Part shown: positions 1 to 64,000 of the stretch, in pieces
How positions within the stretch are numbered: position 1 is the first letter of the stretch
Layout: the number at the start of each line of letters is the position of its first letter
Assembly: GCA_021323675.1 (NCBI GenBank)
Contig: JAJPKP010000086.1
Location: 62,001 to 126,000, forward strand
Length of the DNA stretch: 64,000 nt
Direction: 5' to 3'
Source of the DNA: Pseudomonadota bacterium
GTDB taxonomy: Bacteria > Desulfobacterota > Binatia > Binatales > Binataceae
Notes under the pieces: model-generated
Database searches by the model: none
Told to the model about the DNA's origin: nothing
Seen by the model: only the letters and a program-made list of their open reading frames with translations
Position numbers and translations under genes: made by a program

Positions 1-24
1 AGATCAGCGAATTGTCAAGGCGAG

Positions 25-44
25 CGGAAGGGCGCCGCCTTCCG
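25..44. terminator. hairpin downstream of ispH, terminator-like but without clear U tract
   Basis: CGGAAGG-gcgccg-CCTTCCG perfect 7-bp stem. Confidence 0.3.
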
Positions 45-60
45 TTCCAGCCTCCCGAAC

Positions 61-1002
61 TCAATCCGCGGGCATCGGCAGCGGGAAATGGACGCGCTCC
101 TTGGCCACGCTCAACAGCTCGACCTGCGCGCCGCGGTTTGCGAATGCGCCGATAATTTCCTCGACCAGCCATTCGGGCGACGATGCGCTCGCGGTGAGGC
201 CCAGCGCGCGCACGCCTTCCAGCATCGCCGGTTCCACGTCGGCGATCGAATCGACCAGGAATGCACGGGCGCCGCGCTGGCGGGCGACTTCGACCAAACG
301 GTTGGCGTTGGAACTCTGGCGCGAGCCTACCACCAACACGGCATCGGTCACGCCGACCAACTCCTTGACCGCGTTCTGGCGGTTCTGGGTCGCGTAGCAG
401 ATGTCGTCGGTCTTTGGGGTGAGCAGCGCCGGGAACCGCTCCTTCAGGGTTTCCATGATCTCGCGGGTGTCATCGACACTGAGCGTGGTCTGGGTTACGG
501 CCGCCACTCGCTCGGGATCGGAAATCTGAAGGGCGCGCGCTTCCTCTACGCTGCCGACCAGCACGACCTTTCCGGGCGCAACGCCCAGCGTGCCTTTCAC
601 CTCCTCGTGCCCGGCGTGGCCGACCAGGATCACGGTGCGTCCTTCCTGCGCATAACGCTCGACTTCAAGATGGACTTTTGTGACCAGCGGGCAGGTCGCA
701 TCGATAACGCGCAGCCCTCGCTCCTTCGCGTGATCCCACTCGCTGGGCGCCACGCCATGCGCGCTGAAAATCACGCGCTGTCCCTCGGGCACCTCATCAA
801 GGCTCTCGACGAAAATTGCGCCTTCCTTTTCAAGCGCTTCGAGCACGAAGCGGTTATGCACGATTTGGTGGCGCACGTAGAGCGGCCGGCCGTAGGCACG
901 CAGCGCGCCGCGCACCGCTTCGACCGCGCGATCGACGCCGGCGCAAAAACCGCGCGGCTCCGCAAGGATTATTTTCTCGATCGAAACCTGTTGAGGAGGC
1001 AT
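61..1002 (-). CDS. ispH: 4-hydroxy-3-methylbut-2-enyl diphosphate reductase (IspH/LytB)
   Basis: ILAEPRGFCAGVDRAVEAV, HQIVHNRFVLEALEKEGA, FSAHGV, DATCPLVTKVH, HAGHEEVKGT motifs; ATG at 1002 (MPPQQVSIEK) is more plausible than the longer ORF. Confidence 0.96.
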   Translation of the reverse strand: MPPQQVSIEKIILAEPRGFCAGVDRAVEAVRGALRAYGRPLYVRHQIVHNRFVLEALEKEGAIFVESLDEVPEGQRVIFSAHGVAPSEWDHAKERGLRVIDATCPLVTKVHLEVERYAQEGRTVILVGHAGHEEVKGTLGVAPGKVVLVGSVEEARALQISDPERVAAVTQTTLSVDDTREIMETLKERFPALLTPKTDDICYATQNRQNAVKELVGVTDAVLVVGSRQSSNANRLVEVARQRGARAFLVDSIADVEPAMLEGVRALGLTASASSPEWLVEEIIGAFANRGAQVELLSVAKERVHFPLPMPAD

Positions 1003-1082
1003 GGTCTGAAAATATCCAGCCCTGTCCGGGCGGTCAACTCCGCCTCGGCAACCACCCGATAGCCGAGGCCGTACAGGCTTCC

Positions 1083-2237
1083 TCAATAAGGACGGGCGGC
1101 CTTGCCGATGATCTCGCGGGCGACGAGCAGCTTCATGATTTGCGCGGTGCCGTCGCCGATCTCGAGGCCGATCACATCGCGCATCCGCTGCTGATGCGGC
1201 AGGTCGAGACTGAAGCCCATATGGCCATGAAGCAGAAGGCACTGATGCAGCACGCGCGCGCACAGTTCCGGCGCGAGCCACTTCGCGCCCGCCGAAACCC
1301 AACCATGCGGCTGGCCGCGGTCGCGCAGCCAGAGCGCCTCGTAGCAGAGCAGGCGCGCCGCCCGCAGTTCCACCGCCGCCTCTGCGAGCGGAAACGACAC
1401 CCCCTCGAAGCGGGCGAGCGACCCTCCGAACGCCTGCCGATCGGCCACCCATGCGCAGGTCTCCTCGACGCTCTGCTCGGCAGCGCCGATGCACATCAGG
1501 CCGATCAGGGCGCGGCTGAAGTCAAACCCCTGCATCACCTGGACGAAGCCGGCGCCTTCGGCGCCAATCCGGGCGCCTAACGGCACGCGGACCGAATCGA
1601 AAAACAGGGAGCCGCGCCCGATCGCGCGCGATCCGAGGTCGCGAAAGCGCGTGCGGCTGATTCCGGGCGAATTCAAATCGACATAGAACGCGCTGACGCC
1701 GTGAGCGCCCTGCTCGATCGTGCCGGTTCGCGCCATCACCAGCGCGGTCGCGGCCGACGATGAGAACGAAATCGAGGTCTTCTCGCCATCGATCACGTAA
1801 TGATCGCCATCGCGCCGCGCCTGAAGCTTCACATGCGCGGCATCCGACCCGCCGCTCGGCTCCGTCACGGCGAGCGCCGAGATGACTTCTCCGCGGCAGA
1901 TGGGTGGAAGAAACTGAGCCTTCTGACGATCGTCGCCGTTGCGCGCCACGATCGCGCCGACCAGGGCGGCCAGCAGCAGAACGTAGGCGGCATTGAAGTC
2001 GCCGCGCGCAATTTCTTCGTGCGCAATTCCCAGCGAAACGTAATCGAGCCCGGCGCCCCCGTGACCCGGGTCGGCCATCGGTGCCAGCACCCCCAACTCT
2101 CCGAGCTTTCGCACCAGCGCGGGCGGCAGGTCTTCGTCACGATCGCGCGATTGATAGAGCGGAAGCAATTCGCGCCGGGCGAAATCGCGCAGAGTCGATT
2201 GCAGAAGCTGTTGTTCAGAAGAGAAAGCAAAGTCCAT
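1083..2237 (-). CDS. acyl-CoA dehydrogenase family protein
   Basis: MDFAFSSEQQLLQSTLRDFARREL, ALAVTEPSGGSDAAHVKLQA, C-terminal HGHMGFSLDLPHQQRMRDVIGLEIGDGTAQIMK. Confidence 0.93.
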   Translation of the reverse strand: MDFAFSSEQQLLQSTLRDFARRELLPLYQSRDRDEDLPPALVRKLGELGVLAPMADPGHGGAGLDYVSLGIAHEEIARGDFNAAYVLLLAALVGAIVARNGDDRQKAQFLPPICRGEVISALAVTEPSGGSDAAHVKLQARRDGDHYVIDGEKTSISFSSSAATALVMARTGTIEQGAHGVSAFYVDLNSPGISRTRFRDLGSRAIGRGSLFFDSVRVPLGARIGAEGAGFVQVMQGFDFSRALIGLMCIGAAEQSVEETCAWVADRQAFGGSLARFEGVSFPLAEAAVELRAARLLCYEALWLRDRGQPHGWVSAGAKWLAPELCARVLHQCLLLHGHMGFSLDLPHQQRMRDVIGLEIGDGTAQIMKLLVAREIIGKAARPY

Positions 2238-2248
2238 AAAGTCCCATC

Positions 2249-2668
2249 TCATTCAGAGCCGTTGGCCGGAAGCGTTGAAACCGGCGGCGTCTGGGGAGCC
2301 GACAGCGCGCGAAGCTGCTGCAAGCCCGCCCCGCCCGCCGCGGGATTCGGCACGACGATCGTGCCGGGAGTGTCCGAGCTGACGGCGCCCTGCCGGTAAT
2401 GCTGCGCGATCTGCTTTTTCAGTTCGTCCGACGGCGCCTGCATCGCGAAGCCCTCGCCTCTTATCCATTTGGCGCGATCGTCGTCGCTCATGCCGAGCCA
2501 TATCTGGCTTGCTTGCGCGCTGTCGCCCCGGTTCAAGGCGTTGTAGAGTTGCTGCTGGGGAGTCGGCCCGCGATGGCCGAACGGCCAGCATCCGGCCGAT
2601 CCCGCCACGCATCCGGCCATCACCGCGGCGATCATCAGTTGCGCCCCTCGCCTGCCGTACCACGCCAT
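2249..2668 (-). CDS. putative lipoprotein of unknown function
   Basis: N-terminal signal with lipobox-like GSAGC; stop overlaps the longer start of the downstream acyl-CoA dehydrogenase ORF. Confidence 0.6.
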   Translation of the reverse strand: MAWYGRRGAQLMIAAVMAGCVAGSAGCWPFGHRGPTPQQQLYNALNRGDSAQASQIWLGMSDDDRAKWIRGEGFAMQAPSDELKKQIAQHYRQGAVSSDTPGTIVVPNPAAGGAGLQQLRALSAPQTPPVSTLPANGSE

Positions 2669-2672
2669 CTAC

Positions 2673-3782
2673 TCAAAAGATCACGACGCCACGAATCGAT
2701 TTGCCCGCGTGCATCAGGTCAAACGCCTCGTTGATGCGCTCAAGGGGCATCGTATGCGTGATCAGGTCGTCGATATTGATCTTGCCGTCCATGTACCAGT
2801 CAACGATTTTTGGAACATCGCGGCGCCCGCGCGCCCCGCCGAACGCGGTCCCCTTCCAGGTGCGCCCAGTCACTAGCTGAAACGGGCGGGTGGAGATTTC
2901 CTCGCCCGCTCCCGCCACCCCGATTATGACCGAGGTGCCCCATCCGCGCTGGCAACACTCGAGCGCCTGGCGCATCAGCTTGACGTTGCCGACGCATTCG
3001 AACGAGAAGTCCGCGCCCCCGCGTGTCAAATCGATCAGGTAGGGAACGAGGTCGCCCTTGACTTCCGACGGGTTCACAAAATGAGTCGCGCCGAATTTGC
3101 GCGCGATCTCCGCGCGCGCCGCATTCACGTCGATCGCGACAATCATCCCCGCGCCGGCAAGCCGCGCGCCCTGAATCACGTTGAGCCCGATTCCGCCGAT
3201 TCCGAACACAACCACGCGATCGCCCGGCTGGACCTTCGCCGTGTTTATCACCGCGCCGATCCCGGTTGTAACGCCGCATCCGATGTAACAAATCTTGTCG
3301 AAGGGAGCGTCCTCGCGAACCTTGGCGAGCGCGATCTCCGGCACCACGGTGTAGTTCGCGAAAGTAGAGGTGCCCATGTAGTGATGGATCATCGTGCCCG
3401 ATTGCGAGAAGCGGCTTGTCCCGTCCGGCATCAATCCTTTGCCCTGGGTTTCGCGGATCGCGATGCACAGATTGGTTTTGCCGGAGATGCAGGCCGGACA
3501 GTTGCGGCATTCCGGAATGTAAAGCGGGATAACGTGATCGCCTTTCTTGAGCGTGGTGACGCCGGGACCGGTTTCCACCACTACCCCGGCGCCTTCATGG
3601 CCGAGAATGGCGGGAAAAAGGCCCTCCGGATCCTTGCCCGACAGCGTAAACGCATCGGTGTGGCACACGCCGGTGGCCTTGATCTCGACCAGCGCTTCGC
3701 CCACCCGTGGCCCGTCGAGATCGACCGTGGTGATTTCAAGCGGCGCACCCGCTTTGGTTGCCAATGCTGCCCTGACCTTCAC
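2673..3782 (-). CDS. frmA: S-(hydroxymethyl)glutathione dehydrogenase / class III alcohol dehydrogenase
   Basis: [71 protein letters not shown]; full-length 369 aa. Confidence 0.94.
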
Positions 3783-3799
3783 TGACTTTCTCCGTTTCC

Positions 3800-4678
3800 T
3801 CAGCCGAGCGCGATCAGTCCGTTCCTGATCGCCACCTCATTCCGATCGTTCAAGACCTCAAAGAAGATGCGGTAGCCGTCTTCCGCGTGCTCGCGCGAAA
3901 GAATTCGCAACCTGATCTCCGACGGCATCATCACCATCGCCGCGAACCGCCCCGCGATCCTGCGCACTCGATCCGGATGTCCGTCTGACTCCGCCGCGAT
4001 AATCCCGGAAACCGCAAGCGCGAGCGTTGCGGTCCCATGGAGAATGATCGCCGGCAGACCGGCCTGATGTGCGATGGCGGCGTCGGTGTGAATCGGATTG
4101 AAGATGCGCGCGCATTCCGTGTAAACGTGCGCCAACCCCGCCGCGACTGGAATCGTGAATTCCCTGGGGGGCTGCTTTACCGGGCCGCGCGGCTCGGGAA
4201 CGACCGGAACATCCGCTGCCATGCGCCCCGGACCCTTGACCTCCACGCCGCGATAAATGGACCCGTACCACGATGTACATACGGGTGAGCCGTCCTCGCC
4301 GATGGTTTCAATCCTGGTGAGCTGAAACGCGCCGGGCTTGCGCGGCTCGATTCCCGCGACGATTGCGCGCGAATGCAGGCGCGCGGGAGGCCGGATCGCG
4401 CGATGGATGATCAAGTCGTGCGAGGCATGCACCCCGCGGCGCGCTTCGCCGGACGTCAGGCCCGACCCCTCGAACATCGCGCGCATCGCGGTGATCACCG
4501 CCCATTCGAAGCACACCGGGAACATCGGATGCGCGATAATCCCGGCCGGATCGAGCGTGTTGAAATAGCACGCCAGCTCATCGCCCAACGCTGCGGCATA
4601 CGCCATCGTCCAGCGCGCATCGACCTCGCTGAGCAGCGACTCGCCCGCCGTGCCGACGATCGAGGAATTCAGCGGCAT
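3800..4678 (-). CDS. MaoC-like (hot-dog fold) dehydratase
   Basis: hydratase-like motif [30 protein letters not shown]. Confidence 0.8.
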
Positions 4679-4747
4679 GCTTCATTTCTACTTTCGGCGA
4701 CGCGGCATTGTCCAATCATGCGGGTGAGACCCGAGCTCGCACCGTGC

Positions 4748-5908
4748 TCAGCGTCCGGCCGGGCTGAATTCGCCGAGGTCGCGATTCATGAAGATTTCGT
4801 CGGTCACGGGATGAGGCTTGCCAATCTCGAACTTCACCGGACGGTCGCCCTTCATCTCGAGCTTGTAGTCGTAGCGGGTAAAATGATCGACCTCGAATGG
4901 AAGCCCGTTGCAGAACAGCGGCTGCGGTGCGTCGCAAATCTGGAAATGAAGATGCGGCTCGGTCGAGTTGCCGGAATTTCCGAGCTTGCCGAGAAGCTGG
5001 CCGCGCTTGACCGTGTCGCCCACTTTGACCGCAACCGTGCCGGGAATCATATGAGCGTAGAACGCGTACCTGCCCTCACCGAGATCCTCGACCACGTAGT
5101 TGCCGCCAATCGTCTCGAGCGTGATCGGGACGGCCATCTTCGCTGAACCCGGCGTGTTTTCGGGGATACCATCCTTCACCGCGATCACGCGCCCGTCCGC
5201 GACGGCGAGAATGCCGGCGCCATAGCAGTGATAGCCGCGGTTGTCCGACTCCGCGCCGCTGTACGAATTGCCATCCGCACCGAGTTGAATCCAGTCAACC
5301 GCGAAGCGTTCGGGAAGGCCCAGATGGTTGCCCAGGGCGACTATCGTCCGGCGATGAATCGAATCGTTGGCGGGGCCGTTGGGAGTCCACCAGTTCCCGC
5401 CGCGAAGCGGGGCGCCGATGACGATCGGCTTCGCCTGGGACGTTCGCATCGCGACCGTCACGGTTTGGCGTGAGCCGGGTTTTTCCTCCGCCTCGATGAC
5501 CAGCGAATTCCGCCACTCGCGCATCTTCCAATCGTCGAGGAAGAGAAAAATCACTCCCGACTCGCCCGGCTTCAACACCGGATCCTGCGCGGTGAGATAC
5601 TTGCCCGCGATACTGCTGAACATCCCTTTGAGCTGATCCCGGGAAAACGAGACCGGAACGCTGGTCGCGCCGGCGCCCTGCCCTGTCGAACCAAGCTCCA
5701 GTGAATCGATCCGGATGGTGCTCTCGGTGAAGTTCGCGAGCAGCAATTCGTAGGCGACTTGCGCTTTCCCGTCTCCCGAAAACACCTCCGGCGTTCCCGG
5801 ACTGGGCAGCATCAGCAGCTTGAGCGGCATCGATTCCTGCGCGCGCGGCGCGGCCGACCCCGCAAGCGTGGCCGCGATGAGCGCCAGGATGGCTGCGAGG
5901 CGCTTCAA
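4748..5908 (-). CDS. M23 family metallopeptidase domain protein, secreted
   Basis: signal peptide; YAFYAHMIPGTVAVKVGDTVKRGQLLGKLGNSGNSTEPHLHFQICD. Confidence 0.88.
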   Translation of the reverse strand: MKRLAAILALIAATLAGSAAPRAQESMPLKLLMLPSPGTPEVFSGDGKAQVAYELLLANFTESTIRIDSLELGSTGQGAGATSVPVSFSRDQLKGMFSSIAGKYLTAQDPVLKPGESGVIFLFLDDWKMREWRNSLVIEAEEKPGSRQTVTVAMRTSQAKPIVIGAPLRGGNWWTPNGPANDSIHRRTIVALGNHLGLPERFAVDWIQLGADGNSYSGAESDNRGYHCYGAGILAVADGRVIAVKDGIPENTPGSAKMAVPITLETIGGNYVVEDLGEGRYAFYAHMIPGTVAVKVGDTVKRGQLLGKLGNSGNSTEPHLHFQICDAPQPLFCNGLPFEVDHFTRYDYKLEMKGDRPVKFEIGKPHPVTDEIFMNRDLGEFSPAGR

Positions 5909-6702
5909 GGATGCGCCTCCACGAAATCGATCACCGCCCGGTTGAAGTCGCGCGGATGCTCAGTGAAAAAGAGATGCGCGCCCGGGAGCTCCTTCAGGAT
6001 CGCGCCCGGAATTCGCGATGCGATCAGTTTCGAATTTTCGGGCGGCACCAGGATGTCGTCGCGTCCCGTCATTACCATCGTCGGCACGCGAACCGAGCCC
6101 AGCCGCGCGCTCGCATCGAAGCCAATCACGGCCTGCAGTTGCCGCTGGTATGCGAACGGCGGAATCAGGAATTGCGCGCGCACTTTTTCGTGCCGCTCGA
6201 TGATCTCGCGGCGGTTCGCGATCGCGTCTTCAGTAAAGCTCGACCGAATTTGCAGCTTGCGCTGTTCCGGATTGGCCCGCTCGCCGGCGACCAGCGCCTC
6301 GATCACGGGCGGCGGCGCGCTGATCGCTTCCTTGCCGCCGAAATGAGTGCATCCGAGGATCAGGCAGCTCAGGCGATCCTGATGAGCGAGCGCGATCTCC
6401 TGCGCGATCATTCCGCCCATCGAGATTCCGAGCAGCGCCGCGCGCTCGATGCCGAGCGCATCCATGAGGCCGGCCGTGTCCTGCGCCATCTGTGCTATCG
6501 AATACGGCGCATCGGGCTTGTCCGTGCGCCCCGCGCCGCGATTGTCGAACACGAGCACACGGAAACGCCGCGCGAACTCAGGGGTCTGTTCGTACCATGC
6601 CGTCAGATTCGAGCCGAGCCCGCGAATCATCACCAACGTCCGCGGACCGCCGCCGTGAATCTCGTAGTAGATCTCGATGTCGCCGACGCGTTGCCTGGGC
6701 AT
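5905..6702 (-). CDS. alpha/beta hydrolase
   Basis: nucleophile elbow GISMGGM; VFDNRGAGRTDKP; PGAHLFFTEHP. Confidence 0.9.
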   Translation of the reverse strand: MPRQRVGDIEIYYEIHGGGPRTLVMIRGLGSNLTAWYEQTPEFARRFRVLVFDNRGAGRTDKPDAPYSIAQMAQDTAGLMDALGIERAALLGISMGGMIAQEIALAHQDRLSCLILGCTHFGGKEAISAPPPVIEALVAGERANPEQRKLQIRSSFTEDAIANRREIIERHEKVRAQFLIPPFAYQRQLQAVIGFDASARLGSVRVPTMVMTGRDDILVPPENSKLIASRIPGAILKELPGAHLFFTEHPRDFNRAVIDFVEAHP

Positions 6703-6808
6703 GGGTCGAGAATCTAGCGCCGCGGCCCGCTGCGATCCAATCGTAAAATCCGTTTGCCCTTTTTGTTGTATTGATGCGATTAAGGCCTTCGGAGCGCTGA
6801 GGACTGCT

Positions 6809-8740
6809 ATGGAATCGAACGAGCTTCACGAGATCGTAATCGAACGCAACCTTCTCATCGAGCTGAGCGATGGCGCCACGCTGTCGGCTGACCTTTATCG
6901 GCCGGCGAGCAAGGGCCCTTTTCCCGCGTTGATCAGCTTCTACCCCTACCACAAGGACGATTTCGTCGGCGCGATGAACGAAGAGCCGCGCCGCTACTTC
7001 GCCGCCCGCGGCTATGCGCATCTCCTGGTGGACTTTCGCGGTCTGGGCGGCTCGAGCGGCGTCGCGTGGCCCGCGATGGATCGAGCCGAAGGACGCGACG
7101 GCGCCGAGGCGGTCGAATGGATCGCGCGCCAGCCGTGGTGCGACGGCAATGTCGGGATGTGGGGACTGTCGTACGGAGGGATCTCGTCGCTCAAGGTTGG
7201 CGCCGAAAACCCGCCCCATCTGCGCGCGATCGTACCGATCCAGGGCAGCGCCGACATCTATCAGGATTACCTCTACCCGGGCGGATGCGCGACGTGCCTC
7301 GGCGGCTACGGCGCGTGGGGATCGTTCATGCTTGCGATGAACCTGGTGCCGCCGACCAACGCCGATCACGAAGGCCGCTGGCAGACCGTCTGGAAGGAAC
7401 GCCTCGAAGCGAGCGAGCCTTACGTATTCCCCTGGCCGGACCATCCGGCGCACGACGAATACTGGCGGGCGAAAGCCGTGGACCCAGCGAAGATCAAAGT
7501 TCCCACCTTCATCATAGGCGGATGGCGCGACATCTTTCCGGAGGCGATGACCTCGGTCTTTGCGCGCCTGAAGTGCCCGAAGAAGCTCTGGATGGGCCCG
7601 TGGATGCATACGCTGCCCGGGCTGGCGCCTTACGAACCGCTCGACTACCTGCACGAGATGAAGCGATGGTTCGATCACTGGCTGCGCGGGGAAAAGAACG
7701 GAGTCGCGGATGAAGCGCCGGTGTTGATCAACGTGCAGCGCGCAAACATCTGGAAGCACGAACGCGAATGGCCGATAGCGCGGGCCACCCTTCGCGCAAT
7801 GTACTTCGGCACCGCCGGCACGCTCGGCGATGCCCCGGCGCGCGAGGAACAGGGCGAAGCCTACGCCGCGAATCCAACCGTCGGCATCGCGGCCGGACTA
7901 TGGGACCCGATGGGCCTCGGCGTGGGGATGCCGCTCGAACAAAGCGAAGACGATCTGAATTCGCTGACCTACACTTCGGAGCCGCTGACCGAAGATTTGG
8001 AAATCTCCGGCGCTCCGCAGGCCACAGTATTCGCGGAAGTCACCAACGGCGACGACGTGAACATCGTCGTCAAGCTGTGCGACGTTGACCCCGATACGGA
8101 AACCTCATCCCTGATCACCACCGGATGGCTGCGTGCGGCGTGCCGCAACTCGGCGGACAAGATCGAGCCGGTTCCGAAGGGCGAGGTTTTGGAATTTCGC
8201 GTAGCGCTCTGGTCAACCTCGTACCAGGTGCCGAAAGGACATCGGCTGCGCGCAAGCGTCTCGTGCGCGGATTTTCCGCGGTTGTGGCCCACGCGGACAA
8301 ACCCTGAAATCCGGCTGTTCTTCGGCGGCAAGCGGGCAAGCGCGATCCAGTTGCCGATCGTGCCCCCTCATTCCACGCCAATCGATCCGCTAAAGCTGCG
8401 CCGCCCCGCCCCGCCGCCTCCATCGCCCCTCAGGCCCGTATGGAAAATCGAGCGGGATCTGGTGGCGGGCGAAGTTGCGGTTGCCACCGGCGAGAAAAAC
8501 GGCTTTCCGCTGCCGCAGGGCGGACACATCGAGGTTGACCACATCGCCACCGCGCGCGTGGCAAAATCGCGTCCCGAAGGCGCCAGCGTCGCGGGCAACA
8601 CGAAGATTCACGTCAACGCCCCTACGATAGGCGATATCGAGGTGGCGACCACGAGCCTTATCTCGCGCGACAGCATGACGCTCTCGGCGCGAATCACGCG
8701 CAACGGCACGGTGATCTTCGAAAAGCGCTGGAACAAGTGA
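6809..8740 (+). CDS. CocE/NonD family hydrolase (X-Pro dipeptidyl-peptidase-like)
   Basis: LSDGATLSADLYRP, DFRGLGGSSG, MWGLSYGGISSLKVGA, C-terminal jelly-roll; ATG 6809. Confidence 0.9.
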   Translation: MESNELHEIVIERNLLIELSDGATLSADLYRPASKGPFPALISFYPYHKDDFVGAMNEEPRRYFAARGYAHLLVDFRGLGGSSGVAWPAMDRAEGRDGAEAVEWIARQPWCDGNVGMWGLSYGGISSLKVGAENPPHLRAIVPIQGSADIYQDYLYPGGCATCLGGYGAWGSFMLAMNLVPPTNADHEGRWQTVWKERLEASEPYVFPWPDHPAHDEYWRAKAVDPAKIKVPTFIIGGWRDIFPEAMTSVFARLKCPKKLWMGPWMHTLPGLAPYEPLDYLHEMKRWFDHWLRGEKNGVADEAPVLINVQRANIWKHEREWPIARATLRAMYFGTAGTLGDAPAREEQGEAYAANPTVGIAAGLWDPMGLGVGMPLEQSEDDLNSLTYTSEPLTEDLEISGAPQATVFAEVTNGDDVNIVVKLCDVDPDTETSSLITTGWLRAACRNSADKIEPVPKGEVLEFRVALWSTSYQVPKGHRLRASVSCADFPRLWPTRTNPEIRLFFGGKRASAIQLPIVPPHSTPIDPLKLRRPAPPPPSPLRPVWKIERDLVAGEVAVATGEKNGFPLPQGGHIEVDHIATARVAKSRPEGASVAGNTKIHVNAPTIGDIEVATTSLISRDSMTLSARITRNGTVIFEKRWNK

Positions 8741-8819
8741 AGAAGATGGCCGCGGGCTTTTCGGCCGAAGCGGCACTTGTGACGCAACGCGCGATCGCGT
8801 ATGCCCCAAAGACGGGTGA

Positions 8820-9689
8820 ATGGAAATGCTGGTGATCGGCACGGTCGGAGAGATCTGGCGCTACCCCGTCAAATCGATGGCGGGAGAGCGAATTGCTTCG
8901 TGCGCTGTGGGAACGCTCGGAATACCGGGCGACCGTGGATGGGCGATACGCGACGAAAAGGCCGGCGAGATTCGCGGCGCAAAAAAAATACCGCAGCTCA
9001 TGCGCTGCAGCGCTCACTATGTCGCCGAACCCGATGGATCCTCCACACCGGCCGCCGAAATTACCTTTCCTGACGGTTCGAAGACCCGCGCCGGCGACAA
9101 GCAGACCGAGGCGCGCCTGTCGGAGTTGATCGGGAGACCGGTAACTCTGTGGCCGATTCAGCCGCCGGACCGGCGCGACTTCTACCGGCGATCCGCGCCT
9201 GATAATCCGGATATGCTTGTCGAGCTGCGCGAGATCTTCGGCCGGCGCGATGACGAACCGTTGCCTGATATGGGGATGTTTCCCGCGGAGATCCTCGAGT
9301 TCACTTCGCCGCTCGGCACCTACTTCGATGTCTGTCCGATTCATCTCCTGACAACCGCGTCGTTGGCGGAGCTGTCGCGTATCAATCCCGGCGCAAACTT
9401 CGACGTGCGCCGCTTTCGTCCCAATTTTCTGGTCAACACCAACGACAAGGTCACCGGCTTTCAGGAAACGGCCTGGAGCGGCCGGACGCTTCGAATCGGC
9501 GAAGCGCGAATAAAGATCGATATGCCGACCGTGCGATGCGTGATGCCGACCCTCGAGCAGCCGGAACTGCCCAAGGATCCGTCGGTGCTGCGGACCATCG
9601 TGAAGCACGCCGAGCAAAATGTCGGCCTGTACGCGTCGGTCGCGCGGCCGGGTCGCGTAAGGGTCGGCGACGAAGTCGCGCTGGAATAG
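8820..9689 (+). CDS. MOSC domain-containing protein
   Basis: IWRYPVKSMAGERIASCAVGTLGIPGDRGWAI; FRPNFLV...; MPTVRCVMPTLEQ. Confidence 0.88.
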   Translation: MEMLVIGTVGEIWRYPVKSMAGERIASCAVGTLGIPGDRGWAIRDEKAGEIRGAKKIPQLMRCSAHYVAEPDGSSTPAAEITFPDGSKTRAGDKQTEARLSELIGRPVTLWPIQPPDRRDFYRRSAPDNPDMLVELREIFGRRDDEPLPDMGMFPAEILEFTSPLGTYFDVCPIHLLTTASLAELSRINPGANFDVRRFRPNFLVNTNDKVTGFQETAWSGRTLRIGEARIKIDMPTVRCVMPTLEQPELPKDPSVLRTIVKHAEQNVGLYASVARPGRVRVGDEVALE

Positions 9690-9735
9690 AGGCCCGGGCG
9701 GAAACAGGAAGCCCGCTTCGCAATCCAGGTCGCCC

Positions 9736-10377
9736 CTATTTTTTCGCGCGCTTTTCGCGCGGTGTTTGTGGTCTCGCCGCGTCCTTGCGCGCTGACTTGA
9801 GACCCGCAACAAAGACGTCTATCAGCCAGGCGAAGCTCTCGTCGATGCTTACCGGGATGCCGAAGGCGCGCGCCGCTTCGAGCGACGAAAAGCCATGCAC
9901 GATCGAGCGCATCGCGCGAAGCGCGTGCAATGACTCGCGCCGATCGAGCCCATACCCTGCGAGAATTTTGAAACAAACGTCCAAAATCCTCTCGGACAAG
10001 GCGTTGCGCTCCCGATCTTCAGGGCCGGCGGCGAGCGTCTCGGCGTAGATGCCGGGATGGCGGCGCGCGAAGCTTCGATACGCGTCGGCCAGCGCCCGCA
10101 CGGCGTCGTCGCGCGATTTGCCGATCGCGGCATTCGACAACGAGTCGCCGAGCTCGCGCAACGCGAGCATCCCGAGCTCGCGCCTCAGCGCCGCCATCCC
10201 CGCAACATGGTTGAACAATGACGGCGGCTTGATCTTCAGGCGAGCGGCGAGCGCCGCCAGGGTGAGCGCGGCCATACCCTTGCGATCCGCGATTTCGGCG
10301 GCCGCGGCCACCACCTCCTCGCGCGTGAGGCCCACTTTTGGCCTACCGCCCCGCTTTGAAAAATCCGACGATCTCAT
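9736..10377 (-). CDS. TetR/AcrR family transcriptional regulator
   Basis: N-terminal HTH VGLTREEVVAAAAEIADRKGMAALTLAALAARLKIKPPSLFNHVAG; overlaps end of upstream hydrolase gene. Confidence 0.9.
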   Translation of the reverse strand: MRSSDFSKRGGRPKVGLTREEVVAAAAEIADRKGMAALTLAALAARLKIKPPSLFNHVAGMAALRRELGMLALRELGDSLSNAAIGKSRDDAVRALADAYRSFARRHPGIYAETLAAGPEDRERNALSERILDVCFKILAGYGLDRRESLHALRAMRSIVHGFSSLEAARAFGIPVSIDESFAWLIDVFVAGLKSARKDAARPQTPREKRAKK

Positions 10378-11236
10378 TCGCTACCATCTCCGGCTGCTCG
10401 ACATGCGGATAGTGCCCCGCGCCGGGAACCATTACCACCCGCCCATGCAGCCGATCGGCAACCCGTCCCGCTTCCGCTTTCGGATCGGAAAAGTCGGGAT
10501 CGGCGCCGCCCATGATGACGAGCGCTGGCGCATGCACCTCGCCGATACGCGCCTCGCAAGGAGCCTTGGACGCCCAGAGCATCGCCTTTAGCGCCTCGAA
10601 GCGGCCCGGTTCCTTCAGGCTGGCTTCGAGAGTATCGCGATACTCGGCCAGGTCGGCGGGTGGCGCCGCCTTGTAGAGCGAGCCGTAGTACGCCGACCAG
10701 AACCAGGGTCCCCACGGGCGATGCATCGCGGTCCACAGGACGGCGCGCAGCCAGGGCGACATCGGCGCATCCAGAACGAAAGGATCGATCAACACGATCG
10801 CGCGGATCTGCTCCGGCATCTCGGCTGCCGCCCAAACGGCGGATGCGCCCGCGGCGGAATTTCCAACCACGTAAGCCTGCTGGACACCGAGGCTTTGTAT
10901 GAGCGCGACGATATCGGAGCCGACCGCCGCCGCCGAATAGTCATCGAAGCTGACGCCGGATTCGCCCATCCCGCGCGGATCCATGGACACCACACGGTAC
11001 CCGGCGCGCATCAGCAGAGGGCCAGGAAACCGATACTCGGCGGCGGTATCGCCGATGCCGGGAACGCAGATGACGGCCGGGCCGCTGCCGCCGCTGTCGA
11101 AGTAAGCGATCCGGCCGCCGGGGCGGTCGAGAAATTTCGGGTTGGCCGCGCCGGCGGGCGGGACGAAGGCGGCGAGAGACAGCAACGCCGGCGCGATCAA
11201 GCTCGTGGCCTGAAGTGTTCTATTCATCATAGACAT
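10343..11236 (-). CDS. alpha/beta hydrolase, secreted
   Basis: signal peptide, MDPRGMGESG, VGNSAAGASAVW, PGAGHYPHVEQPE. Confidence 0.88.
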   Translation of the reverse strand: MSMMNRTLQATSLIAPALLSLAAFVPPAGAANPKFLDRPGGRIAYFDSGGSGPAVICVPGIGDTAAEYRFPGPLLMRAGYRVVSMDPRGMGESGVSFDDYSAAAVGSDIVALIQSLGVQQAYVVGNSAAGASAVWAAAEMPEQIRAIVLIDPFVLDAPMSPWLRAVLWTAMHRPWGPWFWSAYYGSLYKAAPPADLAEYRDTLEASLKEPGRFEALKAMLWASKAPCEARIGEVHAPALVIMGGADPDFSDPKAEAGRVADRLHGRVVMVPGAGHYPHVEQPEMVANEIVGFFKAGR

Positions 11237-11255
11237 ATAACTAAGTCTATTAGTT
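11229..11255. promoter_or_regulatory. candidate operator (nested inverted repeats) at the start of the hydrolase-tetR operon
   Basis: ATAGAC-N10-GTCTAT (11229-11250) and AACTAA-N5-TTAGTT (11239-11255). Confidence 0.5.
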
Positions 11256-11391
11256 TCTCGGTGTCAAGCGGCGCGCCGCCCGGCACGAGAGCAGGCGCGA
11301 CCATGCGAACGTAGTTGCGGCGACAAATCGCGGCTCACGCCGCCAGGGATGAAGCCGCACCGCCATCGCGCGGCCGCTTGCCGGACCGGGC

Positions 11392-12969
11392 CTATGCGGG
11401 CGATTCGACGGTGAGCATCGGCTCGCGCGGCGGGGGAAGATGGTCGTACAGGTCGGCGATCAGGTCCGACTTGATCCTCGCAGAGCCCGGATCGTTCCAT
11501 CGATTCCGCCATTGCAGCGGATCCTCGATGAGATTGTAGAGCTCGCCTTCGGTCCCGTCGTAGCGGATGTCGGGGAGCGGCCGGTTCTGCCTGAGCGCCT
11601 GATACACCATCGCGAGGCTGAAACCGAGGTCGCGGGTGGACTTCTCATACACCGTGCACATCCATCCGTCGCGATAGATGGACCGAAGATGCATTCCGAT
11701 CTCGGCGAACTGGCTGTCCCATTCGGTGATGGCGCGCTCGCGTCCCGAACCGGGCGCGATAGGAAGCGGCTCGCCTTGCACCCATCCGGGAGCGGAGATT
11801 CCGGCTATCTGGCAAAAAGTCGGCGCCAGATCGAGATGCGCCACGGGTTCTACCACCTCCGCGGCCGGCAGTTTTGCGATGGGCGCGGGACGCCAGATGA
11901 GCGGCACGCGCATCAGCGCGTCAACGTGATAGGGCCCCTTGAACATCAGTCCGAAATCGCCCTGCAGGTCGCCATGATCGGTGGTGAAAAAGATGTCCGT
12001 GTCGGGGTCCCATCCGCGCTGCGCGATATTGCGGATGACGCGGCCGCAGGCTTCGTCGATCAATTCATTCTCGACGTGAATCAGCGCGTTGATTTCGCGC
12101 ACCTGGTCATGGGTCATCTCGCACGGAACGAACGCCATCGAGCCGCCCTCGTCATTGCGAAACCGCCCCCGATACCATTCGAGCCAATGGCGCGGCTTCT
12201 GCGCGAGGATGGCTTCGATCTTCTCGCGCGACCCCGGATGGCCCGGCGGCAGATCGAGGTCGCGCCAGTTGATGCGCCGCGCCGCCTCGGCGGGAGGATC
12301 CCACGGATGATGCGGATCGGGGAAACTCATCCAGACAAACCAGTCGTCGCGATCTGACAGCGAGTCAAGGTATGCGATGGTGCGATCGGCGACCCAGTCG
12401 GTATGGTAGTGCTCGCGCGGGACGGGGTTGTAAGCGACTTCGGGCGCGCCGGTGTCGCCGCCACTCCGCGCGCTCAGCATCGTGACAAAACCCGCCGCCT
12501 CCTCGGGAAAGTTCTCCTTGAGCCATTTGGTGTAATGCCATCGGCCCATCGGACCATGCATCGCCAGCTCCATGTGTTCGAAACCGCGATACGGCCCGGC
12601 CTTGCCCTCATCCGCCATCCGGTTTTCAAACCATCGCGCCCCCGGATCGAACATCGGCTCGAAATGGGCCTTGCCGATGAGCGCCGTCCGGTAGCCGGCC
12701 TTCTGATTGAGCCAGGCCGCGATGCTGGGAGCATCGGACGGAAGCGGAACTCCGTTGGAAAAGACCCCGTGCGTCCGCGCATATTGGCCGGTGATCATGG
12801 TCGAGCGCGCCGGCATGCAGACGGTGTTCTGGTTGTACGCCCGCCTAAAATTGATTCCCGCCGCGGCAAGTCCGTCCGCGACCGGCGTGCGCGCGATTCG
12901 TCCGCCGTTGCATCCGAGCGCGTCGTAGCGCTGCTGATCGGTGGTGATGAAGAGAATCTTGCGGCCCAT
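11392..12969 (-). CDS. type I sulfatase (formylglycine-dependent)
   Basis: FITTDQQRYDALGCNG, CMPARSTMITGQYARTHG (CxPxR type motif), TTDHGDLQGDFGLMFKG. Confidence 0.93.
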   Translation of the reverse strand: MGRKILFITTDQQRYDALGCNGGRIARTPVADGLAAAGINFRRAYNQNTVCMPARSTMITGQYARTHGVFSNGVPLPSDAPSIAAWLNQKAGYRTALIGKAHFEPMFDPGARWFENRMADEGKAGPYRGFEHMELAMHGPMGRWHYTKWLKENFPEEAAGFVTMLSARSGGDTGAPEVAYNPVPREHYHTDWVADRTIAYLDSLSDRDDWFVWMSFPDPHHPWDPPAEAARRINWRDLDLPPGHPGSREKIEAILAQKPRHWLEWYRGRFRNDEGGSMAFVPCEMTHDQVREINALIHVENELIDEACGRVIRNIAQRGWDPDTDIFFTTDHGDLQGDFGLMFKGPYHVDALMRVPLIWRPAPIAKLPAAEVVEPVAHLDLAPTFCQIAGISAPGWVQGEPLPIAPGSGRERAITEWDSQFAEIGMHLRSIYRDGWMCTVYEKSTRDLGFSLAMVYQALRQNRPLPDIRYDGTEGELYNLIEDPLQWRNRWNDPGSARIKSDLIADLYDHLPPPREPMLTVESPA

Positions 12970-12981
12970 CTCCGTTTGACC

Positions 12982-13371
12982 TCATCGCACGAGCGGACGG
13001 CACGCGATCAAAACCGTGCGTTCGAGTCCCGCCTCGCGATGGCCGTGAATCTTCTGGTACTCGGCGCTCATACCCATCTCCAAAAACGCCTGCGGGCTCG
13101 GATACTGGACCAGCGCCACCGCATCCCATTGATCGCTTTCGTCGCCGACCAGCACCTGCGCCGCCCGCCCCGACCAAAGCACACGCCCGCCGCGCGCCTC
13201 AACCATCTTGATGACCTCGTCGCCGTAGCGCCGGTACGCATCCGCTCCGGTTCCCTGCTCGCCTTCCGCGCGAGGCTTGAATTTCAGGAGATTGAGCATC
13301 ACCACCGGACCCTTGTCGGGGTCATTGATCAGCGCCTGAATCCGCTCGGGACTCGGAACAATGCCGCTCAT
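12982..13371 (-). CDS. DUF1330-like small protein
   Basis: VVMLNLLKFKPRA, YGDEVIKMVEARGGRVLWSGRAAQVLVG. Confidence 0.75.
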   Translation of the reverse strand: MSGIVPSPERIQALINDPDKGPVVMLNLLKFKPRAEGEQGTGADAYRRYGDEVIKMVEARGGRVLWSGRAAQVLVGDESDQWDAVALVQYPSPQAFLEMGMSAEYQKIHGHREAGLERTVLIACRPLVR

Positions 13372-13469
13372 CGCATACGTCCTCCGTTTGGAATCTTATT
13401 GCAGTTACGATGCAATCACAAGTCCGGCCCGGACGGCATTTTCGTGAAGAAATGAGACGAGCTCGCCGC

Positions 13470-14651
13470 TCAGAACGGCTCGAGGTATTGATTCTCCGCC
13501 GGGTTGTAACCGGCGCCGAGCAAGGTGGCACCGCGGCTTGCGGCACTGAATTGCAGCGACGCGCGAAGAGCGAGGTTGCGCAGCCCGCGCGCGATCGGCG
13601 ACCGCAATCCCGCGATCGCTCCCATCCGATGCGACGCCGACTGAATGCGCGTCACGAAACTCTTGCGAATCGACTGGTACTGCGCCGCCACCCGCTCGAG
13701 GGGACTCCCGCCGCGAATCGCGCCGCCGAGAATTCGCATCAGCACCAGCGCATCGACCATCGCGGAATTGGCGCCCTGCCCCAGGTTCGGCGTCATCGCG
13801 TGCGCGGCGTCGCCCGCGATGAAAACCGGCGGCCGCGCCCATCGCTCGAGTTCCACCTGATGCAATTCGTCGTAGCTGGCGAGGCTCCAGTCCGCCACCG
13901 CGCGGAGCAGATTGACCGCCTCGCTTCCAAGCGGCGCCCATGAATCGACCCATTCGCCGAGTCCGCTCTCTCGGATACGGTCCCATTCGCCGATAGGAAC
14001 GCTGCAAAAGATGTAGGTGCGGTCCCGCGGCAGAGGACAGATCCCGAATCTGCGGCCGTCATCGCCCCAGATTTCGCGGATGGTATCTTCGGCGGTCGCG
14101 CGGTCGGCGACCGCGCGAAGGTAGGCCTCTCCGATAGCCACGCGATGCGCGTCGATGCCCGCGGCTGAGCGCGTCGCCGAGTTGATCCCGTCGCAGGCCA
14201 CCACGATACCAGCCCGGAAGGTCCGCCCCTCGTTGAACTGCAATTCGACTTCGTCGCCGTCGCGGACCAGACCGGTCATGCGATGCCCCATCCGGACGTC
14301 CACGCCGCGCCTTGTTGCGGTGTCGAACAGATACTCGTGCAGGACGTGGCGCATGACCACGCCGCACCGATTCTGCGGCACCCCGAGCGCGCCGTAGTCG
14401 ACCTCTCCGACCACGCGGCCGTCGGCCAGCTCTGCCCGAAGCCGCTGCGTAGTCCGGATGCTGGGCTCGAAGCCGTCGAGCACGTCGAGCGCTTGCAGCA
14501 CGCGCAGCCCGTTGCTGTGCACCAGAATTCCGCCGCCGATTCGCCGAAAGCTCCGCGTTTGCTCGAAAATTGCCGCATCGATTCCGGCGCGCTGCGCCGC
14601 CAGGCCCGCGACCAATCCGGCCGGCCCGCCCCCGACGATGGCAACCTTCAT
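13470..14651 (-). CDS. FAD-dependent monooxygenase
   Basis: VAIVGGGPAGLVAGLAAQRAG; FIAGDAAHAMTPNLGQGANSAMVDAL. Confidence 0.93.
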   Translation of the reverse strand: MKVAIVGGGPAGLVAGLAAQRAGIDAAIFEQTRSFRRIGGGILVHSNGLRVLQALDVLDGFEPSIRTTQRLRAELADGRVVGEVDYGALGVPQNRCGVVMRHVLHEYLFDTATRRGVDVRMGHRMTGLVRDGDEVELQFNEGRTFRAGIVVACDGINSATRSAAGIDAHRVAIGEAYLRAVADRATAEDTIREIWGDDGRRFGICPLPRDRTYIFCSVPIGEWDRIRESGLGEWVDSWAPLGSEAVNLLRAVADWSLASYDELHQVELERWARPPVFIAGDAAHAMTPNLGQGANSAMVDALVLMRILGGAIRGGSPLERVAAQYQSIRKSFVTRIQSASHRMGAIAGLRSPIARGLRNLALRASLQFSAASRGATLLGAGYNPAENQYLEPF

Positions 14652-14790
14652 GGCGTTGTGATTACCCCCGTTGTGTTCGTGCGGCGGCCGCTGCGAGAAA
14701 CGTCATCACGCAGATTGCGGCGCAGGCCGTAACGAACTGCTCTGTCCAGAGGTTATAGTAGGTACAGCGCGTTCAAGAACAGGTATCGGT

Positions 14791-15201
14791 ATGGCCGCGA
14801 AGCCAATCCCCGATGGCTATCACAGCGTCAACCCACGATTGTTCGTGGGGGACGCGGACAAGATGGTGGAATTTCTCAAGGAGGCTTTTGGCGCGGCCGA
14901 GCGTCCCCGGGCCGACAAGCTTTCACCTGCCGAGATGGTGATCGGCGATTCGATTGTGATCGTGAGCCCCGCCGGCGCGCGTCGTGCAACGAGTTCCGTG
15001 CTCTACGTCTACGTCGCGGATGTGGATGCGTGCTACCGCGACGCGCTCCGTGCCGGCGCAACCTCGATCGAGGAGCCTCGAAATATGTTCTATGGCGATC
15101 GGCGCGCGACTGTGGATGATCCGCACGGAAACACCTGGCAGATAGCCACCCACATCGAAAATGTCTCTCCGCAGGAGATCGCCCGGCGACTCAACGATTG
15201 A
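14791..15201 (+). CDS. VOC/glyoxalase family protein
   Basis: PRLFVGDADKMVEFLKEAFGAAE; DRRATVDDPHGNTWQIATH; ATG 14791. Confidence 0.88.
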   Translation: MAAKPIPDGYHSVNPRLFVGDADKMVEFLKEAFGAAERPRADKLSPAEMVIGDSIVIVSPAGARRATSSVLYVYVADVDACYRDALRAGATSIEEPRNMFYGDRRATVDDPHGNTWQIATHIENVSPQEIARRLND

Positions 15202-16819
15202 ATCGCGAACGCTGCGGGAGAGACTCGGGCGCGGCGCGGACGTGAAACACGCCGACGCGCGAAAATTCGCGGGCATAGTCGATCTCGATGCCGAGTCCGC
15301 GCGGAAGCTCCGCCATAGCTCCGTCCCATGACTTTCCGCTTATCAGCCACGCACCCTTCGCTCTTCCGACTGCGGCGGCAATCATCTGGCGCGAGCGAGC
15401 CGGATCTGAGCCGGGAATCGCGGCCCGCGGGTTGGAGCCCGCGAAATAGTAGTCGAACGGAACTCGGAAAAATCCGTCGGGAAATCCGCGGCTCTCGGCT
15501 TCGTTGATCAGCTTCTGGTTAGAGAAGAAGCCGGTTTCGAAGAAAATGGTCTGGTTGCGAACCGGATAAGACGATATTTGGCGGGCGATCTCGCGCCACG
15601 GCTGCTGTTCCGCCGCGAAAGTCAACGGTGAAAGCATCAGGAAGAATGTCGCCAGTCCGAACGCGGCAAGATTGCGCGCTCGCGAACCGAAACGATCGGC
15701 GATCGCGACCGCAGCCACCGCCAACACCGCGAACGACGGCGCGACGTAGCGAACGCTGAACACCGGCCGTATCACGACAGACGCGGCCACAAGCGCAATC
15801 GGCGGCATCGCGGCGATGATCAGCGCGCGGCGCAGCGATTCCGAGCGCTCCCAACCGCTTCCGCGCCCGAACGCCAGCCACAATGCGAATGCGCCGGCCG
15901 CAAGGCCAACTGCGACCTTTACGATCGGCGCCTCATGCGCGACGCCAATCCAGTCAAGCCAATGGCCGAACAGGAGCGCGTGCGTCTGCGCCGCACCCGC
16001 CGGCGCAAACGGTAGGAAGAGCGCGATCGCTATAGCCAGCGGCATCCATCCCATCGCTCGGCGGGTGCGCCACAGGTCGCGAGCGAGGATAACCCCCTCG
16101 GCTCCCACAATCAGAAGCGCGCCCAAATGAGTGTAAAGCATCGCCGCGCCAAGAGCTCCGGCGACCATTGCCCCGGCGATCCCCGGCTTGCGCCGCGTTT
16201 TTTCCATCGCCAGCAGATGCGCCAATGCCAGCGCTACGAACATGCTGTACATGCGAGCCCATCGGGCAAAAACGATCGCCAGCGGGTTGAATGCCCACAG
16301 AGCCGCGGCGCCGAGCCCTATGTCGAAGTCGAACAACTCAGCGCCGTACGCGAATATCAACGCTACACTCGCCAGTCCAAAGAAGACCGACAAAGCCCGC
16401 AGACTCGTCTCGCTGTAACCGAATAATTGGCAAAACCAGTGCAGCAGCAGATGGTAAAGGATCGGTTTACCCGGATCGAAGCTGAGCACGTTCGAGGCGA
16501 CAGCGCCGATCGCCGGTTGGCTGGCCGCCAGGGCGCTGTACGCCTCACTCGGGCCGAGCGAAGCGCGGCCAAGCGCCACGGAATAAAGCGCGGCCGCTGC
16601 TACGAGGACGGATAGTGAGGTGAGGCATCGTCGCGCGCGAGCGGCGTCCGCAATCCAGCGCGAATTTGATTTTGCGGCCGGGACATGACGGCCGGAAAGA
16701 AGCCCGACTCCCACAAATGCAACCTCACGAGGCGCAAGGCTCATCCGCGCATTCTTCCTGCCCAGCCCAAAGCTCAGGCGCGCGAACATGCCTTTTCGCA
16801 TCACTGGAGCATCTTTCAT
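15191..16819 (-). CDS. GT-C fold (PMT/GT39-like) glycosyltransferase, multi-pass membrane protein
   Basis: many TM segments; GPSEAYSALAAS, DPGKPILYHLLLHWFCQLFG; start uncertain (N-terminus may be over-extended). Confidence 0.75.
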   Translation of the reverse strand: MKDAPVMRKGMFARLSFGLGRKNARMSLAPREVAFVGVGLLSGRHVPAAKSNSRWIADAARARRCLTSLSVLVAAAALYSVALGRASLGPSEAYSALAASQPAIGAVASNVLSFDPGKPILYHLLLHWFCQLFGYSETSLRALSVFFGLASVALIFAYGAELFDFDIGLGAAALWAFNPLAIVFARWARMYSMFVALALAHLLAMEKTRRKPGIAGAMVAGALGAAMLYTHLGALLIVGAEGVILARDLWRTRRAMGWMPLAIAIALFLPFAPAGAAQTHALLFGHWLDWIGVAHEAPIVKVAVGLAAGAFALWLAFGRGSGWERSESLRRALIIAAMPPIALVAASVVIRPVFSVRYVAPSFAVLAVAAVAIADRFGSRARNLAAFGLATFFLMLSPLTFAAEQQPWREIARQISSYPVRNQTIFFETGFFSNQKLINEAESRGFPDGFFRVPFDYYFAGSNPRAAIPGSDPARSRQMIAAAVGRAKGAWLISGKSWDGAMAELPRGLGIEIDYAREFSRVGVFHVRAAPESLPQRSRFNR

Positions 16820-16861
16820 TCCAGCGCGGGTGTTTCGATTGGCTACAAGCTGAAAGGTTGG

Positions 16862-17845
16862 ATGAAGCGGTATGGGAATTGCTGCCCGAGCAAGTGGATG
16901 ACTCAGGGATTCAGGGCCGGATGGAAGAATCGGCGCACCGGACAGGTGATGCCGATGGTCGCTTTAATCATCGCGGTTTTGTTGGGCTTTGCGGCGCTGG
17001 GCATCGACATCTTCATGATCTACTGGGCCAAGTCGAATCTTCAGCGCGCAACTGACGCGGCCGCCATTGCGGGCGCAACGTATCTCTCAGACCTGACTTT
17101 CAGCAATCCCAACGCTGCCTGTACTTATTCGACACAGGCAGAGCAGGCCGCCTGCACCTACGCTCTGTCCAACGGAGTCTTGAGCAGTGAAATTCAGAGC
17201 ATTGCAATCTCCAGCGATTCGCGTTCGATAACGGTCACGACCTCGAGAATCGTTCCAGCCTACTTCGCTCGATTGCTCGGATATACGCAGTTCACCGTTA
17301 ACGCGACTGCGACGGCTACGATTCAATCGATCGGCTCCGCAAATGAGGTCATTCCGGTCGGCCTGGATTGGACGACCCCGTACACATACGGACAACAGAT
17401 CACGATGATAAAAAGCGGTGGCGGTTCAACTCACTGGAATGCGCTCAGCCCGTGCGGAAGCGGCGGCGCGAACGTTCGAGATTCCATCGCGAACGGAGTG
17501 AGTTGCACGCCGCCGGTGGCGGTCGGCGACCTGATTGATATCAAGCAGGGCGCCACGGAAGGACCAATTCGGCAGGGGTTTCAAAGCAGAATCGATGCGG
17601 GCAATTCCATCGATCCCGCGGGAACCTGGGACAGTCACGCCGTGAACAATCCGCGGGCCGCAACTATGATGCTCGTGGACTGGCCGTCCGGCCGGCAAGC
17701 ATCGGTCAAGGGGTTCGCCGAGGTGTGGATCGTTGCGGCAGGCAAGCAAGGACAAGTTGATATCATTTTCATCCGGCAAGTGACTTCGGGCGAGCCCGGC
17801 GGGACGATTGATGCCGGCGCGATGCATGTCACGCTGGTTCAATAG
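16862..17845 (+). CDS. TadG-like pilus assembly protein (TadE/G-like N-terminal domain)
   Basis: GQVMPMVALIIAVLLGFAALGIDIFMIYWAKSNLQRATDAAAIAGATYL; start taken at ATG 16862. Confidence 0.8.
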   Translation: MKRYGNCCPSKWMTQGFRAGWKNRRTGQVMPMVALIIAVLLGFAALGIDIFMIYWAKSNLQRATDAAAIAGATYLSDLTFSNPNAACTYSTQAEQAACTYALSNGVLSSEIQSIAISSDSRSITVTTSRIVPAYFARLLGYTQFTVNATATATIQSIGSANEVIPVGLDWTTPYTYGQQITMIKSGGGSTHWNALSPCGSGGANVRDSIANGVSCTPPVAVGDLIDIKQGATEGPIRQGFQSRIDAGNSIDPAGTWDSHAVNNPRAATMMLVDWPSGRQASVKGFAEVWIVAAGKQGQVDIIFIRQVTSGEPGGTIDAGAMHVTLVQ

Positions 17846-17969
17846 AGCAGTCCCAGCGGACCACAACCGAGTGCTTGAGAAGGACCGAAACTGGCGCGAA
17901 TGATATATCGGCGCGCTGCGGTTCCAGCTTCTCAGGACAGAAAGCGTCCGAGAACGATGTGCGTTACTT

Positions 17970-18374
17970 TCATCTGTTTCCGCTGCCGGCCAATTCGGGG
18001 AACACGCGCAGCAGGCGAATTCGTACCTGGTCGAACGACGCGGGTGTAAACGGCTTCACGATGTAGCCGAGAGCGCCTTCTTCGGTAAAGGTCTCGCGCG
18101 TCTTCTCGAAAGGCACCGCGGTAACAATCAGGATTGCGGTATTGGGCGCTTCCTTCTTGATCGTTCGAAACGCGGTAAGAGCATCGACTCGCTCTACCGC
18201 GGGCATCATCAAGTCCAGCGTGACAAGGCGCGGCTTCAGGGCACTAAACAGCTTAAGCGCCTGAGCGCCATTATCCGCTTCCCCTACGACCTTGCAGCCC
18301 AGGTGTTCCAACTGCAGGCGAATTATCCTTCGCGCAAATGCGGAATCATCTACGATCAGGGTTTCGACAGTCAC
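17970..18374 (-). CDS. single-domain CheY-like response regulator
   Basis: TLIVDDSAFARRIIRLQL, LVTLDLMMPAVE, LGYIVKPFTP; GTG start at 18374 preceded by strong AAGGAGAA RBS. Confidence 0.88.
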   Translation of the reverse strand: MTVETLIVDDSAFARRIIRLQLEHLGCKVVGEADNGAQALKLFSALKPRLVTLDLMMPAVERVDALTAFRTIKKEAPNTAILIVTAVPFEKTRETFTEEGALGYIVKPFTPASFDQVRIRLLRVFPELAGSGNR

Positions 18375-18423
18375 CGCTTTCTCCTTCCAGTCCGGTCCGT
18401 CGCTGAAGCCTACCTCAGACTTT

Positions 18424-18438
18424 GCAACCATCGCGCCC
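18424..18438 (-). promoter_or_regulatory. candidate sigma-54 -24/-12 promoter for the response regulator
   Basis: minus strand GGGCGC-GATGG-TTGC-AAA; GG/GC spacing of 10 nt; about 50 nt before the GTG start. Confidence 0.6.
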
Positions 18439-18472
18439 ACTTCCGCAACCGCAAGGACTCGGAGACCGGCCC

Positions 18473-18550
18473 ACTGTTCCATTTTGAGCCACCGAAGCTC
18501 CGGCGGCTGTATCGATCTTCACCTTCTGGACTGTTCGAGTTTGAAACACC
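18473..18550 (+). repeat. two imperfect 21-bp direct repeats, candidate enhancer (UAS) sites
   Basis: 18473-18493 ACTGTTCcatTTTGAgccACC and 18530-18550 ACTGTTCgagTTTGAaacACC. Confidence 0.5.
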
Positions 18551-18660
18551 GAGCCCTCTGAAAGTAGCGGCGGCGAACACCTAAGGATCGTTCAGAGAGC
18601 GCGCGACCTTCAGGCGGCGCACATGTGACTTCAATGCGTTCTTTTCAGGCGCCGCAACCG

Positions 18661-18675
18661 TGGCACACGCCTTGC
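18661..18675 (+). promoter_or_regulatory. sigma-54 -24/-12 promoter for the Flp pilin
   Basis: TGGCAC-ACGCC-TTGC-T with exact spacing, 52 nt before the pilin ATG. Confidence 0.75.
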
Positions 18676-18726
18676 TGAAGCTATTCGCATTGCTGAGCCA
18701 TGCGGCTCGGAAGGGAGAGACTGCAA

Positions 18727-18906
18727 ATGAAATCGTTTTTCACTCAACTGATGGTCAGATCGGGACTTCGCGAATCGAAGCCCGGCCAGACGATGTCCGA
18801 ATACGCGTTGATTCTTGCTCTGGTGGTAATCGTCGGCCTTACGACCTGGGCACTGCTGGGAACCAACATAACGTCGGTGATCGGCAAGGTCGCCAGCTGC
18901 ATCTAA
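18727..18906 (+). CDS. flp: Flp family type IVb pilin
   Basis: prepilin motif G/QTMSEYALILALVVIVGLTTWALLG; GGAAGGGAGAG RBS upstream. Confidence 0.92.
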   Translation: MKSFFTQLMVRSGLRESKPGQTMSEYALILALVVIVGLTTWALLGTNITSVIGKVASCI

Positions 18907-18953
18907 CCCGACGCGAACGGGACCGGAGTTAGAGAGCGCGGCAACAGCGAGCC

Positions 18954-19445
18954 TTGTGGCGCTGGAGCGTCCGGTGGAACCCTGTGAAACGCGAGCCGCA
19001 CGCTGGAAGGAGCGGTGGACCCGCAAAGGCGTCCGCCGCTTTCCGCCACGGTCGCGGAAACGGGCAGAGCCTGATCGAGTTCGCGATCATCCTGCCCCTG
19101 CTGTTGCTCATGACGCTGGTCTTCCTGCAGCTCATCCTGGTTGGCGCCGTGGCGCTGGCAGTCAACGAGGCGGCTGCATCGTGCGCTCGTTACGCGGCGG
19201 TTAACCCCACTCTCGACCAGTCGGCTGTGAACACCTACCTGCAGAACAACGCTTCTCCACTGATCGCCGACTCGTACCTGGCGCCGGTCACGTTAAGCCC
19301 GTCGGCGGTGCCAAGAACCACGGGCACCCCGATTACCGTAACCGTGAGCTATGACCTGACGGGAAAGCTGGTCCTCGGTTCGACCTTCATGGGGATTGTC
19401 TTTCCCACCACGATAACCATCACCAGCACGATGGTGAGCGAATGA
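18954..19445 (+). CDS. tadE: TadE-like pseudopilin
   Basis: G/QSLIEFAIILPLLLLMTLVFLQLILVGAVALAVNEAAASCARYAAV; start could be TTG 18954 or GTG 18984. Confidence 0.85.
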   Translation: MWRWSVRWNPVKREPHAGRSGGPAKASAAFRHGRGNGQSLIEFAIILPLLLLMTLVFLQLILVGAVALAVNEAAASCARYAAVNPTLDQSAVNTYLQNNASPLIADSYLAPVTLSPSAVPRTTGTPITVTVSYDLTGKLVLGSTFMGIVFPTTITITSTMVSE

Positions 19446-19476
19446 GCCGCGTGCGACGGCTTCTTAACAAGATGCA

Positions 19477-20439
19477 ATGAGGCGACGGTTCATATTCTTC
19501 GCGATCGCCGCGGTCATCGCGATGCTGCTGGTGATCCTGATCAACTCCGCTCTTCGCACCAAACAGGCGGCGATCGAAGAACTGCAGCGGGGACAGGAGA
19601 TGATCGTCATCGCCACGAAATCGCTCAACCCCGGCACCATGATCGAGTCCGGCAGCGTAAAGCTGGTTCCCTGGCCACGCCAGAATCTGCCGGAAGGCGC
19701 GTTCACCAGCATCGATCAGGCTGTGGGAAAGCTGGTTAAGCAACCCGTCGGAGAGAACCAGCCGTTAGTCGCAACCGCACTGTTCACCGGCGAGCATCCG
19801 GGCGGACTTCTGCCTCTTGTGATTCCGAGCGGGATGCGCGCGATGTCGATTCCGGTCAACGAAGTGAGCGACATGGCCGGGATGGTCCTGCCGCACACGC
19901 GGGTAGATGTGCTGGTTACGACCGCCGCCGGGCAAGGCGGCATCGCCAGCGATCGCACCAGAATCGTCCTTCAAAACATCGAGGTTATCGCCACCAACGC
20001 CGAACTTGAACCCTCCTCCAACCGGCCGCAAGAAGCCAAGGTGGTAACCCTGTTGGTGACGCCCGCGGATGCGGAAAAGCTCGCGGCGGCAATCCGCCTT
20101 GGGACTCTGCAACTGGCGATGCGCGGATACGCCGACCAGCAGATGGTCAGCACTCCGGGTTTCGACATCGCCAATCTGTTTGGGGCGCAGCAGCGCCCCA
20201 CTGTCGCGGACGGACATATCCGGCCGATGCCGGCGCACCGCCCGCCCGCGACAGTTCCTGCCAGAAGCATCGAGATCATTCGCAACGGGACCGAACGGCA
20301 GACAGTTACGTTTATCGGTGGGCGGCCCGTTGCCCTGCCGCCGGCTTCCATTGCTCCGGCCGCTGCGGGCGCTCCCCCTGCGCCGGAATCGTCGGCATCG
20401 CCATCCGCTCCAGCAGGCATGGCATCTCCGACACCTTGA
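19477..20439 (+). CDS. cpaB: Flp pilus assembly protein CpaB/RcpC (SAF domain)
   Basis: N-terminal TM, VIATKSLNPGTMIESGSVKLVPWP, RAMSIPVNEVSDMAGMVLPHTRVDVLVT, VTLLVTPADAEKLAAA. Confidence 0.92.
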   Translation: MRRRFIFFAIAAVIAMLLVILINSALRTKQAAIEELQRGQEMIVIATKSLNPGTMIESGSVKLVPWPRQNLPEGAFTSIDQAVGKLVKQPVGENQPLVATALFTGEHPGGLLPLVIPSGMRAMSIPVNEVSDMAGMVLPHTRVDVLVTTAAGQGGIASDRTRIVLQNIEVIATNAELEPSSNRPQEAKVVTLLVTPADAEKLAAAIRLGTLQLAMRGYADQQMVSTPGFDIANLFGAQQRPTVADGHIRPMPAHRPPATVPARSIEIIRNGTERQTVTFIGGRPVALPPASIAPAAAGAPPAPESSASPSAPAGMASPTP

Positions 20440-20448
20440 AGCTTTGAA

Positions 20449-22302
20449 GTGGACGAAACCCGCGTGATTCGAAACACCCATAGCCCGCTGGCATCGACGG
20501 AGGAGAGACCCATGTCGGGCGACCTTTTCAGAATCGAAGCCAACCCAAAATCGCACGCGCATGGCTCACTCGGGCATCGACGCTCAGCCGCCGGCTGCAT
20601 GGCTTCGATGCTGAAAGTGATCGCGATTGTGTTTCTCGTCTCGGCGCCGGCTCACAATGCCTTCGCCGCCGAGCAACACGTCGCCGTGAACCTGGTAGCG
20701 GGCGACACTTACGTCCTCAAAGATTTGAATCCCTCGGCCACGCCCGCGGTGAGATTCGTGGGCGGCCGTCAGCCGTTCATGCTTCAGTGCACCGCTCCCG
20801 GCCAGTGTTACGTGCTCGGCGCGGAAGCGGGCCAGGGCAGCGTCCGGGCCGAACTCGCGGATCATTCCGTCGCGGTCTACGACATAACGGTCACGGCCCT
20901 CGCTGTCCCCGGCAAACCTTTGGCCCCCGGCGTCGCCCCGCCCGCGATCGAAAATGGATCAAGCGCGGCCTCCAATCCGGGCGGTAATCCGGAAGTCGCT
21001 TCATCTTCGAACCCTTCTACCGTCGAGAACTATTCATCCGCGCCTTCGACATCTCAGTCGCCGCCTTCCGGTCCGATCACCCGATACACCCAGAATCCGT
21101 CAGCAAAAGAACTGGAGGTTCCGCCGCCATCGGGCGAGCACAAGATGCCTTCGGAGACGATTCACGTTATGGCCGGATCGTCGAAGGTAATCGATTTTCC
21201 TCTGCCCCTGCGGCGAGTCTCGATAGCCGACAGCAAGACGGCCGATGTCGAAGTAACCGGACCATCGCAGCTCATGCTGGTGGGCCATCAGACCGGCTTC
21301 ACCAGCCTCATCACCTGGGACGACAGCGGAAGCTACCGCGAACGGAAAGTTAGAGTGGATGCCGCGGGCCCGGGAGAAGTGCAACTCAACGTTGTGGTTG
21401 CGGAATTGAATCGCACCAAACTCGAAGAACAAGGGGTTGATATCGCGGTGGCGCTTCAGAAGGCCGGTGTCTCATTCGTGAGCCTGCCCGGGATGGTAGC
21501 AACGCCGTACAACCCGACTATCAACCTGGCCGCACAGGGCGGCGCGGGAACCATCGTTGCTCTGCCGCCGGCCGGCGTGGTTCCGACCGGAGGACAACTC
21601 ATCCCGCTGCTACTGTCGCCAAGTTTGACTTACGGAGTTGCGACCCAAAACGGCCAGGTTTCCACGAACACTTTCATTCAGCTTCTCGAGACTCACGACA
21701 TGGCAAAAATCCTGTCCTCGCCGCGATTGATCGCGGAGTCGGGGCAGGAAGCCAAGTTCCTGTCGGGCGGCGAGATTCCGATCGTTATCGCGCAAGCGCT
21801 CAACACCTCGATCGTTTTCAAGCAATTCGGCACTTCAGTGAACTTCGTGCCGACCATCGTGGATGAAGAGCACGGCGAGATCGATCTGGCGGTCCGGCCG
21901 GAGTTTTCCGAACCCGACTACAGTCAAGGCGTGCAACTGTTCGGTTTCACGGTTCCGGCTTTCATTACCCGCCGGGCGGATACCAGCGTCAGACTGAAGG
22001 AAAATCAGACTTTCATCATCGCCGGTCTGCTGCTCGATACTGACCGTTCGCAACTGCAGAAGGTCCCTTACCTGGGCGACATACCGTATCTGGGAGCGCT
22101 TTTCCGGCATACGTACTGGCAGCACGTGAAGTCCGAGCTGGTGATGACCGTGACACCCGAGATCATTCGCCCGATCCCGAGCGGCGCGCAGGTCGCGCTG
22201 CCAATCGAGCGCGGACCGATGACGCGCGAAGAAACGCGGACTCGCCCTTTGGCCCAGCCCGACGTGACCAGACCGAGACTACCCCTGATTGGAGATCCAT
22301 GA
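20449..22302 (+). CDS. cpaC: Tad pilus secretin CpaC/RcpA
   Basis: VMAGSSKVIDFPLPLRRVSIADSKTADVEV, VVAELNRTKLEEQGVD, AKILSSPRLIAESGQEAKFLSGGEIPI, KVPYLGDIPYLGALFRHTYWQHVKSELVMTVTPEII. Confidence 0.94.
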   Translation: MDETRVIRNTHSPLASTEERPMSGDLFRIEANPKSHAHGSLGHRRSAAGCMASMLKVIAIVFLVSAPAHNAFAAEQHVAVNLVAGDTYVLKDLNPSATPAVRFVGGRQPFMLQCTAPGQCYVLGAEAGQGSVRAELADHSVAVYDITVTALAVPGKPLAPGVAPPAIENGSSAASNPGGNPEVASSSNPSTVENYSSAPSTSQSPPSGPITRYTQNPSAKELEVPPPSGEHKMPSETIHVMAGSSKVIDFPLPLRRVSIADSKTADVEVTGPSQLMLVGHQTGFTSLITWDDSGSYRERKVRVDAAGPGEVQLNVVVAELNRTKLEEQGVDIAVALQKAGVSFVSLPGMVATPYNPTINLAAQGGAGTIVALPPAGVVPTGGQLIPLLLSPSLTYGVATQNGQVSTNTFIQLLETHDMAKILSSPRLIAESGQEAKFLSGGEIPIVIAQALNTSIVFKQFGTSVNFVPTIVDEEHGEIDLAVRPEFSEPDYSQGVQLFGFTVPAFITRRADTSVRLKENQTFIIAGLLLDTDRSQLQKVPYLGDIPYLGALFRHTYWQHVKSELVMTVTPEIIRPIPSGAQVALPIERGPMTREETRTRPLAQPDVTRPRLPLIGDP

Positions 22303-23528
22303 GAACAAGCGATGAGGGATCGCCCGCACGGCCTTCGCACCGGGCGCAGATCAAACTCGAACTGGGCGGCGGAAGCGCCACCGAGCGGGCTCAAATCAAA
22401 GAAGCGCTTGCCCGCGTCGAGGACGTTCAGGCCGAGGTCACGGAGATCGACGACGTATATATGACCGGACCCTCCGGCGATCCTGATATCGGCTTGTTTA
22501 TGGTGGTTCTCGACCCGCGCGATCTCATCAAATGGCGATCGGTTCTGCGTCCTCCCGGCCTGGCCAATCAGCCGGGCCTCGTAGTCGCTCTGCTCGCGGA
22601 CAAGTCGCCGGAGCCGATGCGGGCCGCGCTTCGCGCGGGCGCGGACGATGTGCTCAGCTTGCCGCCGACCTACGAAGAGACGGTGCGATGCCTGCTGCGT
22701 GCGAGCGAACGCCAACGGTTCCGGCAGGGCCAGTCTGAAAAGCTGACTTGTTCGTTGGTGAGCGTCGGCAGCGGTGGCGGGCTCGCCCCGCTGACCGTGA
22801 ACCTCGGATTCGCGATGAATCGGATGTTTCAGAAGCGGGTAGTCCTGGTGGATCTGGATTTGCAAGCCGCGCCGCTTGGCGTGCTTCTCGATCTCGAGCC
22901 CGAACACACTATCAGCGAACTCGCCGATCCGACCAGCGTCATCGATTCCATTCGCCTCGAGTCGGTTCTGTGCAAGCACGAATCGGGAATTTCGATGCTG
23001 GCCGCTCCCAAAAGGATCGAAGATGCGGAGCTGGTCTCCACGGCGTCAGTAGAGGCGGCCTTGAAGGTTCTGCGCGACATCTTCGAAGTAACCCTCATCG
23101 ATTGCGGCACCCACATTAACGAAAACTCGGTGGTGGCATGGGAGCACTCCGAGTGGCTGTTTTATGTCGTCGAACAGTCCGTTACCGGAGTTCGCGCCGC
23201 GCAACGCTTTCTGACGCTTTTCGAGCGGCTGGGACTGCGCGACGGACACCCGTCGCTGCTGCTCAACCGCTACGATCCCTCAAATCCCATCACGCCCGAA
23301 CAGATCGAGGCGGCGCTGCAGATTCCGATCTTCGCAAAGGTGCCGCGCGACGATTATGCCTTCAATCAAATGCAAATGACCGGCAAAAACGCGTGGAGAA
23401 TCTCGTCGAGCAGTGGCGTCAGGTCCAGCTTTGAATCGATCGCGCGCAGGATGGTGGCCGCCGCGGAAGCGCGTGAGGAGCGCAAACCGGGACTCTTCAG
23501 CCGGCTGCTCAGCAGTCTCGGATTCTGA
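22299..23528 (+). CDS. cpaE: CpaE/TadZ-like ParA-superfamily localisation protein
   Basis: receiver-like N-terminus, [40 protein letters not shown]; degenerate P-loop. Confidence 0.88.
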
Positions 23529-23544
23529 CAAGGAGAATCAGGCA

Positions 23545-24912
23545 ATGGGATTGCTCGACAGGCTTCAGAAGCAGCCCGGAGTTGGCAAGACAGAACCATC
23601 GCTGCTCGAAAGACCGGCCTCACGCATCGCCATCACCAGCGCTACGCCGGAACAGGAATTGTTCGAATACCTGAAGACGCGCGTCGAAGACCGCCTGTTT
23701 CAGCGTCTTGACACCGGGGCGCTCGAAGAGGCGGGGCCGACGGGGCTGCTGTCCGAAATCACCAAGGTGGTCGGCGAGATAGTCGCGGAAGAAAAGCTGC
23801 TTCTGACCGCCGAAGATCAGGCCCGTCTGGTGGAACTCACCACCAACGAGATGATCGGACTGGGACCGCTCGAACCGCTGCTCCAGGACAACGAGGTCTC
23901 CGACATTCTCGTCAACGGCTACAATGAGACCTATATCGAGCGCAAAGGCCGGCTGATCCGCACCGGGGTCAAGTTTCGCGATGACAACCACCTGATGCGC
24001 GTGATTAACCGCATCGTCTCCCGGGTAGGCCGCCGGATCGACGAATCCTCGCCGATGGTGGACGCGCGCCTGCCCGACGGGTCGCGCGTCAACGCGGTGA
24101 TTCCGCCGCTGGCGATTGACGGTCCCGCGCTTTGCATTCGGCGCTTCGGCGCGCACGCCAGCGACATCTCGTTCCTGGTGCAGAACGGAAGCCTGACCAC
24201 GGAGATGGCGGCGTTTCTGCGCGCGGCGGTCGGAACCCGGCTTAATATTCTGATCAGTGGCGGAACCGGCACCGGCAAAACCACGCTCCTGAATTGCTTT
24301 TCGAGCTTCATTCCCGAGACCGAGCGCATCATCACGATCGAAGATGCGGCCGAACTCGCGCTTCAACAGCCGCACGTGCTGCGTCTCGAGACCCGCCCTC
24401 CCAACGTCGAGGGCAAAGGCGAGGTCACGCAGCGCGATCTGTTCAGAAACACGCTGCGAATGCGGCCCGATCGGATAATCGTCGGCGAGGTGCGCGGCGC
24501 CGAAGTGCTCGACATGCTTCAGGCAATGTCCACCGGACACGACGGCTCGATGGCGACTATCCACGCCAACACGCCGCGCGATTCGCTGAGCCGTCTCGAG
24601 ATGATGATGCTGCTGAGCGGAATCTCGCTGCCCGAGCAGGCGATGCGCCAGTATATCGCTTCGGCGATCAATCTGATTATTCACATCAGCCGTTTCTCGG
24701 ACGGAAGCCGCAAAGTCGTGAAGATTTCGGAAATCACCGGGATGGAAGGCGATGTGGTGCTGCTTCAGGACCTGTTCGAATACGTCCGGGTGGGGGTAAG
24801 TGCGACCGGCAAGGTGCTCGGCAATTTCCGCGCCTGCGGCGTGCGCTCCGTGTATGCGGATAAGATTGCCGCGATGGGATTCTCGGTAAGCGATCTCCAC
24901 ATGGAGTCGTGA
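23545..24912 (+). CDS. cpaF: Tad secretion ATPase CpaF/TadA
   Basis: [69 protein letters not shown] 23545. Confidence 0.97.
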
Positions 24913-25844
24913 TGGAACTGGTAGTTTCAATTATCGCCCTGATTCTTCTGCTGTCGCTGGCGATAATGTTCTATGAGCGCAGCCGGCGCGGGGAGGCCGC
25001 GCGCGAGCAGTTGCTGCGCGAGCGCATCCAGGGCACTTTCGTCGCGACCCGTTCTATCACCACCACCGCCCCATCCGCGCTTCGCGTCGAACGTCCGCGC
25101 AGCGAACTGACTCGACGGATGGAACGATGGCTCGCGCAGGCCGGAATCGAGATGCCGCTTTTTCAGTTCGTCATACTGGTCGCGATGATCTGGGTCGCCG
25201 GCACGCTGCTTTCGGCTTTGTGGGTAAGCGCGGGCATCGCCCTGATCTACGGAATCGGATTCGCGGCGGCTCCGCTCGTGTACGGAGTCGTGCAGCGCAG
25301 GCGGCGACTTAGAACCTTCGGCCAGCAACTGCCGTACGTTCTTGACTTCGTCCGATCGGCGCTGCGCGCCGGACATACCCTGTTGCGTGCGTTCAAGATG
25401 TCGTCCGAGAATGCCCCTGAACCGATAGCCACGGAAATCAAGCTGGCGCTCGAACAGATGCGCTTCGGCGCGAGCCTGCCCGATGCGCTCGACAGCATGC
25501 TCAAGCGCGTCCCGGAGGAGTCGCTGGAGTTCTTTGTGGCGGCGGTAAGAGTTCAGAGCACCATCGGGAGCGGCGTCGCCGAGGTTCTCGATCGGGTTTG
25601 CGATGCGATCCGCGACCGCCAGCGCCTGCAGCAGCAACTCCAGACTTTGACCGCGCAGTCGCGGATGAGCGGAATGATCGTGGGAGCCCTGCCCTTTCTC
25701 CTGCTCGTCATCTTCACGATCATACGGCCCGAATACACGCGGCCGCTGTTTTACGATCCGATCGGCATCCGGATGCTTGAAATCGCGGCCGCGCTGGACA
25801 TCGTCGCGTTTATCATCATTCGACGGATGGTCAGCATCAACTGA
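24909..25844 (+). CDS. tadB: Tad inner-membrane platform protein TadB
   Basis: T2SSF domain: [47 protein letters not shown]; adjacent to cpaF. Confidence 0.93.
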
Positions 25845-25854
25845 GGCGCGACCC

Positions 25855-26760
25855 ATGTCGATTATGATGCTGAATCTGCTGGTCCTGGTTCTCGCCGCGC
25901 TCGTCTGCATCTCTCTGTCCCTCGCGTTTTCAGGCGACAAAAACCCGGTCAGCGAACGGCTGGCCTCCGTTCCATCGCCAACAGGAAGGGCCAATGCCGT
26001 CAACCGCATTCGCGGTGTCTTCAACCGGGCTGCCGCCTGGCAAACCGAAGGGACGGCCAAAACTCCTTCGCAGATTCATATGAACCGGCTGCTGTCCAAT
26101 GCCGGTTTCCGCGGCGCGGTTGCTGCCGCCATATTCCAGTTCATCCGCATCGCGATGATGGCCGGCCTCGCGTTTATCGGGCTTGTGATTGGAATGGCAC
26201 TTGACAAGTCCCTGGTTGGCGGCGCCGCATTAGGATGCCTTCTCGGATACGTAATTCCCACCTACGTGCTCCAGCGAATGGCCCAGGCACGCCGCCGCCG
26301 CATCCTGCGCGAACTGCCCGACCTGCTCTCCCTGATGGTGGTAGCTCTTGAGGCGGGAATTTCTATCGGCGAAGTCATCAGGCTGGTCGGACTCGAAACG
26401 GAGCGACAGGGCCGTGTGATGGGCAGCGAACTGTCGGCTACCGCCGCCCAAATGGAAGCCGGTCGCGACCTCGAGGACAGTCTCAAGGACCTTGCGGAAA
26501 GAACCGGGGTTGATGAAGTCAAATCTCTGGCGGCATTGGTGATTCAGAGCGAAAAGGTGGGAGCAAGCCTTGCCCCCGCTCTGCGCGCCAGCGCCGATCT
26601 GCTCAACTCACGCCGCCGACTTGCCGCTGAGGAAATGGCGCACAAGACCGCGGTGAAAATGCTCTTTCCGCTGGTGTTCCTCATCCTGCCGGCGATGATG
26701 CTGGTCGTGCTCGGCCCCGCTGCCCTCCAAATCATGAAGATCTTTGGATGGGCTAAGTAA
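25855..26760 (+). CDS. tadC: Tad inner-membrane platform protein TadC
   Basis: T2SSF domain: RELPDLLSLMVVALEAGISIGEVIRLVG...AALVIQSEKVGASLAPALRASADLLNSRRRLAAEEMAHKTAVKMLFPLVFLILPAMMLVVLGPA; ATG 25855. Confidence 0.93.
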   Translation: MSIMMLNLLVLVLAALVCISLSLAFSGDKNPVSERLASVPSPTGRANAVNRIRGVFNRAAAWQTEGTAKTPSQIHMNRLLSNAGFRGAVAAAIFQFIRIAMMAGLAFIGLVIGMALDKSLVGGAALGCLLGYVIPTYVLQRMAQARRRRILRELPDLLSLMVVALEAGISIGEVIRLVGLETERQGRVMGSELSATAAQMEAGRDLEDSLKDLAERTGVDEVKSLAALVIQSEKVGASLAPALRASADLLNSRRRLAAEEMAHKTAVKMLFPLVFLILPAMMLVVLGPAALQIMKIFGWAK

Positions 26761-26786
26761 GGCGGGCTTTCGGCATCGATGGACCC

Positions 26787-28976
26787 ATGGCGGAACAAGT
26801 CCCGCGCCGGACCCTGACGGCATTCGCCGTCTACCTGGCCATCTCGGTTGCGGCCTTCGGCGCTCGCGTCGGATTCGCGCCGCGCTACTTTCATGTCGGC
26901 TTCGGAGCCGATCCTTCTGCGCTGATGTGGTGCCTGGTATGGTGGCCACACGCCATCGCCCATCGCCTCAATCCCTTCGTCACCAGCGCGATTTGGACGC
27001 CGAGCGGCTTCAATCTCACCTGGGCCACCTCTGTGCCCGCGGTGGCTTTGGTTCTGGCGCCGTTCACCCTCGCCTTTGGCCCCGTCGCTTCCTACAACCT
27101 CGCCGCGCTTGCCGCGCCTGCGCTATCGGCATGGACGATGTTCCTTCTTTGCCGCCGCATTACACGGAAGTTCTGGCCGGCACTTGCGGGAGGGTTTTTG
27201 TACGGCTTTTCGCCCTATGAACTCGGCCATCTGCTGGGCGGACATCTGAGCTTGACCGTTAACTTCGTTCCACCCTTGTGCGTACTGGTCTTTCTCGCGT
27301 TCCTGGAGGGGACACTGCCGCGCAGCCGTTTTGTCCTCTATCTGGCGGGACTGCTCATCCTTCAATGTCTCATCTCAAGCGAGATTCTCGCGACCATGAC
27401 GGTGTTCGGCGCGATTGCGCTTGCCGCCGCGGCGGCGCTGACGGCGAAAGAATCGCGGCGCTGCCTGAGGGCTGCGACCGTAGCCGCTGCTTCGGCCTAT
27501 GTGCTGGCGGCTTTGATTCTGTCGCCTTTTCTTTACTATGCGCTCGCCGATGGGGCCGCTTTGCGACACCCGCTTTTTCCCGCAACATTCTTTTCTGCCG
27601 ATCTATTGAACTTTGTAATCCCCTCTCCCTTGATGCTCTTTGCGCCTCGAGCGGCCGCCGATCTCACCGCGCGCTTTTCCGGGAATCTACTGGAAGATCA
27701 GTTCTACCTCGGCCTTCCTATGCTGCTGCTCGCGGGTTTGTACTTCTGGCCGCGGCGAAACGAGCCCTCGGCGCGCCTGCTGATTCTGCTGCTGGCCGCA
27801 GCCGCAGCCGCCGCGCTCGGGCCGATTCTTCATGTGGCCGGCAGGCCGGTCGCGCCGACGCCATGGGCGCCCGCGTATTATTTGCCGCTGCTCAAGAACG
27901 CTCTTCCGGTGAGATTTGCCAACTACGCATTCCTGCTGCTCGCAATTGCGGTGAGCATCGTTCTTTCGGATCGCAGAGTGCGCATGGAGAAGGCGGTTGC
28001 GGCTTACGCGCTCGCCGCCCTGCTTCCCAATCCGCTCCTCCTGCTCTCACCATCGCATTACGACGAACCTCCATTCTTCGCGGAAGGGCTATATCGAAAG
28101 GTTCTGCACCCGGGCGACAACCTGATCGTGCTTCCGTACGGACCGAACGGTCCGAGCATGCTTTGGCAGGCGCAGTCGTGGATGTACTTCAACATGGCGG
28201 GCGGATATATCGGTCCGACGCCCGATCCCTTCCGCCGCTGGCCCTTCGTCAACGCCGCCCTCTTTTCTCTTCCGCTGAACAACTCGAAGCTTCAGACGCA
28301 AGCCTTCGTGGCGGCGCATCGCGTAGATGCGATCGCGGTGGTCGATGGCGCAGCCAGCGCTTCTGAGCTGACGACATCGTTGGGGATTGCGCCAGTCGAG
28401 CTTGGCGGCGTTTCTTTCTACAAATTGCCGCCATCGCAAGGCGAGGTTCCGGCGGCATCGGAACTCAACCATCTCGAACTGGAGGCCGCAAATCAGTGGA
28501 CCAACGTCCTGATCAGAGCCGCCGAATCGTACCTCGCGGCTGGAAATCGCCTCGACGAAGTGAATCCGGCCGCCTTGTTCGCAGCCGGTCTGCTGCCTCC
28601 TTCCAAATGGGCGGAAAACCTGGAAATGGTTCTGGCCGGCACCAGTCATGGCGCGATTAACGGACTCTGGGTTGGCCCCGGCCCATCCGACAGCCTGGCA
28701 ATCGGATTGTTCGCGTCGCCTGTGACGGCGGCTCTGCTTAACGCCCGCTTTGACTCTGGAGCGGTGGAGACGCTTTATCCCTACCCAAGGCGGTACACGC
28801 CCAAAACTGCGGACGAGGGCGAGACTGAATTCATGCTGGTTGCGATTCACCGCGATTTTGCCCGCCGACTACTCGAAACCGAACCATCCAGCGCTTACAC
28901 GGCCGGGGCAATGAACGATCGGGCTCCAATCGCGCTAACCAACGGTCACAACGAAAAGTGGACAACTCGGAAGTAG
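26787..28976 (+). CDS. large GT-C-like multi-pass membrane protein, 27 nt after tadC
   Basis: about 10+ hydrophobic segments, RFANYAFLLLAIAVSIVLSD; likely same transcript as tad genes. Confidence 0.7.
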   Translation: MAEQVPRRTLTAFAVYLAISVAAFGARVGFAPRYFHVGFGADPSALMWCLVWWPHAIAHRLNPFVTSAIWTPSGFNLTWATSVPAVALVLAPFTLAFGPVASYNLAALAAPALSAWTMFLLCRRITRKFWPALAGGFLYGFSPYELGHLLGGHLSLTVNFVPPLCVLVFLAFLEGTLPRSRFVLYLAGLLILQCLISSEILATMTVFGAIALAAAAALTAKESRRCLRAATVAAASAYVLAALILSPFLYYALADGAALRHPLFPATFFSADLLNFVIPSPLMLFAPRAAADLTARFSGNLLEDQFYLGLPMLLLAGLYFWPRRNEPSARLLILLLAAAAAAALGPILHVAGRPVAPTPWAPAYYLPLLKNALPVRFANYAFLLLAIAVSIVLSDRRVRMEKAVAAYALAALLPNPLLLLSPSHYDEPPFFAEGLYRKVLHPGDNLIVLPYGPNGPSMLWQAQSWMYFNMAGGYIGPTPDPFRRWPFVNAALFSLPLNNSKLQTQAFVAAHRVDAIAVVDGAASASELTTSLGIAPVELGGVSFYKLPPSQGEVPAASELNHLELEAANQWTNVLIRAAESYLAAGNRLDEVNPAALFAAGLLPPSKWAENLEMVLAGTSHGAINGLWVGPGPSDSLAIGLFASPVTAALLNARFDSGAVETLYPYPRRYTPKTADEGETEFMLVAIHRDFARRLLETEPSSAYTAGAMNDRAPIALTNGHNEKWTTRK

Positions 28977-29112
28977 CAACGTCGGCGGCAGGCTGCTACA
29001 AGGTGTCTTGATTTCGCACAGGCGTTCGATTTCCAAGCAAAGCCCGGACAGGTCTCGCTCGTGGATCCCCTGCACGTCCGACGCCGGTGATGGCTACGGC
29101 GCACGGCCAAAC

Positions 29113-29127
29113 TGGCTCGCAAGTTGC
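29113..29127 (+). promoter_or_regulatory. sigma-54 -24/-12 promoter
   Basis: TGGCTC-GCAAG-TTGC-TT, exact spacing, 44 nt before ATG 29171. Confidence 0.65.
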
Positions 29128-29170
29128 TTGTTTCCCAGGGTGACACTGTTCCCAAGGAGAGGATCAGATT

Positions 29171-29401
29171 ATGTCCGATCAAAATCGTCTTGCCGGCTTT
29201 TCAGTGATTTTCGGCGCAATGCTGCTGGCCGCATCCGTTAATATCGCATTCTTTCTCGGCAAGGGGGCCGTACCGCCATTTCTGCTCGTGATCCTGCCGT
29301 CGATGCTGGGGGCGGGACTTTTAACGGCAGGTATTCTGTACAAGCGGGACCTGTTCGCGAACAACCACGAACACCCCATGCCTTCGCCGCGCCACAACTA
29401 G
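29171..29401 (+). CDS. small (76 aa) membrane protein, two predicted TM segments
   Basis: AAGGAGAGG RBS then ATG; SVIFGAMLLAASVNIAFFLG and FLLVILPSMLGAGLLTAGILY. Confidence 0.65.
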   Translation: MSDQNRLAGFSVIFGAMLLAASVNIAFFLGKGAVPPFLLVILPSMLGAGLLTAGILYKRDLFANNHEHPMPSPRHN

Positions 29402-29500
29402 AGCGTCCCCGGATCTTCGACAATCTGGGCCATCCGCGCTTTGAAGACCGCGGCGGATGGCAAGCGGCATCGCGCACGCCGTATTCGCCGGAACCAGGTA

Positions 29501-31057
29501 TCAGGGAAAGTACCTGGCTGCGGGGACGTGCGCGGCTTTACCGTGCTGCTGGATGGGCGATGCCGGCAACTGGGACCGCGCGAAAAGCAGCGAGTCGCGG
29601 TCGCGATAAATCAAGCCCCATCCCCGAGCTTTGGCCATCAGTCGGGCGGCCGGTGCGGCGGGCGGGAGGAGCGCGAAGTCATGTGGATATTTGCGCAGCA
29701 CCTGTTCCCCGCCAGCGCCGGAAAAATAGAACGCGATATAATCCAGCACCACCGGAATCGGATAGACCATATCGTATCGGCTGTCGACAAATACCCGCGA
29801 CTCCGGACCCATATGCCAGATCAGATACTCGCCCCATTCGAATGCGCTCAGGATATTGCCGCGCAGCCCGTGTTCCTTCATGAACTCGACCGCCCCTGAC
29901 GGATAGGGCATGTCGAGCGGAAGCCGCGGCGAGAACTCTCCCGCCACCGCCGCCATCGCGAGCGCGGCACCCGCGACTATCCACTGCGGCCAATGGGAGG
30001 CTGCGGCCGGCTCGGGCTTCTTCCCGCGCGACTCCGCCATCGCCATCATCCCGTGGCGCGCAACCGGCAAAGTACATGGGATTGCCGCAAGCGGCACGTT
30101 GCGAACCGCCTTGAATGCCGCGGCGGTCATGAGGAGCGCGATCGCGACGAGGGGAAGATCGCCGCCACGCGGCCGGGCGATCAGGCCCGCCGCCAGCGCC
30201 GCTACCAGCGCTATGAAGCATAGGTACACCGCGATACCCCAATGGTTGAATCGCCATTGATCGCGAAATGCGGCGGTTAGCGGCTGCCAGTCCGCGAAAA
30301 TCCTGAAAGTCGGCGAAGTCCACAGCGTCGTAAACACCGTTCGCCAGCCTTCAACGCCATAGGGTGTGACAAGAGTAGCCAGAGTCGCGGCGACCGCGAT
30401 CGCAGCGATCTGAACTCGCCTCCGAGCGCGCCATTCCAGCGCCGCTTTGACCAGGGCGTAGGCAAACAGTGCCGCCAGCCCAGCGACAAATCCGCCATGC
30501 AGATTGGCCCACAGCGCCATCAGCGGCACAACCGCCCAAAGCTGTCCGGATCGCCTGTAATTGTCGCGCGCCAGCATCAGCAGCATCGCGGCCAGCAGCG
30601 CATAGGTGTAGAGTTGCGGACGAAACTGCATGTGTGGAGCTATCGCGGCAATCGCGACCGCCAGCGTGTTCATCTGAATCGCCACGCTCGCTCCGGTCTC
30701 CGCAAGTGCAAGCGCAAGAAGCACGACCGTTGCGCTCACCAGCGCGAGTTTCCACATCTTGAGGCCGACAACACCGAAGCGATCGTAGACAAAAGCGAGG
30801 CTGACTTCGGAAAGGTACTCGTGGTCATGCCAGGGGCGGCCGGCGGCGGTGTATGAATACGGATCGCGCGAGACGGCGTGCCGGCTTGCAATCATTTCCT
30901 GTCCGAAGCGGATGTGTCCCCATAAGTCCGGATCGGTGGATTGCCACACATTCGCGACCAGGATCAGCGCCACGATCAGCAGTGGCGCGCGCCCAAGCAG
31001 CGAGCGCGGCCTCGGCGCGCTGGTGACGAATGCGTCAGCGGCGTTCGTTGTATTCAT
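29501..31057 (-). CDS. multi-pass membrane protein, GT-C-like
   Basis: NVWQSTDPDLWGHIRFGQEMIASR, YSYTAAGRPWHDHEYLSE; many TM segments. Confidence 0.75.
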   Translation of the reverse strand: MNTTNAADAFVTSAPRPRSLLGRAPLLIVALILVANVWQSTDPDLWGHIRFGQEMIASRHAVSRDPYSYTAAGRPWHDHEYLSEVSLAFVYDRFGVVGLKMWKLALVSATVVLLALALAETGASVAIQMNTLAVAIAAIAPHMQFRPQLYTYALLAAMLLMLARDNYRRSGQLWAVVPLMALWANLHGGFVAGLAALFAYALVKAALEWRARRRVQIAAIAVAATLATLVTPYGVEGWRTVFTTLWTSPTFRIFADWQPLTAAFRDQWRFNHWGIAVYLCFIALVAALAAGLIARPRGGDLPLVAIALLMTAAAFKAVRNVPLAAIPCTLPVARHGMMAMAESRGKKPEPAAASHWPQWIVAGAALAMAAVAGEFSPRLPLDMPYPSGAVEFMKEHGLRGNILSAFEWGEYLIWHMGPESRVFVDSRYDMVYPIPVVLDYIAFYFSGAGGEQVLRKYPHDFALLPPAAPAARLMAKARGWGLIYRDRDSLLFARSQLPASPIQQHGKAAHVPAARYFP

Positions 31058-31460
31058 CGCGCCCGCATTCCTCGAATCGGATCGAATCTCCGATCCTGGT
31101 GCCGCTTGCGTCGCACGCGCCGGCCGGCAGTTCCAGCGCCTGGACCGCGCCGAAGACGATCGACGACAATCGCCAGGGCCGGAGTGCGCGATCGATATGA
31201 ACGATGACGCCGCCGCGATCCACGAAGACGATGTCGATCGGAAACCGCACGAAGAACATATGCATCCACAGAAACGGCTCGAAGCGACCGCGTACGATGA
31301 GCAGTCCTTCGCCAGGCTTCAGTCGATCGCGCCCTATCAATCCTCTGCTTCGGGCGAGATGGCCCGCGGCTTCTTCAAGCCTCGGGCACAGCATCGATCC
31401 GCGCGTCTGATTGATCGCCCGCACGGTCCGCGGTTCAGGTTTGGCGGTCGCGTTCCGCAT
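31035..31460 (-). CDS. DUF192 family protein
   Basis: ARSRGLIGRDRLKPGEGLLI...MHMFFVRFPIDIVFVDRGGVIVHIDRALRPWR...ALELPAG; start estimated at 31460. Confidence 0.85.
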   Translation of the reverse strand: MRNATAKPEPRTVRAINQTRGSMLCPRLEEAAGHLARSRGLIGRDRLKPGEGLLIVRGRFEPFLWMHMFFVRFPIDIVFVDRGGVIVHIDRALRPWRLSSIVFGAVQALELPAGACDASGTRIGDSIRFEECGRDEYNERR

Positions 31461-31485
31461 CCCGGCAAACGGCCGGAGCCGGACC

Positions 31486-32460
31486 TTAGGGATGAAACAC
31501 CGCGTTGAACCACAGTTCGTTTCCCGACACGCGGTTCTGGGCGGCGAATTCGAAGTCGTATTTGCAGTACAAATCGACGGCCAGCCACTTCGTAAGCCGC
31601 ACCGTGTATCCACCTATCGGGCCCAGCCCGATTACGCGGCCCTCGTACGATCCCAGGACCGCGGAGGGTCCGCTATCGGCGGTCGTCTGTTGAAACGCGT
31701 AGCCGGCCGTACCGAACATGAATCCGTTGGAGAAGTGCTGCACAAAGGCGAAATCAGCATGAAACTCGTCGCCGCTCGAATAGTGATCCGCCGGGTTCGT
31801 GGTGTTGATCGTATAGCCGGTGAACAGGGAAATCTCGTGCCCCCCTTCATCCATCCAGGTTAACCCGATGTCAGGCTCGAAAGCCCAGCGGTTGAGGCCA
31901 ATGCTGATGATCGAATTGGGATCGTAGTTGCCCGTCGGCGCGTAGAATGCGAACGATGCGGTCAGGTGGAACTGCCGCAGATCCCATCCCAAAATCACCG
32001 GCAAAAAGATTCCGTCGCCGATCCCCGCGACCGTCAGTGTCTGTTCCGGCGTCGGAATGCTCGGGGGACCAATATGTGCGCTCTGCGCTGAAATTCGAAC
32101 CATCTGAATGGTGCCTACCGCGTAGCGCGCGCCCAGGATCGAGAACGGCGTCACGTACCCGAGGAATACGGCATCATTGTACGTGTCAGTCTTGGTATCG
32201 GCCTCGATTCTTCCGTCTTCGGTCACCGCGCGGGAACTTGCCGCCTGGTACATGAACATGTTCTTGACCATCAGGGCTCCGGGAGGCGGCAGCAGTCCCG
32301 CGCCCAGGTCCATCAACCCCGGCCGGTAGGTGCTGATTCCGTATTCGGATGCCGAAGCAAACGGTGCGGTTGCGCAACTTCCGATCAACACGATGAGCGG
32401 AATAGTCACGATCCGGTGGATGCCGCGGCCAAAGCGACGCGTGTGAAATACCGGCAACAT
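31486..32460 (-). CDS. outer-membrane-like protein of the phenol meta-pathway (SphA/transporter) family
   Basis: GLMDLGAGLLPPPGALMVKNMFMYQ, FYAPTGNYDPNSIISIGLNRWAFEPDIGLTW, FTGYTINTTNPADHYSSGDEFHADFAFVQHF. Confidence 0.82.
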   Translation of the reverse strand: MLPVFHTRRFGRGIHRIVTIPLIVLIGSCATAPFASASEYGISTYRPGLMDLGAGLLPPPGALMVKNMFMYQAASSRAVTEDGRIEADTKTDTYNDAVFLGYVTPFSILGARYAVGTIQMVRISAQSAHIGPPSIPTPEQTLTVAGIGDGIFLPVILGWDLRQFHLTASFAFYAPTGNYDPNSIISIGLNRWAFEPDIGLTWMDEGGHEISLFTGYTINTTNPADHYSSGDEFHADFAFVQHFSNGFMFGTAGYAFQQTTADSGPSAVLGSYEGRVIGLGPIGGYTVRLTKWLAVDLYCKYDFEFAAQNRVSGNELWFNAVFHP

Positions 32461-32471
32461 CGAGAAATTCC

Positions 32472-35400
32472 TCACGGCTCGGCTTGACGCGCAAGGACGG
32501 AGCACACGAGATCGCATTCAGCGCGAAAAGCGGGGAAAAGTTCCGCGGCTTTCTCCAGCGTCTTGTCGCGCGCCGCCTGATCGATGGCCGCGGCCATCTC
32601 GAACATCCGCCTGGCCCCGAAAGTCCCCGCGGAACCCTTCAGATTGTGGGCGACTCGCGCGATCGTGTCGCTGTCTTTCGCATCCAACGCCCTGCTGATT
32701 TGTTCCACCCCTTTGATCGTTTCGTCGCGGAAGAGGCCAACGAGTTCGCGCAGGAGTTCATCCCCTTCCTTTTTGAACCCCGCGACGGCTTCCGGATCGC
32801 ATACGTCTTCAAAAGGTCGCGACGGAGAGGGCGACGGCGCGGACGAGAAGCCTTCGGGAGCCTTCGCTGCGGCAGGCGGCGCAGCCTCGCCTTTCTCCGA
32901 AACCTGCAGCACCGGGGGCGCGGCCGCCGGTGTCGAACCGTTCGCTCTTTTATCGGTCGCACTCGCCGGGGAAGGCACTTCGGACGCGGGCGCGGAGGCC
33001 TGGGGAATCATCTCCGCCAAAGTCGCATCGAGAACCTCTTCGGTGACCGGTTTGCTGATATAGCCATCCATCCCCGCAGCCAGACACTTTTCGCGGTCGC
33101 CCGGCAGCGCGTGGGCGGTCATGGCGACGATCCTGGTGCGCCGCGGAGCTTCCTCGCTCTGCCTTATTCGGCGAGTGGCTTCGTAACCGTCCATTTCAGG
33201 CATCTGGCAATCCATGAAAATCAGGTCATAAGCCTTGCGGCTTGCGGCCCGCACGGCCTCGATACCGTTGGCCGCCAGGTCGACCTCGACACCGAGCTTG
33301 TTGAGCTGCAGGCGGGTGACTTTCTGATTGAGGGGATTGTCTTCAACGAGCAGGATATTGAGTTTTTGCCCTTCGAGCGGCCTGAATTTGCGGACTCGGG
33401 GAGCTTTTTCAGCGGAGCGGCCGCCCGCTTCTTCGACGCTCAGTGCCGCGGCGAGCGTGTCGTAGAGAAGCGATTCCGGAACCGGCTTCATCAGCCAGCC
33501 CGCAATCTTGATCTCCTTTGAGAGTGCGGCGTATTCAGCGCGCGTTCCGGCGGACGACGCGAAGACCATAATCGGACGTGGTATCGTGGTTTCCGCAAGA
33601 ATTCGTCGCGCCAGCTCAACCCCGCCTACTTCGGGCATCACCACATCGATTATCGCGACCTGATACGGTTCGGCCCGCGTGCTCCTGAGAATGACCAGCG
33701 CTTCCTCCGCCGATTGCGCGGTGGTAGGCCGCATGCCCCAGGCCGAGACCTGGCGTGCCAGGATCTGGCGGCTGTTCGCATTGTCGTCCACGATGAGCAC
33801 TTTGGTCCCGCGCATCGTCGCGAACCGCTCGGAGGCCGGCTTGCTGGTGTCGATCTGCTTGCCAAGCTTGAGGGTGAACCAGAATGTCGATCCTTTCCCC
33901 GGCGTGCTCGAGGCGGCGATCGTGCCATGCATCGCATTAACCAACTCGTGCGCAATCGAGAGGCCGAGACCGGTTCCTCCGTAATGCCGGGTCGTTGATG
34001 CATCCACCTGGGTGAACGCGCGGAAGAGCAGATGTTGCTTTTCCTTGGGGATTCCGATTCCGGTGTCGCGCACCTCGAAACGCAGCACCGCATCCTTCGG
34101 CGTCTCAGACAGCTTGCTGATCGACACCCCGACCTCGCCGTGCTCGGTAAACTTGACGGCGTTGCTGAGCAGGTTGACCAGAATCTGCCTGAGGCGCCCG
34201 GGGTCGCCGCGCAGACGGCGAGGAACGTCCGCGTCGATCGAGACCACCACCTCGAGACGCTTGTGGCGCGCCTGGTCCGCAACCTGCTCGACGGCGCCTT
34301 CCACCACGTGGCCCACGTTGAAGTCGGCCTCTTCGAGCACCAGCTTGCCCGCGGCAATCTTGGAAAAATCCAGGATGTCGTTGACCAGCGACAGAAGCGC
34401 ATTACCGCTCTCGCGCACATCGCGCGCAAATTCGCGTTGCTCGCTGTCAAGCTTCGTGTCGAGCAGAAGCCCGGTCAGTCCGATAATCGAGTTGAGCGGC
34501 GTGCGAATCTCGTGGCTCATATTGGCGAGAAACTCCGACTTGAGCCGGGCACCCTCCAGTGCCGCGTCGCGGGCAGCGGCCAGTTCCGCCTCCAACTGCT
34601 TCTGCTCGCTGATGTCCTGAGCCATGACCGACAGGCCGATCACCGTGCCGGCGGAATCGACGATCGGAGATTGCGTGAGCACGACGCTGATAGAGTGGCC
34701 ATCCTTGTGCAGCCGGGTGGCCTCGAAGCGTTCGGGCCTGCCCGACTTGAACACCTGGTCGGCGTGGCGAACCATTTCCGCACGCTGGTCAAGCGGCACC
34801 AGCAGCGCTCCGCTGTGGCCGATGATTTCGGCGCCGCTGTAGCCGAAAAGCCCTTCCGCAGCCGGATTCCAGCTCGTGATGGTCAGATCGCGGGTCTCGC
34901 TAAAAATCGCCTCGCCCGATGAATCGACGATCGAGGCCAGAAGCGAGCGCTCCTTTTCGGCGCGCTTGAGCTCGCTGACATCGCGAATGGTGACCAGGAT
35001 CTGCTTCCCTCCGCCCTCGGCCCGTTTGAAGGCGGAGGTATTCAGCGACACCGGTACCTCCTGGGCGCCGCGAGTCAGCAGGAGCAGTTCGGCGCCGTGC
35101 ACTCCGCCTTCTTTCCAGGTGCGCTCGATCAATTGCTCGACCTCGGCAATCTCGGAAAAGAGCGCCGGCAGCCTGGTGCCAATGAGCTCATCGCGGCGGT
35201 AGCCGGTCAGAGCGGCCGCCCGCTCGTTTGCGTCCGTGAGCAGCAGCTCGCGATCGCATACCAGCAATCCATCCGGAGACGCCTGCACCAGGCTCGTGCT
35301 GTATTCGCGCTCTTCGCGGAGGGTGGCTTCGATTCGCCGCTGTTCGGTTACATCGCGCGCTACTCCGAAAATTCCGCCTGGTTCGCCCTTCCGGTAGAAG

Positions 35401-37352
35401 ATCGATGCGTTGAAAGATATCGGAACTTCTTTTCCGCTTGCGGAGCGCAGCAGCAGCGCGGCGTTGGTGACGAATCCTTCGGCAAAAGCCCGCTTGACGG
35501 CGGCGAGGGCGGCGGCCGATTCCACAAAGTACGACTCGAACGGGCTGCCGATCAGAATTTTCTTTGGAACTTCGGTCAACCGCGCCATCTGTTCGTTGGC
35601 TTCGACGATGCGCAGCTCCTTGTCCACGGCGATCATTGCATCCACCGAGGACTCGAACAGGCCGCTGGTGTATTCCTGGGCTTCGCGCAGATCCGACTCG
35701 ATCTTTTTGAGCTGGGTGATGTCGCGAAGAATTCCGGAGAGCCCGATGAGATTGCCCCCGATATCGTAGATTCCCGATGAAACGATCGAGACGTCGATCA
35801 ACTCTCCGTCCTTGCGCTTAAGCTTCACCTCGATCCGGGGCAGAGATTCGTGGCGGCGCGCACTTTCCATCTGTTGGGCAATTGACGCCTCGGCGAAGGC
35901 GCGCGTCTGCTCGACATTGTAGAGAGCGGCGGTTTGGCCGATCGCCTCGCTCGCGCTGTAACCCAGCAGTTTTTCGGCGCCACGATTCCAACTGGTGATT
36001 CGGCCGTCCGTGTCCAAGCTCACAACCGCGTCTTCCGTAGAGGAAACGATCGCCGCCAGCAGGGCCTGTTCGCGCGCAGCCGCCTTGCTTTCGGTCAAAT
36101 CGTGCATGATGTTCGACATGCCGATTACGTTTCCAGCACCGTCGAAAATTGCGGAAATCGTGAGCGACAAATCCACCATGCACCCGTCCTTGCGACGCGC
36201 GGGCACTTCGAGATGCCGGATTACGGTCCCGGGATTGGTGTGCAGCGCCGTGAGGTCTTCTTCCAAGAGGCGCTGAGCGTGGCTTTGAAGCTCGGGCGGA
36301 ACGTACAGGTCGAGAATGGTCTTGCCGATTGCTTCGTGCGCGGAAAATCCGAAAATTCTCTCCGCTCCACGATTCCAGGTCATAATGCGAAAATCAGTTC
36401 CGAAACTGACAATGGCCTCTTCGGAGCTCTCAACGATCGCGGCAAGCATCGCCTGTTCGCGTTGCGCACGCCTGAGACCCGTCACGTCGCGAAAGACCTG
36501 GAATATTCCGATCGGCTTTCCTTCACGGTCATAGATGCCGGAGACCACCAGCGAGATGTCTATCGGTTGCCCATTCTCGCCCGGAAACGGGACTTCAAAC
36601 TGATGGAAGATTCGCTGTCCCGACCGCAACGCCACCACGTCCTCGGCGGCCTCGCGGGAAATTCGCTCTTTCAGGTGCGCAGGGAGCATCTTCTCGAGCG
36701 GCATCCCGATTACTTCGGACGCTTTGAGGCCCAGCAGCTTTTCGGCACTGCGATTCCATCCGATGATCTTGAGATCCAGCGAAACGGCCGTAATGGCGTC
36801 CTGGGACGACTCGACTATCGCGGCGAGCCGCTCCAAGTCGTGCTCTCTGCGCATCTGCTCGGAGACATCGCGCGCGATTACCGAGATGCCGGCAGGCTGC
36901 GAGCCGGAGTTGTGAATGGCCGAAACAAAAAAGGCTACCTCCAACAGCTCGCCGTCCTTGCGCTTCACGGCTGAAACGAAGTCGAGCGAACGCGTCGGGC
37001 CGCGGCGAATCTGGTCGAGTCCTTCCTCGAACCGGGTTCTTGATTGCGGACCGTCCCTGGCAAAGACCTCGGCCGCGCCATGTCCGATCGCCTCCTCCGA
37101 ACTCAGGCCGAATAGCCGCTCGGCCCCCCGGCTCCAGGTTACGATGCGTCCATCGAGCGAAAGACTGACGATGGCGGTATCAGTGCTTTCAGCGATGGCC
37201 GAAAGATGCGCTTGCGTTTTTCGGCTGTGCTCGAGGCGGTCGGATTGTTCGGCGAGGGTTTGTTCGAGGGCCTTCAACTGGCCTTCGAGCGTCGCGATGC
37301 GAGCGTGCAATTCACGTTCGCGCGCATTGCCGTTCTCGATGGAATTGACCAT
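32472..37352 (-). CDS. giant hybrid sensor histidine kinase: 7 PAS - HisKA - HATPase - REC - REC - HPt
   Basis: seven PAS repeats (ESSxDAIxSxxxDxxIxxWNxxAExLxGxxxxEaIG pattern), SHEIRTPLNSIIG, GTGLGLSIAHELV, two receiver domains, HNLKGSAGTFGA. Confidence 0.95.
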   Translation of the reverse strand: MVNSIENGNARERELHARIATLEGQLKALEQTLAEQSDRLEHSRKTQAHLSAIAESTDTAIVSLSLDGRIVTWSRGAERLFGLSSEEAIGHGAAEVFARDGPQSRTRFEEGLDQIRRGPTRSLDFVSAVKRKDGELLEVAFFVSAIHNSGSQPAGISVIARDVSEQMRREHDLERLAAIVESSQDAITAVSLDLKIIGWNRSAEKLLGLKASEVIGMPLEKMLPAHLKERISREAAEDVVALRSGQRIFHQFEVPFPGENGQPIDISLVVSGIYDREGKPIGIFQVFRDVTGLRRAQREQAMLAAIVESSEEAIVSFGTDFRIMTWNRGAERIFGFSAHEAIGKTILDLYVPPELQSHAQRLLEEDLTALHTNPGTVIRHLEVPARRKDGCMVDLSLTISAIFDGAGNVIGMSNIMHDLTESKAAAREQALLAAIVSSTEDAVVSLDTDGRITSWNRGAEKLLGYSASEAIGQTAALYNVEQTRAFAEASIAQQMESARRHESLPRIEVKLKRKDGELIDVSIVSSGIYDIGGNLIGLSGILRDITQLKKIESDLREAQEYTSGLFESSVDAMIAVDKELRIVEANEQMARLTEVPKKILIGSPFESYFVESAAALAAVKRAFAEGFVTNAALLLRSASGKEVPISFNASIFYRKGEPGGIFGVARDVTEQRRIEATLREEREYSTSLVQASPDGLLVCDRELLLTDANERAAALTGYRRDELIGTRLPALFSEIAEVEQLIERTWKEGGVHGAELLLLTRGAQEVPVSLNTSAFKRAEGGGKQILVTIRDVSELKRAEKERSLLASIVDSSGEAIFSETRDLTITSWNPAAEGLFGYSGAEIIGHSGALLVPLDQRAEMVRHADQVFKSGRPERFEATRLHKDGHSISVVLTQSPIVDSAGTVIGLSVMAQDISEQKQLEAELAAARDAALEGARLKSEFLANMSHEIRTPLNSIIGLTGLLLDTKLDSEQREFARDVRESGNALLSLVNDILDFSKIAAGKLVLEEADFNVGHVVEGAVEQVADQARHKRLEVVVSIDADVPRRLRGDPGRLRQILVNLLSNAVKFTEHGEVGVSISKLSETPKDAVLRFEVRDTGIGIPKEKQHLLFRAFTQVDASTTRHYGGTGLGLSIAHELVNAMHGTIAASSTPGKGSTFWFTLKLGKQIDTSKPASERFATMRGTKVLIVDDNANSRQILARQVSAWGMRPTTAQSAEEALVILRSTRAEPYQVAIIDVVMPEVGGVELARRILAETTIPRPIMVFASSAGTRAEYAALSKEIKIAGWLMKPVPESLLYDTLAAALSVEEAGGRSAEKAPRVRKFRPLEGQKLNILLVEDNPLNQKVTRLQLNKLGVEVDLAANGIEAVRAASRKAYDLIFMDCQMPEMDGYEATRRIRQSEEAPRRTRIVAMTAHALPGDREKCLAAGMDGYISKPVTEEVLDATLAEMIPQASAPASEVPSPASATDKRANGSTPAAAPPVLQVSEKGEAAPPAAAKAPEGFSSAPSPSPSRPFEDVCDPEAVAGFKKEGDELLRELVGLFRDETIKGVEQISRALDAKDSDTIARVAHNLKGSAGTFGARRMFEMAAAIDQAARDKTLEKAAELFPAFRAECDLVCSVLARQAEP

Positions 37353-37543
37353 CCGTTATTCTCATTACCGCTCGGATCGTGAAGAGCGAGGGATTGCGAG
37401 AGGGGTGCGGCCCCAGTCTCGATTGAGCAACGGCAGAATCGAGCCGGCCGCTCCAACCAATAGGCGAGCGGATTCCCTCACGGCGAAATGCCTCCTTTTC
37501 GCCGGCAGATCGGCTTCTCTCGAATGCCCACGCCTGAATGTCA

Positions 37544-37558
37544 GCAATACTGATGCCG
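37544..37558 (-). promoter_or_regulatory. weaker candidate sigma-54 promoter for the giant hybrid kinase
   Basis: minus strand CGGCAT-CAGTA-TTGC-T, correct spacing, about 190 nt before kinase start. Confidence 0.35.
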
Positions 37559-37706
37559 GACTTGGAGGGTGCAACTCGCGCCAACGCTTAGCCGCGCGGC
37601 GCGATTTTTGTCCCCTTGAGCGATGCGTGTCACCAAATGCGACAGCGGCAGCTCTCCTCAGTGAGTGGCTTTCATCGCAAGACCCGCCGGAGCCTTCGCT
37701 GTCGCG

Positions 37707-37822
37707 GTGAGAGGCTTGATCGCGGACGATTCGCCTGTCGCTCGCGACATTATGCTTTCCGTCTCGGGCGAATTCGATGCACGGTCGTGGGGGAGGCCGG
37801 ATGCTCTTCGCGGTGTTGCTGA
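37707..37822 (+). pseudogene. decayed response-regulator receiver fragment
   Basis: VRGLIADDSPVARDIMLSVSGE in one frame then CTVVGEAGCS in the -1 frame; stops without D57/K109 regions. Confidence 0.6.
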
Positions 37823-37859
37823 TTCGAACAGGTGCCGAACCGCGCGATATCAGTTCCAG

Positions 37860-39293
37860 TCAAACGCTGGAGGGCAGGATTATGGTGAAAAGGGTTCCGT
37901 TGGAACGGTCGGAATCGACCTCGATTCGGCCGCCATGAGCACGAACTATTTGATCGGCGATGTACAGACCCAGTCCCAGGCCTTCCTGATACTTGTCGCT
38001 CGCCCCGCGCGAAAAAGGGTCAAATAACCGCGGGATTAGCTCCGGCGCGATGGGCTGGCCCTGATTGGCGACCTGGATGCGCACGCCGTCGGATGCACTT
38101 CTGGCGCTGACAACAATCGGAGCATCGGGACGGCCGTAACGCAGCGCGTTCTCAACCAGGTTGGTCAATGCCTGCAGCATCCGATCCGGGTCGGCATTTG
38201 CCAGGCACCCCTCGCCGCCTTCGATCGTGATTTGCCTGCGCGGATATGAAGCGGAAAACTGCTGAACCACCGAAGCTGCCAGCGCGCCCAGATCAACCCT
38301 CTTTGGCCGGATGACAATTCCGGAGCCGAGCCGCGCGCGGGTCGCGTCGACCAGTTCCTGCGCCAGCTTGATAGCGCGCGCCGCGCTCTGATCGATCCTG
38401 TTGACGGCCTCCGCGAGCTCGCCGTCAAGGGAAGCCTCGGTTTTGAGAAATCCGGCGGCGATGCGGATAAACGACACGGGATTGCGCAGCTCGTGTCCCA
38501 CCACCCCCAGAAACAGTTGCAGGAGCTTGTAGTCGTCGGCCAGATGCTCGAGTGCCGCGCGGCGGCGCGATCGCTCAAATCCGATCGCGATGGCCAGCCA
38601 GACGATAATCGTGCCCGAGAACACGGTGCCGATAAGCACCGTGCCGGTAACGCGGCGTTCGGCGTTCGACCATTCCTCCCGAGAGGTGGCAAGCCGCGTC
38701 CGCTCTCCTTCCTCGAGCGCCGCGGCAACGTTCCTGATTTCAGCCATCAAGGCCGCCCGATGCGCCAACTCTTCCTGCTGAAGCACCGCCGCTCCAAGGT
38801 GGCGGCGGGCGATATCCTGGGCGAGCGAGGCAGTCCGCTCCGCGGTAAGTCGCTCAAGCTCCACAACACGGCCGGCCTGGACGGGGTCGGGCGCCGCCAG
38901 CGCGCGCAGATCGGCGAAGGTCTGTTCGATGGTCGCTTTTGCCTGCCGGTACCCGTCCGCGTACAACGCGTTTCCCGTGAGCAGATAGCCCTGCTCTCTC
39001 GTCTCCGCGCTTTCAATATTCGAAAGAAGCGCCTGAACGCGAGCCAGAATCCGCAGGTCGTGGAGCCATTCGACCTCCATGCGCGCGGATTGCTGAAAAC
39101 TGGCGTAAGAAGCGATCGCCAGAATCGCCTGGATGAGAACCGCGCCGAGACACAAAATCGGGACGATCGCGCTTTTGAGCGAAAATATCTCGCGCGTGTT
39201 CGAGGCGACGCCGTTTGCCGGCGGATCTTCGGCGCGAACCGCGTCGCTGTTTGACGCGATCGTCCATCGATTCATCGAGGCGGCGGCGCTCAT
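37860..39293 (-). CDS. CHASE3-domain sensor histidine kinase
   Basis: N-terminal TM, LSNIESAETREQGYLLTGNALYADGYRQA (CHASE3), VVGHELRNPVSFIRIAAGFL, NLVENALRYG, GLGLYIADQIVRAHGG. Confidence 0.92.
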   Translation of the reverse strand: MSAAASMNRWTIASNSDAVRAEDPPANGVASNTREIFSLKSAIVPILCLGAVLIQAILAIASYASFQQSARMEVEWLHDLRILARVQALLSNIESAETREQGYLLTGNALYADGYRQAKATIEQTFADLRALAAPDPVQAGRVVELERLTAERTASLAQDIARRHLGAAVLQQEELAHRAALMAEIRNVAAALEEGERTRLATSREEWSNAERRVTGTVLIGTVFSGTIIVWLAIAIGFERSRRRAALEHLADDYKLLQLFLGVVGHELRNPVSFIRIAAGFLKTEASLDGELAEAVNRIDQSAARAIKLAQELVDATRARLGSGIVIRPKRVDLGALAASVVQQFSASYPRRQITIEGGEGCLANADPDRMLQALTNLVENALRYGRPDAPIVVSARSASDGVRIQVANQGQPIAPELIPRLFDPFSRGASDKYQEGLGLGLYIADQIVRAHGGRIEVDSDRSNGTLFTIILPSSV

Positions 39294-39328
39294 CTCCCGC
39301 TAACTATTCCCTTCACCGTACGGTCGCT

Positions 39329-40720
39329 CTACGGTTCTCGTCCCATCTTGTAACGAGCGAGCAGGCGATAAAGCTTGGCGCGATCGATCCCGAGCTTGCG
39401 CGCGGCTTCCGAACGGTTGCCCTGCGCGCTCTTGAGAGCTTCCTCGAGCCTGGCGGCCGCGGCCCGATCGATATATTCCTGCAGGGTGCCGCCTTCCGGC
39501 TCTATCTCGGGCGCGGGAGGAGGATCATCGGCAACGGGGGGATCGAGGAACAGGTCCTGGGGTCCTATTACGTCGGAGCGTGCCAGAACCACTGCCCTCT
39601 CGATCGCATTTTCCAGCTCGCGCACATTGCCCGGCCATCCATAAGCCAACAATTCCCTCTCGGCTTCGGCCGAGAGCGCAATCCGCCTGCCGGATTGCGA
39701 GGCGGTTCGTACCGCGAACAGCCGCGCCAGCGGCAGAATGTCCTCGCGCCGTTCGCGCAGCGGCGGGACCACAATTGGAATCACGTTGAGACGGAAAAAC
39801 AGATCTTCACGGAACCGCCCGGACCTGACTTCCTCGCGCAGGATCCGATTGGTCGCGGCGACTACGCGCGTGTCAATCTTGCGCGGCTGGTTGCCCCCGA
39901 CCCTGAGAACTTCGCCCTCCTGAAGGACCCGAAGCAGCTTCGATTGAAACTCGCCGCTGATCTCGCCGATCTCGTCCAGAAACAGAGTGCCGCCGGAGGC
40001 CCGCTCGAAGCATCCCGCCCGCGCCGCCAGCGCGCCCGTAAACGAACCCTTCTCATGGCCGAACAACTCGCTTTCAAGCACGCTGTCGGCGAATGATTTG
40101 CAGTTAATCGCTACAAATGGGTGGCCGACCCGGTCGCTCCAATAGTGAATGAGCCGGGCGACAAGTTCCTTTCCCACCCCGCTCTCGCCCTGGACAAGCA
40201 CCGTGGAACGGCTCTTGGCGACGCGCCGAAGCGTCTCGATGAGATCCTTGCTGCGCGAACTCTCCGCGACGACATTTTCCACCCCATAGCGGGACCCGAT
40301 TTCCTGGCGCAGCAGCCGATTCTCCCGCTCCACGCCGGTAAAGCGCAGCGCCCGCTCGATCCACATCAACAACTCGTCGGGCTCAAACGGCTTGGTCAGA
40401 TAGCCGAATGCCCCTCCTCGCATCGCGTTCACCGCCGATGGAATGGTGCCGTGCGAGGTAAGAATTATGACCGGCACCTCGGGCGCGCGCTTGCGAAGCT
40501 CGTCGAGCAACTCCATACCTGAAATACCCGGCATCATCAGATCGCTGATAACCACGTCGGGACAGGATTCCGCGAATGCGGCCAGGGCGGCTTCGCCGTC
40601 CGATGCTACTCGGGTTTCGTAGCCGGCCTTGCGGATGATGCGGTCAACGGACCAACCAAGGTCCGGGTCGTCGTCTACAATCAGCACTAGTGGAGTCATT
40701 GCTCGCCTCCACCCGGGCAT
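39329..40720 (-). CDS. NtrC-family sigma-54-dependent response regulator
   Basis: receiver domain, [28 protein letters not shown] (sigma-54 contact loop), [10 protein letters not shown], Fis-type [26 protein letters not shown]. Confidence 0.96.
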
Positions 40721-41008
40721 ATGTGTTCCAGATGGCTGCGCCTAGCGCAGGCCACCGTCCGTGCCCAAAATCTGACGCATTGTGACCAACCTATATTAGA
40801 GTACAATGTCCCTTTTTTGGCCAACATGTGTCGCGATAGTGCGCATATGCAACATCAAGACCATCGCGTGGCAGCTACCTGTCCAGTTGTTCGGCTTCGC
40901 GACATCGCGGGTGTAGCAAAATCGAACGGCCACTGTTTCAGACAAAGAAAAAACGCAAGGACTCTTTGATTTTCCTGCCTGCTGACGCGATCAGAGCGGC
41001 TAAGTTGA

Positions 41009-41023
41009 GGGCACGGCAATTGC
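41009..41023 (+). promoter_or_regulatory. candidate sigma-54 -24/-12 promoter for the response regulator/hybrid kinase pair
   Basis: GGGCAC-GGCAA-TTGC-G, exact spacing; 170 nt before ATG 41194. Confidence 0.55.
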
Positions 41024-41193
41024 GTTTTCGCCCTGCATGTTTGGTACGCGAAGTCTTTTGTCGTACCCAACAGTGGTCGAAAAGTGGCGACGGCCCAAGA
41101 GAACTCGATGATGCTCATTTGGGGAGCCGGCTTCCTCTCCCAACCCGAAGGCGAACATCCCGCCAAGGAGGCCCCCGGACGGGCTTGGAGGAG

Positions 41194-41583
41194 ATGAAGT
41201 CCGATGAGAGACCTCTCATCCTCTGTGTCGAGGACGATGGAGACACCCAGTGGCTGATTCAGACGTTTCTTCGGGATCGTTTCAGGGTGCTGCCTGTCTC
41301 CAATGGCGTCAGGATGCGCGAGGAACTTGATTCCTGTGGAGACGCAATCGCCGCAATATTGATGGACCTCTCGCTCGAAGGTCTCGAAGACGGAATCGTG
41401 CTGACTCGCTTCCTGCGAAACTCGAAGAAATGGAAGACTCTCCCAGTGATCGCAATCACCGGGAACACCTACGACATCGATCCCGCGTCGGCTGCCCGGG
41501 CCGGATGCGCCGCATACGTGGCGAAGCCGTTCTCTCGCGAAGACCTGCTGCGGGTAATCGAGAAGTTTCGGATTCGTCACTGA
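41194..41583 (+). CDS. single-domain response regulator
   Basis: LILCVEDDGDTQWLIQTFL, ILMDLSLEGLEDG, AYVAKPFSREDL; ATG 41194 with GGAGGAG RBS. Confidence 0.88.
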   Translation: MKSDERPLILCVEDDGDTQWLIQTFLRDRFRVLPVSNGVRMREELDSCGDAIAAILMDLSLEGLEDGIVLTRFLRNSKKWKTLPVIAITGNTYDIDPASAARAGCAAYVAKPFSREDLLRVIEKFRIRH

Positions 41584-41648
41584 CCGCGGGATGACGGCAA
41601 GGGTCCACGATCCTTCTTCATCGCGTCCAAAAGGCGCCAGCGGACGGA

Positions 41649-44123
41649 TTGATGCGAAAAGCTGAGACGGACACGTTCGTTCCAGAGCCGACAAAGCATG
41701 CTGGACTCAAAGCCGAGCAACAGGCCGCAATCGCGGATCTGAGCCGACAGGCTCTGGAAACCTCCGACCTGCAGAAACTCGCCGAACAAGCCATGAAGAT
41801 GGCCGCCGAGGCGCTCGCGGTTGAATATGCCGCGCTGCATGGGGTAGCGGCCGACGGAAAACCGAGTCAAAGCGTCATTCTGGCCCACGGGCCCGATCCC
41901 GCCGAAGCCATCGAGATCGCGCGTCAGACCGTGGCGCAGGCCCGGGCCGTCTTGGCGAGCAACGAGAGCGTGCTGGTGGAAGACTATTCGGCGCAAGCGA
42001 GGTTCGACGCTCCGATGCGCGGCCGCAAACGCGCTCCGCGCGCGAGCGCCTCGGTGCTTATCGGCGAAGCAGGAGAGCAGTTCGGGGTCTTTTCCGTATA
42101 CTCAGTCGAGCCGCGAGCTTTCGCCGCTGGCGACATCGATTTTCTCAGGCTGGTCGCGACGATCATCGCTCAGGTCTCGCAGCGTCTGCGCGCTGAGGGC
42201 GAGATTGTGCGCACTCGCGAATACTATCGCTCGCTGCTGGAGAACTCTTCTGACATCATCCACATCCTCGACGCCCGCGGTATCAGGCTCTTCGAAAGCG
42301 GCGCAACCGATCGCATCCTCGGGATCGATCCGGGCCGCGCAATAGGCCGCGGCGTCCTCGACGCGATTCATCCCGACGACGCGGCTTTGGTGCGCGCCTC
42401 GCTGGATCGCGGACTCGCCAGTCCCGATCGGCCCATCCGTTTCGAGGCGCGATGGCGTCACGCGGACGGTTCGTACCTGGTGTGTGAAACCATCGCCAGG
42501 AGCAAGCTCGATTCCGCCTGCCAGCCCTTCATCGTCGCCAACACGCGCGATATCAGCGAGCGCAAGCGCGCCGAGGAAGAACGAGCCCTGCTCGCATCGA
42601 TCGTCGAATCGTCATATGACGCGGTTTACAGCGTCGATTTGCAGGGGCGGGTAACCAGTTGGAATCCGGGCGCGGAAAAACTCTTCGGTTACGCGACCGG
42701 CGAAATAATCGGAACCGACTTCGGCGTGGCCGTCCCGCCCCGGCATGCCGGCCAGGCCCGCGAGGCACTGGCTCAGGCGGCGCTGGGACAAGGCCGGCAT
42801 TTCGAGACCGAGCGCATACGCAAGGACGGCTCGATCGCCGAGGTCGCGATCACTATCTTTCCCATTCGCGACTCGAGTGGTGCCGTGGTGCGCGCCGGCG
42901 TCATCTCGCGCGACGTGACCGAGCGCAACCGCGTGCTTCGCGACCTCGCCCGGGCCCGCGACGAAGCGCTGGAATCGGCGCGGCTCAAGTCGGCGTTCCT
43001 GTCGAACATGAGCCACGAGATCCGCACTCCGCTTAACGTGATAATCGGATTCAGTGAGGTAATTGCCGCGCATCTGGCAGGCCTGGGCGACACCAGCCAC
43101 AACGAAGAAATCGAGGCCATCCGGCGCAACAGCCGCCGCCTTATCGACACCATCCAGGGAATCCTCGACTTCTCCAAGATCGAAGTCGGCGCCTTCAACA
43201 TCAATCCGAAACCGATTCGGCTTCCACGGCTGATCGGCAGCCAGGTTCGCGATCTGAGCATCCTCGCTTCGCGCAAGGGACTGCATCTCACCTGCCGGAT
43301 CGAGGAACCGGTCGCGGTCTGGTTCGACGAATACTGTCTGAGCAACGCCCTCACAAATCTGATCCAGAATGCGATCAAATTCACGGACACTGGCGAGGTC
43401 GAGGTTCGTCTCGGTCGCGGCGCCGAAGGACGTGCGCGAATCGAGATCCGCGACACCGGCATCGGGATTCGCCCCGACTTTCTCGGCAAACTCTTCGAAC
43501 CCTTCACCCAGGCAAGCTCCGGATACAGCAGGCGCTTCGAAGGTTCCGGCCTTGGCCTGGCCTTGACCAGAAAGTATCTGGAGATGAACGGCGCCCGCCT
43601 GGAAGTGGCCAGCGAGGCGGGCAAAGGCTCGGTTTTCTCCATCGCCTTCTCAGCCGACTGCGAAATCGAAGCCGAAGACGACGACCAGGCCGATTCCGTC
43701 AGGGCGATTCGGCCCGGCTTCCGAAAGCGCGCCGCCCGGTTAGCGCGCGTGATTCTCGTCGAAGACGACCCCGACACCGTCAAATACATGACGGGGATGC
43801 TGTCGAGGCACTACCGCGTAACTGCCGCCGCATCAGGCGAAGAGTTGCGCGCTCAACTCGAATCCGGCGCCGGCGCCGATATGATCCTGATGGATCTCGC
43901 GCTTAAAGACGGCGAAGACGGACTGACGGTAACTCGCGGCATCCGGGAGGATCCGCGATGGAAACGCATCCCAATTGTCGCGGTGACCGCGTATGCGCGC
44001 GAAGAGGACCGCGAGGCCGCCGTCGCGGCGGGATGCGATGACTACTTGTCAAAGCCTGTCTCCGAGGCGACCCTGGTCGGGAAGATCGATTCGCTGCTCG
44101 CTGGAGTTCCTAATCGCGTCTGA
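41649..44123 (+). CDS. hybrid sensor histidine kinase: GAF - PAS - PAS - HisKA - HATPase - REC
   Basis: GAF-like N-terminus, two PAS domains, SHEIRTPLNVIIGFSEV, GSGLGLALTRKYLE, VILVEDDPDTVKYM receiver. Confidence 0.94.
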   Translation: MMRKAETDTFVPEPTKHAGLKAEQQAAIADLSRQALETSDLQKLAEQAMKMAAEALAVEYAALHGVAADGKPSQSVILAHGPDPAEAIEIARQTVAQARAVLASNESVLVEDYSAQARFDAPMRGRKRAPRASASVLIGEAGEQFGVFSVYSVEPRAFAAGDIDFLRLVATIIAQVSQRLRAEGEIVRTREYYRSLLENSSDIIHILDARGIRLFESGATDRILGIDPGRAIGRGVLDAIHPDDAALVRASLDRGLASPDRPIRFEARWRHADGSYLVCETIARSKLDSACQPFIVANTRDISERKRAEEERALLASIVESSYDAVYSVDLQGRVTSWNPGAEKLFGYATGEIIGTDFGVAVPPRHAGQAREALAQAALGQGRHFETERIRKDGSIAEVAITIFPIRDSSGAVVRAGVISRDVTERNRVLRDLARARDEALESARLKSAFLSNMSHEIRTPLNVIIGFSEVIAAHLAGLGDTSHNEEIEAIRRNSRRLIDTIQGILDFSKIEVGAFNINPKPIRLPRLIGSQVRDLSILASRKGLHLTCRIEEPVAVWFDEYCLSNALTNLIQNAIKFTDTGEVEVRLGRGAEGRARIEIRDTGIGIRPDFLGKLFEPFTQASSGYSRRFEGSGLGLALTRKYLEMNGARLEVASEAGKGSVFSIAFSADCEIEAEDDDQADSVRAIRPGFRKRAARLARVILVEDDPDTVKYMTGMLSRHYRVTAAASGEELRAQLESGAGADMILMDLALKDGEDGLTVTRGIREDPRWKRIPIVAVTAYAREEDREAAVAAGCDDYLSKPVSEATLVGKIDSLLAGVPNRV

Positions 44124-44317
44124 CCCGGCGCGCACTCCGCGGCGCCGCGCGCCCGTTGCGGAAGCGGCGCGAAGCTCAAGGCTCGCCGGACGGACGTTCA
44201 CGGCGGGCTTCCGCCGCGACGCCACGAATCGGCTATAGTTGGACATCGTGACACGATGCCGCGTGCATCTCTGCCAGAACTCAGAGCGAATTCGATGACC
44301 AGGGAGATTGATCCTCG

Positions 44318-45226
44318 ATGAGGTGGCCGGTCTTCACCCGTCTGGCGCGCAAGCAGGCCCTCGGCGACGAAGAGGACTTTCTGCTCGTTACGTGGGACTC
44401 GTGCCGCTTCGATGCCTACATGCAGGCGCGCACTCCGCGGCTGGACGAAGTGGGAAAGCCGAAGAAGGGCTGGGCGATGGGGACGTACACGCTGCCGGCG
44501 CACGTGGCGATGTTCTACGGATTTCTGCCGCATGTGTTCGAGTCACAGGCGTTTTACAATCGCCACGTGCAACAGCTCTGGCGCATCAGCCATCGAAATC
44601 TGCGCACGAGGCCGCTCGTCACATTCCCGCCCGGCGCAAGCATCGTGTCGGGATTTCGCAAGCGCGGCTATTTCACGATGGGAATTGCGGCGATGGACTG
44701 GTTTCGCGACACGGCGGCGCTGCGCGAAGGATTCGAGTATTTTCGCGTCACCGGAATCGACGCAGAAGCGCAAAATCAATTGTTTGGCAGAAGCCTCGCG
44801 GCCAATCGCTCGCGGCCGGTTTTCGCGTTCGTCAATTATGGCGAAACTCACAGCCCCTTCCGGTACCGGGGGATGAAGGAGCGCAATCCCGCGGTGGAGT
44901 CGCGCTACAGCCTGCCGCGCATCCTCAATCAACACGGCACATGGAAAGAGAGCTGGACCTTTGACCGGGAGGCGTTCTCCAGCCAGGTGGCATGCGCGGA
45001 ATTTCTCGATGCGCGTACGGGAGAGCTGCTCGACTTGTTCAGGCGCCGCGGCCGTCCCACAACGGTGGTCGTATGCTCCGATCACGGCGAATGTTTCGGA
45101 GAAAACGGCCTGTACGGCCACGGCTTCTATCACGAAAAGGTGATGGAGGTTCCGATACTCATCTTCCGCCTCAACGCTCCGTCCCACCCCGAACCGGCTC
45201 TAGAGCCGCCGGATGGCGAAGAATAA
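44318..45226 (+). CDS. alkaline-phosphatase/sulfatase superfamily hydrolase (Thr in place of sulfatase Cys)
   Basis: LLVTWDSCRFDAYMQA, TYTLPAHVAMFYGF, VVCSDHGECFGENGLYGHGFYHEKVMEVP. Confidence 0.82.
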   Translation: MRWPVFTRLARKQALGDEEDFLLVTWDSCRFDAYMQARTPRLDEVGKPKKGWAMGTYTLPAHVAMFYGFLPHVFESQAFYNRHVQQLWRISHRNLRTRPLVTFPPGASIVSGFRKRGYFTMGIAAMDWFRDTAALREGFEYFRVTGIDAEAQNQLFGRSLAANRSRPVFAFVNYGETHSPFRYRGMKERNPAVESRYSLPRILNQHGTWKESWTFDREAFSSQVACAEFLDARTGELLDLFRRRGRPTTVVVCSDHGECFGENGLYGHGFYHEKVMEVPILIFRLNAPSHPEPALEPPDGEE

Positions 45227-45301
45227 TCATCCGGGGCCGTAGCGGCGAGCGAGACCAGGCGAGCGGCTGCGCGAAGAACAACTTCGCTCGACCGCGTTGG
45301 C

Positions 45302-47632
45302 CTAGATGCTGCCGGCGTCCGCTGCCGGCTCCGCTGTGGGACGCGAAAGAATGACCACCGCGAGAACGATGAGCATGCATATCGTCTGCGTGTGCCATCC
45401 GAGCAGGACAAGATAGCGGGCGCGTCCCAGGATCTCGCGAGTGAACAGCAGGGCGAACAGCGCGTACACCGCCATCGCCGCCGCAACGCCCTTGCTGGAG
45501 GATCCCGTTCGCATCCAGTCCGCGACGATCAGATAGACCGCCGGTATCATGAACACCATGTGTTGCGTCCAGGTCACGGGTGACAGGAGCAGGACCAGGA
45601 CCAGCACCGCGCCGCACTCGAGCAGCCACGCGGGATCGCCGAGGCCGCGATATGGCCTTCTGCTCCACCATCCGAACATCGCCAGCACAAGCATCGCGAC
45701 TATCGTGGCTGCCTGTTCGGTGCGCCGATATGACGCCGTCGATGCCTCAACTTTCGGGCCGCCGTTCGCCCAGGCGACGATCGCCGCTCGAAGGGACTGG
45801 TTCTGAAGGGCATGCTCGGTGCCGGAGGCGGCGGCCGCGGATCCTCCCAACGCCTGTCCCATCGCGACTCTCGTCCATTGAATCTGATACTGCGCCCATC
45901 GCGACGCTCCCAGATGCGCGATCGGCAGGGCGATCCAGAACAGCGTCGCGACGATGCACAAAGCGGCCAGCTTCCAGCGCCGCTTCCATAGCATCAGGAC
46001 CACCAACAGTCCCGGTGTCAGCTTGACCGCGATCGGAAGGCTGATGCACAGCGCCGCGAGCGTATCGCGCCCCTTCCGAACGAGGAATACTCCGGCGACA
46101 ATCAAGGCCAGCAGGATCAGATGAAACCCGGCGTCATCGAGGTCGCGAATAACGTAATGAGAGGTGAGGATGACGGCGGCGGCTCCGATAGCCAGCCCCT
46201 TGCCCGCGAGTTGGCCGCTCTGCGCCGCGACCATCCTGAACAGCAGGACTATCGTCGCCGCCAGGCAGCCAACCGCGATCGCGTACCGAAGGATGAATGC
46301 GGGCCCCGCCGGCAACATCGCCAGCGGCGCAAACAGCATCGCCGCGATCGGCATGTACGGGTATTCGAGTCCTCCGCGATAGATGTTCTCTCCGGTCAGG
46401 AACCTGCGCCCGAACTCGCGGGCCACGTCGAAGTCTCCCGGATGCAACATTCGGCGCATGTATATGACGATCAGTTGAACTACGATCGCGATCGCGAAAC
46501 CGGCGATGTACAAGGGAGTCCAGGGGTCGCGCGCGGAGCGGGCAGCGCCGGAACCTTGAATTTCGCCGTCTTGCGAAGTGCTGCCGCCATGAGCAAACGA
46601 GCCCGGCGCATATCCGAGGCAGTAGGCAACCACTCCAGCCCCGAGACCAATCAGTGAGTAAATGTAGTAGAGCTGCTGGAGGAGAAAGCCGCCGATCGCG
46701 AGCCCGATTCCTCCTCTTCTGAAGAACAGGCCGAACAATTCCCGGTTCAGCCAGGCCGCCGCCACCAGCAGAATCAGCGCGGCGGGAACTCCCGCCTTCC
46801 AGCCGAGAAGGATGGCGGCGAGCGCGGCTATCTCCGCCAGGGCAACCATCGCCGCCGCTCGCTGCGGCCACGAGAAGTTGAGGCCCGCCGGCAACGCGCC
46901 GTTTTCCAGGCCCAGGATGGTCCATGGGATCGCGCGCCGCGCGATGTCGGTTCGCACCAGGCTCGCCATCGTCCATCGCTTCAGATGCGTCACCTGAAGG
47001 CGCGGATCGAGCCGGATCGACCCGCCGGATCGCACCAGCCTCGCGCCGAGCTCAACATCTTCGATCGACGGCAGCTTGAAGCGGCGCTCGTCGAAACCGC
47101 CGACCTCGAAAAACCGATCGCGCCGAATAAAGCCGCAGGCCCCCCAGAACGTGGTCGCCGGCCCGGCCGACTGGTTGTGAAAATGATGATGCGCGAGGTT
47201 TTTGAACTGGCTGACGATCGATCCCGCTGCAGGCTCATCGTCATACGAACCGATTACACCGTCCGCGCCGGCATCGGACAATGCCCGCAGCCCTTCCTCG
47301 AACAATCCGGGACGAGCCACCACGTCCGCATCGAGGAACAACACGATCGGAGCTTTTGCCGCCCGCGCGCCGGCATTCCGCGCCGCGGCGACCCCGCGAT
47401 GTTCGGGGAACCTAATCAGGCGCACCGGGTAGCCGGCGGCGATTTCGGCCGTGGTGTCCGTCGAGCAATCATCGACCACGATCACCTCGATATCGCCCGC
47501 GGCCTGCGCGCAGGCCGCATCCAGGCAAGCGGAGAGCGTCGCCGATGCGTTGCGCGCGGCTATCACTGCGCTCAGGCGCGGGCCGGAAGGGCTCATCGAA
47601 TTTACCGTAAGCCGGCAAGTAGCGCTCGGCAA
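45302..47632 (-). CDS. GT2 glycosyltransferase fused to a GT87/DUF2029-like membrane glycosyltransferase
   Basis: LSAVIAARNASATLSACLDA...EVIVVDDCSTDTT...LFLDADVVARPG; C-terminal multi-TM DUF2029-like region (FARRFLTGENIYRGGLEYPYMPIAAMLFAPLA). Confidence 0.85.
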   Translation of the reverse strand: MPSATCRLTVNSMSPSGPRLSAVIAARNASATLSACLDAACAQAAGDIEVIVVDDCSTDTTAEIAAGYPVRLIRFPEHRGVAAARNAGARAAKAPIVLFLDADVVARPGLFEEGLRALSDAGADGVIGSYDDEPAAGSIVSQFKNLAHHHFHNQSAGPATTFWGACGFIRRDRFFEVGGFDERRFKLPSIEDVELGARLVRSGGSIRLDPRLQVTHLKRWTMASLVRTDIARRAIPWTILGLENGALPAGLNFSWPQRAAAMVALAEIAALAAILLGWKAGVPAALILLVAAAWLNRELFGLFFRRGGIGLAIGGFLLQQLYYIYSLIGLGAGVVAYCLGYAPGSFAHGGSTSQDGEIQGSGAARSARDPWTPLYIAGFAIAIVVQLIVIYMRRMLHPGDFDVAREFGRRFLTGENIYRGGLEYPYMPIAAMLFAPLAMLPAGPAFILRYAIAVGCLAATIVLLFRMVAAQSGQLAGKGLAIGAAAVILTSHYVIRDLDDAGFHLILLALIVAGVFLVRKGRDTLAALCISLPIAVKLTPGLLVVLMLWKRRWKLAALCIVATLFWIALPIAHLGASRWAQYQIQWTRVAMGQALGGSAAAASGTEHALQNQSLRAAIVAWANGGPKVEASTASYRRTEQAATIVAMLVLAMFGWWSRRPYRGLGDPAWLLECGAVLVLVLLLSPVTWTQHMVFMIPAVYLIVADWMRTGSSSKGVAAAMAVYALFALLFTREILGRARYLVLLGWHTQTICMLIVLAVVILSRPTAEPAADAGSI

Positions 47633-47710
47633 GGATCGCGACTTGTTCGGAGACGGAAAATTCGCCGATCGGGCTTGGCGCGCCGGAATCGATTCACCAT
47701 ACTTCCAACG

Positions 47711-48949
47711 ATGGCGAGATGGCTCGGGTTGAGGCTGCTGCGCGATCTGCGACTTTTGGTTATCTTGGTTGCCTTGGTTCCCCAGGGATTTGCCGTCACC
47801 ATTAACGCGGTAGCGGCACCTTGGATTATGCAGAGCTTTGGCCTCAATCCGCAGGGCTTGGCGCGCCTGTTTGCCGCCGTCTCATTTTCCGCAATTGGCG
47901 CATTCGTGCTGACCCGGATGTTCGATTCGTTCGGGCGCGGCCGGGTTCTTCGGCTGTGCGTATTGGCCGCGGCTGCCAGCGCAATCGGCGCCGCGTGCTC
48001 TCCCACCCTTGCGCCGTTTGTCATCTTCGATGTCGCGCTTGGCGCCTGCGCCTCCGCCATCATCGCCGGTACACCGGTAATCATCGCCGAGGTGCTCAGT
48101 CCCGATGAGCGAGCGACCGGCCAGGGACTGGGCGGAATAGCGCTGGGAGCGGGAGCCGGACTCTGCATCATCCTGATGCCCGCGCTGCATCATCTGAACT
48201 GGTCCTGGCGATGGCTGCTGTGGGCGGCGGGCGCGCCGATTCTGGCGGGACCGTGGCTGCTGAGCTCCCGGTGGGATTCTCAATTCTGGCATCCGGAGCA
48301 CTCGCGCGAATCGCTGCTGGCTTTGGGCGGGTTGTTCAACGGCGCGCATCGGCGCCGTATCGCGGTCCTGATGGCTTCAAGCGTATGCAGCACCGCGGCC
48401 ATCAGCGCATCGAGAACCTGGGGATACTTTCATTCGGTAAAGGAAGCCGGACTGACTCCCTTCGTGGCGAGCGCGATATTTCTATTCGCGGGGGCTGTCG
48501 CGATGGCCGGGTTTCCGCTGGGCGCGCTATGCTCGGATCGCGCGGGGCGGGTTCCCACCGTTGCGGCATCCGCGGCGGTCATCGCGGCGATGGCTATGGT
48601 CTCGTTCTGGGGACCGCCCGCAAGCTTCCGCTACCCCGCTCTATGGCTGGGCGCGGGGTTCGCTGTGCTGAGCGTCGCCGTGAATGTCGCGACAGTGGGA
48701 GGTACTGCGGCGGCGACGGAGCTGTTTCCGGCGCCGATGCGGGCCACCGCGGTGGGATGGATCGCGCTGGCCGGAGCGGGAGGAACGGTGGCGGGGCAGG
48801 CATTGATTGCGCTGCTGGCCGCCCACTTCAGGCAGGTATCGACCGTGGTTGGAATTACGGGATTGCTCGCCCTGGGAACCTCGGCGCTGTTCATGCTCTT
48901 CGTCGAGGAGTCCCGGGGACTCGTTCTGAAGATGGATCCGCAATGGTGA
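47711..48949 (+). CDS. MFS transporter
   Basis: 12-TM pattern, SFGRGRVLRLC and LCSDRAGRVPTV loops; ATG 47711 (upstream ORF extension is antisense to GT2). Confidence 0.85.
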   Translation: MARWLGLRLLRDLRLLVILVALVPQGFAVTINAVAAPWIMQSFGLNPQGLARLFAAVSFSAIGAFVLTRMFDSFGRGRVLRLCVLAAAASAIGAACSPTLAPFVIFDVALGACASAIIAGTPVIIAEVLSPDERATGQGLGGIALGAGAGLCIILMPALHHLNWSWRWLLWAAGAPILAGPWLLSSRWDSQFWHPEHSRESLLALGGLFNGAHRRRIAVLMASSVCSTAAISASRTWGYFHSVKEAGLTPFVASAIFLFAGAVAMAGFPLGALCSDRAGRVPTVAASAAVIAAMAMVSFWGPPASFRYPALWLGAGFAVLSVAVNVATVGGTAAATELFPAPMRATAVGWIALAGAGGTVAGQALIALLAAHFRQVSTVVGITGLLALGTSALFMLFVEESRGLVLKMDPQW

Positions 48950-49015
48950 ATGCCCAACTCCGATCGGCGATTTCCGGCTTCCGGACGACCTCTTCGCGCG
49001 CGCGGATCGGCGGCA

Positions 49016-50533
49016 ATGCGCTCTGAGGCGGCATTCACAACTCGTCCTGCCGGCGAAGTCGTCATCATCGGGGCCGGCCCGTGCGGCCTCACCGCGGCCT
49101 ATGAGCTGTGCAAGGCCGGCGTTCGGGTGCTCGTGCTCGAGCAGGATCCAAAGACGGTCGGCGGGCTTTCCCGCACCGTCGAGTACAAGGGATTTCGTTT
49201 CGACATCGGGGGTCATCGATTCTTCTCCAAGAACCCCCAAATCGAAGAGCTGTGGACGGAGATAGGCGGGGATCGGATGCTGCGGCGGGAAAGAAAGTCG
49301 CGAATCTTCTACCGCGGACTTTTGTTCAAGTATCCGCTCGAAATCATCGACTCGCTGAAGAACCTCGGCGCGATGGAATCGATCGCCTGCATCGGCAGCT
49401 ACCTCAGATCGAGGCTTGCTCCCGCGCGCGAGGTGAAAACCTTCGAGGATTGGGTGGTCCGAGCGTTTGGACGCCGGCTCTACGAAATTTTCTTCAAAAC
49501 CTACACGGAAAAGGTCTGGGGCATTCCCTGCAACACCATCAGCGCCGACTGGGCCGCTCAGCGTATCCGGGGCCTCTCGGTTTCAGCCTTGATTCGGGCA
49601 GCCCTGCGCTGGCCGGGAAAGGATCAACCGATCATCAAGACCTTGATCGGGAACTTTCGCTATCCGCCGCACGGACCAGGCGAGATATGGGAGATTCTCG
49701 CGGCCAGGATTCAATCAATGGGAGCCAGGAACCTGATGGGCGAGCGGGTCGTCACCCTCGAACGATCGAACAATCGCATCCGCGCGGTGATCACCGAAAA
49801 CCGCTCCGGAACCAGCCGCCATCCCGGCGACTTCTTTCTTTCGACGATGCCGATGCGGGATCTGATCCTGGCGATGGATCCGCCCGCTCCGCCGGAGATT
49901 GTCGAGGCTGCTTCCGGCCTGCGCTACCGGGACTTTATCACGGTCGCGCTGATTCTCGATCGCGCGGAGGTATTTCCGGATCAGTGGATTTACGTGCACG
50001 ACCCGGACGTCAAGGTCGGACGCATCCAGAACTTCAAGAACTGGAGTCCTGACATGGTCGCCGATCCGCGCTTCACGGTTCTTGGCCTCGAATACTTTTG
50101 TTTCGACTCGAGCACGATGTGGCATGAAAGCGACGAGAATCTGATCGCGATGGCGCGGGACGAACTGGTCCATCTCGGACTGGCCGATTACAAGTCGATC
50201 GTCGATGGGGCAGTCGTCCGCCAGCCCGCCGCCTACCCAATCTACGACAATCATTATCAGGACAGCGTCAGGACCATCCGGCGATTTCTGGAGTGCGAGG
50301 CAGTCAACCTGCAGCTCGCCGGAAGAAACGGAATGCACAAGTACAACAATCAGGACCACGCGATGCTGACGGGGATGATGGCCGCGCGGAACATCCTGGG
50401 AGGAAACTACGACCAGTGGCGCGTCAATTCCGACGCGCTTTATCTGGAGGAGGGAGAACCCGAGGAGACCGGCCTGCGCCTCACGCCGATCAGCGTGGCT
50501 CCGGACGAACTGGCGCCGCCAAAGGCGGGTTAA
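49016..50533 (+). CDS. NAD(P)/FAD-dependent oxidoreductase (amine-oxidase / UDP-GalP mutase-like)
   Basis: VVIIGAGPCGLTAAYELCKAGVRVLVLEQDPKTVGGLSRTVEYKGFRFDIGGHRFFSKNP; ATG 49016. Confidence 0.88.
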   Translation: MRSEAAFTTRPAGEVVIIGAGPCGLTAAYELCKAGVRVLVLEQDPKTVGGLSRTVEYKGFRFDIGGHRFFSKNPQIEELWTEIGGDRMLRRERKSRIFYRGLLFKYPLEIIDSLKNLGAMESIACIGSYLRSRLAPAREVKTFEDWVVRAFGRRLYEIFFKTYTEKVWGIPCNTISADWAAQRIRGLSVSALIRAALRWPGKDQPIIKTLIGNFRYPPHGPGEIWEILAARIQSMGARNLMGERVVTLERSNNRIRAVITENRSGTSRHPGDFFLSTMPMRDLILAMDPPAPPEIVEAASGLRYRDFITVALILDRAEVFPDQWIYVHDPDVKVGRIQNFKNWSPDMVADPRFTVLGLEYFCFDSSTMWHESDENLIAMARDELVHLGLADYKSIVDGAVVRQPAAYPIYDNHYQDSVRTIRRFLECEAVNLQLAGRNGMHKYNNQDHAMLTGMMAARNILGGNYDQWRVNSDALYLEEGEPEETGLRLTPISVAPDELAPPKAG

Positions 50534-50542
50534 ACGCGCGAA

Positions 50543-51385
50543 TCATCCGGGCGCCTGCGAATGGCAGGCGCGGATGAAATCTTCAACGCCTGCGCGCCAG
50601 TGCGGCAATTCGACGCGCGGCTCTCTGGATGTCGTCAGCGGGGAGAATGCGGGCCGCCGTGCCACGGCGGGAAAGTCGCGCAGCGAGACCCGTTCGACAC
50701 CCGCACGCACGCCGAGCGCGCTTAAGATCAATTCGACTATCTCCAGCCGCGACGCGGTTCCGCTTCCGGCCAGATGGCGAAGGCCATAGTCGCGGTCGCG
50801 GATTATCGCCGCGATCGCACGCGCCAGATGCGGAATATAGGTGGGCGATCCGAATTGGTCGTCAACAACCTTCAATCGCTCGCGCGAAATCGCGATGTCG
50901 CGCATCGTCGTCAGATAGTTTCTGCTCTTCTCGTCGTAAAGCCACGCGGTTCGAACGATGAAATGGCGAGGATTCGCCTCGGCAACCGCCAGCTCGCCTT
51001 CGAGTTTGCTTTTTCCGTACACCGAGAGAGGATTGGGCTGGTCGCGCTCCTCGTACGGCCGCCGGCTGGTCCCATCAAATACGTAGTCGGACGAAAAGTG
51101 GACGATTGCAATTTCCGCGCGCGCGGCGGCGCGCGCGAGGATTCCCGGACCAATCGCGTTTACGCGGTATGCCTGCTCCGCGCGGTCCTCGGCCGCATCG
51201 ACGTCGTTGAATGCGCCGGCATTGATTAGCAGGTCGGGAGCGTGGCGTTGAATCGCCCGCTCCACTGCGTCGGCGTCGGTGATGTCGAGATCGCGATGCG
51301 CCAGAGTCGAAAGCCGATGCTCGGAAAGGGCTCCGGCCAGGGCGCGCGCAAGGCGCCCTTCGCCGCCTGTGATGAGTATCTTCAT
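50543..51385 (-). CDS. rfbD: dTDP-4-dehydrorhamnose reductase
   Basis: ILITGGEGRLARALAGAL, NAGAFNDVDAAED, VHFSSDYVFDGTSRRPYEE, SVYGKSKLEGE. Confidence 0.94.
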   Translation of the reverse strand: MKILITGGEGRLARALAGALSEHRLSTLAHRDLDITDADAVERAIQRHAPDLLINAGAFNDVDAAEDRAEQAYRVNAIGPGILARAAARAEIAIVHFSSDYVFDGTSRRPYEERDQPNPLSVYGKSKLEGELAVAEANPRHFIVRTAWLYDEKSRNYLTTMRDIAISRERLKVVDDQFGSPTYIPHLARAIAAIIRDRDYGLRHLAGSGTASRLEIVELILSALGVRAGVERVSLRDFPAVARRPAFSPLTTSREPRVELPHWRAGVEDFIRACHSQAPG

Positions 51386-51942
51386 CGCGCGTGGCGCCCC
51401 CCGGGCAGAAGATCGATCACCTCATCCAGCCTCGGCGCGATCGCATCTTTTTCGGAAAGGACAGGGTCCGGCACCGGCCATCGGATCCCGATCGCGGGAT
51501 CGTTCCATGCGATTCTGATCTCTTCCTGCGGGCGGTAGAGGTCGCTGGTTTTGTACTCGACTTCAGCATGGTCGCTGATAACGCAGAAACCGTGCGCGTA
51601 GCCTTCGGGAATGAAACACATGCGCCGGTTCTCGGCGGAAAGCTCTACCGACACCCAGCGGCGGAAGGTCGGCGAATCCTTTCGTATATCGACGGCCACA
51701 TCAAAGATGGCTCCGTGCAGGACGCGAACCAGTTTGGCCTGGGGATGACCGCGCTGCGCGTGAAGTCCGCGGATTACCCCGAACGTCGATCGCGAGTGCG
51801 TATCCTGAACGAAGTGCGCGGTTATACCCGCATCGCGAAACTTCTGCTGATGATACGCCTCGAACAGAAACCCCCGGGCATCGGTGAAAATTTCCGGAAT
51901 GACGATTACGACACCGGGCAGTTCAGTGGCGACGAACTTCAT
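51382..51942 (-). CDS. rfbC: dTDP-4-dehydrorhamnose 3,5-epimerase
   Basis: DARGFLFEAYHQQKF, GVIRGLHAQRGHPQAKLVRVLHGAIFDVAVDIRKDSPTF, IPEGYAHGFCVIS. Confidence 0.95.
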   Translation of the reverse strand: MKFVATELPGVVIVIPEIFTDARGFLFEAYHQQKFRDAGITAHFVQDTHSRSTFGVIRGLHAQRGHPQAKLVRVLHGAIFDVAVDIRKDSPTFRRWVSVELSAENRRMCFIPEGYAHGFCVISDHAEVEYKTSDLYRPQEEIRIAWNDPAIGIRWPVPDPVLSEKDAIAPRLDEVIDLLPGGRHAR

Positions 51943-51948
51943 CGGCCT

Positions 51949-53007
51949 TCACCTTCCTTCATGCCCGGATTGAATGCTCGCGCACCACCGGCGATTCGTA
52001 AGGTACCAGCGAACCGTTCGCTCGAGCCCATCGCGAAAAGCGGTGTGCGGCCGCCATCCCAGTTCGCTCCGGATCTTCCCGTTGTCGATTGCGTACCGGC
52101 GATCGTGGCCCGGGCGATCGGGAACAAACTCGCGCAACTCGTCGTAGCGGCGCACTCCCTTTGCGCGCAGGGCCTGGTTCGAGGCGGCGGCAAACTCGGC
52201 TTCGAGTATCTCGCAGACCGTTTCAACCACTTGCAGATTCGTCCGCTCGTTTTCACCGCCGATGTTGTATCTTTCTCCGACCCTGCCCCGAAACAACACG
52301 GCCAGCAGCGCCTCGCAGGCATCCTCGACGAAAAGCCAGTCGCGAACGTTCAGGCCGTCGCCGTAAATCGGCAGCCTGCGGCCCTCGATCGCATTCAGTA
52401 CCATCCGCGGAATGAGCTTCTCTGGATGTTGATGGAAGCCGTAATTGTTGGAGCAGTTCGCAATCAGCACCGGAAGATCGTAGGTGCGATAGTAGGCGCG
52501 AACCAGATGATCCGCCGCCGCTTTCGACGCCGCATACGGCGAGTTCGGCGCATAGGGTGTGTCCTCGCGAAAGAGCCCGTCCTTTCCGAGCGAACCATAG
52601 ACCTCATCTGTCGAGACTTGCAGGAACCTGAAGCCGGGATCGTTGCGATGCTTTTGATAGCGAAGGACTGCCTCAAGCAGCGAGAGGGTTGCGATTACGT
52701 TGGTTTCGACGAAGCCTCCCGGCCCGGCGATCGAGCGATCGACATGGGTCTCGGCGGCGAAGTTGATGATCCATCGGGGCGGATGGCGCCGCAGGAGGTC
52801 ATCGACGATCGCGCGGTCGCCGATGTCTCCGCGGACGAACGCAAAGCGCGGATTGCTCGCCGCATGAGCCAGGTTTTCCAGAGAGCCTGCGTACGTAAGT
52901 TTGTCCAGGACCACCACGTTCGCCGCCGACGCCGCCAACGCATGGCGGACGAAGTTCGAGCCGATAAACCCGGCTCCACCGCAAACGAGAATGATGTTGG
53001 AATCCAA
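51949..53007 (-). CDS. rfbB: dTDP-glucose 4,6-dehydratase
   Basis: ILVCGGAGFIGSNFVRH, NFAAETHVDRSI, FLQVSTDEVYGSLG, YAASKAAADHLVRAYYRTYDLP. Confidence 0.96.
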   Translation of the reverse strand: MDSNIILVCGGAGFIGSNFVRHALAASAANVVVLDKLTYAGSLENLAHAASNPRFAFVRGDIGDRAIVDDLLRRHPPRWIINFAAETHVDRSIAGPGGFVETNVIATLSLLEAVLRYQKHRNDPGFRFLQVSTDEVYGSLGKDGLFREDTPYAPNSPYAASKAAADHLVRAYYRTYDLPVLIANCSNNYGFHQHPEKLIPRMVLNAIEGRRLPIYGDGLNVRDWLFVEDACEALLAVLFRGRVGERYNIGGENERTNLQVVETVCEILEAEFAAASNQALRAKGVRRYDELREFVPDRPGHDRRYAIDNGKIRSELGWRPHTAFRDGLERTVRWYLTNRRWCASIQSGHEGR

Positions 53008-53042
53008 GAGGGTTAACCGTTGGCAAAAAGTCCGGCCGGCCG

Positions 53043-54068
53043 CTAGACCTCCGCGGCACCGCGAGCGTTACCAGTCTCCGGCGTGCCAAGCAGGGCATTC
53101 GCGAAGCAATTCTGGTATCGATCGACGCTGTAATGCGCTTCGACGAATTCGCGGGCCGACTTTCCCATCCGTTTTCTCTCGCCGGCATCCGCCATCCGCG
53201 CCACCGCATCGATCCATTGCTCGTCCGAATCCGCGAGGAATCCGGTTTCGCCTGGAATAACCATCAGCGAGTGCACGCCGACGGGGTTGGCAATCACCGG
53301 CAATCCCGCCGCGAAATACTGAAGCACCTTAAGCCCGCACTTGCCCTTGCTCCATTCGTCGTCCGGCATCCAGCTTATGCCGACGTGAGCGGCGGCAAGC
53401 GCGCCAGCTTCGCCCGCTTCACTCCATCTCACTGGCACAATCGGAGGCCGATCGAAGCCGGGGAAGCGATCGCAAATTACTCTGAGCCGCAATCCGGCGT
53501 GATGGTCCGCAAGCTTTGCAAATAATTCTCTCCGCATCTCGAGTCCCTGCAGCGTGCTGGAGGAACCTATCCACACGAGTTCGAGCCCGCGTGACTCACC
53601 GCTGACGGACGGAACGTAGCGCGAGGGCTCGACACAGGTCGGAATCACCCGGACCGATTCTCGCCGCGCTCCGGCGGCGATCGCTCGATCGGCCAGATGC
53701 CGGTTGCCCGCGATCAGCGAGTCCGCCGCGCAGGCGATTCGGGCGAAGCGCCGCTCGTGTCCTGTACTATCTATTCCTTTGCGATGGAACGAATCGCGAT
53801 GGAACACGGCGTCGTCGAAGTCGAACACCAGGCGGCGCGCCGCCCGGCGCATCAGGCTTAGCTCGAAGCCCCGCGGCAACATCCGTTGCAACAACACGAC
53901 ATCGAAAGCGGCCAGCGTCTTTAGGAGGCGCAGGCGGCCGGCGAATCCCCGCGGCACCGGGTGCAGAACCATCGAGCAACCGCGGCGCGAGAGAGCGGCG
54001 GCGAAAGGCACGAGCCGATAGCGCGCGCTTACGTGATTTTCCGATTCGATGAGCGCAATCGCCTTCAT
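53043..54068 (-). CDS. glycosyltransferase (GT4-like)
   Basis: MKAIALIESENHVSARYRLVPFA; WSKGKCGLKVLQYFAAGLPVIANPVGVHSLMVIPGETGFLADSDEQW. Confidence 0.88.
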   Translation of the reverse strand: MKAIALIESENHVSARYRLVPFAAALSRRGCSMVLHPVPRGFAGRLRLLKTLAAFDVVLLQRMLPRGFELSLMRRAARRLVFDFDDAVFHRDSFHRKGIDSTGHERRFARIACAADSLIAGNRHLADRAIAAGARRESVRVIPTCVEPSRYVPSVSGESRGLELVWIGSSSTLQGLEMRRELFAKLADHHAGLRLRVICDRFPGFDRPPIVPVRWSEAGEAGALAAAHVGISWMPDDEWSKGKCGLKVLQYFAAGLPVIANPVGVHSLMVIPGETGFLADSDEQWIDAVARMADAGERKRMGKSAREFVEAHYSVDRYQNCFANALLGTPETGNARGAAEV

Positions 54069-54598
54069 CTTCCCGACCCTGTGAGTCTTCCCAGCAAAGA
54101 ACTCAGGCGTCCGCGCGGCTTGATGCAGGCGACGTGGATGTCGTGAATGAGACGGTTTTCCTCGTAGATGACCCGATCTTCGAGAAACGGCATCAGATCC
54201 TGGGGCTGCAGATTGCGGTAGTAGCGGTTGGGCGCGCAATCGATCTCGTGGGGCCTGCGCTCGAACGATGCGACGGTGAGCAAAAGCAGCCCGCCCGGCT
54301 TGAGCATCCGCTTCATCGCCGCCAGCGTCTCACGCCAGTATTCGTCGTGTTCAAGGCATTCCGTGGAAACCACGACATCAAACGATCCGTCGGGATACTT
54401 GAGCTCGTGCGCGAAGCCGACGACGTCGACGCCCGGCCCCGGGCGCCAATCGCATCCCAGGTACTCGCAATCTTCAAAGAATTCGCGCGCGGAGCCGTTG
54501 ACGTCGTAACTGCCGATTTCGAGCACGCGCGAGCGCGTGAAGCGCTCCGGCATCGCCTCTTTTACTCTTGCAAGAAAGTCGCGAACTGCGTCATGCAC
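54065..54598 (-). CDS. class I SAM-dependent methyltransferase
   Basis: VLEIGSYDVNGSAREFFEDCEYLGCDWRPGPGVD, FDVVVSTECLEHD. Confidence 0.9.
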   Translation of the reverse strand: MHDAVRDFLARVKEAMPERFTRSRVLEIGSYDVNGSAREFFEDCEYLGCDWRPGPGVDVVGFAHELKYPDGSFDVVVSTECLEHDEYWRETLAAMKRMLKPGGLLLLTVASFERRPHEIDCAPNRYYRNLQPQDLMPFLEDRVIYEENRLIHDIHVACIKPRGRLSSLLGRLTGSGR

Positions 54599-54615
54599 GG
54601 TCGTTCCGCTCGAAT

Positions 54616-56733
54616 TCAGTAGTTTTCGAGTTGCGCCAACAGGTCATCCGCCCCGCCTGACGGTTCCAGCGCGATCGATTCAACCGTCAGGCTGTGGAGC
54701 GACGGGTAGAGCACTCGAAATTGAAGCAGATTCCAGTCCGGATTCATAAACGACAGATCGAACGAACGATCGTTGTTCGCGCCGTCGTCGAGCGCGATCG
54801 TCCGCTGGGCGAGGATTTTCGGTTTGTGATGTTCACTTTGCCCGAAAACGCAAGCCGCGATATTCGCACTGGTGCGAGACCCGGGCGGAACTCGCAGAAC
54901 GACGCGCAAGCGATATTCTCCGGGCGGAAAAATATGCGGCATGGTAAAAATCGTGCGCCCAAACCGGCTGCCTCGCTTGCTGTGGCTTGATTGCAGCGCA
55001 TCGCGCGGAAAATCCAGCAACACATCCTGCAGCTCCTTTTGCGCGGCCGGATCCTGCGAACCTGCCGCTTTCGCCAGCAGCATGAGTCCGCCCTGGCTCC
55101 ACGCCACCCGGTACCCGTCCTCAAGGGTAAGGCGAAGGAGCTCCCTGCGATGCTCCTCGCGGCCCAGCGGATACTCGTACCGGTCGCCCGCAAAATCCAT
55201 CAACACATAGTCAGCATCGTTGTTTATCGGCAGGATTGTGATCGCGCTTCGGCGGCTGAAATGCGGAACCAGCGTATCGTCGGCCGCAACCCGCGCATCC
55301 GCCGGCACCCGTTGCGCAAGCGCGGCTATCGCCCGCGCATCCGTCATCGGCGCTGGCCGTGTGGCGTAACGGAGCGGATTGCCTCCCAACAGTCCCGAGG
55401 CGACAAACACGGCTATCACCAAAGCGTTTACGAAAAACGACCGATCGACCCGCAAGCGCTCGACGGGTAACCAGGCCGCCAGATGTTCAAGCATCCGGCT
55501 GATCGCCGACGACGGCCGCCTCATGTTTTCGCCGAGAAGCACTGACAGCCTTCTCGCGCCAAATACTGCCGAAAAGAATACGAACGGGATCAGCTCGGCC
55601 GAGTAGTGAAAGTCCATCGAGTATTCCGGCGGCAGGCCGCTCATGACTATCCGCACCAGTGTCGGAGCAACGGGAACAAGATAGATCGGGCTCAAAAGCG
55701 GCAGAAAGGCAACCGACCCGAAGAGTTGAAGCAGGTAGGTCAGCTTCGCGGGCTCCAGAACGTGCTGGATGACGAAGACCGGATGGCGCAGCATCGTGTG
55801 AACGATTGCGGGAATGGTATCGCCGAGATAGCTGTAGCGGTCGACATACGGCGCCGGCCGCCCCCGAAACATCGGAAGCACGATCTGGTAGTCGATCAAA
55901 AACACCAGAATCCCCACCGCCATCAGAACCAGCGGCAGTCGTCCCCATCCGCGGCGCATCCAAAGATAAACGCCAAACGCGCCGACAATCAGGGCGACTT
56001 CTTCCTTGCAGAGGAGAGCCGCGAACAAAGCGATCAAAAAGGCCGCGTCGCGCCGATGCTCGCTGTAGTAGAGCGCGAACGACAGCAACGGGACCGCGAG
56101 CGCTATTTCGTGGAAGTCAAAGAACGCGGCGCCCAGGATCGCGCGATTGACGAAATATGCGACCAGGAGAACATAGGCGGGGCGGCGCCCAAGCTTCTCC
56201 GCGCCGATCCAGAAAACCGGAAACGCCGCAATCGCCAGCGCCATCGCCTGCACCGCGAGCAGCGTGCAGGGACTGGGAAATATCCGGTAAATCGGGACGA
56301 GAAGCAGCAGCACGGGCGCGACATGCTCGCCCAGGAAATTGCGCTGCAAAACCGAGCTGTACAGCACCCTGCCGTGAATCGTGTTCCACAGCACGTTGTC
56401 GAAGATCCCCAAATCCGGATGGGAGTTGATCGACAGATGTTTGTGAATTGAGACCCATGCGAGCACCGCCCCAAATCCGAAGATCATCACGGTGTGAGCA
56501 TGCCGAGCGAAAAGCGCTGTCCGCGGGCCAGCCCATGCGCTTAGCCGCGGACTGAGCAGCCAGCAGGAAGCAAACCCCGCGATCAGAATGGCGGCGGGAG
56601 GATCCACGTACGGCATGCGCAGGAGGTCCACCACTTGCGGGATGAATGGACCGGCTATCAGAAACACCGTCACCGCCAGCAGCGCGACCCCGGCTGCGGC
56701 AGCGTATTTCTCACTCTTCGAGGTGGCGGCCAT
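54616..56733 (-). CDS. DUF2079-family multi-pass membrane protein
   Basis: SINSHPDLGIFDNVLWNTIHGRVLYSS, RNFLGEHVAPVLLLLVPIYRIFP; many TM segments. Confidence 0.88.
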   Translation of the reverse strand: MAATSKSEKYAAAAGVALLAVTVFLIAGPFIPQVVDLLRMPYVDPPAAILIAGFASCWLLSPRLSAWAGPRTALFARHAHTVMIFGFGAVLAWVSIHKHLSINSHPDLGIFDNVLWNTIHGRVLYSSVLQRNFLGEHVAPVLLLLVPIYRIFPSPCTLLAVQAMALAIAAFPVFWIGAEKLGRRPAYVLLVAYFVNRAILGAAFFDFHEIALAVPLLSFALYYSEHRRDAAFLIALFAALLCKEEVALIVGAFGVYLWMRRGWGRLPLVLMAVGILVFLIDYQIVLPMFRGRPAPYVDRYSYLGDTIPAIVHTMLRHPVFVIQHVLEPAKLTYLLQLFGSVAFLPLLSPIYLVPVAPTLVRIVMSGLPPEYSMDFHYSAELIPFVFFSAVFGARRLSVLLGENMRRPSSAISRMLEHLAAWLPVERLRVDRSFFVNALVIAVFVASGLLGGNPLRYATRPAPMTDARAIAALAQRVPADARVAADDTLVPHFSRRSAITILPINNDADYVLMDFAGDRYEYPLGREEHRRELLRLTLEDGYRVAWSQGGLMLLAKAAGSQDPAAQKELQDVLLDFPRDALQSSHSKRGSRFGRTIFTMPHIFPPGEYRLRVVLRVPPGSRTSANIAACVFGQSEHHKPKILAQRTIALDDGANNDRSFDLSFMNPDWNLLQFRVLYPSLHSLTVESIALEPSGGADDLLAQLENY

Positions 56734-56862
56734 TTTTAGTTCCTAAAATCGGTAGCTGCTCGGCACTCACCAGAACATTTCGCGCGACTGGAGACGTCCG
56801 CGATCGTGTTGCTCCCATCCAGACCATGAGATAGTCGTCACTGCGCCGGGACGGTCGGGCCA

Positions 56863-58005
56863 TTGCAAACGCTCAGGATCCTTTGGATATGCGGTGCGCG
56901 ATTCGCGGGAGGGGCTGAGCGTGTGTCGATGCAGATACTCGGCCTCATGCGCGAGCGCTCGCACACAATTGGCGCAGTGCTGCCCGCGCAAAGCGATCTT
57001 CGCCGCCACGCCGCTTTCGCGAATTCGGTGTACACCGCCAGTTTCCGAGGCCCGCTCGACGTTCGCTCGGTCGCGGCGATAATTCGCGCGGTCCACGATT
57101 TTCATCCCGACATCCTGTTCGCCACAACCCCCGATGAATGGGTGTGGTCGTGCCTGATTCCGCGAAGGATCACCGGCGCCGGGCTGGTTCTCGTGCGCCA
57201 TATGTCGCTTCGGCTCGCACCCGCGGTTCGATGGCTCGCGAACCGGCGTGCGGATGCGGTGGTGGCGGTGAGCGCGGCGGTCCGAAGCGCGCTGATGGGC
57301 CGCTTCGGAGTCGCGCCCGATCGCATCCACGTGATTCACAATCCGGTCCGGTTTCCGATTCGCGATTGCGTTCCCTCCCCGATGGAACGCTACGAACTCC
57401 GCCAATCGCTCGGACTCGGGACGGACGGGAGATGGCTGGGCTTCTTTGGCGGCAACGATCCCCTCAAAGGCATCGAGGACGTGATGGAGGCGGCGCGGAT
57501 GATTCGAAGCCGCGGCATCGACCTGCGGCTTTTGGTTTGCGGGCGGGCGCGCCGCAAGGATTCGATTACCGAACTTGCCGCACGCCACCAGCTTTCCGGT
57601 TTCGTGCACGACGGCGCCAACCCCGACGAGATCGAAGATGCCCTGGGCGCGGTCGATGCCGTCGCTATGGCGACGAACAAGAGTCTCGGCGAAGGGCTGC
57701 CGCTGATCGCGCTTGAAGCTATGGCGCGCGGAACTCCGGTTGCGGGCTACGCAACCGCAGGCATCATCGATGCCCTCGGCGAGCACGAAGAAGGCGGGCT
57801 GCTCGCCGAACCCGGCAACCCCACCAGCCTCGCGCGCGCTCTGGAAGCGATTCTCGCCGATGCTGACCTGGCGGACCGCATCGCGCGACGGGGACTCGAG
57901 CGCGCGCGCAGCCTCTTCGACCCGGCGCTCGCGGCCGATCGTTACGAGCGCTTGTTTCTGGAAATAGCTGAAAGAAGCCGTACTGCTCACCGGTCGAAAA
58001 GCTAG
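56863..58005 (+). CDS. GT4 glycosyltransferase
   Basis: ILWICGARFAGGAERVSMQIL, VSAAVRSALMGRFGVAPDRIHVIHNPV, ALEAMARGTPVAGYATAGI; TTG start in ORF track. Confidence 0.9.
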   Translation: MQTLRILWICGARFAGGAERVSMQILGLMRERSHTIGAVLPAQSDLRRHAAFANSVYTASFRGPLDVRSVAAIIRAVHDFHPDILFATTPDEWVWSCLIPRRITGAGLVLVRHMSLRLAPAVRWLANRRADAVVAVSAAVRSALMGRFGVAPDRIHVIHNPVRFPIRDCVPSPMERYELRQSLGLGTDGRWLGFFGGNDPLKGIEDVMEAARMIRSRGIDLRLLVCGRARRKDSITELAARHQLSGFVHDGANPDEIEDALGAVDAVAMATNKSLGEGLPLIALEAMARGTPVAGYATAGIIDALGEHEEGGLLAEPGNPTSLARALEAILADADLADRIARRGLERARSLFDPALAADRYERLFLEIAERSRTAHRSKS

Positions 58006-60290
58006 AAAACGGGCGAGAGAACCTTTTCCCTCTCCGCCAGAGGCGAGACCTGCTCGGCGAACAATCGCTCGAATACCGGGCACGTTCGGATCAGTTCGTG
58101 CGGCGCGCCGTCCCCTACCACTCGCCCTTCGTCCAAAACCACCACCCGCCGAAAGCGAATCACCGTAGCCAATCGATGCGTCATCACGATCACCGTGCGG
58201 CGGGCCAGCCAGGGTTCCATTCGGGCGAAGATTTCCTGCTCGGTTTCGCTGTCTACCGCACTGGTAGCCTCGTCCAGCACCAGCACCGCGGGGTCGCGCA
58301 CGATCGCGCGCGCAAGAGCTATTCTCTGGTACTGCCCGCCCGAAACGTTGTGGCCGCTCTCGGCCAGGCGCGCGTCAAATCCGTCGGGAAGCGCCGCGAT
58401 GAAGCGATCGAGGCCGGCCAGAGCGGCCGCGTCGCGAATTTGTTCCGCGCTGGCATCGAACGTCCCGTAGCGGAGGTTATCAAGGATAGAACCGGTGAAG
58501 ATGAACGGTTCCTGCTCGACGACGCAGACTGCCCGCCGCAATTGCGATAGCCGCGTGTTCCGGACATCAACGCCATCGAGCGTGATGCGCCCGCTTGTCG
58601 GATCGAAGAAGCGCACCAGCAGATTGGCGATCGTGCTCTTGCCGCCGCCGCTTGCCGCCACCACCGCGACGGTTTCGCGCGGCGCGATCGCGAGATGAAA
58701 ATCGCGAAGCACGGTTCGGCCGGACGGATAGCGAAAATTCACCGCCTCGAAGCTAAGCGCGCCTTCGACCGGCGTACGCAGCGCCACGCTGCCATCGCGT
58801 TCCGCCTCGGGAAGGTCGATAATCTCGAAAACGCGCTCCGCGGCCGCAAGCGCCTGCTGCAAAAGGCCGTGAACCTCGCTGATCCGCCGAAGCGGCTCGA
58901 CCGTCTGCACCGCATAGAGGCAAAAGGCGAACAAGGCACCCGCGGTCTCGCGGCCGATCGCCACCTGGGTCGTTCCATACCAGGCGACGGCGAGCAGCGC
59001 GGCGCAGGTAATCGCCCAGACCCCGGTGGTCATCAGCGCGAGCCAGAACTGGCTTCGCATCACATGGTGCCGATAAAGAGAGTCCTTCGCTTCAAACCGC
59101 CGCTGCTCAGCCTGTTCGGTCTGAAACCCTTTGATAACGCTGAGGCCGGATAGTTGCTCGGTCACCGCCGCGCTCAGCTCGCCAACTTCGCGTTGCGCTT
59201 CTGCGCTGCGGCGCCTGACGAATGCCCCGCAGTAACTTAGGATCGCCGCGACCGGCGGTCCGACCAGCGCGATCATCGCCGCCAGCCGCCAATCGAGCCG
59301 CACCAGCATGAACAACGCGCCGATCAGAACGAAGCTCTCGCCAATTCCGCGCCGCAGGATTTCGCGGACGAACTGGCTCAATGCTCCGGCGTCATTGAAC
59401 AGCCGCGACATCAGCTCGCCGACCTGGAAGCGGCGAACCGAAGACAGCTCGACCTCCAACAGCCGCCGCTGCGCGCGGTCGCGCAAATGCTGCACGAAAT
59501 GCTGGTTCAGGCTTTGCAACACGTACTTGGACGAAAACAGGCCGATCACGAGCACGCCCGCGGTCAGGCCCGCCTGGGCCGTTAGTTTTGCGAGCGCCTG
59601 ATGGTCACCGGTCCGCAGCGGTCCGTCGGCCCACAGCTTCGCGATCCAGGTCAGATAGATCTGGGCTCCGCCGAGCGCCGCAAGGCTTAGGCCGATCAGC
59701 AACAGATGCCCGCGATAGCGAGCGCACTCCGCGACCAGCCGTGTGAAGATGCGGGCGGGGGGAACGCCGTTTGCGGGCGCTTTTTCGTCTCGAAGCCCGA
59801 GCGAGGCCGGCAGCGTCACGAAAAACCGTCGCCAATGCAGCACGGTGTCCCAGTAAAACTTGCGCAACCAGCGCCGCGACTCGCGATCGTGCGTGCTGCG
59901 CAGCAGAAGCGATACCAGCCGCGCGGTGCTGCGGAGCGACTGCGCCGCCAAATCGGCCCCGAGCTTGCCCCACGTCCAGACCTGCACCATCACATGACTC
60001 ATGCCGCGCTGCTTGCACGCGCTCAGGCGCTTGTGCCCATCGGTCACGATGAACCTGCCGCCAAGCCGGACGACGCCGATAGGCGGAAACACCGCGCCTG
60101 CGTCCATTGCGGCGCGATACTCGATGATCTTGTCCGGCGCGTGAGTTTCACTCAGCAAATCGATCACGTTTCCGATCGGGACGGTCATGGTCTCGAACTC
60201 GGCCAGCTCTCGATCGAAGCAGTCGAGGCTGTTCTGCTCGTTCGCCTCCGGCCGGTTGATGGGTGCTTCACGCAAGCTCGACAACTTCAA
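58002..60290 (-). CDS. ABC exporter (MsbA-like, TMD+NBD) with N-terminal ParB/Srx-like domain
   Basis: N-term FPPIGVVRLGGRFIVTDGHKRLSACKQRG; ABC TMD; AASGGGKSTIANLL Walker A, VSGGQYQRIALARAI signature, VLVLDEATSAVD Walker B. Confidence 0.9.
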   Translation of the reverse strand: MKLSSLREAPINRPEANEQNSLDCFDRELAEFETMTVPIGNVIDLLSETHAPDKIIEYRAAMDAGAVFPPIGVVRLGGRFIVTDGHKRLSACKQRGMSHVMVQVWTWGKLGADLAAQSLRSTARLVSLLLRSTHDRESRRWLRKFYWDTVLHWRRFFVTLPASLGLRDEKAPANGVPPARIFTRLVAECARYRGHLLLIGLSLAALGGAQIYLTWIAKLWADGPLRTGDHQALAKLTAQAGLTAGVLVIGLFSSKYVLQSLNQHFVQHLRDRAQRRLLEVELSSVRRFQVGELMSRLFNDAGALSQFVREILRRGIGESFVLIGALFMLVRLDWRLAAMIALVGPPVAAILSYCGAFVRRRSAEAQREVGELSAAVTEQLSGLSVIKGFQTEQAEQRRFEAKDSLYRHHVMRSQFWLALMTTGVWAITCAALLAVAWYGTTQVAIGRETAGALFAFCLYAVQTVEPLRRISEVHGLLQQALAAAERVFEIIDLPEAERDGSVALRTPVEGALSFEAVNFRYPSGRTVLRDFHLAIAPRETVAVVAASGGGKSTIANLLVRFFDPTSGRITLDGVDVRNTRLSQLRRAVCVVEQEPFIFTGSILDNLRYGTFDASAEQIRDAAALAGLDRFIAALPDGFDARLAESGHNVSGGQYQRIALARAIVRDPAVLVLDEATSAVDSETEQEIFARMEPWLARRTVIVMTHRLATVIRFRRVVVLDEGRVVGDGAPHELIRTCPVFERLFAEQVSPLAEREKVLSPVF

Positions 60291-61189
60291 AGCCTCGCCA
60301 TCCGCGGCACCATCGACTTGCCCGCGAGACGTTCGACGATCGCGGCCGGCGCGAGATCCGGCAGCCTCAGCGATTCTCGCGAGACGAAGAATGACTGCTC
60401 GAGCGCATAGCGCCCCTCAAGAACCGCATGGGGAACCGCGTCGGTGAACACAAGCCAGCTCGTACCCGGCGCAAACCGATGATGGAACTTCGGACAGCCC
60501 GCTTGAAACGCCCTGTCGCGCTTCATCGCGTCATGCAGCCGAAGCATCGCTCGATCGAAGGGCGATCGGTCCGGCAGAGCCAGGCCCAACGACCGCCCGA
60601 CCGCGCTCAGTCGCCCGACCCAGGGAGAATCGGCCTCGGCGATGGCACCTTGCGCCAGGGCGCGAAACCGCTGGTTATCCACGAGCAGATGCATGGGATC
60701 CGACGTTACCCACAGGCGCTCGCGTTCGGGATTGATGTTGGTAAAGAAGCGCAGGATTCGCGCGCCGTTGGATGGGCGGTTCGGGTACGCGTCCAGATGG
60801 AGAAGGTCGTTGCGTTCGCGCACGGGCAGATTACGTCCCCGTTCCTCCATCGGGCGAAAGCTGGCCAATTCGATGCGCCACGTGCCGGCGTAGGGGGCCA
60901 GCAGGGCCGCGCACATTTCGATGACGCGTTCGCTGTAGCGCCTCAAGGCATCGCGGACCGCAATGCTCGACGCGCCCGCCATCCCTCCGAGCGCGCCCGT
61001 TCGCGGCGCATACGAGACGTTTTTGTGCCGTAGCGCGGTGTCCGGCACGCTCATCAGGACCGCCCGGTCGGACTCATCGACCATGAGTCCCGCGGCTTCG
61101 AGACAGACTATCTCGCCCCGTTCCAGCCGATCGCAAACGTCGGCGAGATTTGAGGAAGGCCGTTCGACAACTGATCCCGAGACAGACAC
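60287..61189 (-). CDS. kdoO: Kdo hydroxylase (KdoO family, Fe/2-oxoglutarate-dependent)
   Basis: RERNDLLHLDAYPNRPSNGARILRFFTNINPERERLW with HxD, downstream VPHAVLEGRYALEQSFFV; next to lptF/lptG. Confidence 0.85.
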   Translation of the reverse strand: MSVSGSVVERPSSNLADVCDRLERGEIVCLEAAGLMVDESDRAVLMSVPDTALRHKNVSYAPRTGALGGMAGASSIAVRDALRRYSERVIEMCAALLAPYAGTWRIELASFRPMEERGRNLPVRERNDLLHLDAYPNRPSNGARILRFFTNINPERERLWVTSDPMHLLVDNQRFRALAQGAIAEADSPWVGRLSAVGRSLGLALPDRSPFDRAMLRLHDAMKRDRAFQAGCPKFHHRFAPGTSWLVFTDAVPHAVLEGRYALEQSFFVSRESLRLPDLAPAAIVERLAGKSMVPRMARL

Positions 61190-61195
61190 CGCGAG

Positions 61196-62323
61196 TCACT
61201 TTTCCTCGCCCATGAGGAAAATCCCCAGCGCCAGGCTGCCGAACATGAAGTTCGGCAACCAGGCTCCGAGCCATGGCGGGAGCAATCCGGATTTTCCGAA
61301 CGACATGGACAGAGCCAGCATCAACCAATAGCCGAACCCGGCCCCAAGCGCGGCCGCGATGTTGCGGGTGTATCCGCCGTGCCGCGGCAACGGATCGAGG
61401 CTGATCGCGAAGCCGATGGCGGCAAGAATCAGACACGAAAATGGGAGCGCAAATTTCAGATCGCGAAGATTCAGGTACCGGCGCGGATTCAGGCCCCGAT
61501 GACTCAGCGTCAGGATAAAGCGGTTCAACTCGGACAGGCTCAGCTCTTCAGGATTTACGCTCAGCGGCGCATCGAAATCCGCGGGCGACAGGTTGAGAGT
61601 GGCGTCCGCCCGTCCGGGTTCCGCCGCCAGTTCGTCTCCGCTCAACTCGAGCGAGCGGCTGTTGACGAAGCTCCAGCCCCTGCCATTCCAGTTTGCGCGC
61701 TGCGCCTGGGTAATCGAACGCAGGTCGGCGTTCGCGGACAACTTGAGAATCGTAAGCCCGCTCAATTCCTTTCGCGACGGATCATAATTGGCGGCGAAGA
61801 CGAAGGCGTCGCGGGTGCGAACCCAGGCTTCACGGCCGCGCGCAGCATGCTGCTTGCGCAGCCGAGTGTTGAGCACCATCTGCGCCCGGGTGTTTGCCAC
61901 CGGCACGATAGTCTCGGAGATTACAAAATCACTCACCGTTACGAGCATGGCGATTGCGAAAAGGGGAGCCGCCATCTGCAGCCGGCTCACACCCAGCGCC
62001 TGCATCGCGACCACTTCGCCCGTCCGGTTCATCCTCGCGAATCCGAACATCACGCCCGCCAGCAGCGCCACGGGCAGAAGCTTGCTGACGTTGCCGGGAA
62101 CGCGCAGCAGCAGGTACTGGATGCCGGGAAGGACGGAACTTCCCGCCGCGATCAGGTTGAACCGGTCGGCGGTGTCGGCCAGCAGGTGAATCACGGCAAA
62201 GGCGGCGATCGCGAGCAGGAACGGCTCGACTACCGCGCGCAAAAGCAGGCCGAACACGGTAGGCGGCGCGGCCCGCCGCATCAGCTTGCGGGCCGTATTC
62301 GCGGTGAAAAAGTTCCGATCCAT
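61196..62323 (-). CDS. lptG: LPS export permease LptG-like (YjgP/YjgQ)
   Basis: VPGNVSKLLPVALLAGVMFGFARMNRTGEVVAMQALGVSRLQMAAPLF; conserved C-terminal TM block. Confidence 0.92.
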   Translation of the reverse strand: MDRNFFTANTARKLMRRAAPPTVFGLLLRAVVEPFLLAIAAFAVIHLLADTADRFNLIAAGSSVLPGIQYLLLRVPGNVSKLLPVALLAGVMFGFARMNRTGEVVAMQALGVSRLQMAAPLFAIAMLVTVSDFVISETIVPVANTRAQMVLNTRLRKQHAARGREAWVRTRDAFVFAANYDPSRKELSGLTILKLSANADLRSITQAQRANWNGRGWSFVNSRSLELSGDELAAEPGRADATLNLSPADFDAPLSVNPEELSLSELNRFILTLSHRGLNPRRYLNLRDLKFALPFSCLILAAIGFAISLDPLPRHGGYTRNIAAALGAGFGYWLMLALSMSFGKSGLLPPWLGAWLPNFMFGSLALGIFLMGEEK

Positions 62324-63567
62324 CTTCGAAGCCGGCCGTAGCCGACATTCTTGTCATCCAGATCGAGCCCTCTGGTGAAGAATGGCGCGATGGCTGCGCC
62401 CGTAAAAATCAGGTCTGGAATCGCGGCACCCAGGTAACTGCCGAGCACTCGCGATTGCGCAAGCGCCTCTCCGCCCCGCATTAAAACGTAGTAGCAGAAG
62501 AATAGCGACAGCGCTAAGGCGAAGCGCTCGGAGCGCCCGCCCCGAACCGGCGACAACCCCAGGATGATACCCAGCAGGGCGAACGGAAAGATTGCGAAAG
62601 GCACCGTCCAGCGCTGGGCGAGTTCGGTTTCCGCGGCGATATCCGGATGCCCCGAGCGGCGGGCCTTCGCTGCTTCGGCGCGGAGCGCCCAGGTGCTTAC
62701 CTCCATCGGAGTAGGCGTGGTAAGCGCGGGCTCCTGCTTTGGAGCCGCCTTGATGTCGTATGTGCCAAAACGCACCACCCGGCGCGAGTCCTGCGCTTCC
62801 TCGGAGAACATCCAGCCGTCCTCCAGGCGAAGTGTAACGCTCAGCTCGTTGGGATTCGGAATGAGCAGGCCGCTGTGCGCAAAAATCCAGGTCCTGGATG
62901 CGGGATTGCGATTGTCCGAAATGAGCACATCGACGAGCCGGTCTCCGGGGGGCTCGATCCGGTCAAAATAGACCACCATCCCGTCCAGCCCCGCGTTGAA
63001 GATTTTTTCGGGCAAGCTCGCAGCCAGCTTGGTCCGCGCGATTTCCAGAAGCTCGCCTCGCAAGCTCGCGTTCGCCGCCGGCACAATTTTCAGCGCGAGC
63101 GCCATCTCCAGCGGATAGAGCGCGACCGCCAAAATCAGCACCGGCAATGCCATCCGCGCGATGCTGACGCCGCAGGCGCGCGCGGCAATGATCTCAAGGT
63201 CTCCGCACAGCCGGCCGATTCCGAGCAGCGTCCCCAGCAGCACCGCCATCGGCAAGCTAAGCGCCAACAGTGTCGGGACCAGATGAACCAGCAGGCCGAG
63301 CACCGACAGCAACGGCACGCCCTCGTTGACGATAAGGTCGACCAGCTTTAGAAGCCGCACGACGATGAGCGCCAGGGTAATCGCAATCAGGCTGATGCCC
63401 ATCGGCACCGCGACCTCTCGAGCGACATACCGATCGAGAATTCCGGGAACCGCGGATCGCAGCACGAGGAGAAGGCGCCGCGAGTACGTCGCGTTCGAAA
63501 ATTTCTCGAAACTGATCATTGGAACCGCGTCAGCTTCCCGTTTCCAACCCCGTAAACCCGCGCGCAA
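62281..63567 (-). CDS. lptF: LPS export permease LptF-like (YjgP/YjgQ)
   Basis: ILDRYVAREVAVPMGISLIAITLALIVVRLLKLVDLIV; LSLPMAVLLGTLLGIGRLCGDLEIIAARACGVSIARMALPVL. Confidence 0.92.
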   Translation of the reverse strand: MRAGLRGWKREADAVPMISFEKFSNATYSRRLLLVLRSAVPGILDRYVAREVAVPMGISLIAITLALIVVRLLKLVDLIVNEGVPLLSVLGLLVHLVPTLLALSLPMAVLLGTLLGIGRLCGDLEIIAARACGVSIARMALPVLILAVALYPLEMALALKIVPAANASLRGELLEIARTKLAASLPEKIFNAGLDGMVVYFDRIEPPGDRLVDVLISDNRNPASRTWIFAHSGLLIPNPNELSVTLRLEDGWMFSEEAQDSRRVVRFGTYDIKAAPKQEPALTTPTPMEVSTWALRAEAAKARRSGHPDIAAETELAQRWTVPFAIFPFALLGIILGLSPVRGGRSERFALALSLFFCYYVLMRGGEALAQSRVLGSYLGAAIPDLIFTGAAIAPFFTRGLDLDDKNVGYGRLRRWIGTFSPRIRPAS

Positions 63568-63587
63568 CCCTGCCCTCTTTTCGACCG

Positions 63588-64000
63588 ATGGATACGCCCG
63601 CTAAGGTTGCGGATGCGGACGAGATATTCGGTCTCGGGCCGCCGAATTTGACTTCGATGAAACTTCGCCGTTGGGCTCGCCGAACCAGATTTTTCATCCT
63701 TGAAAGGCTTCTGCTCCCGATTGCGATTGTGCCACTCAAAATCCTTGTGTGGTCGTGGCGCACGCGCGGTCCGGACGAAGCGGCTCTGCGCGATGCGCTG
63801 GCGACGCGACCCTTAATTGTTGCCACCTACCACGGGATGTTCCTTCATCTTCTGGCCTACGCGCATCTTTCCGCCCCATCCGGCAGACCTCTGGTCGCGT
63901 TGGTGACTCCGAGTCTCGATGGACAATTGTTGGGTAGTGCGTTGCGGTACTTCGGAATTGAACACATCATGGCTCAGCCGGGCAAGCGCGCGGTCGCGGC
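63588..64000 (+). CDS. DUF374/LPLAT-type lysophospholipid acyltransferase, truncated by window end
   Basis: my translation from ATG 63588: PLIVATYHGMFLHLLAYAH...LVALVTPSLDGQLLGSALRYFGIEHIMAQPGKRAVA; absent from ORF track because it has no stop in the window. Confidence 0.75.
   Translation, partial: MDTPAKVADADEIFGLGPPNLTSMKLRRWARRTRFFILERLLLPIAIVPLKILVWSWRTRGPDEAALRDALATRPLIVATYHGMFLHLLAYAHLSAPSGRPLVALVTPSLDGQLLGSALRYFGIEHIMAQPGKRAVA

Follow-up and report, generated by a model that had tools for sequence, protein, structure and literature searches.

ParB-fold domains are otherwise familiar from chromosome segregation and from serine kinases. SbnI and SerK act on free serine, and SbnI depends on both E20 and D58 to work as a kinase (Verstraete 2018, cited in PMC9641203). 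ParB-CTPase folds also occur joined to other functional domains. A 2025 survey (PMC12704722), in its main text, gives HTH, HNH, UPF0020, DUF3850, methyltransferase, CBS and ASCH as partners, and ABC transporters appear there as an analogy and not as fusion partners. An N-terminal enzyme-fold domain on an ABC exporter has a precedent in the PCAT and HlyB systems, where a cytosolic C39 or degenerate C39-like domain (CLD) handles the cargo; the degenerate form, as in HlyB, tethers it (PMC8277102). The gene described here places a ParB/Srx-like domain in front of an exporter which, like MsbA, is an ABC half-transporter (TMD and NBD) encoded among lipid A/LPS export genes. It differs from PCAT and HlyB in its predicted fold and in its locus, which is one for a glycolipid and not for a peptide, and from SbnI and SerK in being fused to an exporter in an LPS locus. 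Both halves are of known kinds; the novelty is in how they are combined and in the tie to a second LPS gene set. In the open literature searched, no account of a fusion between a ParB domain and an ABC exporter was found.

The window is the whole stretch of DNA that was analysed, 64,000 nucleotides in length. The features of the locus are as follows.

58002..60290, minus strand: ParB/Srx-domain ABC exporter gene, 762 aa, TTG start (ORF, Pfam, orthologues)
59961..60221, minus strand: predicted ParB/Srx-fold core, residues 24-110 (SbnI profile match, ParB_N in members, hhalign)
60027..60041, minus strand: DGHKR loop, the predicted phosphate-binding loop of the fold, residues 84-88, invariant in 10/10
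59751..59960, minus strand: helical linker, residues 111-180, with invariant D113, Q117, H152 and W153
58893..59705, minus strand: ABC exporter transmembrane domain, residues 196-466 (Pfam ABC_membrane PF00664, E=1.8e-37)
58260..58709, minus strand: ABC nucleotide-binding domain, residues 528-677 (Pfam ABC_tran PF00005, E=1.3e-25)
60287..61189, minus strand: Kdo hydroxylase KdoO (PF11004, 9.4e-76), overlapping the exporter start by 4 nt
61196..62323, minus strand: LptG2, second-copy LPS export permease (5.4e-67)
62281..63567, minus strand: LptF2, second-copy LPS export permease (1.3e-75)
63519..64000, plus strand: DUF374 acyltransferase-like protein, running beyond the window end and read on L007:10520-11344
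56863..58005, plus strand: GT4 glycosyltransferase, which converges on the exporter gene and also adjoins the exporter in G028 and G018

The exporter gene is a stop-free reading frame of 762 codons on the minus strand. Its product starts with a domain of some 110 residues; the helical linker comes next, and then a complete ABC exporter half. KdoO, LptG and LptF lie upstream in the same direction, and the start codon shares 4 nt with the KdoO stop codon as TTGA. The first-pass annotation had described an uninterrupted frame of this length, with a ParB/Srx-like domain fused to a complete half-transporter, a 4-nt overlap with the Kdo hydroxylase gene and a position downstream of lptF-lptG. Each of these points was confirmed, with the strand now given as minus. 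The protein has the features of a type IV half-transporter by Pfam and alignment (TMD, and NBD with Walker A, Q-loop, signature, Walker B glutamate and H-loop histidine). Its Walker A (AASGGGKST) and signature (SGGQYQR) had been called slightly non-canonical, which is true of this protein, but both motifs vary among the orthologues. Given this variation, and with the glutamate of Walker B and the histidine of the H-loop both in place, these deviations have no special meaning. The genomic context makes lipid the putative substrate of the exporter.

The same genome has two sets of lipid A/LPS genes. On the same contig, past the window, L007:10520-18263 encodes DUF374, lpxL2 (lipid A acyltransferase), a PMT-type glycosyltransferase, lpxB2, kdtA2 and PAP2; these genes are upstream of LptF2-LptG2-KdoO-exporter. 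Another contig (C53) has a bamA/ompH/lpxB/msbA/kdtA/lpxK locus, and a separate lptFG pair is on C87. The exporter had been annotated as probably the LPS flippase or a modified-lipid exporter from its overlap with the Kdo hydroxylase gene and its place downstream of lptF-lptG. An MsbA-like sequence within an LPS locus speaks for the flippase. The housekeeping protein encoded beside bamA, ompH, lpxB, kdtA and lpxK is a clearer MsbA, with a score of 584.8 bits against the MsbA model compared to 390.4-391.4 for the window exporter. The model is the TIGR02203 equivalog with a curated cut-off of 602 bits, so both proteins fall under it, the housekeeping MsbA just below and the exporter (about 390) far below. 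Against solved MsbA, the housekeeping protein matches over its full length (410 bits) and the window exporter over a partial length (about 281 bits). In a tree of exporters, the window protein and its orthologues form one clade with 100/100 support, apart from the eight further exporter rows that were included from the source genome (two of which, L017 and L020, are nearly identical), and the genome's own MsbA falls outside this clade. The exporter transmembrane domain is matched at E<=1e-30 in only 14 of the 148 genomes of the class, ten of these being well-scoring orthologues. It is therefore very improbable that this protein is the housekeeping lipid A-core flippase MsbA with an extra domain. 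The duplicated lpxB, kdtA and lptFG genes and the better MsbA elsewhere place the window gene in a second, accessory lipid A/LPS set (lpxB2, kdtA2, lpxL2, lptF2, lptG2, kdoO). The earlier alternative of a modified-lipid exporter fits well with this assignment, as the exporter of that set.

The fusion of the N-terminal domain to the exporter occurs in eight other genomes, five from the same family (G020, G029, G004, G018, G028) and three from three other families (G092, G080, G087). It thus spans four families of the class with the conserved linker retained. In G029 the fusion gene runs off the contig end. In G087 the gene (L064:9165-11532) is broken by a frame change between the part with the N-terminal and transmembrane domains and the rest, which may be a sequencing error or a pseudogene. 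Relatives retain part of the organisation of the locus: the gene order LpxL2-DUF374-LptF-LptG-KdoO-fusion is found in G020 and G029, and KdoO-fusion in G004. In G080 and G087 the order is LpxB2-LpxL2-DUF374-fusion; LpxB2, LpxL2 and DUF374 are thus neighbours of the fusion in two further families (L063, L064). KdoO is present in 7 of the 41 genomes of the source family, all within the three genera that carry the exporter. Since the genome is a draft, a fusion created by assembly or sequencing was considered; it is ruled out in practical terms, with a negligible probability, by the eight further genomes, in four families, that share both the architecture and the conserved linker.

Outside of the class, the N-terminal domain profile matched only distant ParB-fold proteins in a sample of the phylum. 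A contig scan with the whole exporter protein returned only unrelated ABC transporters, mostly through the nucleotide-binding domain. As a separate observation, other families of the phylum have a group of proteins of about 360-400 aa whose ParB-like domain carries DGHHR or DGNHR and whose C-terminal part is long (L066-L073, L075, L078, L080).

The fold of the N-terminal domain becomes recognizable only when related sequences are used. A single-sequence Pfam search of the exporter (hmmscan) gave no ParB domain, even at E<=1, in which the protein also differs from the fusions in the PMC12704722 survey. A phmmer search of the PDB with the single N-terminal sequence gave no ParB match. Relatives were gathered by whole-genome searches into alignments of six and later ten sequences. 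Pfam ParB_N was detected in two of the six members (best 6.4e-4). In a profile search of the PDB, SbnI was the closest solved relative, matched at 4.1e-4 with six sequences and 3.3e-6 with ten. The profile also recovered chromosomal ParB and SerK-like proteins of the same phylum, which were named by reading their sequences, and hhalign gave probabilities of 94.6% against the SerK-like set and 94.8% against the ParB set. Therefore, the ParB/Srx fold assigned to the N-terminus in the first-pass annotation is well supported by profile and profile-profile matches: the domain search proposed there came back empty with one sequence but significant with ten. AlphaFold2 on the window sequence without an alignment gave poor models (pLDDT 45 and 50). 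The second, with a pLDDT too low for a fold search, has the element order H-E-E-H-E expected for the fold. Pfam found neither the canonical HTH nor the C-terminal dimerisation domain of ParB in the protein, the remainder of which is the ABC exporter.

Across the ten sequences F25, D26, D44, Y58, R59, P70, D84-G85-H86-K87-R88, W105, D113, Q117, H152 and W153 are invariant, and the DGxxR phosphate loop is present as DGHKR in each. D84, the first residue of this loop, aligns with SbnI D58. In contrast, the position of SbnI E20 is unconserved (E, A, S, T, D, T, L, R, V, V). Of the SbnI/SerK catalytic pair, only the D58 position is fixed, so the ligand loop has been kept and the known catalytic glutamate has not.

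The N-terminal domain is present in 10 of the 148 class genomes, and it strictly co-occurs with LpxB2. The same ten genomes have LpxB2 matches of 336-923 bits (45-100% identity) and no other genome of the class exceeds 246 bits. Under independence the probability of this coincidence is about 1e-15, which is only indicative since the genomes are related and the independent co-occurrence events are fewer than ten. Two genomes separate the domain from the exporter. The sibling species G001 has the exporter (L115:8550-10457), KdoO, LptG and LptF, without LpxB2 and without the N-terminal domain. Its exporter is nested among exporters that carry the domain; therefore, the domain was probably lost in G001. 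Conversely, G057 has LpxB2, KdtA2, LpxL2, GT9 and a free-standing N-terminal domain of 163 aa which adjoins a heptosyltransferase gene, and no exporter of this clade. Both assemblies are drafts, with a completeness of 96% and 90%, so the absences are provisional. Two Kdo/WaaP-family LPS-kinase proteins are encoded near the G057 domain (L051:4412-9312), one of 707 aa and the other of 591 aa with two matched stretches. Taken together, the fusion is uncommon among the 148 genomes and travels with the second gene set, and its N-terminal domain tracks the second lipid (lpxB2) and not the pump.

This distribution bears on the idea, raised in the first-pass annotation, that the domain gates flipping. 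The domain could be a sensor of a nucleotide (CTP, ATP or GTP) that gates the exporter. ParB-fold domains bind these nucleotides and frequently occur in fusions with other domains (PMC12704722). The DGHKR loop is invariant, and the domain is expected to be cytosolic since it is ahead of the transmembrane part with a conserved linker between them. However, a gate should follow the pump that it gates, yet the exporter of G001 is without the domain and the domain of G057 is without that exporter. The nucleotide specificity also cannot be read from the sequence. The gating idea is thus weakened by the tracking of lpxB2, and a nucleotide gate is rather unlikely, ranking behind a kinase among the rival explanations.

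The strongest rival, although also on the unlikely side, is that the domain is an active SerK/SbnI-fold kinase which phosphorylates the headgroup of the second lipid immediately ahead of its flipping by the fused exporter. Candidate substrates would be, for example, the disaccharide product of LpxB2, with the domain substituting for a second LpxK, or Kdo/hydroxy-Kdo. The closest solved relative is a serine kinase, and the position of D58, which is needed for SbnI activity (PMC9641203), is invariant. Exactly one LpxK was found in each of the eleven genomes checked, including all ten with lpxB2. In the source genome this sole LpxK shares a contig with the housekeeping msbA; therefore, the second set is without an LpxK of its own. 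Either one LpxK shared by both sets or a kinase role of the N-terminal domain would agree with the missing second LpxK. The association of the domain with lpxB2 rather than with the exporter, and the presence of LPS-kinase genes of the Kdo/WaaP family near the stand-alone domain of G057, also agree with a kinase. Nevertheless, the E20 position, which is also required for SbnI activity, is variable, a single LpxK could serve both lipids, and a further kinase would not be needed at loci that have WaaP-family kinases. The kinase suggestion of the earlier annotation is accordingly weakened at E20 and retained at D58. The bolder form, in which the domain is a new lipid A (or headgroup) kinase that replaces LpxK in the second pathway and couples phosphorylation to flipping, is more doubtful than either a kinase in general or a gate.

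The preferred reading, with a probability of about 0.4, is that the exporter is a dedicated flippase of a second LPS-like glycolipid, and that its N-terminal domain, probably an enzyme domain of SerK/SbnI type that has degenerated, recognizes or handles this lipid through the DGHKR loop. The presence of the second gene set, the co-occurrence with lpxB2 and the cases of G001 and G057 speak for it. The invariant DGHKR, D44, Y58-R59, W105 and H152-W153 were counted in favor of this role, as was the freedom at the E20 position. LpxB2, KdtA2 and LpxL2 would make the accessory lipid A/LPS-like glycolipid. The ParB/Srx-fold domain, on the cytosolic face of the membrane, may bind a phosphate-bearing ligand through DGHKR and act on the lipid before flipping, either by recognizing it or by passing it to the transmembrane cavity. 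The exporter would then flip the lipid across the inner membrane, and LptF2/LptG2 would carry it onward. The cargo could instead be another product of the locus. The degenerate domain of HlyB, described above, is the precedent for such a tethering role.

ParB-fold modules are increasingly recognized as general nucleotide-binding parts, and the literature searched gave no instance of one coupled to a membrane lipid exporter. If the domain does act on the lipid, it would be a ParB-fold protein that works in envelope biogenesis. Some members of the class seem to produce two molecules of the lipid A type, each with its own export parts, and these are a natural system for studying how one cell separates two LPS pathways.

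Two other regions of the window were read from the sequence. A FAD-dependent oxidoreductase/amine oxidase-like gene and dTDP-rhamnose genes (rfbB, rfbC and rfbD-like) are at 48950-53007, near the second LPS set. An ORF of 1626 aa with a coiled-coil-like start is at 32472-37352.
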